Positions 1 through 32,717 of a DNA stretch of 32,717 bases are shown in pieces. The notes under the pieces were generated by a model, which was given only the letters and a program-made list of their open reading frames with translations, had not been told where the DNA came from and searched no databases. Within the stretch, counting starts at the first letter, position 1; every line of letters begins with the position of its first letter. The DNA is from Polyangium sp. 15x6 (GTDB taxonomy: Bacteria; Myxococcota_A; Polyangia; Polyangiales; Polyangiaceae): positions 1 through 32,717 of the forward strand of contig NZ_JASBQE010000123.1 in NCBI RefSeq assembly GCF_029960785.1, given 5' to 3'. Made by a program: the position numbers and the translations under genes.

Positions 1-205
1 CCGCGCCGCCGACGCCGCCGACCCCGCCCGCGCCGCCGACGCCGCCGACCCCGCCCGCGCCGCCGGTGTTCGACGAGCTCGCCCCACCGCCGAGGCCGCC
101 GGCGCCGCCCGTGGGCTCGAACTGGTTGAAGTCTTGGGTACAGCCCACGTACGTGAGGCCCAGGGCCGAAAGAAGGGTTGCGGTCAAGATGGCGGAGCGC
201 TTCAC
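1..205 (-). CDS. Gly-rich lipoprotein, N-terminal part only (cut by window edge)
   Basis: The first 68 codons of a minus-strand gene whose remainder lies left of the window. The start is a GTG at 205, preceded by a Shine-Dalgarno-like GAGGTGAT at 209-216; the nearby ATG is followed at once by a stop, so it cannot be the start. The product begins MKRSAILTATLLSALG, a short basic and hydrophobic signal segment. Cys22 follows Tyr-Val-Gly, an imperfect lipobox, so lipidation is probable but not certain. After a short Gln/Asn/Phe stretch the chain becomes GGAGGVGGV-type repeats encoded by a 27-base tandem repeat. Such Gly-rich linkers behind a lipobox are common in myxobacterial surface lipoproteins, where they tether a C-terminal domain. 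That domain is outside the window, so no function can be given. Confidence 0.7.
   Translation of the reverse strand, partial: MKRSAILTATLLSALGLTYVGCTQDFNQFEPTGGAGGLGGGASSSNTGGAGGVGGVGGAGGVGGVGGA
2..66. repeat. 27-bp tandem repeat encoding Gly-rich nonapeptides
   Basis: The unit begins at 2, is repeated exactly at 29, and starts a third time at 56 before diverging. It runs off the left edge, so the copy number is unknown. The 27-base period is nine codons and keeps the minus-strand lipoprotein in frame (GGVGGVGGA-like units), so copy-number changes would alter spacer length without frameshift. Confidence 0.85.
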
Positions 206-294
206 GGCATCACCTCGCTCGGGCGCGCAGGCCCGACTGGAAAGGATGCCCGAAGGTATCACGTCGTGGGCAATCGCAGGAGACCGGCGAGCGC

Positions 295-1233
295 TCACAC
301 GAGCGTGGGTGGCTCGTCGTCCTGCCCACGATCCACGAGGCTTCGCGCCTCCACGAGGCGCGGCTCGACCTTCGCCGCGCACGTCACGCGGCAAGCTCGG
401 AGCGCCGCGAGGACCGCGCCTTTCGTGGCCGCGCCGAGGCCGCGCGCGCGCGAGAGCGTGAGGATCGCCTGGTCGATGTCGTGGAGCTCCCCGAGGTGCC
501 GCTGCATGCGCGTCGCGTGCTTGGCGAGGTGTGTCGCCCTGGCGCCGAGCGGCGCGGTGAAGAGCTCGGCGGTGTACCGCAAGCGCTTGTAACGAATGCG
601 GAGCTCGTGCATCGCCTCGGCGTCGCCGACGTCCCGCAGGGCCCACGTCGCCACGTCATGCGCGGCGTGATCGAGGACCTCGTGACCGAGATCGACGGCG
701 GACACGAGCCGCGGCGTGTCGCCGTCGAGGCGCGCGGCGAGCGCGTGGAAGGTGCGCTCGAGAGGCCTGATGCGCTTGCCGTTCGGCAAGGTCGGGGCGC
801 GACGGGGAGGGCCGTCCCGAAGGAGGCGCGTCACCTCGGCGTGCTCTTTCCGCACGGCGCGGGCGCGGCGGACGAGCCAGCCGCCCACTTCGGCGTGCGC
901 CTCTTGCGGCAGGTCGAGCGCGGCGAGCGTCTCGCGCAGCACCTCCTCGTCGCGGAGCGCGCCCGTGGCCTGGGCGTGGTAGCGGATCTCGCCCTCGATC
1001 CGCGCGAGCCGCTTGCGCCGCCAGAGCTCGCGCGCGACGCGGAGGAGCGTCCGCATCCGCCGGAGCGCCACGCGGAAGTCGTGGAGCGCCTCCTCATCGG
1101 TGGGGCCGCCCGGCGTGTCGGCGAGCGCGGAGGCCGAGACGGCGAGCACCCGCTCCCGCGCCGCGCGCGCGTCCGTCATGAGCGCGTGGAGCGCCGCGGC
1201 GAGGAGCTCGTGGGCGAAGTTTTGCGTGTTCAT
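295..1233 (-). CDS. CHAD-domain protein (conserved histidine alpha-helical domain)
   Basis: A 312-residue, helix-rich, Arg/His-rich protein with no signal peptide or membrane segment, so cytoplasmic. Two halves each carry the CHAD signature of His followed by basic residues along a helix: HDFRVALRRMRTLLR near residues 50-64, and MHELRIRYKRLRYTAELF in the second half. CHAD domains are known to bind inorganic polyphosphate through these basic helices. There is no CYTH (triphosphatase) domain attached, unlike many CHAD proteins. The ATG at 1231-1233 overlaps the stop of the upstream RNase J gene as ATGA, so the two are almost certainly co-transcribed and translationally coupled. A long open frame continues upstream through the RNase J gene, but that part is a shadow. 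The family call is firm; the role in this cell is inferred only. Confidence 0.88.
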   Translation of the reverse strand: MNTQNFAHELLAAALHALMTDARAARERVLAVSASALADTPGGPTDEEALHDFRVALRRMRTLLRVARELWRRKRLARIEGEIRYHAQATGALRDEEVLRETLAALDLPQEAHAEVGGWLVRRARAVRKEHAEVTRLLRDGPPRRAPTLPNGKRIRPLERTFHALAARLDGDTPRLVSAVDLGHEVLDHAAHDVATWALRDVGDAEAMHELRIRYKRLRYTAELFTAPLGARATHLAKHATRMQRHLGELHDIDQAILTLSRARGLGAATKGAVLAALRACRVTCAAKVEPRLVEARSLVDRGQDDEPPTLV

Positions 1234-2957
1234 ATCCGAGACAGCGCCACCAGGACGATCGGCCTGCGCCCCGTCTTCGCCTCGATGACGCGTCGCGCGG
1301 CGAGGCGTACCAGCTCGGTCACGCCCTCGTCGCTCGTCCGCGTCCGCCCGTCCGTGTCCGCGACCGCGCGCGACACGGCGAGCGCCGCGGCGCGCATCAC
1401 GTCGGAGGCGCCCTCCTCTTGATCGACGACGCCGCGCTGCACCGCGCGGGGTGGGGCAGCGACCGAGCCGCGTCGGTCGAGCACGAGCGACACCATCACG
1501 ACGCCCGACCGTCCGAGCTGCGCGCGCTCGCGGATCACCTCGTCGGGCAGCTCGTCGCCTCCATAGGTCGCGACCTTGCCGACGGTCACGCGCGCCGCCT
1601 TCGCGAGCTTGTCGTCCTGCCCGCGCGGGAGCTCGACCACCTCGCCGTTCTCGGCGACGAGCACGTCGGAGACGCCGACCTCGCGGGCGAGCGCGGCGTG
1701 CCGCACGAGGTGGTGCAAGGTCCCGTGCACGGGCACGAACGAGCGCGGCCGGCAGAGCTCGATCATGCGCGTCTGCTCTTCGCGGTGCGCGTGGCCGCTC
1801 GCGTGCACGCCCCGGTCCGTGAGCCACGTCTTGAGGTCGATCCCCATGCGCAGGAAATCGCCCATCATCTCGAAGACCGGCCGGTCGTTGCCCGGGATGA
1901 TGCGGCTCGACAGCACGACGACGTCGCCCGGGTCGAGCCGGAGGAGCGGGTGCGTGCCGGCGGCGAGGCGCACGAGCGCGCTCATGCGCTCGGCCTGCGT
2001 GCCGCTCGCGATGATGAGGACGCGGTCGCGCGGCATCGATCCGAGGTGCTCGGGCGGCACGAGCAGATCACTCGGGAACTTGAGCCGGCCGCAGATCTCG
2101 GCGGCGCGGACGTGGGCCTGCACGCTGCGACCGAGCAAGCAGATCCGCCGACGCGTGGCCACGGCGACCTTCGCCAGCATGGCGAGGCGCTGCACGTTCG
2201 AGGCGAACATCCCGATGATGACGCGGGTCTTGGCGCGCTTGACGATCTCCTCCAGCGTCTGGCCCACGGAGAGCTCGCTCGTCGAGCGGCCGGGCGAGTC
2301 CACGTTCGTGCTGTCGGAGAGAAGGAGCGAGACCCCCTCGTCGCCGAGCTCGGCGAGGCGCTCCTCGTCGGTCAGCTCGCCGTCGGGCGGCGTGGGGTCG
2401 AGCTTGAAGTCGCCCGTGTGCACCACGATGCCCGCGGACGTCCGGAACGCGAGGGCCACCGCGTCGACGATCGAGTGCGTGACGCGGATGGGCTCGAACG
2501 AGAATGATCCGGCCTCGTACGTCTTGCGCGGCGCGACGGGGATGAGCTCGACCTCGTCGTCGCCGTAGCCGTGCTCGGCGAGCCTGTGCTTGACGAGCTC
2601 GAGCGCGTGGGCCGGCCCGTAGACCGGGACGTCCTCGTCGAGGTGCGCGAGCAGATAGGGCAGCCCCCCGATGTGGTCCTCGTGTCCGTGGGTCAGCACG
2701 ACGGCGCGCACGCGCTCCTTGTGTCCGACCACGTAGTCGAAGCGCGGGTGGTACGTGTCGATGCCGAGGTCGGTCGTCGGGAACGTGACGCCGCAGTCGA
2801 CGAGCACGACGTCGTCGCCCTGCTCGAGCGCCATGCAGTTCATCCCGATCTCGCCGAGCCCGCCGAGGGGAACGATCCGCAAGGGCGAGCGCCCGTTCGA
2901 AGGGCCGCGTGGGGGAGGGGGGGACATGCCGCTCTGCGAATCGTTCAACGAGGACAA
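1230..2957 (-). CDS. rnj: Ribonuclease J (metallo-beta-lactamase/beta-CASP RNase)
   Basis: RNase J is a zinc-dependent 5'-3' exonuclease and endonuclease acting on mRNA and rRNA precursors. The metallo-beta-lactamase core opens with PLGGLGEIGMN and LVDCG, followed by the zinc motif HGHEDHIGGLPYLL, the HTGDFKLDPTP ligand region and LLSDSTNVDSPG. The beta-CASP part contains GMFASNVQR, and the late metal motif ASGHAHREEQ is followed by FVPVHGTLHHL. A C-terminal domain follows, matching full-length RNase J. Start choice: ATG at 2927 lacks a ribosome site, whereas TTG at 2957 sits five bases after AAGGAG (2963-2968), so TTG is preferred. A longer frame reaches GTG 3044 but would overlap the divergent gene at 3031. 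The stop overlaps the CHAD start by ATGA. Function is confident, the exact start less so. Confidence 0.93.
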   Translation of the reverse strand: MSSLNDSQSGMSPPPPRGPSNGRSPLRIVPLGGLGEIGMNCMALEQGDDVVLVDCGVTFPTTDLGIDTYHPRFDYVVGHKERVRAVVLTHGHEDHIGGLPYLLAHLDEDVPVYGPAHALELVKHRLAEHGYGDDEVELIPVAPRKTYEAGSFSFEPIRVTHSIVDAVALAFRTSAGIVVHTGDFKLDPTPPDGELTDEERLAELGDEGVSLLLSDSTNVDSPGRSTSELSVGQTLEEIVKRAKTRVIIGMFASNVQRLAMLAKVAVATRRRICLLGRSVQAHVRAAEICGRLKFPSDLLVPPEHLGSMPRDRVLIIASGTQAERMSALVRLAAGTHPLLRLDPGDVVVLSSRIIPGNDRPVFEMMGDFLRMGIDLKTWLTDRGVHASGHAHREEQTRMIELCRPRSFVPVHGTLHHLVRHAALAREVGVSDVLVAENGEVVELPRGQDDKLAKAARVTVGKVATYGGDELPDEVIRERAQLGRSGVVMVSLVLDRRGSVAAPPRAVQRGVVDQEEGASDVMRAAALAVSRAVADTDGRTRTSDEGVTELVRLAARRVIEAKTGRRPIVLVALSRI

Positions 2958-3030
2958 CAGCGCTCCTTGTCGCGTTCGAGCGCCGTCATCGGCCCGCTCG
3001 TTCTCCGGAGCATAACGCGGCCTGGGCGGT

Positions 3031-4857
3031 ATGGCGCCCTTCACGAGGAGGGAACGGCCCGATCTACCGCCCTCGCCTCCGAGGGTCTACGTTGCGCCCG
3101 CTGCTTCCCAGCATCCAAAGGCCCCCTTGCTCCGCTCCGTCCTCACGAACCTCTTCCTCCTCCTCGTGTTGCCCCTCCGGTGGCTGCGCCGCTCGTTCGC
3201 CATCCCGAAGGGCGGCTACGTGGTGCTCGACCTCGACGGCCCCGTCGTCGACAACCTGCCCTCGAGGCCACGCGGGCTCGCCCGAATCCTGCGCCGCGTG
3301 CGCCCGCCGCTCTCGGTGACGCGGGTGCGGGAGCTCTGCGAGCTCATCGCCGCAGACGTCCGGGCGGCGGGCCTCTTCGTCCGGCTCGACGGCTTCGCGG
3401 CCGGGCCGAGCGTGCTCGCCTCGCTGCGCAAGGTTTTCGCGAACCTGAGAGACGCGGGCAAGGAGGTCGTCTTCTACCTGCCCATGGGCGCGGACAACGA
3501 CACGATGTACCTCGCGTCCGCGGGGCGCCGCGTCGTGGTCGGGCCGGAGACGCTCGTCGCGCCGATCGGCTACGCGGCCACGGGACGGTACTTGCGCCGG
3601 GCGCTCGCCGAGATCGGGGTCGAGCCCGAAGTTTTTGCGCGCGGCACGTACAAGTCCGCCGCCGAGCCGCTCGTGCGCGACGCGATGAGCGAGGCGCAAC
3701 GCGAGCAGCTCGGCGAGGTGCTCGGCGCGCGGCACGACGCGCTCGTCGGGGCGCTCGCGGAGCGGTGCGGCGGAGACATGACGGTCGCGTCACGCTGGGT
3801 CGACGAGGCGCCCTACCGAGCGAGCCGCGCCGCCGAGCTCGGGCTCGTCGACGCCGTCGCCTACGAGGACGACGTCACGACGTTGCTCGGCAAGGAGCCG
3901 GGCCCGACGGCGCGCTGGGTGTCGGCGGGTCATTACTTCGCGGCGCGCCTTCCGCGCGGCTTCCGGCCGCTCCTGCCGCGGCCGGTCGTGGGCCTCGTCG
4001 AGGTGCACGGGCCCATCGTCTCGCGCGGCCGCTTCTCGCTCGGCAAGCTCGCCGTCGAGGACCGCGTCGTCCGGGCACTCCGCGCGGCGCGTAGCAGCCG
4101 ACGCATCGCGGCCGTCGTCTTGCACATCGACTCGCCCGGCGGCAGCGCCGTCGCCTCGGACCGCATCCACCACGAGGTCGAGCTCCTCGCGAAGGAGAAG
4201 CCGGTCGTCGCGTACCTCTCGAACGTCGCGGCGAGCGGCGGCTACTACGTGGCGGCGGCGGCGCGCGTCATCGTCGCCGAGCCCCAGGTCATCACCGGCT
4301 CCATCGGCGTCGTGTCGGCGCACTTCGTCTTGCGTGGGCTCCTCGAGAAGCTCGGCGTCTCGACGGACGTGGTCAAGCGGGGGGCGCGCGCGGATCTCTT
4401 CTCGCCCGTCCGGCCGCTCGAGGCGTCCGAGCGCGCGGTGCTCGAGTCCGAGGTCGACGCCTTCTACCGGACCTTCGTGGGCGTGGTCGCGCGCGGGCGG
4501 GGCCGTCCCTTCGAGGACATCGAGAAGCTCGCGCAGGGCCGCATCTACAGCGGGACCGAGGCGCGGGCGCGGGGGCTCGTCGACGAGCTCGGCGGCCTCT
4601 CGGACGCGGTCGCTCGGGCGTCGACGCTCGCGGGGGTCGGGCCGCTCGAGCCTCGGCTCGTCACGCCGCCGCGGGGGGAGGGGCCGCCGCCGGCTGCGGC
4701 GCGCGTGGCTCGGGCGGCGCTCTCGGCGCTCGGGGCGCTTGGCCTCTCGCCCTGGGCCGAGCGCGCCTTGCTCGGGCTGAACCTCGGGCCGAGCGAGCGC
4801 GTGCTCGTCTACGAGCCGTGGGGTTCGGATGGACGAACCTGGCTGGACACCAGGTAA
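3031..4857 (+). CDS. sppA: Signal peptide peptidase SppA, two-domain S49 serine protease
   Basis: This 608-residue membrane protease is predicted to degrade cleaved signal peptides in the inner membrane. After a Pro-rich N-terminus there is one hydrophobic segment (about residues 36-50, SVLTNLFLLLVLPLRWL), then two S49 repeats. The first supplies the catalytic lysine in RGTYKSAAEP (Lys208); the second supplies the nucleophile in AASGGYYVA (Ser402), preceded by HIDSPGGSA. Lysine in the N-terminal repeat and serine in the C-terminal repeat is the arrangement of the long E. coli-type SppA (Lys209/Ser409), and the length agrees. It is divergent from RNase J, with only about 70 bases between the starts. 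The ATG at 3031 has a weak ribosome site; a TTG at about 3127 just before the membrane segment is an alternative start. Confidence 0.92.
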   Translation: MAPFTRRERPDLPPSPPRVYVAPAASQHPKAPLLRSVLTNLFLLLVLPLRWLRRSFAIPKGGYVVLDLDGPVVDNLPSRPRGLARILRRVRPPLSVTRVRELCELIAADVRAAGLFVRLDGFAAGPSVLASLRKVFANLRDAGKEVVFYLPMGADNDTMYLASAGRRVVVGPETLVAPIGYAATGRYLRRALAEIGVEPEVFARGTYKSAAEPLVRDAMSEAQREQLGEVLGARHDALVGALAERCGGDMTVASRWVDEAPYRASRAAELGLVDAVAYEDDVTTLLGKEPGPTARWVSAGHYFAARLPRGFRPLLPRPVVGLVEVHGPIVSRGRFSLGKLAVEDRVVRALRAARSSRRIAAVVLHIDSPGGSAVASDRIHHEVELLAKEKPVVAYLSNVAASGGYYVAAAARVIVAEPQVITGSIGVVSAHFVLRGLLEKLGVSTDVVKRGARADLFSPVRPLEASERAVLESEVDAFYRTFVGVVARGRGRPFEDIEKLAQGRIYSGTEARARGLVDELGGLSDAVARASTLAGVGPLEPRLVTPPRGEGPPPAAARVARAALSALGALGLSPWAERALLGLNLGPSERVLVYEPWGSDGRTWLDTR

Positions 4858-5012
4858 CATTTTCCCAACGGATCCCGCAGGATCCGCGCTCTCCGTCCTT
4901 TTTCGTGGCGCGTGGTGGGAACGACGCTACGCACCGCGCGACGGCGGCGACGCCTGAACCGTCACGCCTCGCGTTGTCAATGCGTTGTTTCCTTACATTT
5001 GGCGAGTCCACA

Positions 5013-5028
5013 CAATTCGACCGAATTG
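5013..5028. promoter_or_regulatory. Perfect inverted repeat CAATTCG-AC-CGAATTG, operator-like
   Basis: Seven-base arms separated by two bases. The size and symmetry fit a dimeric regulator site. It lies about 420 bases before nrdJ, and the core AATTCG/CGAATT recurs in the palindrome AATTCGAATT at 5318-5327, which suggests a pair of related sites around the leader. Not recognised as a known operator. Confidence 0.45.
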
Positions 5029-5249
5029 GAAATGGTGTGGGATGATAAACGGAATTTTCCTGCCAAGCGGGGACACCGGAGTTTGCCCGAGGCGCTCCAT
5101 ATCCCGGTCTTTGTTCAGAAAAACCAGGGTGGGGCGGGACAAATCCACAGGGGTGCAGTGGTTCATGTGGTTTGGTGTGCTGAACCCTCATCCTGATCTT
5201 GGGGGCTTGCCTGGACGCTAGGGGTTGGGGTACGACGGCGACCTAGACA

Positions 5250-5275
5250 CTGCCGGTGGGGTTCACCGCCGGCAG
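5250..5275 (+). other. Stem-loop in the nrdJ leader
   Basis: CTGCCGG at 5250-5256 pairs with CCGGCAG at 5269-5275. Alternatively an inner CGGTG/CACCG stem around loop GGGTT forms with a three-base bulge. Both folds are GC-rich and stable on inspection. There is no T-run behind it, so it is a leader structure and not a terminator. Confidence 0.5.
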
Positions 5276-5373
5276 CGGGTCGCCCGCCGTGGTGAGTCGA
5301 GCCCGGCGCGGCAAACGAATTCGAATTACTCCTGAACAAAAGCAGAGGCAGTGCCGCGGGCCTGCCAATGCAG

Positions 5374-5420
5374 CGTCGCCACTGTACGATTCTCGGAGCG
5401 GTTCGTACGGACAGGCGACG
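5374..5420 (+). terminator. Terminator-like/attenuator hairpin immediately before nrdJ
   Basis: CGTCGCC (5374-5380) pairs perfectly with GGCGACG (5414-5420). CTGT/ACAG and ACGA/TCGT extend the stem inward with a small bulge, and TTTT follows directly. The structure ends about 24 bases before the nrdJ start, so folding would stop transcription or hide the leader. This is what is expected of an attenuator, but the T-run is short (four). Confidence 0.5.
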
Positions 5421-5444
5421 TTTTCCATCTTGGGAGACATGTAG

Positions 5445-8789
<3,345 letters not shown>

Positions 8790-8835
8790 AATCCCTCCGA
8801 ATGCATGACCGCACCGCGGTCGATGCACCTTCGGT

Positions 8836-8901
8836 CCAGGCCGTGCCTGGTCCGGGTCCAGGGGCGGACAGCCCCTGGTCGGGCCCGGGGTGAAACCCCG
8901 G
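8836..8901 (+). repeat. Three consecutive hairpins downstream of nrdJ
   Basis: Three perfect stem-loops lie in 66 bases: CCAGGC/GCCTGG (8836-8850, loop CGT), CCAGGGGC/GCCCCTGG (8858-8878, loop GGACA) and CCGGGG/CCCCGG (8885-8901, loop TGAAA). None is followed by a T-run. They may end the nrdJ transcript or protect its 3' end, or be a copy of a dispersed intergenic palindromic element. The remaining bases of this gap (8790-8835, 8902-8958) show nothing clear. Confidence 0.6.
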
Positions 8902-8958
8902 CTCCACGCCACCTCCTCGAAAGTAGCCGCCGCCCCGAAACACGGCTAAACGGCGTCC

Positions 8959-9423
8959 ATGCTCACTTCCGCTCGCGTGTGCTCTGCCCTGCTCACGTTT
9001 GCCCTCGGCGCGCTGCTCTTCACCGGCTGCAAGAAGGAGGAAGAGGCGCCCCAGGCCGTCCCGATTCCCTCGGCTGCTCCTGCGCCGGTCAAGGCCACGG
9101 AGGACACGCCGCAGGCTGCGCAAGGCTCGGCGGCGGGCAGCGCTGCGCCCACCGAGGCTGCGCCTGCGCCGTCGGCTGCGCCCACGCCCACCGAGGCGCC
9201 GAAGGCCGTGGCTGCGCCTTCGATCGATGGGTGTTGCTCGGCGCTTCAGTCCCTGGCGAAGGACACGAAGGCGAACTCGACGGTCCGTTCGAAGGCTGCC
9301 TCGGCTGCCGCGATGTGCGCCAGCACGTCGAAGCTCGTCAAGGAGGGCAAGGCCCCGCGTTCGACGGCGCTCACGCAGATTCGCGCCACCATGGCTGGGA
9401 GCGCGCCTTCCGCCTGCAATTAG
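8959..9423 (+). CDS. Small lipoprotein, function unknown
   Basis: 154 residues. The N-terminal signal ends in LLFTGC, with Cys24 as the lipidation site, followed at once by KKEEE. Residues about 30-85 are an Ala/Pro/Thr-rich spacer. The C-terminal 65 residues form a compact domain starting DGCCSALQSLAKDTK, with further cysteines in MCAS and the final SACN, so disulfides are likely in the periplasm or on the outer membrane. I do not recognise the domain. The lipobox has Phe at -3, slightly off consensus. The ATG has only a weak ribosome site. It follows the hairpin cluster behind nrdJ and is convergent with thiL, so it is probably a single-gene unit. Confidence 0.82.
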   Translation: MLTSARVCSALLTFALGALLFTGCKKEEEAPQAVPIPSAAPAPVKATEDTPQAAQGSAAGSAAPTEAAPAPSAAPTPTEAPKAVAAPSIDGCCSALQSLAKDTKANSTVRSKAASAAAMCASTSKLVKEGKAPRSTALTQIRATMAGSAPSACN

Positions 9424-9438
9424 TTCGAGATCGAACGA

Positions 9439-10398
9439 TCAGCCGAAATGGTCGTAGCCGCGCTCCTCGACGGGGACGCGCGTGCCGTTTTCCCGTTCGA
9501 GGGCGACGCCGGTCTTGTTGCCCTCGGCCGGGAACACCTTCCCGATGCGCGTGAAACCCGGGGGGAACGCCTCCTCCGGCACGGTCACCACCACCGCGTA
9601 GTCCTCGCCGCCGTGGAGCGCGAGCGCGAGCGGATCCACCCCGACGAGCGCTGCCGCTCGCTCGAGTTCGGCCGTCACGAGCGCTGCCGGGTCGAGCACC
9701 ACGAGCACGCGGCTCGCCCGCGCCACGTGCCCCACGTCCCGGGCGAGCCCGTCCGACACGTCGATCGCCGCGCTTGCCACGTCCCGCGCCGCGAACCCTG
9801 CCGCGATGCGCGCCACCGGCCTCCGGTAGGCGCGCACGGCCGGCGCTGCGTCCGCTTCCTCCGCGCGACCTCGCTCGATCAGCACGAGCCCTGCCGCCGA
9901 GAGCCCGAGTGGCCCGGCGATCGCCACGACCTCCCCGGGCTTCGCGCCCGACCGACCGAGCGGGCGCGGCGTCTCACCGAGCACGGTCGTCGTGATCGAG
10001 ATCTCCCGCCCCCGCGCGAGGTTTCCGCCGATGATTTGGGTACCAACTTCCTTCGCCGCCTCGTGTTGTCCTTCCGCGATGGCGCGGAGGTCCTCGTCGG
10101 TGACGTCGTCCGGCAGCACGAGGCCCGCGAGGATGCCGAGCGGCGAGGCGCCCATCGCCGCCAGGTCGCTCGATGCGGCCATCGTCGCGCGGTAGCCGAG
10201 GTCCGCCATCGAGACGAGGTCGCGCCGGAAGTGGATGCCTTCGACCTGCGCGTCGATCGTCCAGACGAGGGGCTCCTTGCCCGGCGCGATCACGGCCGCG
10301 TCGTCGCCGATGCCCACGAGCGTCCGGCCCGAGCCGTCCGCGCCGAACACGCGCGCGAGCATGTCGATCCGCGCCCGCTCCGAGCTCCGAGCTGTCAT
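9439..10398 (-). CDS. thiL: Thiamine-monophosphate kinase ThiL
   Basis: Phosphorylates thiamine monophosphate to thiamine diphosphate, the last step of cofactor synthesis, in the cytoplasm. The 319-residue protein has the full motif series of the PurM/ThiL fold: GIGDDAAVI, an acidic VEGIHF motif, SSDLAAMGASP, GGNLARG, the catalytic IDVSDGLARDVGHV, HGGEDYAVVVTV, and the typical C-terminal GYDHF. Length agrees with the family (about 310-340). It starts nine bases after the histidine kinase stop, with no strong ribosome site of its own, and so is probably read as the last gene of the 9439-16374 cluster. No other thiamine gene is in the window, so the linkage with signalling genes looks incidental. 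Confidence 0.94.
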   Translation of the reverse strand: MTARSSERARIDMLARVFGADGSGRTLVGIGDDAAVIAPGKEPLVWTIDAQVEGIHFRRDLVSMADLGYRATMAASSDLAAMGASPLGILAGLVLPDDVTDEDLRAIAEGQHEAAKEVGTQIIGGNLARGREISITTTVLGETPRPLGRSGAKPGEVVAIAGPLGLSAAGLVLIERGRAEEADAAPAVRAYRRPVARIAAGFAARDVASAAIDVSDGLARDVGHVARASRVLVVLDPAALVTAELERAAALVGVDPLALALHGGEDYAVVVTVPEEAFPPGFTRIGKVFPAEGNKTGVALERENGTRVPVEERGYDHFG

Positions 10399-10407
10399 GC
10401 CCCGACT

Positions 10408-11856
10408 CTACGCGAACCGCACCGAGATCGCCGCCTTCGAAGGCGGCGCCGACGGACGCGACGCGGGCAAACGCACGACGAAGACGGCGCCTGTTGGCTC
10501 GTGGCCCTCGATGTGCACGGTGCCGTGGTGCGCCTCGACGAGCCGCTTCACGATCGAGAGGCCGAGCCCCGTGCCGCCGTGCTCGCGCGTCGACGACTGA
10601 TCCACCTGGTAAAACGGATCGAAGACCTTGTCGCGCTCGGCCTCCGGGATGCCGATGCCCGTGTCCGTCACGCGCACCTCGACCATCTGCCGGAGCGGCG
10701 CGAGCAGCACCATTCCGGGCTCGTCGCCGCCGTCCGCCTCGGTCGCCATCTGCCGCGCGACCATCTGCACCGTGCCGCCCGGCGGCGTGAACTTGATGGC
10801 GTTCTCGCCGAGGTTCACGAACACCTGCCTGAGCCGCTCCGGATCGCCGAGCACGAGCGGCAGATCCCCCGGCGCGTCCACGGTGAGCGTCACGCCCTTC
10901 TTCGTGGCCACGGGCGCGACCGTCGAGGCTGCTTCCGCGAGCACCGCGCCGATCGCCACGTCGCTCCTTCGCATCATCACGGTGCCGCTCTCGAGCTTCG
11001 AGAGGTCGAGCAGGCTCATGATGAGCTTGAGGAGCTGGTCACTCTTCGAATGGATGATCTGCACGAAGTCGAGCTGCGGCCCCGTGAGCTCGCCCGCGAT
11101 GCCACCCACGAGCATCTCGCTGTAGCCGAGGATCGAGGTGAGCGGCGTCCGGAGCTCGTGCGAGATCGTCGCGAGGAAGTTCGACTTCAGCTTGTCGAGC
11201 TCCTGCTGCCGCTCGTAGGCCTGCTCGAGCGCAGCGTTCTTCTCGGAGAGCTCGCGATAGCTCTCGCGGATCGACGCGATGTGCATCTTCGAGGTGAGCA
11301 GCGCCTTGTGCCCGCTCCAGAGGATCACGTCGAGCACGGCGACGAGGTGCTTCGAGACGAGCTCGGCCGTCGCCTCGGTCGCGCGCGCCATGTGCGGCAA
11401 GAGCTCCGCCGCGCGCGCCGGATCGACGCCTTCGATCGCGAGGAGCGTGTCGGGGACGCTCTCGACCGAAGGCGGAAGGTAGGGGCCGAGGATCGCGCGG
11501 CCGATGGTGCCGCCCTCGTACTCGATCGGGACGACGCGATAACGCGCGCCGGTGAAGCAGCCGTGCGTCGTGCCCTCGCTCGACGTGACGCGGAGCCGTT
11601 TGACCTCGGAGACGATGGCGCCGCACGCGCGGCGGCCCGCGGGCTCCTCGTTGATCATCGCGCAGAGCGGAGCCTCGCGCGACGAGCTCGCCAGGCTCAC
11701 GCCCGAGTTCGAGACGATACGCACGGGCATGCCGAAGACTTGCTCGATCGATCCGACCATCCCGCGCATCGCCTCGCGGTCGACGAGGTCCTCGAGCCTG
11801 AGAGGTCCGAGTCCGAGGCCGAGCGCGTCGACGTCGGTCGAGCGCTCGTCGCTCAA
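10408..11856 (-). CDS. Soluble histidine kinase with N-terminal PocR-type sensor domain
   Basis: 482 residues, no signal peptide or membrane span, so cytoplasmic. Residues about 20-130 resemble the PocR ligand-binding domain, with Cys65 (APLCAMI), Cys78 (GRRACGA) and Cys100 (THGCFTGARYRVVPI) at the positions where PocR domains keep cysteines. A helical linker (about 150-222) leads into HisKA with SHELRTPLTSILGYSEML, phospho-acceptor His233. The ATPase follows with NLGENAIKFTPPGG, DTGIGIP and GGTGLGLSIVKRL. No receiver domain is fused and no response regulator lies nearby, so this is an orphan kinase. The start is TTG at 11856, overlapping the GTPase stop as TTGA, with GGAGG six bases upstream; the longer open frame is the shadow of that GTPase. 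The signal sensed is unknown; PocR domains are thought to bind small hydrocarbon derivatives. Confidence 0.88.
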   Translation of the reverse strand: MSDERSTDVDALGLGLGPLRLEDLVDREAMRGMVGSIEQVFGMPVRIVSNSGVSLASSSREAPLCAMINEEPAGRRACGAIVSEVKRLRVTSSEGTTHGCFTGARYRVVPIEYEGGTIGRAILGPYLPPSVESVPDTLLAIEGVDPARAAELLPHMARATEATAELVSKHLVAVLDVILWSGHKALLTSKMHIASIRESYRELSEKNAALEQAYERQQELDKLKSNFLATISHELRTPLTSILGYSEMLVGGIAGELTGPQLDFVQIIHSKSDQLLKLIMSLLDLSKLESGTVMMRRSDVAIGAVLAEAASTVAPVATKKGVTLTVDAPGDLPLVLGDPERLRQVFVNLGENAIKFTPPGGTVQMVARQMATEADGGDEPGMVLLAPLRQMVEVRVTDTGIGIPEAERDKVFDPFYQVDQSSTREHGGTGLGLSIVKRLVEAHHGTVHIEGHEPTGAVFVVRLPASRPSAPPSKAAISVRFA

Positions 11857-12584
11857 GGAGCGCCTCCGGGCGCAGCGCCGGCCGCCCGGCCGCCCATCCG
11901 CGCGGCGATGAGCTCGCGGAACGGCGTGGTCACGCCGAGCTGCTGCGCCGCGGTCGACACGAGGTCGTCTCCGTCGATCGAGAGCTTGCGCGAGAGCTGA
12001 TGGGCCTGATCGAGCGACCGCCACGTGAGCCAGAGCAGGCAGACGAACGTCTCGACCACGCCGATCCCGCGCGTCGCGACCGCGCGGAAGACCGGCTCCT
12101 TGCCACGCGCCGCGAGGCGCGCGAGCTCCTCATCGCTGCGGATGTCCGGCAGATCCCGTTTGTTGAACTGGATCACGAGCGGCATCTTCGAGATCTCGAT
12201 CCCGTTGTCGCGGAGGTTCTGGCGGAGATCGAGGAACGCGTCGGCGTTGCGTTGCGTCTCGGAGACGCGCGAGTCGGCGATGAGCGCGACGCCGTCGGCG
12301 CCTTGCAAGACGAGCCTGCGCGTCGCGGCGTGGATCGGCTGGCCGGGGACGGTGAAGAGCTTGATGCGGAGCGAGACGTCGCCGTCTTTCGAGCGGAACG
12401 TGAGCGGCAGGAGATCGAAGAAGAGCGTGCGGTCGTCTTGCGTCTCGAGCGTCATGAGCCGCCCGCGCGCGTCGGCGCCGGCGCGGCCGTGCAGAGCGAC
12501 CAGGTTCGTGGTCTTTCCGCTCAGCGCAGGACCGTAATAGACGAGCTTGATCGAGATCTCGCGTGATGCGAAATCGAGCTGCAC
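11853..12584 (-). CDS. MglA-like small Ras-superfamily GTPase
   Basis: 243 residues. Line by line it resembles Myxococcus MglA: G1 VYYGPALSGKTTNL (residues 16-29), DDRTLFFDLLPL, switch II FTVPGQPIH (77-85) and G4 QFNKRDLP (139-146). MglA controls polarity and motility by recruiting partners at the poles in its GTP form. Here the chain continues about 45 residues beyond the usual MglA end (around 195), finishing in a Gly/Ala-rich tail. No MglB (roadblock GAP) gene is adjacent, which speaks against it being the motility mglA itself. It starts at GTG 12584, and its stop overlaps the start of the PocR kinase, implying that the two act together. Family firm, role unknown. Confidence 0.88.
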   Translation of the reverse strand: MQLDFASREISIKLVYYGPALSGKTTNLVALHGRAGADARGRLMTLETQDDRTLFFDLLPLTFRSKDGDVSLRIKLFTVPGQPIHAATRRLVLQGADGVALIADSRVSETQRNADAFLDLRQNLRDNGIEISKMPLVIQFNKRDLPDIRSDEELARLAARGKEPVFRAVATRGIGVVETFVCLLWLTWRSLDQAHQLSRKLSIDGDDLVSTAAQQLGVTTPFRELIAARMGGRAAGAAPGGAP

Positions 12585-12629
12585 CGTTTCACTATCGCAT
12601 GGGCCGAGGGCGCACGTCCCCCGGGATCG

Positions 12630-14399
12630 TCACTTCGCGGCTGCGTCCGTGGTCCAGAGCGAGCGGCGCATGGATTCGAGCCGTTCGACCACGCCCGTGA
12701 GCTCCTTCGCTTCCGCGTCGCAAGCCTGCGTCGCGGCCTCGACGCCCGGCGCCTTGCCCGCTCGCTCGGTGCGCGCGGCTTCCAGCACCTCGATGACCTC
12801 GCGGTGAAGCTCCTCGCCCGCGGTCACGACCCACTGGTCGAGCCGCTGCGCGAACTCCTGGATCATCTCGTCGAGCTTCGGCCCGACGCGCGCGGCGGCC
12901 TCGCGCAGCGCGTTCGGCGCGAGCTCCTTGGCGCGCTTCTTCGTCTCGACGTCGATCTTGCCCTTCACGTACATGGCGAGCACGGGCGAGGCTGCGATGA
13001 GCAGGCCGCCGAGCAGAACGTTCGTGAACAGAACGCCGATGCCCACGGTCATGAGCGCGAAGATGCCCACGTCGTAGCCGAGCCTGTCGACCTCCACGCT
13101 GGGCGCCCGGACATCCGAGCCGAGCGCTTGCCCGACGCGCTTGGCCACGTCGTGCGCGTCTTCGCGGACGAGCGCGATCGTCTTCTCGGCGAGCGCCTCG
13201 AGCGCGGTCGCGATCTCCTTCGTCTCGGCCTGCGCCCAGTCCGCGAACGTCTTCTCCAGGAAGGGGCCGAGCCACGTCTTCAGCTCGTCCGGGTCGGCGT
13301 TGTCCACGATGTCGGGGATCTGCCGCGTCACGTCGTCGACGAAGTGAGCGAGATCCCGCTGCACCCAGGCGCGGATCGCGGCGACCTCCTCGCGGATGCC
13401 CCCGCGGCGCTCCTCGATCGTGCGCGACTGGCCCGCGAGGTCCTTCTCCAGGAGGTCGATGCGGCGCGCGAGCTCCTCGCTCGACATCTGCGCGGCGCGC
13501 CTGCGCGCGTCGATGCCCTTCACCAGCATCCGCGCGGCTTCGAGGCCCTCGCCGAGCGCGTTGTCGAGCAGGATGCGGCCTCGCTCCTCGGCGAGGAACT
13601 TCGTCAGGTGCGAGAGCAGCTCCGGCATGCCGCTCTCCTCGGGGTGACCTTCGGCCGCGCGCTTCGCGCTCACGGGGAAGACCACGGGCGTGCGGATGAG
13701 CTTCGCGAGCTCGGTGCGGATGTACGCGAGCGCTTCTTCCTCTTCGTCGTCGCTCCAGATGTCCTTCTTGGTGACGACGAAGATGATCTTGTCGCGCGAC
13801 TGGCCGAGCAGCTTCTCGTTGAGGAAGACGCGCTCGCTCTCCTTGAGCGGCTGGCCCGCGTCGATGAGGAAGAGCACGGCGTCGGAGCGCGGGATGTAGC
13901 TGTAGGTGATGTCCGCGCGCTGGAGCGAGAGGTCGTTCACGCCTGGCGTGTCGACGAGCACGATGCGCTCGCGGAGCAGCTCCGCGGGGTAGAAGACCTC
14001 GAGGTGCTTGACCTCGCTCGTCGCGCTCTCGGAGCCTTTTTCCTGGCCGACGGCGAACTTGCGCACCTCCTCGAACGGCATCTTCGTGCGCTCGCCCGAG
14101 GCTCGCACGAGCTCCGCGCGTGGCTCGGGCGCGTATTCGAGGTGATGAATGACGGCCGTCGTCGGGGTCACGCCGACGGGCAGGACCTCGGCGCCGAGCA
14201 GCGCGTTCACGAACGTCGTCTTGCCGTGGTTGAACTCGCCGACGACGACGAGGTGGAAGCGATCGGCGGAGAGTTTGTCGACGACGTCGCTGCCGAGGCG
14301 GCCCGCGAGCGATCGCGCGCCGACGCGGCCGGCGATCGAGAGCAGCTCGCGTAGCGCTGTGGTGACTTCGACCTGTCTCGTGCGGAATGTCTCGAGCAT
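12630..14399 (-). CDS. Bacterial dynamin-like GTPase
   Basis: 589 residues. The GTPase domain has G1 GEFNHGKTTF (54-63), G2 around GVTPTTAVIHH (76-86), G3 VDTPGVND (149-156) and G4 TKKD (210-213), the large-G-domain pattern of bacterial dynamin-like proteins. Residues about 290-440 are long charged helices (stalk-like). A hydrophobic stretch at about 442-476 (IFALMTVGIGVLFTNVLL) could be a membrane-inserting paddle, followed by more helices to the end. Dynamin-like proteins bind, tubulate or fuse membranes. The ATG at 14399 was chosen because AGGAG lies about ten bases upstream and the preceding open frame is only the shadow of the peptidase gene. It lies 23 bases after the M48 peptidase stop and 45 bases before the MglA-like gene. 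Confidence 0.88.
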   Translation of the reverse strand: MLETFRTRQVEVTTALRELLSIAGRVGARSLAGRLGSDVVDKLSADRFHLVVVGEFNHGKTTFVNALLGAEVLPVGVTPTTAVIHHLEYAPEPRAELVRASGERTKMPFEEVRKFAVGQEKGSESATSEVKHLEVFYPAELLRERIVLVDTPGVNDLSLQRADITYSYIPRSDAVLFLIDAGQPLKESERVFLNEKLLGQSRDKIIFVVTKKDIWSDDEEEEALAYIRTELAKLIRTPVVFPVSAKRAAEGHPEESGMPELLSHLTKFLAEERGRILLDNALGEGLEAARMLVKGIDARRRAAQMSSEELARRIDLLEKDLAGQSRTIEERRGGIREEVAAIRAWVQRDLAHFVDDVTRQIPDIVDNADPDELKTWLGPFLEKTFADWAQAETKEIATALEALAEKTIALVREDAHDVAKRVGQALGSDVRAPSVEVDRLGYDVGIFALMTVGIGVLFTNVLLGGLLIAASPVLAMYVKGKIDVETKKRAKELAPNALREAAARVGPKLDEMIQEFAQRLDQWVVTAGEELHREVIEVLEAARTERAGKAPGVEAATQACDAEAKELTGVVERLESMRRSLWTTDAAAK

Positions 14400-14422
14400 C
14401 GTGCGTGCGCTCCTATGCGCTC

Positions 14423-15316
14423 CTAACCGACCACCTTGATGATGTCGTGCACCTTCTCGTCGACCTCTTCCATCGAGAGGCCGGGGCCATTCTGGCCGAT
14501 GTGCTTCTTGTAGAGCTCGCTCTCGGCGAACGTGCGCAGGGCCATCACGCGCTTCGGCAGGTAGGGGTGGCTCGCGAGCAGCTCGCGGTAGCGGCCCACG
14601 CCCTCCCGGCCCTCCTCGTACTGCGCGAGGAACGCCTCCATGTTGAGCTCGGCGTAGAGCTTGGTCGATCCGAGCGCGAGCTTGGCGAACGTCCGTTGCG
14701 CGGTGTCGAGGCTCTTGCAGCAAAGCAGGCCCGCGCGATCACACGTCACCTCGGCGCGGCGCGACCAGCTCGACAGGGCCACCACCGCGGGCTCGACCAG
14801 CGGGCCGAGCAGGCGCGAGGCCATGATCTTGAGGTAGTGCATTGCCGTCAGGTAGACGACGTGGCTGTTGTGGATGTGGCCGCACTCGTGGCCGATGACG
14901 TTGCGCAGCTCCTCGTCGGAGAAGTGATCGACGAGCGCGGAGTGGACCATGATGAACGAGTCGTCGTTCGTCCCGTACGTCGCCGCGTTCATCTGCGGGT
15001 TGTTGAGGATGTAGACGGTGGGCGTCGCGATGCCGAGCGTCTGCGCGCACTCGGCGGCGATCCCGTGCACGCGCGGGAACTGGTTCGTCCCGACCTTCAC
15101 CGCGTGGCCGAGCAGGTCACTCTTGCCGACGGCCTTGAAGAACCGGACGGAGGCGGCGACGGTCAGCTCGACCGGCTTCATCTTGTCGAACGCGGCGCGC
15201 GTCGTCCGATCGGAGACGTAGGCATACGCGTGTCCGCCCCCGTCCACGCCGCCTGCGCGCTGTTCTTTGCGGTTCTCGATGAAGCCTTTGAAATCGAGCG
15301 TCCCGACCTGTGCCAT
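14423..15316 (-). CDS. M48-family zinc metallopeptidase, soluble
   Basis: 297 residues with the metzincin-like HECGH motif (His143, Glu144, His147) in NVIGHECGHIHNSH, and a probable third zinc ligand Glu189 in RRAEVTCDRAGLL, the spacing used by M48 peptidases. Unlike HtpX there are no clear transmembrane helices and no signal peptide; only LLGPLVEPAVVALSSW is mildly hydrophobic. It therefore looks cytoplasmic or peripheral. GIATPTVYILNNPQMNAATYG before the zinc motif is the normal M48 substrate-strand region. ATG 15316 (MAQVGTLDF) has GAGG close upstream. It is followed after 23 bases by the dynamin-like gene, so the two are likely co-expressed. Substrate unknown. Confidence 0.87.
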   Translation of the reverse strand: MAQVGTLDFKGFIENRKEQRAGGVDGGGHAYAYVSDRTTRAAFDKMKPVELTVAASVRFFKAVGKSDLLGHAVKVGTNQFPRVHGIAAECAQTLGIATPTVYILNNPQMNAATYGTNDDSFIMVHSALVDHFSDEELRNVIGHECGHIHNSHVVYLTAMHYLKIMASRLLGPLVEPAVVALSSWSRRAEVTCDRAGLLCCKSLDTAQRTFAKLALGSTKLYAELNMEAFLAQYEEGREGVGRYRELLASHPYLPKRVMALRTFAESELYKKHIGQNGPGLSMEEVDEKVHDIIKVVG

Positions 15317-15402
15317 GGTCCTCGAAGGTAACGGCGTGCCCCCCACGGCGCAACCGTCGGCCCAGGATCCACCACGAAAATCAAAACTCCTTCACGCGCC
15401 CT

Positions 15403-16374
15403 TCACACGCCGAGCATTTCGACGAGACCACGCGCGGAGAGCGCTTCGAGCGCCGCCGTGCGCGCCACGAAGCGCCGGTAATCCTTGAAGGCGACGACGC
15501 CGCGCGGACGCAACTCGTAGTCCGTGATGCGCGTGATCGTGAAGCGGAGCGACGCGAAGAGCGCCGCGTCGTGAAGCGCCGCTCGCTCGTCGTCGGCGAG
15601 GGCGCGGACCGCGGAATATCCGCCCGCGAGCGCCCGCGCGAGGCCCCGATCGAGGCCGTCTCCGAAGCACCACGCGAGCACCGTGACCATGAGGTCGAAC
15701 GCGGCCGAGCCGCTCGACGAGCTCTCGAAATCGAGGAGCGCGGTGAGCGCGCCGTCCCTGAACAGGACGTTGTCCCGGAAGAGATCGGCATGGATCACCG
15801 GGAGTGTCGGGCCGAGGCTCACCCGCGAGAGACGGTCGAGCCGCCGTTCGAGCTCGGGCAGGATGTTCCGGATGTGCTCCGGGACGTCCGTCCGCTCGCG
15901 AAGCGCGGAGAGCCGCGCCGCGAGGTCCTCGGGGCCGAACCGCGTCACGAGCGGCTCGCCGAACGAAGCGCCCGCGAGGTGCACCCGCGCGAGCCCTTCC
16001 CCGACGGCGCGTGCGTGCGCCTCGGTCACGCCGCGCTGACAGACGACCTCGCCTTCGATCCACGGGAACACGACCGCGGGTTTGCCCGCGTGCTCGGCCA
16101 CGAACGATCCGCCTCCCGAGGCGAGAGGGAGCGGCCTCGGCGTGGGCACGCCGCGCTCGGCGAGGTGCGCGAGCAGGCGCGCCTCCCGCTCGGCGGAGGC
16201 CGCATCCGCGCCCTCGTAGATCCGCAAAAAGACCCGGCTTTTGCCTTCGATCGTGAGCTCGTAGCTCGTGTTCACGCTGCCCGCGTCGAGCCCGCGCGCC
16301 CCCGTGATCACGAGGCCGAAGCGCGCGCCGAGCGCCCGCGCCTCCTCGATCGAGAGTGCCGTGAAGATGCCCAT
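15403..16374 (-). CDS. thrB: Homoserine kinase type II (APH-fold phosphotransferase)
   Basis: 323 residues of the aminoglycoside-phosphotransferase fold. The N-terminus MGIFTALS, the loop GSVNTSYEL (about 33-41), the strand RVFLRIYE and the catalytic PVIHADLFRDNVLF (His195, Asp197) with DFESSSSG match the ThrB2 homoserine kinases, which phosphorylate L-homoserine for threonine synthesis. The start at 16374 was picked because family members begin with this MxxxT pattern; an open frame to 16452 exists but would run into the divergent hflX leader. Eighty-six bases separate it from the M48 gene downstream, with no terminator seen. Related choline or fructosamine kinases share the fold, so the substrate is probable but not proven; no other threonine gene is in the window. 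Confidence 0.85.
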   Translation of the reverse strand: MGIFTALSIEEARALGARFGLVITGARGLDAGSVNTSYELTIEGKSRVFLRIYEGADAASAEREARLLAHLAERGVPTPRPLPLASGGGSFVAEHAGKPAVVFPWIEGEVVCQRGVTEAHARAVGEGLARVHLAGASFGEPLVTRFGPEDLAARLSALRERTDVPEHIRNILPELERRLDRLSRVSLGPTLPVIHADLFRDNVLFRDGALTALLDFESSSSGSAAFDLMVTVLAWCFGDGLDRGLARALAGGYSAVRALADDERAALHDAALFASLRFTITRITDYELRPRGVVAFKDYRRFVARTAALEALSARGLVEMLGV

Positions 16375-16505
16375 GTCCGGCTGCACGGTACCAAGGCGCC
16401 GCCTCTCGCGCCCCGTGGATCCGTGCGTTATGAAAGGGAGGCACGAAGCCATGCTTGGGGGAGGCGCTCCGGCGAGCGGAGCTTGGCCCTCAAACCACCG
16501 TCCGA

Positions 16506-18332
16506 ATGCAACAGATCTACGGAAACACCACGGGGCTGAGCCCCCACGCGGTTCGACTTCTGGAGCGTATCTACCGGCGCAAGGTGCCCCTCGATCACGT
16601 GGCCACGCCGGAGCTCGTCAAATCCCTCGCCGAGGCCTCGCACGTGACGGGCCGCCAGGTCGGCGCGCTCGTGCATCGATCGGGCGAGATCGACTACGTG
16701 ATCGTCGGTGACGCGACGAAGCTCATGCTGCCCGACATCGGCCGCCTGCGCGCCGCCGAGGGCCGCTTCCGCGCGCTCCGCCTCGTCCACACGCACCTCT
16801 ACAACGAGCAGCTCACGCGCGACGACATCGTCGACCTCGTGCGCCTGCGCCTCGACCTCGTGGCCGCGATCCAGCTCTCGCCCGAGGGCGAGCCGAAGAC
16901 GATGGATCTCGCGTACAACACGCCGCCGTCGCCGGTGGCCGAGGGCGAAGATCCGCGAAATGGTTTGCCCTACCGGCGCGTGGAGCCGATGCCGATCGGC
17001 CGCATCGACATCCATTTCGGCGAGCTCATCACCGCGCTCGAAGACGAGTTCGCCCGAAGGTCGCGCATCTTCACGCATGCGAAGGACGGGCGGGCGATCC
17101 TCGTGCACGTCGCGGAGAAGTCGAAGCAAGGCGCGTACGCGGAGGCGGAGGACAGCCTGCGCGAGCTCGCCGAGCTCTCGCGCACCGCGGGCGTCGAGGT
17201 CGTCGACACCGTCATTCAGCTCCGCGACAAGATCGACCCGCGCCTCATCGTGGGGAAGGGCAAGCTCGACGACATCGTGCTGCGAGCGGCCGAGCTCGAC
17301 GCGGCGACGCTGGTCTTCGATCGCAACCTCACGCCCTCGCAGGCCTCGGCGATCTCCAAGCACGCCGACCTCAAGGTGATCGATCGGACCCAGCTCATCC
17401 TCGACATCTTCGCGCAGCGCGCCGAGTCCGCGGACGGCAAGCTCCAGGTCGAGCTCGCGCAGCTCAAGTACGCCCTGCCGCGCCTCGCGATGAAAGACGA
17501 CTCGCTCTCGCGCCTCACCGGCGGCATCGGCGGACGCGGCCCCGGCGAGACGAAGCTCGAGATCGGGCGCCGTCGCGCCAAGGAGCGCGTCTCGTTTCTC
17601 GAGGCGCAGCTCAAGAAGCTCTCGCGTCAACGCGAGCAGCGGCGCCGCAAGCGCGCGCGCAAGGACGTGCCGATCGTGAGCATCGTCGGCTACACGAACG
17701 CGGGCAAGAGCACGCTCCTCAACACGCTCACGGGCTCGGACACGATCGCGGAGAACAAGCTCTTCGCCACGCTCGACACGCGCTCGCGTCGGATCCGTTT
17801 TCCCGAGGAGCGCGAGGTGATCATCACGGACACCGTGGGCTTCATCCGCGAGCTGCCGAAGGACCTGTTCGCCGCGTTCCGCGCCACGTTCGAGGAGGCC
17901 GCCGACGCGGACCTCATCCTGCACGTGGTCGACGCGAGCGACCCGGCCCACGACCAGCACATCGCGACGACCGAGGAGCTGCTCGGCGAGCTCGGGCTCT
18001 CGTCGATCCCGCGGATCCTGGTCTTCAACAAGATCGACCTCGTCGACAAGGCCGAGGCGCGAAGGCTGCTCTTCGGCAACAAGAACGCCGTGCTCGTGTC
18101 CGCGACGAACCGCGAGACGACACGCGCGCTGCTCGCGACGATCGCCGATCGACTGAAGGATCGCTGGGAGCAGGCGAGGACAGTGCCGGCCTACGACGTG
18201 GACGAGGACGAAGCGTCGGAGCAGGCGAGCGAGGGCGACGCCGCGGACGCGCCGGCCGAGCCGGAGTCGCTCACGACGCTCGCCGAGCTCACGGCGGGCA
18301 AGCGCTATCGGCGGACGACGCTGCGGGTTTGA
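16506..18332 (+). CDS. hflX: Ribosome-associated GTPase HflX with long N-terminal extension
   Basis: HflX binds 50S subunits and splits stalled 70S ribosomes under stress. The HflX N-domain carries the hallmark GGIGGRGPGETKLE, then a basic coiled coil (KKLSRQREQRRRKRARK), then the G domain with G1 GYTNAGKST (about 395-403), G3 DTVGFIRELPK and G4 FNKIDLV. About 170 residues precede the HflX core (YGNTTGLSPHAVRLLERIYRR onward, LVHTHLYNEQLTRDD); this extra domain is, from memory, usual in myxobacterial HflX. The C-terminus adds an acidic linker. I chose ATG 16506 because homologues begin M-x-x-(I/V)YGNT; the frame stays open to a TTG at 16455 behind GGGAGG, so 17 more residues are possible. Divergent from thrB. 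Confidence 0.93.
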   Translation: MQQIYGNTTGLSPHAVRLLERIYRRKVPLDHVATPELVKSLAEASHVTGRQVGALVHRSGEIDYVIVGDATKLMLPDIGRLRAAEGRFRALRLVHTHLYNEQLTRDDIVDLVRLRLDLVAAIQLSPEGEPKTMDLAYNTPPSPVAEGEDPRNGLPYRRVEPMPIGRIDIHFGELITALEDEFARRSRIFTHAKDGRAILVHVAEKSKQGAYAEAEDSLRELAELSRTAGVEVVDTVIQLRDKIDPRLIVGKGKLDDIVLRAAELDAATLVFDRNLTPSQASAISKHADLKVIDRTQLILDIFAQRAESADGKLQVELAQLKYALPRLAMKDDSLSRLTGGIGGRGPGETKLEIGRRRAKERVSFLEAQLKKLSRQREQRRRKRARKDVPIVSIVGYTNAGKSTLLNTLTGSDTIAENKLFATLDTRSRRIRFPEEREVIITDTVGFIRELPKDLFAAFRATFEEAADADLILHVVDASDPAHDQHIATTEELLGELGLSSIPRILVFNKIDLVDKAEARRLLFGNKNAVLVSATNRETTRALLATIADRLKDRWEQARTVPAYDVDEDEASEQASEGDAADAPAEPESLTTLAELTAGKRYRRTTLRV

Positions 18333-18388
18333 AAAGAAAAACGCGCCGGGATCCGCTCCGGTTCGTCGGAGCCGGGCCCCCGCGCGTT
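18331..18388 (-). terminator. Hairpin terminator between hflX and the convergent lipoprotein gene
   Basis: AACGCGC (18340-18346) pairs with GCGCGTT (18382-18388), enclosing a second stem GCTCCG/CGGAGC around loop GTTCGT. On the minus strand the hairpin is followed by TTTTTCTTTTC, a good T-tract, so it should end the lipoprotein transcript. On the plus strand it may also slow hflX read-through. Confidence 0.7.
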
Positions 18389-18395
18389 CGTCATG

Positions 18396-19373
18396 TCACG
18401 GCGCGCATTCGCCGTTCGTGCACACGTTGGAGATGCACTCGTCCGGCAGACCGCAGGGCGTGCCGGCGACCTTGAGGCAAGTCGCCGCGTCGCTGCACGC
18501 CTCGCCCGCGCCGCACGCGGGATCGGCCGTGCCCGCCACGACCGGCGTGCACGTGCCCACCGAGCCTGCGTTGTTGCAGGCGAGGCAGGTCCCGTTGCAC
18601 GCCGTGTTGCAGCAGACGCCGTCCGTGCAGAAGCCGCTCTGGCAGGAGTTCGACGACAAACACGTCGCGCCGCTCGCGCCCTTCGGCACGCATGCGGTGC
18701 CGTTGCAGTAGTTGCCCGCGGCGCAGTCCGCGTCCTGCGCGCACGTCGTGGCGCAGGCCGTCGCGCCGCAGACGTACGGCGCACAGGCGACGTTGTCGTT
18801 CGCCTGGCACGTGCCGGCGCCGTCGCAGGTGTCGGGCTGGTTCGCGACGCCGTTCGTGCAGGACGCCGTCGCATCTCCGCACGCCGTTCCCGCGACGTCG
18901 TCCGTTACCTGCTCGGCGCCTGCGGCGTCGCACGTGTGCTGCTTGCAATCGCCCGCCACCTCGTTCGAGGACGGCGTGCCTTGCGCCTTCGGCTCTTCGC
19001 CGCAGTTCTTGTTCGCGTCGCAGATCGCGTTCACGCACGGGCCCGACGCCGGAGGGCAGTCGGTCGCAGGATCGACGCAGTTGCCGGCGCTGCCACCGAC
19101 TCCACCCGCGCCGCCTTGGCCACCTTGGCCACCCGCGCCGCCTTGGCCACCCACGCCACCTTGGCCGCCTTGGCCGCCTTGGCCGCCTTGGCCGCCTTGG
19201 CCGCCAGCGCCACCTTGGCCGCCTTGGCCGCCGGTGCCGCCCGCACCGCCGTTGCCGATCGGGATGGCATCCCGATCGACCGACGCGACGAGCTCGCAGC
19301 CCGCGCCGACGGAGAGGGCAACGCCCGTGCAAACCACGAGCGCTGCCCAGCTTCGAGTGCTCCGTGCCTTCAT
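18396..19373 (-). CDS. Gly-repeat, Cys-rich lipoprotein
   Basis: 325 residues. A signal segment (about 1-25) ends in GAGC, with Cys26 as probable lipidation site (Gly at -3 is not ideal). Residues about 40-97 are GGAGGQGGQ-type repeats, a flexible tether. From residue 99 on the chain is very rich in cysteine, with recurring units such as DCAAGNYCNGTACVP, SGFCTDGVCCNTACNGTC and DECISNVCTNGEC. These resemble the short disulfide repeats of myxobacterial surface proteins. No enzyme motif is visible; the likely place is the outer membrane or outside the cell. ATG 19373 has GGAAGAG close upstream. It lies 11 bases after the stop of the PEGA/TPR gene, so the two probably share a transcript ending at the 18331-18388 hairpin. 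Confidence 0.85.
   Translation of the reverse strand: MKARSTRSWAALVVCTGVALSVGAGCELVASVDRDAIPIGNGGAGGTGGQGGQGGAGGQGGQGGQGGQGGQGGVGGQGGAGGQGGQGGAGGVGGSAGNCVDPATDCPPASGPCVNAICDANKNCGEEPKAQGTPSSNEVAGDCKQHTCDAAGAEQVTDDVAGTACGDATASCTNGVANQPDTCDGAGTCQANDNVACAPYVCGATACATTCAQDADCAAGNYCNGTACVPKGASGATCLSSNSCQSGFCTDGVCCNTACNGTCLACNNAGSVGTCTPVVAGTADPACGAGEACSDAATCLKVAGTPCGLPDECISNVCTNGECAP
19100..19250. repeat. 9-bp tandem repeats encoding Gly-Gly-Gln/Ala
   Basis: Plus-strand units of the type CCGCCTTGG repeat through this stretch with a few substitutions. They encode the Gly-rich tether of the lipoprotein on the minus strand, in frame. Boundaries are approximate. Confidence 0.75.
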
Positions 19374-19384
19374 CGCTCTTCCGA

Positions 19385-20650
19385 TCAGAACTTGAACGAC
19401 ACGACGCCGCCGCCGCCCGTCGGGCCCACGAAGGGCGCGACGACCGGCTTGTAGAGCTTCGTCTTCGCCGCCTGCTGCTGCGCGGGCTTGTCGTCGCCGC
19501 CGAAGAGCAGCACCGCGCCCGTCACGCCGAACGTGAGCGCCACGGCGAACGACATGTCCGCGATGAGCGCGTTGCGATCGGTCCTGTCGGCGTTGTCGAC
19601 CGTCGGGTTCGCCTCGAAGTCGCTCTTCGCGCTGAGGGCCGAGACGCCGAAGATCGTGCCGACGACGGCGCCCACGCCCGCGAGGCCGAGCGTCACGTAC
19701 GCGGGGACGTACGACTTCGGCGCGGGCGGCGGAGCCACCGGCTCCGGCGGAGGCGGCGGAGGCGGCGGAGGCGGCGGAGGCGGCGGAGGCGGCGGAGGCG
19801 GCTCGGCTTCGAGCTTCGGCGCCGACAGCTCCTTCGTCTCGCCGAAGGTGACCTCGACCTCTTGCGGCTGCGAGGTGATGAAGCCCTTCGCCGAATACAC
19901 GAGCGTGTGCTTGCCGGGCTCGAGCTTCAGCTCGCCGGCGGGCGCGGGCTCCTTGCCGTCGACCGCGACCAGGAGGCCGGGGGCCGTCTCCGGCGTCGTG
20001 GCGATCTTGACCGTGGCGGGCGTCTTCTTGAGCGCCTCGATCTTGGCCTTCGCCTCGTTGACGCGATCCTCCCACTTCTTGGGATCGAACTTCTTCTTCT
20101 TGTCGGCGGCCTGCTCGTCGATCGCCGCGAGGAAGCCCTGGTAGGCCGCGACGGCCTCCTGCACCTTGTTGAGCTTCTCGAGCGTGACCGCGACCTTGAA
20201 CTTCGCGTTGAGGCCCGGGAGCGTATCGTCGGCGAGCTTGTAAGCGTCGAGCGCGACCTGGTACTCGCCCTTCTCGAAGGCGGCGTCGCCGTCCTTCATG
20301 GACTTCGTCGCGAGGTCCTTCTTCTGCTTGTCGGTGAGAGGCTTCGCCGGCTTCGTGGGCGCGGCGGCGGCCTTGTCGTCCTTCTTCGCGGGCGCGGCGG
20401 CGGCCTTGTCGTCCTTCTTCGCGGGCGCGGCGGCGGCCTTGTCGTCCTTCGCGGGCGCCGCGGGCGCGGCGGCCTTGTCGTCCTTCTTGGCCGGCGCCGC
20501 CGCAGGCTTCTTGTCTGCGGCGGGGGCGGCGGGCGCGGCGGCAGGGGCCTTCGCCTGCGCGTACGCGGCCGGAGACGCCGTGAGCGCCAACAGACTCGTG
20601 AGCACTGCTGCCGTGTGCAACGACGTCAGCCGGCCCGAACTCGATCGCAT
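19385..20650 (-). CDS. Exported PEGA/TPR-like protein with Ala-Pro-Lys repeats and poly-Pro linker
   Basis: 421 residues. A signal peptide is visible, cleaved probably after AAYA (residue 31). Residues about 33-103 are Ala/Pro/Lys repeats with the 11-residue unit AAAPAKKDDKA. Residues about 108-208 are helical and TPR-like (SMKDGDAAFEKGEYQVALDAYK). A PEGA-like beta domain follows (about 211-280: TVKIATTPETAPGLLVAVDG, then the turn LEPGKHTLVYSAKGF). Next is a run of about 19 prolines (284-302) and two hydrophobic segments (about 316-340 and 366-385). ATG 20650 follows GAGGAGGG at good distance. PEGA/TPR proteins of this layout are frequent in Polyangiales; their function is unknown, with a surface or envelope scaffolding role inferred. 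Probably co-transcribed with the following lipoprotein. Confidence 0.85.
   Translation of the reverse strand: MRSSSGRLTSLHTAAVLTSLLALTASPAAYAQAKAPAAAPAAPAADKKPAAAPAKKDDKAAAPAAPAKDDKAAAAPAKKDDKAAAAPAKKDDKAAAAPTKPAKPLTDKQKKDLATKSMKDGDAAFEKGEYQVALDAYKLADDTLPGLNAKFKVAVTLEKLNKVQEAVAAYQGFLAAIDEQAADKKKKFDPKKWEDRVNEAKAKIEALKKTPATVKIATTPETAPGLLVAVDGKEPAPAGELKLEPGKHTLVYSAKGFITSQPQEVEVTFGETKELSAPKLEAEPPPPPPPPPPPPPPPPPPPEPVAPPPAPKSYVPAYVTLGLAGVGAVVGTIFGVSALSAKSDFEANPTVDNADRTDRNALIADMSFAVALTFGVTGAVLLFGGDDKPAQQQAAKTKLYKPVVAPFVGPTGGGGVVSFKF
19740..19803. repeat. GGCGGAGGC tandem repeat encoding the poly-proline run
   Basis: A 9-base plus-strand unit is repeated about six times, giving CCT/CCG proline codons on the minus strand. 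Expansion or contraction would change the proline linker length in frame. Confidence 0.85.
20359..20500. repeat. 33-bp tandem repeat encoding AAAPAKKDDKA units
   Basis: Two near-identical 33-base copies followed by shortened, diverged ones. The period of eleven codons preserves the frame of the PEGA/TPR gene. Boundaries are approximate. Confidence 0.8.
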
Positions 20651-20734
20651 ATCTAAGCCCTCCTCACTCGTCTCTGCTCGACTCTCTGAGTTTCGCTGAA
20701 TTAACTCGCGCGGCGCGCGCGACACAAGAGGTTT

Positions 20735-20758
20735 GAGCAGCGCGCTTCCGCGCGGCTC
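20735..20758 (-). terminator. Possible terminator hairpin after the siroheme-synthase-type gene
   Basis: GAGC-A-GCGCG, loop CTTC, CGCGC-G-GCTC forms a GC-rich stem with one mismatch, 17 bases beyond the stop of the minus-strand gene. No T-tract follows, so it is only a weak candidate. The rest of the 124-base gap holds the promoter side of the PEGA/TPR gene, without clear hexamers. Confidence 0.35.
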
Positions 20759-20774
20759 CCCCACCCGGCGCGCC

Positions 20775-21380
20775 TCAGGGCACCTCGCCCCGCTCGACCC
20801 ACGCGGGAAAACGAAGCTTCGCCTCCACGGCAAACCCCTCCACGGCCTCGGCCATCCGGACCGCGCGTTCTCCCCGCGGCAGCCGGGCCCGGAGGTCGGC
20901 GAGCCCCTCCAGAAACCGCGCGAACCGCGGATCACCGAACAGCGCCTCCAGGTCCTCGCGGATGCGCCGCACCGCCCCCGGGCTCGTGCCGCCGGTCGCG
21001 AACGTCATCGTCAGGCCCGCGGCCCGCGCGACGGCCGGGTTCACGAAGGTCGACAGCTCGGGCCTGTCGAGCGTGCACACGAGCCCCCCCTCCGCGAGCC
21101 CGCGGGCGTGAAACGGCGCGGCGCGGCCGTCTTCCGTGGTCGCCACGAAGACGATCGCCTTGCCAGAGGCGTCGTCCGCCAAAGGCTCCCTCCGCTCGAG
21201 GTCGATCCGCCCCTCGGCGGCCATCGCCTCGATCGCCGGATCGACCTCCCCCGGCGCGACGACCACGACCCGCGCTCCCGCCGCGAGCAGCCGTTCCACC
21301 TTGGGCACGACCTCCGCGCTCGCCCCGATCACGAGGGCCTCGCGCCCCTGCACATCCAGCTCGATCGGCAAGTACCGCAC
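20775..21380 (-). CDS. Siroheme-synthase N-terminal-type protein (precorrin-2 dehydrogenase / sirohydrochlorin ferrochelatase)
   Basis: 201 residues from GTG 21380 (VRYLPIELDVQGREALVIG); the open frame continues to a TTG at 21425, inside the AT-rich operator region, which is less likely. It has the order of the CysG N-terminal/Met8 domain: YLPIELDVQGR, a Rossmann strand and helix, AGARVVVVAP, VFVATTEDGRAAPF, CTLDRPELSTFVNPAV and FATGGTSPGAVRRIREDLE. Such enzymes oxidise precorrin-2 and insert iron to make siroheme. Oddly, the dinucleotide loop reads VIGASAEVVPKVERLL where the family has GGGxVAxRK, and the CDF motif is replaced by STF. It may therefore be a diverged or repurposed member. It is divergent from the sigma-factor gene across about 200 bases. 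No other tetrapyrrole gene is adjacent. Confidence 0.82.
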   Translation of the reverse strand: MRYLPIELDVQGREALVIGASAEVVPKVERLLAAGARVVVVAPGEVDPAIEAMAAEGRIDLERREPLADDASGKAIVFVATTEDGRAAPFHARGLAEGGLVCTLDRPELSTFVNPAVARAAGLTMTFATGGTSPGAVRRIREDLEALFGDPRFARFLEGLADLRARLPRGERAVRMAEAVEGFAVEAKLRFPAWVERGEVP

Positions 21381-21414
21381 GGATCCCGTGTACCACAGGT
21401 CTTCATGTGTATAG

Positions 21415-21428
21415 TCTTTGTACAATGT
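21415..21428. repeat. Operator-like repeat, copy 1 (TCTTTGTACAATGT)
   Basis: Identical to 21481-21494 and centred on TTGTACAA. It overlaps the upstream alternative start of the siroheme-type gene and so is well placed to repress it. Confidence 0.55.
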
Positions 21429-21480
21429 TTGATAATGTTATACAAATTGTGGCTTGACACCCGCCCCCAAAATTCATCAA

Positions 21481-21494
21481 TCTTTGTACAATGT
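21481..21494. repeat. Operator-like repeat, copy 2 (TCTTTGTACAATGT)
   Basis: Exact copy of 21415-21428, about 84 bases before the sigma-factor start. The centre-to-centre distance of 66 bases is not far from six helical turns, so both may face the same side of the DNA. Confidence 0.55.
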
Positions 21495-21577
21495 CGTCGT
21501 AACATGTTGACGTTTGTCTAGTGTTACATGCGCCAACGATCACTGCGTTGACGCGAGCGAGAGCAGGGAGGTCGGTC

Positions 21578-23827
21578 GTGGAAATGAGCGTGACGATGCC
21601 GGCGGCGACGATGGCAGAGACGCCCGAACGGATCCCGGGCGCCGCGTTCCGAGCTGCGGCAACCCTTCACCTTCAAAGAAATCCGCACCTCTCGCGCGAG
21701 TCTTTGGCGCGGGATCTGCGCGAGCGGCTGGCGCGGTGCGGCATCCGCTATCACCTGCGCACGCTGAAGCGGCAGCTCTCGGGCGCGGTCGCGACGGTGC
21801 CGCCCGAGGTCTCGCGCGTACTGCGCGACATGATCGCCGAGTCGGGAGGCGCGGACGCGATCACCGCGATCGAGCAGGCGCTCGTCGAGGCCGGGCTTTC
21901 GGGCGAGTCCGCGGCCACGACGCCCACGTACATCGCCTGCGAGCGCATGCTGCCGCTCGCCCAGCTCTGGCTCTATCTGCACCCCGAGCGATCGAAGCGC
22001 GCGCTCGCCCTCCGCCTGCGCGAGGAGCTCGAGCGGATCGGCATCCGCCTCAACGTCGACTCGCTCCAGAGCATCCTCGCCGGCAAGCAGCGGCTCGTGC
22101 GGCGCGAGATCCAGGACGCGCTCTTCGCGCTCCTGCGTCACGCCGGCGTGACCTCGGCGGCCGACGCCGAGGCGCGCATCGAGGCGATGTCCCGCGAGAT
22201 CCGCGGCGCGCAGGAGGGCCGGGCCTTCGAGAGCGCGCGAAAGATCCACGAGCTCGCGAAGGCCTGGAAGATCGAGCACAAGGAGCCCTCGTCCCGCAGG
22301 CTCGCGCTCCTGCTCAAGCAGCGGCTCGCCGAGCGAGGCATCGCGATCGGCCTGCCGCACGTGCAGAAGCTCGTCGACGGGCGCGCGCGCCGCGTGCGGC
22401 ACGCGATGGCGAGGGCGATCGAGTCGATCCTGCGCGGAGAAGCGTCACCCGCCGCGATCGAGGCGCCCGTCGCGAAGGACGGACAGCCCTCCGGCGTAGA
22501 GCTCGATCTCGCCTGGGTGAAGGCCGCGCCCATCGCCGAGCTCGCCCGCAAGCACGTCGCCGAGAACCCGGGCATGACGATGCGCAAGCTCGCGATCAAG
22601 CTCTCGCGCGAGGTCGAGGCGCTCGGCTACGCGACGAGCCCGAACACGATCCAGCCGATCCTTGGTGGTCACAAGAAAAAGACGCGCGGCTTCATCTACC
22701 GCGCCCTGCTCCACCTCGACGGCGCCGTTCCCACGCGCGTGCCCCACGAACACGTCTTCGGCGCGCCGCGCGGCGAGCGCTCGACCGAGCCTCCACCCTC
22801 CGTGGATCCACCTGCCGATTCCGAGACGAGCCCGCGGAGCCACCTCGCCCCAAAAGCGTCGAGCCCTGAAGCGGCGCCGCGCAAGCCGCGCCCGGAGAGC
22901 CTCGGCGCGAGCCTTTCGCAGTCGCCGTTCGGGGCCTACCGCGCGGCGATCCAGCGCTACCAGGCGCTCGATCGCGAGACCGAGCTCGAGCTCGCCCGGC
23001 GCTACCGGCGCGAGGGGGATCACGCGGCCGCGAACGCGCTCGTCGAGAGCCACCTGCAGTTCGTGGTGAGGGTGGCCTCGCAGTACCGAGGCTATGGCAT
23101 GCAGCTCGCCGACCTCGTGGAGGAGGGCAACCTGGGCCTGCTCGAAGCGGTCCGCCGCTTCGAGCCGTCGCGCAACCTCCGCTTCAAGACGTACGCGATC
23201 TACTGGATCCGCGCGTATGTCGTGGACCACCTGCTCCGCGAGTGGAGCATCGTCGGCGGCGGGACGGGGCCGCTCGTCTCGCGGACGTTCTTCCGGCTGC
23301 GGCGCGAGCGGGCGAAGCTCGAGATGCAGCTCGGCGAGGGCGACGCCTCCATCGACGCGCTGCTCGCGACCCGGTTCCAGACGACGGAGGACACGATCCG
23401 CTCGATGTCGCTGCGGGTCGCGGCGCGCGACACCTCGCTCGACGTGCGGACGCACCACGACGACGGTCCGACGCTGCTCGAGACGCTGCGTGATCCGTCG
23501 TCGGATCCGGAGCACCTCACGGCGAGCGCGGAGCGCGACGCGATCGTCCGCGGCGTGGTGGACCGCGTGTGGAAGGCGCTCGATTCACGCGAGCGGATCA
23601 TCGTCGAGGAGCGGCTGCTCTCCGGCGACGACGAGGTAAGCCTCGCGGATCTCGGCCGCCGCCTCGGCGTCTCGCGCGAGCGCGTGCGCCAGCTCGAAGC
23701 GCGCACGAAGTCGAAGCTCCGCAGCGCGTTCGAAGCCATTGCGCGTGAAGGCGGCGAGGCCGCCGAGGTCCCGCCTCCTGCGATGCAACCCGAGCCCGAG
23801 TCCGAGAGCGAAGTGCTCTGCGCCTGA
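21578..23827 (+). CDS. RpoH-like sigma factor with four N-terminal repeat modules
   Basis: 749 residues from GTG 21578, chosen for GGGAGG six bases upstream; the frame opens at 21521 without such a site. Residues about 445-749 are a group 3/RpoH-like sigma factor. Region 1.2 is YRAAIQRYQALDRETEL and region 2 is HLQFVVRVASQYRGYG plus LVEEGNLGLLEAVRRFE. The -10 recognition part is FKTYAIYWIRAYV, an RpoH-box-like SRTFFRLRRERAKL follows, and region 4 is LADLGRRLGVSRERVRQLEA. In front are four diverged modules of about 60 residues (about 27-86, 125-188, 220-287 and 317-382). Each fits a pattern like NPxxSxRxLAxxLxxxLxxxGI, then a second helix ending in LxG, then a basic VRR(E/A)-type helix. The modules look like HTH-type binding units, which is my inference. 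A Pro/Ser-rich linker (about 385-440) joins them to the sigma part. Confidence 0.88.
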   Translation: MEMSVTMPAATMAETPERIPGAAFRAAATLHLQRNPHLSRESLARDLRERLARCGIRYHLRTLKRQLSGAVATVPPEVSRVLRDMIAESGGADAITAIEQALVEAGLSGESAATTPTYIACERMLPLAQLWLYLHPERSKRALALRLREELERIGIRLNVDSLQSILAGKQRLVRREIQDALFALLRHAGVTSAADAEARIEAMSREIRGAQEGRAFESARKIHELAKAWKIEHKEPSSRRLALLLKQRLAERGIAIGLPHVQKLVDGRARRVRHAMARAIESILRGEASPAAIEAPVAKDGQPSGVELDLAWVKAAPIAELARKHVAENPGMTMRKLAIKLSREVEALGYATSPNTIQPILGGHKKKTRGFIYRALLHLDGAVPTRVPHEHVFGAPRGERSTEPPPSVDPPADSETSPRSHLAPKASSPEAAPRKPRPESLGASLSQSPFGAYRAAIQRYQALDRETELELARRYRREGDHAAANALVESHLQFVVRVASQYRGYGMQLADLVEEGNLGLLEAVRRFEPSRNLRFKTYAIYWIRAYVVDHLLREWSIVGGGTGPLVSRTFFRLRRERAKLEMQLGEGDASIDALLATRFQTTEDTIRSMSLRVAARDTSLDVRTHHDDGPTLLETLRDPSSDPEHLTASAERDAIVRGVVDRVWKALDSRERIIVEERLLSGDDEVSLADLGRRLGVSRERVRQLEARTKSKLRSAFEAIAREGGEAAEVPPPAMQPEPESESEVLCA

Positions 23828-23834
23828 GCGCCCT

Positions 23835-24518
23835 TCAAGGCTTCTTCTCGGGCGGCGGCGGGTTCGGCGGGGCAAACACCTGCGTCCGGAACGTGAGCTT
23901 CCGATCCGCATCCCCGATCCGCGCGACGAACAGGCCCACGAACGATCCGAAGAGCGAGTCGCCCGGCCCGATCGCGGCCGAGCCGCTCGGACGTGTCACC
24001 CAGCGCTTGATGCGATCCTGCGTCTCCTGGCTGATCGGGTTCACCTCGACGAGCGCGGCGACGAAGTACCGCACGTTGTCGTCGAGTTGCGATCGCTCGA
24101 CCAGGCGGAGCTTTCGGGCCTCGGCGCACTGGCGCAGCACGCCCTCGATGTTGACGGCGACCGTGTCGACGAGCCCGCCCGGCTGCGTGATCTGCAGCCG
24201 AAACACCTCGTCCCAGAGATCGTAGACGACGCGGCACGTCTTCGCGGTGAGCGCGACGGGCTCGGTGCCGCCCTCGCGGAACACCCACGCGCGGAGCACG
24301 ATCACCGTGGGCAAACCGCTCGAGAGCTTCTTCTCGATTTCGGCGTCGACCACGTCCCGGAAGGGCACGTTGATCACGGCCTGCTTGCCCTCCAGCGCGA
24401 CCACCGCGTTCCTCGTCGGCAGCGCCGCCGGGGTCTTCGGCGGCTCCGCGCGCGCGGTCATTGCCGGGGCGGTCAGGGCGGCGAGGGCCAGCGCGAAGAG
24501 CGCCGCCCGCCGGGTCAT
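23835..24518 (-). CDS. Small exported protein, DUF4390-like, unknown function
   Basis: 227 residues with a signal peptide (MTRRAALFALALAALTAP, cleavage near Ala24), so periplasmic. The body is mostly beta: AVINVPFRDVVDAEIEKKLSSG, then TVIVLRAWVFREGG, VYDLWDEVFRLQI, and later a domain with NPISQETQDRIKRWVTRPSG. The order of an N-terminal strand, a short helix with SSGLP, and a charged beta sheet reminds me of DUF4390, but I am not sure. The ATG overlaps the stop of the Omp85-like gene as ATGA, so the two are translationally coupled and probably work together at the outer membrane. It ends eight bases from the convergent sigma-factor gene, with no visible terminator. The C-terminus is Pro/Lys-rich. 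Confidence 0.78.
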   Translation of the reverse strand: MTRRAALFALALAALTAPAMTARAEPPKTPAALPTRNAVVALEGKQAVINVPFRDVVDAEIEKKLSSGLPTVIVLRAWVFREGGTEPVALTAKTCRVVYDLWDEVFRLQITQPGGLVDTVAVNIEGVLRQCAEARKLRLVERSQLDDNVRYFVAALVEVNPISQETQDRIKRWVTRPSGSAAIGPGDSLFGSFVGLFVARIGDADRKLTFRTQVFAPPNPPPPEKKP

Positions 24519-26008
24519 TTGCGTTCCCCGTTGCGCGCGGCGACGAGCCCGAACACGTTCGAAAACGCGAGCGTCACGCCGCCGAGCTTCGTGTCGAGGC
24601 GCAAGCCGATGTTGCCCGTGACGTCGACCGGGAGGCGCGACCAACCCCGGTATCCCGTCGGCGGATCCGTGAACTCACGACGCGTCGCCACCGAGTAGAA
24701 CCCCGCCGACGCGAAGAGATCCACGCCGTAGACCGACTCGCGCCCCGTGTAGAGCGGGATGCGGTACTCGCCCTCGATCTTCGCGGCGAAATCGCCGTAT
24801 CGAACCTCGATGATGTCCGTGCCGAGCAGGTTCGGCGGCTGCCTTCGATCCGGCGCGAGCGCGAGCAGACGATCGGGCAAGAGGTCGGTGAAATCTCCGA
24901 CGTAGAACTGCTCGAAGAAGGGCGCGTCGCCAGCGATCGCGCCTGCGTACGCATCGAACCGCACGACGTGCCGCCAGGGCAGGCGCCACCAGCGCCTGAG
25001 TGTCGCCTCGAATTTCTGGAAGCTGTAATCGCTGCCCGGGATCCCGATCGTCACGGACGCCTGCGCGAGTGTGCCGCGCGCGGTCAAGAACGGCGCGTCG
25101 CGCGTGTCGTACGTGAGCGCGCCGCGCACGGTCGAGAGCACGCTGCGGCCGGGCCGGATCGAGAAATCGATCGGCTCGCGCGAGAGCCCGCGCATGTGCG
25201 AGGCCGCGACGGGCACGGTCGCGTCGATCTGTTCGAGGTGATAGTCGAGCGCGAAGGACGAGGAGACGCCGAGATCGTGGCCCGTTCCGATCGTGGCGCC
25301 GAAGCGGCGGTAGGCGACGACCGCGTAGTCCGTCACCTCGCGCTGCGCGATGAGCGGCGCTTCGAAGAGGACGTCGCGGTTGCCGAAGAAATCGCGCGCG
25401 TCGTTGTAGAGCACGGTCAGCGCGGCGGACCAGCCCGTCCCGACGAACGACGGATCGACGAAGCTCGTGCGCAGCGCGTACTGATCCGCGGCGAGCGCGA
25501 CGCCTGCGCCGAGCGTGATGCCCGTGCCCGCGAGGTTCGTCTCGGCCACCTGCACGCCGAGGAAGGCCGAGAGCGGGCGAGCGTTCCCGGCCGTGTCCTC
25601 GTCCGCGGCGACGCCGGCCCAGAGGTTCTGCACGACGAGCGTGTTGCGCTCGACGACCTCGATGATCAGCACGGCCGCGCCGCGCCGCGAGCCCTTGCGC
25701 AGGCTGAGATCCACCTGCGCGAAAAAACCCGTCCCGAGGAGCCGATAGCGCGTGAGCTCGAGCTCCGGGTCGTCGACGTCGAGCAGATCCCCCGCGCGAA
25801 ACTTCACGTACCGGAGCACCACGCGCCCCGCGGTGCGGACGTTGCCGCGCAGCTCGATTCCTTCGAGCGTGTAGCGAATGCGGGCTCGCTGCGGCGCCTC
25901 GGGTGGCGCGGTCGCGCTCGGCGATGGCGGATCGGCGGCCGAGGCGACGGCCGGCATCGCCAGGGCGGCGAGGGCGGAGAGCCTGACGAGCGAGCGCGCG
26001 CCGATCAC
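24515..26008 (-). CDS. Omp85/BamA-TamA-like outer-membrane protein with a single POTRA domain
   Basis: 497 residues. A signal peptide ends near VASA (residue 24). Residues about 44-118 form one POTRA domain (IRYTLEGIELRGNVRTAGRV, then RYRLLGTGFFAQVDLSLRKG). The rest is an amphipathic beta-barrel region with alternating strands such as LGAGVALAADQYALRTSFVDP, TVRGALTYDTRDAPF and RGWSRLPVDVTGNIGLRLDTK. TYDTRDAP and the GxRG-like YRGW loop are usual in Omp85 barrels. BamA proper has five POTRAs, so this is a different, short member: a TamA-like or autotransport/lipid role is possible. The barrel ends in GERK and not in an aromatic residue, which is unusual. GTG 26008 has no strong ribosome site. 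Coupled to the next gene by ATGA. Confidence 0.85.
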   Translation of the reverse strand: MIGARSLVRLSALAALAMPAVASAADPPSPSATAPPEAPQRARIRYTLEGIELRGNVRTAGRVVLRYVKFRAGDLLDVDDPELELTRYRLLGTGFFAQVDLSLRKGSRRGAAVLIIEVVERNTLVVQNLWAGVAADEDTAGNARPLSAFLGVQVAETNLAGTGITLGAGVALAADQYALRTSFVDPSFVGTGWSAALTVLYNDARDFFGNRDVLFEAPLIAQREVTDYAVVAYRRFGATIGTGHDLGVSSSFALDYHLEQIDATVPVAASHMRGLSREPIDFSIRPGRSVLSTVRGALTYDTRDAPFLTARGTLAQASVTIGIPGSDYSFQKFEATLRRWWRLPWRHVVRFDAYAGAIAGDAPFFEQFYVGDFTDLLPDRLLALAPDRRQPPNLLGTDIIEVRYGDFAAKIEGEYRIPLYTGRESVYGVDLFASAGFYSVATRREFTDPPTGYRGWSRLPVDVTGNIGLRLDTKLGGVTLAFSNVFGLVAARNGERK

Positions 26009-26048
26009 GTGTTTCGTCCGCTGCCCCGCGACATCGCTCGTCGTGCGC

Positions 26049-27989
26049 TCACTTCACCTTGGGGATGTACTGCGGGATGACGAAGTACACGAGCTTGATC
26101 CCGTTCTTGCCGCCGAGGACCTGTCCGTCGGGCGTACGCACGCGGATCAAGGCGCGCATCACGAGCAAGGTCGCGGGCTTGATCGTGTTGTTCACGGCGT
26201 GCACGCGGAAGCTCACGGGCGCGTCGCCCTGCAGGCCGTAGAACGTGGTGTCCGAGCGGCTCGCGTAGGGCAGGGGCGTGGCCGCGCTCTCGAGCGTCTC
26301 GATCTTCGTGATGAGCGTGCTCGCGTCGAACGGCATCATCCCCTGATCGACGGGCGGGTTCTGGTACGCGAGGTCCGGCACGCCGTCGCCCGTGCAGTCG
26401 ACGCCGCCGTCGCACGCGTAGTTCTCGTGCGCGGTGGTCACGTCGTGCAGGCCTGCGTCCGCGAGCCGTCCGAGGAGCCGCACGACCTCCTGCGACACCG
26501 AGCCGCTGCCGACGTCCGTCTTCGGCACGAGCGGGTAGTCTTTCCCGCCAAACGCGGGGTCGTGATAGAGGCTGCCCGTCTGCGTGGCGAGGTCCGTGAG
26601 ATCCGCGCGCGCCGCGCCCGGACTGCCCGTCGCGACGGGTACGCCGACGACCTTCGCGTTGATGTTGTTCAGCGCGGTCACCGCGTCGGCGTACGTCTTC
26701 ACCGTCCCGCCGACCTTGGCACCGTCGTACTGGTGCGTGACGTTCGGCCCGTTGTGGAACGCGGCGTCCGTGATGAGCACGAAGATCGGCAGCGACTCGG
26801 GCCGGAAGCACGGCGCGCCGATGCTGCCGGCGAGCGGACAGGCGTGCTGCGGATAGTTCCAGATCCCGCCGATCGTGAGCGCGTAGTTGTTCGGGTTCGT
26901 CGCGGCGAGCCAGAGCGCCTGCGACGTCCCCTCGGGCGCGTCGCCGCCGCCGCCGGCCGTGAGCGTGCCGAGGATCTGCTTCGTCGCGACCGGCGCCGTG
27001 TACTTCTGCCCGTCGAACGCCGGCGGCGCGAGGTCCCCGGAGATCGTTTGAGCACCAACCTGGAATCGATACCGATAGAGCGCGTCCCCATCCTGCCCGT
27101 ACGGCAGCCACGGCACGTCGCGCACCTCGCCCACGCCGATCCACGCGTCGCCGATCGCCGGGATGGGCGGGCTCGCTGCGGGATCGCCGTTCAGGAGCGT
27201 CGGGATGATCTCCGTGTCGATCGACGCCTTCAGGTTGTCGATCGCGGGCTGCATCGACGCCGTCGTGTCGATCAGGAAGTAGATGTCCGCCTTCGCGACG
27301 CCGGTGGAAAACGTAAAATCTTTCGTCTGCTCGCCGCCCTGGTACGGCAGGACGAAGTAGAGCCCTGCGTCCGCGGGCACGGAGCCCTTCTCCGTCGGGC
27401 TCGATCCGGCCGCGAGCTCGACGAGATCGATGACGCCGTCCTCGTCGCAGTCGACGCGCACGCGGCAGCCCTTGGCGCCGTCCGCGTCGTACGTCGTCTC
27501 CTGCGTGTCCGACACGCCGTCGTTGTCGCTGTCGAGATCCCGCACGTCGGGATCTCCGTCGCCGTCCGAATCCGCGAGCGGATCGCAGGCATCGTCGCGG
27601 GTTTGTCCCGGCTCGTCGTTCAACAGGAACGGGTTCGCGGCTTCGTCCGCGTCGAGCACGCCGTCGCCGTCGCTGTCGTTGTCGAGCGCGTCGGGCGTGC
27701 CGTCGCCGTCCGTGTCCTTGTCCGGGCCGAGCTCGAGGAAGTCGGCGATGAGGTCCTTGTCCTTGTCCGTCGGATCGCCGCAGGTCCCGCCGGAGTCGAT
27801 GAAGAGCGAGCCTCCGTCGCCGCCCGCGCCCGCGGCGCCGGAGGACGACGACATGCCGCCGCCGCTCCCGCTCACGTTCCATCCACCGGGCTTGATCCCG
27901 GAGTCGGGCGAGCAGGCCAGCGGAATGACCGAGGCGGCTGCGAGGAACGAGAGCCCGAGGCCGAACGAGCGCAAGCGGTTCTGCTTCAT
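26049..27989 (-). CDS. VWA-domain lipoprotein with thrombospondin-type-3 calcium repeats
   Basis: 646 residues. The signal ends in IPLAC, with Cys26 as probable lipid site. A Gly/Ser-rich tether (about 33-65) leads to several Asp-rich repeats (about 73-175: DKDTDGDGTPDALDNDSDGDG), the calcium-binding thrombospondin-3 type. A von Willebrand A domain starts near residue 235 with FLIDTTASM, a MIDAS-like DxTxS motif, and contains PIFVLITDAAFHNGP. The C-terminus is a beta region ending in a Lys-rich tail. Likely an adhesion or surface-assembly protein on the outer membrane. ATG 27989 follows AAAGGTG at five bases. It is preceded by a two-TM protein gene and followed by the Omp85-like gene 40 bases on, suggesting a common unit, although no link in function is proven. 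Confidence 0.9.
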   Translation of the reverse strand: MKQNRLRSFGLGLSFLAAASVIPLACSPDSGIKPGGWNVSGSGGGMSSSSGAAGAGGDGGSLFIDSGGTCGDPTDKDKDLIADFLELGPDKDTDGDGTPDALDNDSDGDGVLDADEAANPFLLNDEPGQTRDDACDPLADSDGDGDPDVRDLDSDNDGVSDTQETTYDADGAKGCRVRVDCDEDGVIDLVELAAGSSPTEKGSVPADAGLYFVLPYQGGEQTKDFTFSTGVAKADIYFLIDTTASMQPAIDNLKASIDTEIIPTLLNGDPAASPPIPAIGDAWIGVGEVRDVPWLPYGQDGDALYRYRFQVGAQTISGDLAPPAFDGQKYTAPVATKQILGTLTAGGGGDAPEGTSQALWLAATNPNNYALTIGGIWNYPQHACPLAGSIGAPCFRPESLPIFVLITDAAFHNGPNVTHQYDGAKVGGTVKTYADAVTALNNINAKVVGVPVATGSPGAARADLTDLATQTGSLYHDPAFGGKDYPLVPKTDVGSGSVSQEVVRLLGRLADAGLHDVTTAHENYACDGGVDCTGDGVPDLAYQNPPVDQGMMPFDASTLITKIETLESAATPLPYASRSDTTFYGLQGDAPVSFRVHAVNNTIKPATLLVMRALIRVRTPDGQVLGGKNGIKLVYFVIPQYIPKVK

Positions 27990-28034
27990 CGTGCACCTTT
28001 GCCGGCAGAAGGAAGGCGACGCGAAAACGCCGGC

Positions 28035-28931
28035 TCAGGGTAACACGTCGGCCCGCCGTTCCCTCCGTCGCCTCGCTCGGGGGTGCATCTCTTCGCTCAG
28101 GGCCTCTTCCTCGGCCGCGTGCTCGTCCGCGTCGGCGCGCGGATCACTCGCGAATCGCTGCCGCAATCGCCTCCGGAGCGGCTCCCGGCCGCGCGCGCCG
28201 GCCGCCTCCTCCGCCGGCGGGAGCGGCGCCGCGTCGAGCCGCACGAGATCCGCCTCGGCCACGGCGGGCTCGTCGAGGTGCTCCACCGCCCGCACGAGGA
28301 GCCTCCGCACCTCGGCGCGCACGGCCGCGTCACGCGTCCATCCGGGACGCGCCTGCGCCACGATCGCCCGCGCGAGCAAGAGCTCGGCGCGACCGCGCAC
28401 GTCGTCCGGGATCCACGTCGCGAGCGCGGGATCCGCGGCCGCCGAGAGCGCGCGCCGCAGCGCATTGATCCGCCTCGGGCCGAAGCGCGCCGCGTCCTCG
28501 GCTGCGCACGTCGCGAGCCGCGAGAGCCTTTGCGCCACGAGCCGCGCCGCGTGTCCGACGGGCTCCGCCTCGCACGTGGGCAGAGGCCGCGCGCGATCGA
28601 GCGCGAGCAGCACGGCCGCGAGGCACGCGCCGGCCACGACCACCGTGACCATCACCATCGCGACCTCGGCGTGGGATTGCGGCACCCACCCCGTCGTCAG
28701 GGCGACGAACGCGGCGCTCGCGGCGAGCACGAGCCCCGTGCATCCGAGCGCGCCTTGCGTGTGCGCGATGCGCCGCGTCGGCCCTTGCCGCACGAGGCGC
28801 CCCCCGCTCGGCAGACGCTTCATCGCGCGTGACGCGGCCTGATGCAGCCCGACCGACAGCGGGCCGAGCTCCAGCTTCGGTGGTTCGCGGAAGGGGGATT
28901 GCGGCGCCCCCGCGCGCCGAACGCCGGTCAT
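28035..28931 (-). CDS. Two-TM membrane protein, unknown
   Basis: 298 residues from ATG 28931 (MTGVRRAGAP). After a basic N-terminal region of about 60 residues come two hydrophobic segments (LVLAASAAFVALTTGWV and EVAMVMVTVVVAGACLAAVLLAL), about residues 65-112. A long Arg/Ala-rich helical cytoplasmic domain follows, ending in a very basic tail (RARRRRERRADV). No motif is recognised. The frame was preferred over overlapping frames because only it yields clear membrane helices. There is no strong ribosome site. It lies 65 bases after hisIE and 45 before the VWA lipoprotein. Confidence 0.65.
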   Translation of the reverse strand: MTGVRRAGAPQSPFREPPKLELGPLSVGLHQAASRAMKRLPSGGRLVRQGPTRRIAHTQGALGCTGLVLAASAAFVALTTGWVPQSHAEVAMVMVTVVVAGACLAAVLLALDRARPLPTCEAEPVGHAARLVAQRLSRLATCAAEDAARFGPRRINALRRALSAAADPALATWIPDDVRGRAELLLARAIVAQARPGWTRDAAVRAEVRRLLVRAVEHLDEPAVAEADLVRLDAAPLPPAEEAAGARGREPLRRRLRQRFASDPRADADEHAAEEEALSEEMHPRARRRRERRADVLP

Positions 28932-28996
28932 CGTCGACCGACAGTACCAGAGGAGCACCCTCGACCGAAGCGCGCCCGATCACCTCGGCGCGTGTG

Positions 28997-29659
28997 TCAG
29001 CGAGGCTCGATTCGTTTCGCTTTTTCCTCGTGCCCGCTCGTCCCTGCGCGCGCAGCGAGCACACGCACCACGTCGCGCAGCGGCACGCCGCGCGACGCGA
29101 GCCCCACGAGCACGTGGTACACGAGATCCGCGGCCTCGCTGGCGACGCGTGGTTCGTCTTCGCCTTCGAGCGCGCGGACGAGCTCGTCCGCTTCCTCGCG
29201 GATCTTCGCGCCGATCTTCGCCGGACCTCCGTCGAGCAGCGAGCGCGTGTAGCTCTTCTCCGCGCTCGATGCGCGTCGCGCCTCGATCTCTCGCTCCAGC
29301 ACCTCGAGGAACGCGGCCGCATCCACGCCGGACTCCGCGGCGATCCCGGCCTCGTCCACGCGACGGAAGAAACACGCGGGTTTGCCCGTGTGGCACGTCG
29401 GCCCGACGGGATCGACGAGCAGGAGCAGCGCATCGGCATCGCAATCCGCGACGATCGCTGCGACGGCGAGCGTGTTCCCGCTCGTCTCGCCCTTCTCCCA
29501 GAGCGCGCCTCGGGACCGGCTGAAGAACGTCGCTCGCCCTGTCTCGATCGTTCGTTCCAGCGACGCGCGGTTCATGTACGCGAGCATGCGCACCTGACCC
29601 GTCAGCCTGTCCTGCACGATCGCGGGCAAGAGCCCCGCCTCGCCCCAGGCGAGCTCCAC
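28997..29659 (-). CDS. hisIE: Bifunctional phosphoribosyl-AMP cyclohydrolase / phosphoribosyl-ATP pyrophosphatase
   Basis: Catalyses the second and third steps of histidine synthesis. The 220-residue protein has a HisI half (about 1-105) with VRMLAYMNRASL, SRGALWEKGETSGN, the metal-binding CDADALLLLVDP and PTCHTGKPACFF. A HisE half (about 110-205) has SYTRSLLDGGPAKIGAKIREEADELVRA and EAADLVYHVLVGL, an alpha-helical NTP-pyrophosphatase. The length matches HisIE fusions. The start is GTG 29659, only three bases after the lgt stop, so it is translated from the lgt transcript. No other his gene is present here. Pairing with lgt is unusual and probably just operon drift. Confidence 0.94.
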   Translation of the reverse strand: MELAWGEAGLLPAIVQDRLTGQVRMLAYMNRASLERTIETGRATFFSRSRGALWEKGETSGNTLAVAAIVADCDADALLLLVDPVGPTCHTGKPACFFRRVDEAGIAAESGVDAAAFLEVLEREIEARRASSAEKSYTRSLLDGGPAKIGAKIREEADELVRALEGEDEPRVASEAADLVYHVLVGLASRGVPLRDVVRVLAARAGTSGHEEKAKRIEPR

Positions 29660-29662
29660 GCG

Positions 29663-31174
29663 TCAGCTCTCCTCGGACGGAGGCGGCTCGCTCGTCCGCT
29701 CTTCCTCCACCGGCTTCTTGTTTTTCTTCGCCGCGACGGCCTTCTGCGCCTTCGTCGCGGGCTTCTTCTTCACCTCGCGCGGCGCTTCGGCTTCGTCTTC
29801 GTCCGCATCCGCCGACGCGTCCTTCTTCGCCGCGGCGGGCTCGTCGTCCTCGTCCTCGTCCTCGTCGGCGACGTTGCTCTCGGCCTTCTTCTCCTCCGCC
29901 TCGTCGTCGACCACGGTCGGCAGCGGGATCGCCATCGCCGCTTCGGGGTGAGCGATCGCGGCCTGGTGATACACGGAGAACGCGAACGCCGCCGCGACGC
30001 CCGTGCTGAGCGCCACGGCTTGCGACGTCGAGAGCTGGATCGTCGCCGAGGTCCCGAACGACTCGGGCCGCAGCGCGAGGAACAGCACCACGGCCGGGAC
30101 GAACGCGAGGATCTGCGACAGGCGCCGCATCGTGGGGTTCTCGACCATCTTCGAGATGCCGACCACGTAGCCGACCCCGAAGAGCACGAGCGCGAGCGGC
30201 AGCAGGATGTGCTCGGGCAGCGACGGCGGGATCCAGCCGCGCTCGTCGTCCGCGCGCAGCATCTCCAGCAGGAAGCGGCCGACGCCGTAGGCGAACGTGA
30301 AGATCAAAAAGATTTGACCCCGAAACTTCTGGTACCGCCGCGAGACGAGCAGGAGCACGAGCAGCGTCACGCCCACGAGCGACTCGTAGATCTGCGTCGG
30401 GTGCACCGGGAGCGAGGCCGTCGCGTCGTCCTCGATGAGGTGCTTCTTCACGTGCTGGATCCACGCCGGCGAGCCGCCCGGCGCGCCGCTCGGCGTCTCG
30501 ATCAGCGAGGGATCCCAGCGCGGGAACGTGCCGAGCTTCTGCAGCCACGCGGGCGCCGTCTTCTCGAGCGGCTGGCCGAAATCACAGCCGAAGAGGTAGC
30601 AGCCGACGCGCGTGATCATCAGGCCCGAGGCCAGGCTCGGCACCGCCACGTCCGCCCACGGAAGGAGCGGGATCCCGTGCCGCCGCAGGAACACCAGCGA
30701 TCCGACGAACCCGCCGAGGAAGCCGCCGTACGCAACGAGCCCGCCCTTGCGCACGTCGAGCATCGCGCTGAACGATTCGAACTCGTTCAGGTTCGTAACG
30801 ATGTACAGGACGCGCGAGCCCACCACCGCGGCCACGGCCGTGACCACGTAGTTGTTCGCCATCAGCTCCTTCGGCAGGCCATCTCGCTCCGCGAGTCCGA
30901 GCGTCAGATACCAGCCCACGACGAGCGACAGGCCGAGCATCACGCCGTAGCTGTAGATGGGCAGCGGGCCGATCGGCACCGTGCTCGCGCGGAACACGAA
31001 CGCCGCGGCGCCGAGGGCCGCGGTGGCGACGGTGGCGCCGATCGCGAAGGACCTGTTCTTCGTCACGAACTGGTAGATCGCGACGATGGCCGCGATCCCT
31101 GCGAGCGCGCAGAGGACCCAGAGCAGCGGCAGCGTCGTGCGCGGGAGCGGCACGCGGAACAGGATCGGATGCAT
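29663..31174 (-). CDS. lgt: Prolipoprotein diacylglyceryl transferase with acidic C-terminal tail
   Basis: Transfers diacylglycerol to the lipobox cysteine of prolipoproteins in the inner membrane. The Lgt core includes the YSYGVMLGLSLVVGWYLTL region, the GGLVAYGGFLGG loop, TRVGCYLFGCDFG (the Lgt signature), HPTQIYES and FAYGVGRFLLEMLR with the essential late arginine. An extra N-terminal membrane helix pair (about 15-60) and two later helices (to about 400) add to the usual seven. Residues about 405-503 are a highly charged tail with runs of Asp/Glu followed by Lys repeats, absent from E. coli Lgt. ATG 31174 follows GGAAGGG, and a perfect hairpin lies at 31189-31216. Its presence fits the many lipoprotein genes around it. 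Confidence 0.93.
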   Translation of the reverse strand: MHPILFRVPLPRTTLPLLWVLCALAGIAAIVAIYQFVTKNRSFAIGATVATAALGAAAFVFRASTVPIGPLPIYSYGVMLGLSLVVGWYLTLGLAERDGLPKELMANNYVVTAVAAVVGSRVLYIVTNLNEFESFSAMLDVRKGGLVAYGGFLGGFVGSLVFLRRHGIPLLPWADVAVPSLASGLMITRVGCYLFGCDFGQPLEKTAPAWLQKLGTFPRWDPSLIETPSGAPGGSPAWIQHVKKHLIEDDATASLPVHPTQIYESLVGVTLLVLLLVSRRYQKFRGQIFLIFTFAYGVGRFLLEMLRADDERGWIPPSLPEHILLPLALVLFGVGYVVGISKMVENPTMRRLSQILAFVPAVVLFLALRPESFGTSATIQLSTSQAVALSTGVAAAFAFSVYHQAAIAHPEAAMAIPLPTVVDDEAEEKKAESNVADEDEDEDDEPAAAKKDASADADEDEAEAPREVKKKPATKAQKAVAAKKNKKPVEEERTSEPPPSEES

Positions 31175-31188
31175 GGCCGCCCTTCCTT

Positions 31189-31216
31189 ACGCTTGCCCCA
31201 AGGGCCGGGCAAGCGT
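31189..31216 (-). promoter_or_regulatory. Perfect 10-bp stem-loop in the lgt leader
   Basis: ACGCTTGCCC (31189-31198) pairs with GGGCAAGCGT (31207-31216) around an 8-base loop. It ends about 15 bases before the lgt start, next to the ribosome site, and lies between the divergent lgt and lectin-like lipoprotein genes. It could be a leader hairpin controlling lgt translation or a dyad operator. No T-tract. Confidence 0.5.
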
Positions 31217-31270
31217 CGCCGGTGATCGCGGCCCTTTTGGTCGAGGGGCACCTGCTGCTACGATGCCGAT

Positions 31271-32032
31271 GTGCTCAGACGAGCGACCACGATCGGCGCG
31301 TGCGCTCTCCTCTCGCTCACGCTCGTTTCGTGTGTGCCCGAGGGACCGCCCACGGCAGACGCCGGCCCCGCGCAGCCCGCCCGCCCGGCGGCGCAGCGCC
31401 CCCAAATCACGGCCCCGACCGCCCCCCTGGTCCCGCCCGGCCCCCCGATCCTCGCGCCCTTCGAGGACACCTTCGACCGCGCCGCGCTCGGTGAGGACTG
31501 GAACGCGCTCTCGCCCGGCTGGCGCATCGAAAACGGCCGCCTCTGCGGCAAGAACGCGCGAAACCGCGGCGTCTGGCTCCGCCGCCGGCTGCCCGTGAAC
31601 GCGCGCATCGAGTTCGACGCCTACGCCGAGAACGCGATCGGCGACCTCAAGGTCGAGCTCTGGGGCGACGGGCAGAGCGGCGCGACGAGCACGTCCTACA
31701 CGAACGCCACGAGCTACATCGCGATCTTCGGCGGCTGGCGCAACTCCAAGCACGTCCTCGCGCGCCTCGACGAGCACGGCGACGATCGGCTGGAGATCGA
31801 CGTCGATCCGAAGAGCGACGACGAGCGCGAGCGCCCCGTCTCCGTAGGCCAGGCCTATCGATTCCGCGTCGAGCGCGCGGACGGAAAGACGATCGTTTGG
31901 TCCATCAACGGGGTCGAGTACTTCACGCTCACCGATCCCGAGCCGCTCGCGGGCCCTGGGCACGAGCATTTCGGCTTCAACGACTGGGAAGTCCAGGTCT
32001 GCTTCGACAACCTGAAGGTCACGCCGCTCTGA
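31271..32032 (+). CDS. Lipoprotein with lectin/LamG-like beta-sandwich domain
   Basis: 253 residues from GTG 31271, with only a weak ribosome site. The signal ends in LTLVSC, a good lipobox with Cys21, followed by an Ala/Pro-rich spacer (about 22-62). The remaining 190 residues read as a beta-sandwich: DTFDRAALGEDWNALSPGWRIENGRL, then RLPVNARIEFDAYAENAIGDLKVELWG, a turn with SYIAIFGGW, then YRFRVERADGKTIVWSINGVEYF and FGFNDWEVQVCFDNLKVTPL. This pattern (FxDdF...W...G...G, and I-x-V-x-R) is that of the concanavalin-like domains also seen in DUF1080/3-keto-disaccharide hydrolase proteins. No catalytic residues can be assigned; sugar binding is plausible. Divergent from lgt, and followed after four bases by the next gene. 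Confidence 0.82.
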   Translation: MLRRATTIGACALLSLTLVSCVPEGPPTADAGPAQPARPAAQRPQITAPTAPLVPPGPPILAPFEDTFDRAALGEDWNALSPGWRIENGRLCGKNARNRGVWLRRRLPVNARIEFDAYAENAIGDLKVELWGDGQSGATSTSYTNATSYIAIFGGWRNSKHVLARLDEHGDDRLEIDVDPKSDDERERPVSVGQAYRFRVERADGKTIVWSINGVEYFTLTDPEPLAGPGHEHFGFNDWEVQVCFDNLKVTPL

Positions 32033-32036
32033 CCGC

Positions 32037-32717
32037 ATGGAACACGCCGAGGTCGACCGCGCCCTGGAGGATCTCGACAGCCGGATCGAACGGCTGCGAG
32101 CGCTCTACGAGCAGTACTTCCTCGGCATCGAGAAGCTCGAGCCGCTGGTCCCGCGCAAGGAGCTCGAGCGGCGCATCATGCTCCTGCGCCGCGAGCAGAT
32201 CCGGAACACGGCGCTGCGCTTCAAGTTCCAGACGCTGATCCAGCGCTACAACACGTTCCAGCAGTACTGGAGCCGGGTCGCGCGCGAGATCGAGAACGGC
32301 ACCTACCAGCGCGACGTGCTCCGCGCGGCCGCGCGCTTCGGCGCGAAGGACGCGCTGACGATCCTCGGCAAGAAGCAAAAAGAGAAGTACGCGAAGCTCG
32401 CCGCCGCGCAGGAAGAGCGCCGCGCCCGCATCCGCAAGCAAGCGCTCACGATCGACGAAGAAACGCTCGCCGACGAGGATCTCCTCGCCGATGACGTCGA
32501 GGATTTCGCCGACGAGGAGCTCGCCGACGACGCGCTCGAATTCACGACCGCGGAGCCGCCGCCGGCCAAGGCCGCGCCTCCACCGCCGCCGCCCCCGAGG
32601 CACGCGGCCCCGCCGCCGCCGCCCGCGGCCCCGAAGCCGGCTGCGCCGCCTCCTGCGCCTTCGAATCCGGGACGGATCTCCGCGCCGCCGCCGCCGCCCG
32701 CGATCGGAAAACCACCT
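32037..32717 (+). CDS. MXAN_5187-family-like coiled-coil and Pro-rich protein (3' end missing)
   Basis: 227 codons are visible and the frame is open to the right edge. ATG 32037 lies four bases after the stop of the upstream lipoprotein, so the two are co-transcribed. Residues about 1-105 are a charged helical domain (LEDLDSRIERLRALYEQYF, then FKFQTLIQRYNTFQQYWSRV) that matches my memory of the MXAN_5187 C-terminal domain found in myxobacteria. About 105-145 is a Lys/Arg coiled coil, 145-180 is strongly acidic (LADEDLLADDVEDFADEEL), and from about 182 a Pro/Ala-rich linker runs to the edge. No signal peptide, so cytoplasmic. The family call rests on memory only. A further C-terminal domain presumably follows outside the window. 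Confidence 0.75.
   Translation, partial: MEHAEVDRALEDLDSRIERLRALYEQYFLGIEKLEPLVPRKELERRIMLLRREQIRNTALRFKFQTLIQRYNTFQQYWSRVAREIENGTYQRDVLRAAARFGAKDALTILGKKQKEKYAKLAAAQEERRARIRKQALTIDEETLADEDLLADDVEDFADEELADDALEFTTAEPPPAKAAPPPPPPPRHAAPPPPPAAPKPAAPPPAPSNPGRISAPPPPPAIGKPP

Follow-up and report, generated by a model that had tools for sequence, protein, structure and literature searches.

What does an array of four repeated modules do at the front of a sigma factor? Promoters are as a rule recognised through sigma regions 2 and 4, with separate activators adding further specificity. In Polyangium sp. 15x6 a single gene (21578..23827, + strand) codes for a sigma factor preceded by such an array. 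Positions are those of the window, the whole stretch of 32,717 nucleotides that was analysed. A previous sequence-only reading of this DNA had proposed that the modules act either as a multi-site sequence reader or as a ligand-sensing gate on the sigma domain. Both proposals are weighed here against the architecture of the protein, the distribution and predicted fold of its modules, and the repeated sites found upstream of the gene and at a second locus.

The Gene and Its RpoH-Type Sigma Part

The product has 749 amino acids when read from GTG 21578 and 747 from ATG 21584; residue numbers given below are those of the 747-residue product (P0001). The GTG is probably the true start, since it is preceded by GGAGG and since, in the alignment of six species, the ATG is replaced by AAG in one of them (G086), which retains the GTG.

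The RpoH-type sigma domain (22931..23740, + strand; residues ~450-719) comprises regions 1.2, 2 and 4. Sigma70_r2 (66.1 bits, 2.4e-18) and Sigma70_r4 (37.6 bits, 1.5e-9) score over their Pfam cut-offs in the window protein, while region 1.2 is sub-threshold (18.9 bits vs a cut-off of 22). The top NCBIfam model for this part is RpoH (TIGR02392, 242.2 bits, residues 450-717), which bears out the earlier assignment of the last ~300 residues to an RpoH-like sigma factor. RpoS (142.7 bits) and the RpoD-type models (at most 112.4 bits) are more distant. The RpoH score does not reach the equivalog cut-off of 323.1 bits, and the match to the sigma-32 subfamily PRK06596 (235.3) is just short of its cut-off of 241, which is passed by a plain paralogue, L002, that is 46% identical (248.4). 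The top solved relative of the sigma part is a chain named RpoH (8hkc, 2.9e-42). In a tree of 32 rows, for which the program warns of long branches (that of the G083 protein described below included), the window sigma stands on the RpoH-like side together with the RpoH-like paralogues of its own genome (support 100/99).

The likeness to RpoH (sigma-32) lies therefore in the best-matching models, in the side of the tree shared with RpoH-like paralogues and in the two hsp20 genes found at the second locus, and the difference in the equivalog and subfamily cut-offs that are not attained and in ~440 extra residues carrying four modules. RpoH is in its typical form a compact protein of ~285 residues with no added N-terminal domains, unlike the 749 residues and four added modules of the window protein. 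The N-terminal ~440 residues have no meaningful family score in Pfam or NCBIfam, and no named sigma N-terminal family of these two libraries matches them, as had been expected from the sequence. The architecture as a whole was not found in the family libraries searched (Pfam, NCBIfam, PHROGs). MzaA (NF041931), the large sigma factor of the MZA anti-phage system, is of the sigma-70 kind and likewise has a long N-terminal region, but the best stretch of the window protein spans just the sigma part of MzaA (model positions 474-703).

Four Copies of One Module

The array is formed by modules R1 (21620..21862, residues 13-93), R2 (21920..22162, residues 113-193), R3 (22217..22459, residues 212-292) and R4 (22505..22744, residues 308-387), all on the + strand. 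Local alignment of the six module pairs, each compared with 1000 shuffles, gave z scores of 11.6, 4.9, 3.1, 13.2, 11.4 and 7.6. The self-repeat is significant (z 3.1-13.2): five of the six pairs were never equalled by shuffles, and R1-R4 was equalled by 11 of 1000. The four copies of one N-terminal unit noticed in the sequence-only reading thus stand, but not the unit size of ~60 residues, which is here ~75 at a pitch of ~99 residues. The module segments extend past the limits first drawn at both ends.

With a profile built from 28 modules, the array-sigma protein shows four copies and no more (residues 13-93, 113-193, 213-292 and 310-387; 97-113 bits); the window copies are included in the profile, so these values show boundaries and not significance. 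When seven proteins were scored, four modules were recovered in the relatives inspected, accompanied in G083 by four negative-scoring stretches, and since the modules of the relatives are also in the profile they match by construction. In the own genome (150 of 597 candidates scored) only the four modules of the window match under E 0.2, and five sub-threshold matches (E 0.2-0.7) were treated as chance.

Purifying selection acts on the modules, whose dN/dS is 0.10-0.31 among the five sigma-bearing species, similar to that of the sigma part (0.11-0.26). The linkers between modules are less constrained (0.34-0.90). The P/S/R-rich linker that joins the array to the sigma part (22745..22930, + strand) is poorly conserved, with a dN/dS of 0.37-0.97 in nine of ten species pairs and of 2.77 in one pair whose dS is 0.03.

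Distribution and Rearrangements of the Array

Of the 183 genomes surveyed in the order, with one genome per species, eight were accepted as carrying the array. In the family (98 genomes) a protein search with the N-terminal part found it in seven: all six Polyangium (own genome included) and G083, at 39% identity. The module profile matched 10 of the 183 genomes of the order, the eight accepted being the six Polyangium, G083 and G165, and 8 of 377 in the phylum, where the four accepted are all Polyangium. For most genomes only part of the first-pass candidates was scored (23 of 84 in the Polyangium genome G093), so absences of the array are not firm. Single-module matches in G055 and G169 (order) and in G055, G197, G446 and G463 (phylum) were judged by eye to be partial matches in other proteins or in apparent wrong-strand frames, and were set aside and counted as misses. 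At the G463 locus no frame falls under 0.05 with the module profile. A pattern scan of genome contigs recovered two relatives, Polyangium sp. y55x31 and P. fumosum. A phage or plasmid origin was rejected, with no tblastn match and a best PHROGs value of 0.014, for one of 16 modules.

Three of these genomes show the array in other company. In G083 a protein of 856 residues keeps the order R1-R4 and carries an RpoD-type sigma part, which scores 360.9 bits with the RpoD model (cut-off 555) and at most 122.5 with RpoH-type models. It lies on the RpoD-like side of the sigma tree (100/99), its place inside that side being weak (85/68), and this fusion is known from one contig of one incomplete genome. 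The modules of G083 pair with R1-R4 at scores of 189, 156, 111 and 182, the closest contest being R3 (111) against R2 (95). The frame found in G165 is 325 residues long and comprises R1-R3 without a sigma part (T1-R1 114, T2-R2 132, T3-R3 122; next best 79), so that module correspondence is one-to-one in both genomes. In G093 the DNA matching window positions 22728-23827 is missing; the four modules are kept while linker and sigma part are gone, and no such sigma was found in that genome at 1e-90 (23 of 84 candidates scored), orthologues elsewhere being found at 1e-166 or better. The array is a separate unit, found joined to RpoH-type and to RpoD-type sigma factors.

Might the array be only a lineage-specific addition that is being lost and has no strong role? 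Its narrow distribution could be taken in this sense, and so could G093, which lacks the sigma part as well as a TTGACA kept upstream of the gene in the other species (see below). Module dN/dS is 0.25-0.43 in the pairs that include G093, which may reflect relaxed constraint. Against such decay, all six Polyangium species keep the four modules in open frame and under constraint, and the array is recognisable at 39% identity, order kept, in another genus. We consider this explanation highly improbable.

Predicted Fold of the Modules

A single module was modelled (R2, pLDDT 90) from an alignment of 12 rows that combines all four copies, with four modules each from the window and from two named Polyangium loci. 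The model (mean pLDDT 89.9, pTM 0.76) has helices at 9-22, 28-41, 48-55, 64-76 and 82-100. Foldseek gave no significant match with it (best E 0.83 in PDB and 0.064 in BFVD). When the Foldseek matches were aligned by VIA-align, lambda-repressor-like DNA-binding domains ranked top with middling Z: EspR (Z 6.5, 88 aligned, 4.3 A), TP901-1 CI (Z 5.3, 71 aligned, 3.0 A) and C.Esp1396I (Z 5.3, 72 aligned, 3.3 A). This comparison is limited to Foldseek's own matches, and a Z below 8 possibly reflects a common arrangement. All of the first 23 rows except AcrVIA6 are named in their titles, or known, as DNA-binding regulators or POU domains. The N-terminus folded alone (residues 10-399) reached a pLDDT of 47 and just its helix pattern was used.

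Family profiles give similar, weaker indications. HTH_12 matches four of the 16 modules (best 0.0018, Pfam), HTH_31 matches the three-module relative P0003 (3.4e-4, 21.3 bits vs a cut-off of 27), and no XRE-type model is among the 11 families listed for the 16 modules. No module or relative passes the cut-off of a curated Pfam HTH family. A match to a pentatricopeptide protein (PDB dPPR10, 2e-9) was rejected as a sum over designed repeats, the single matches listed having an i-Evalue of at least 200, and KaiC, DUF4788 and others, all far under cut-off, were discarded as N-terminal matches. The DEP domain of DEPTOR matches the modules at 9.4e-6 to 5.2e-5, the best over 29 profile positions. This is formally significant, is the only single-stretch match below 0.001 to a solved structure, and was counted against a DNA-reading function. 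DEP domains are winged helices that are often in contact with proteins or membranes.

According to the model, the fold is probably of the helix-turn-helix (HTH) type and lambda-repressor-like. The model resembles the Cro/C1 and XRE domains of this class in helix order and in its best structural neighbours, to which the weak HTH_31 match of the three-module relative may be added; the array differs from them in passing no family cut-off and in standing as four tandem modules per chain ahead of a sigma factor. The HTH-like nature suggested by the sequence-only reading agrees with the neighbours of the model and with the weak HTH matches, but obtained neither a family cut-off nor a significant Foldseek hit.

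The same data bear on the proposal that the array acts as a gate, binding a protein or a ligand and restraining the sigma domain by self-inhibition or sensing. Its location N-terminal of the sigma domain in both types of fusion agrees with this, and the DEP-like and other winged-helix similarities allow for protein contacts. On the other hand, the modules of G165 stand without any sigma, the nearest folds are DNA-binding, and a linker as long and poorly conserved as that before the sigma domain is not what one would expect of a fixed gate. We regard gating as quite unlikely.

Operator-Like Sites Upstream of the Gene

The region upstream of the array-sigma gene has four copies of a 14-bp site, CTTTGTNYAANGTT, of TTTGT..GTT type. 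They are site a (CTTTGTACAATGTT, 21416..21429, + strand), site b (ATTTGTATAACATT, 21434..21447, inverted on the - strand), site c (CTTTGTACAATGTC, 21482..21495, + strand) and site d (GTTTGTCTAGTGTT, 21512..21525, + strand). Sites c and d are the two halves of a fixed-spacing pair, d starting 30 bp past c. Between b and c lies a TTGACA (21454..21459, + strand) that is kept in five of six species, G093 being the exception; from its position, binding at these sites would act on the promoter of the array gene itself. A consensus scan identified no sigma-70 type promoter upstream of the gene. Counterparts of a-d align in the six species, several of them changed, and site b of G014 is degenerate and was excluded from the leave-one-out profiles.

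These profiles rank the held-out sites 1st, 4th, 4th and 5th among 65,408 window positions; with d held out, one non-site scores above it (14.5 vs 13.8). The four best scores of the promoter region are 22-26 bits, from a profile built on those very sites, compared with a highest fourth-best score of 9.8 in 500 shuffles. Single sites with at most one mismatch are near chance in the own genome, where six occurrences (two of them in the promoter) compare with five for the reversed-pattern control. Upstream of the G083 fusion gene the motif profile does no better than chance, being equalled by 477 of 1000 shuffles. One 10-mer, TTTGTCTAGT, is shared with the G083 upstream region, where it is reversed (3 of 1000 shuffles), and was noticed ahead of testing. 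The region upstream of the G165 frame has no good motif match (best 4.5 bits in 330 nt).

A Fixed-Spacing Pair Nearly Confined to Two Loci

The c-d pair at 30-bp spacing, with up to three mismatches allowed, has exactly two matches in the 13.4 Mb of the own genome, both mismatch-free, and the control has none. The pattern was written after both loci had been seen and fits them by construction; the absence of the pair elsewhere and its hsp20-side copies in the other five species are independent. The second place is intergenic, with a YtfJ/redoxin-like gene on one side and, divergent from it, two Hsp20 genes on the other (Pfam HSP20 1.3e-17 and 1e-17; YtfJ 1.7e-7). Five of the six Polyangium have the mismatch-free pair at both loci and G093 at one: its array-gene pair is intact, and its hsp20-side pair has two changes, both in the second element. 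G086 has one further pair with three mismatches, and the reversed control gives two matches in the six genomes. No mismatch-free pair was found in the 177 non-Polyangium genomes of the order, 45 of which have, by hand count, 70 pairs with one to three mismatches (one with a single mismatch) compared with 74 for the reversed control. Exact single sites number 17 in the six Polyangium genomes, 15 of them in the two loci, vs three in the control. Among the site patterns, it is the c-d pair that gives the strong signal. With the motif known from a single genus, one event might account for its association with the array.

The hsp20-side pair is oriented toward the hsp20 genes, the start of which is 244-289 nt beyond it in the six species, and lies ~45 nt from the ytfJ-like start; these distances leave it uncertain which side is the target. 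The presence of hsp20 genes at the second locus fits a sigma factor of RpoH type. The two halves of the pair might be the -35 and -10 elements of a promoter which the sigma domain reads both at hsp20 and upstream of the array-sigma gene, with another role for the array. The RpoH-type sigma and its hsp20 neighbours agree in this respect, the fixed 30-bp spacing looks bipartite, and the change of the second hsp20-side element occurs in the species that has lost the sigma (G093). Yet both halves are identical in sequence, 30 bp between equal elements contrasts with a ~17-bp spacer, and the array-gene pair of G093 is intact though the sigma domain is gone. Further copies stand at a and, in inverted orientation, at b, and such repetition on both strands is operator-like, unlike a -35/-10 pair. 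We consider a promoter read by the sigma domain unlikely.

A CarH-Like Regulator as Candidate Reader

In all six Polyangium loci the ytfJ-like gene is adjoined by a gene for a CarH/LitR-like regulator (MerR HTH and B12-binding domains) that is, by eye, divergent from a phytoene-desaturase-like gene. A separate regulator, for which this protein is the candidate, could bind the TTTGT sites and have the array-sigma gene and hsp20/ytfJ as targets, while the modules bind something else. LitR/CarH-family sites are described as T(G/A)TACA-N12-TGTA(C/T)A (PMC9758184) and as tandem 11-bp repeats with TnnACA (PMC9304148), and a-b resemble the sites described there: a and c contain TGTACA, and the a-b segment reads TGTACA-N14-TATACA in the window and TGTACA-N14-TGTACA in G056. 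Four of the five exact TGTACA-type half-sites of the window are in the array-sigma promoter. Several observations argue against this assignment: the spacing is 14 and not 12, exact half-sites of TGTACA type are missing from the array-sigma promoter of two of the six species (G086 and G093), and site d and the second hsp20-side site are without TACA. Moreover, no CarH-type site pair was found across 18 kb that take in the CarH-like gene and its expected target, the neighbouring phytoene-desaturase-like gene. The CarH-like protein is a serious candidate reader of the TTTGT sites, but not a better one than the array, and we hold control by a separate regulator to be rather unlikely.

A Sigma Factor with a Proposed DNA Reader of Its Own

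The reading that we favour, tentatively and at somewhat less than an even chance, is that of an RpoH-type sigma factor that carries its own DNA reader, an array of HTH-type modules binding the TTTGT..GTT sites. Binding of these sites by the array would be the simplest link between HTH modules and sigma combined in one protein and a site near-confined to its gene and one other locus. Each module would be a lambda-repressor-like HTH, and the array bound to its sites would bring RNA polymerase loaded with the sigma to its own promoter and to the hsp20/ytfJ region, or hold it there. Opening of the promoter would fall to the sigma domain, and the choice of location mostly to the array. An array positioned on a and b upstream and on c and d downstream of the TTGACA would fit autoregulation of either sign.

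The DNA-reader interpretation is favoured by the repeat, the fold, the occurrence of the array on two sigma classes with module order kept as well as without a sigma, and the purifying selection on the modules. Site ranks, the confinement of the pair to two Polyangium loci and its hsp20-side change in the sigma-less G093 point in the same direction. It is weakened by the middling HTH similarity, the DEP match, the CarH-like neighbour, the lack of a motif upstream of the G083 and G165 genes, the post hoc pair pattern, the restriction of the motif to one genus and the distances to the target genes. For the multi-site reader of the sequence-only reading the support is thus circumstantial: it comes from the operator-like repeats upstream of the array-sigma gene and at the second locus, and is countered by the rival regulator near the latter. 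A more extensive proposition is doubtful, namely that promoter choice is set mainly by the attached four-HTH array reading repeated operators, as a dedicated, self-regulating regulon of two loci and a portable device used on two sigma classes.

RpoH-type sigma factors and HTH modules are known already. What we did not find described, in the titles and abstract openings among the matches listed, is a tandem four-module array fused to two sigma classes, and this is what appears to be new. The system suits testing, as it offers two loci, six species, a defined site and one species without just the sigma half. If the DNA-reader interpretation is true, nature would here have fused an activator to sigma factors of two classes, an easy way to redirect promoter choice and a pattern on which programmable sigma factors could be designed.

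Proteins retaining the modules without a sigma factor

In one Polyangium species (G093) the array-sigma gene retains all four modules, and a stretch of about 1.1 kb encoding the linker and the sigma part is gone; setting positions 9817-9854 of its array-gene locus (L022) against window 22728-23827 locates the loss. A protein with three modules and without a sigma factor is encoded in another genus (locus L058, 6403-7377, minus strand), between a uvrA-like gene and a response-regulator-like gene, both identified by eye.

Repeated sites and their genomic context

In the array-sigma promoter (window 21416-21525) a 14-bp site is repeated, and a pair with fixed spacing is present. A small hairpin, CGTCGTAACATGTTGACG (window 21495-21512), marked as terminator-like by the scan, lies between c and d of these sites. 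The same site and pair are found in Polyangium genomes in the intergenic region between the ytfJ-like gene and two hsp20 genes (G000:C202:102548-102591; L069/L073). In G093 the TTGACA of the array-gene promoter is altered, and the hsp20-side site is also altered in part. A single exact site directly precedes a DUF4388 gene of the same genome as the window (L070, 1501-1514); the exact-site listing gave no exact counterpart of it in the other five Polyangium species.

Six Polyangium species share a further conserved block, TCTTGACAGCGGCCGACCCATGTAGAGATTGCA (L069, 1300-1420), 5′ of the hsp20 genes; in G014 it differs at one base, and it is possibly the promoter of these genes. The ytfJ-like gene is adjoined in all six Polyangium loci by a gene for a CarH/LitR-like regulator combining a MerR HTH and a B12-binding domain (L069, 2123-3013, and L163, 8203-9180, both minus strand). 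This regulator is a candidate reader of the repeated sites.
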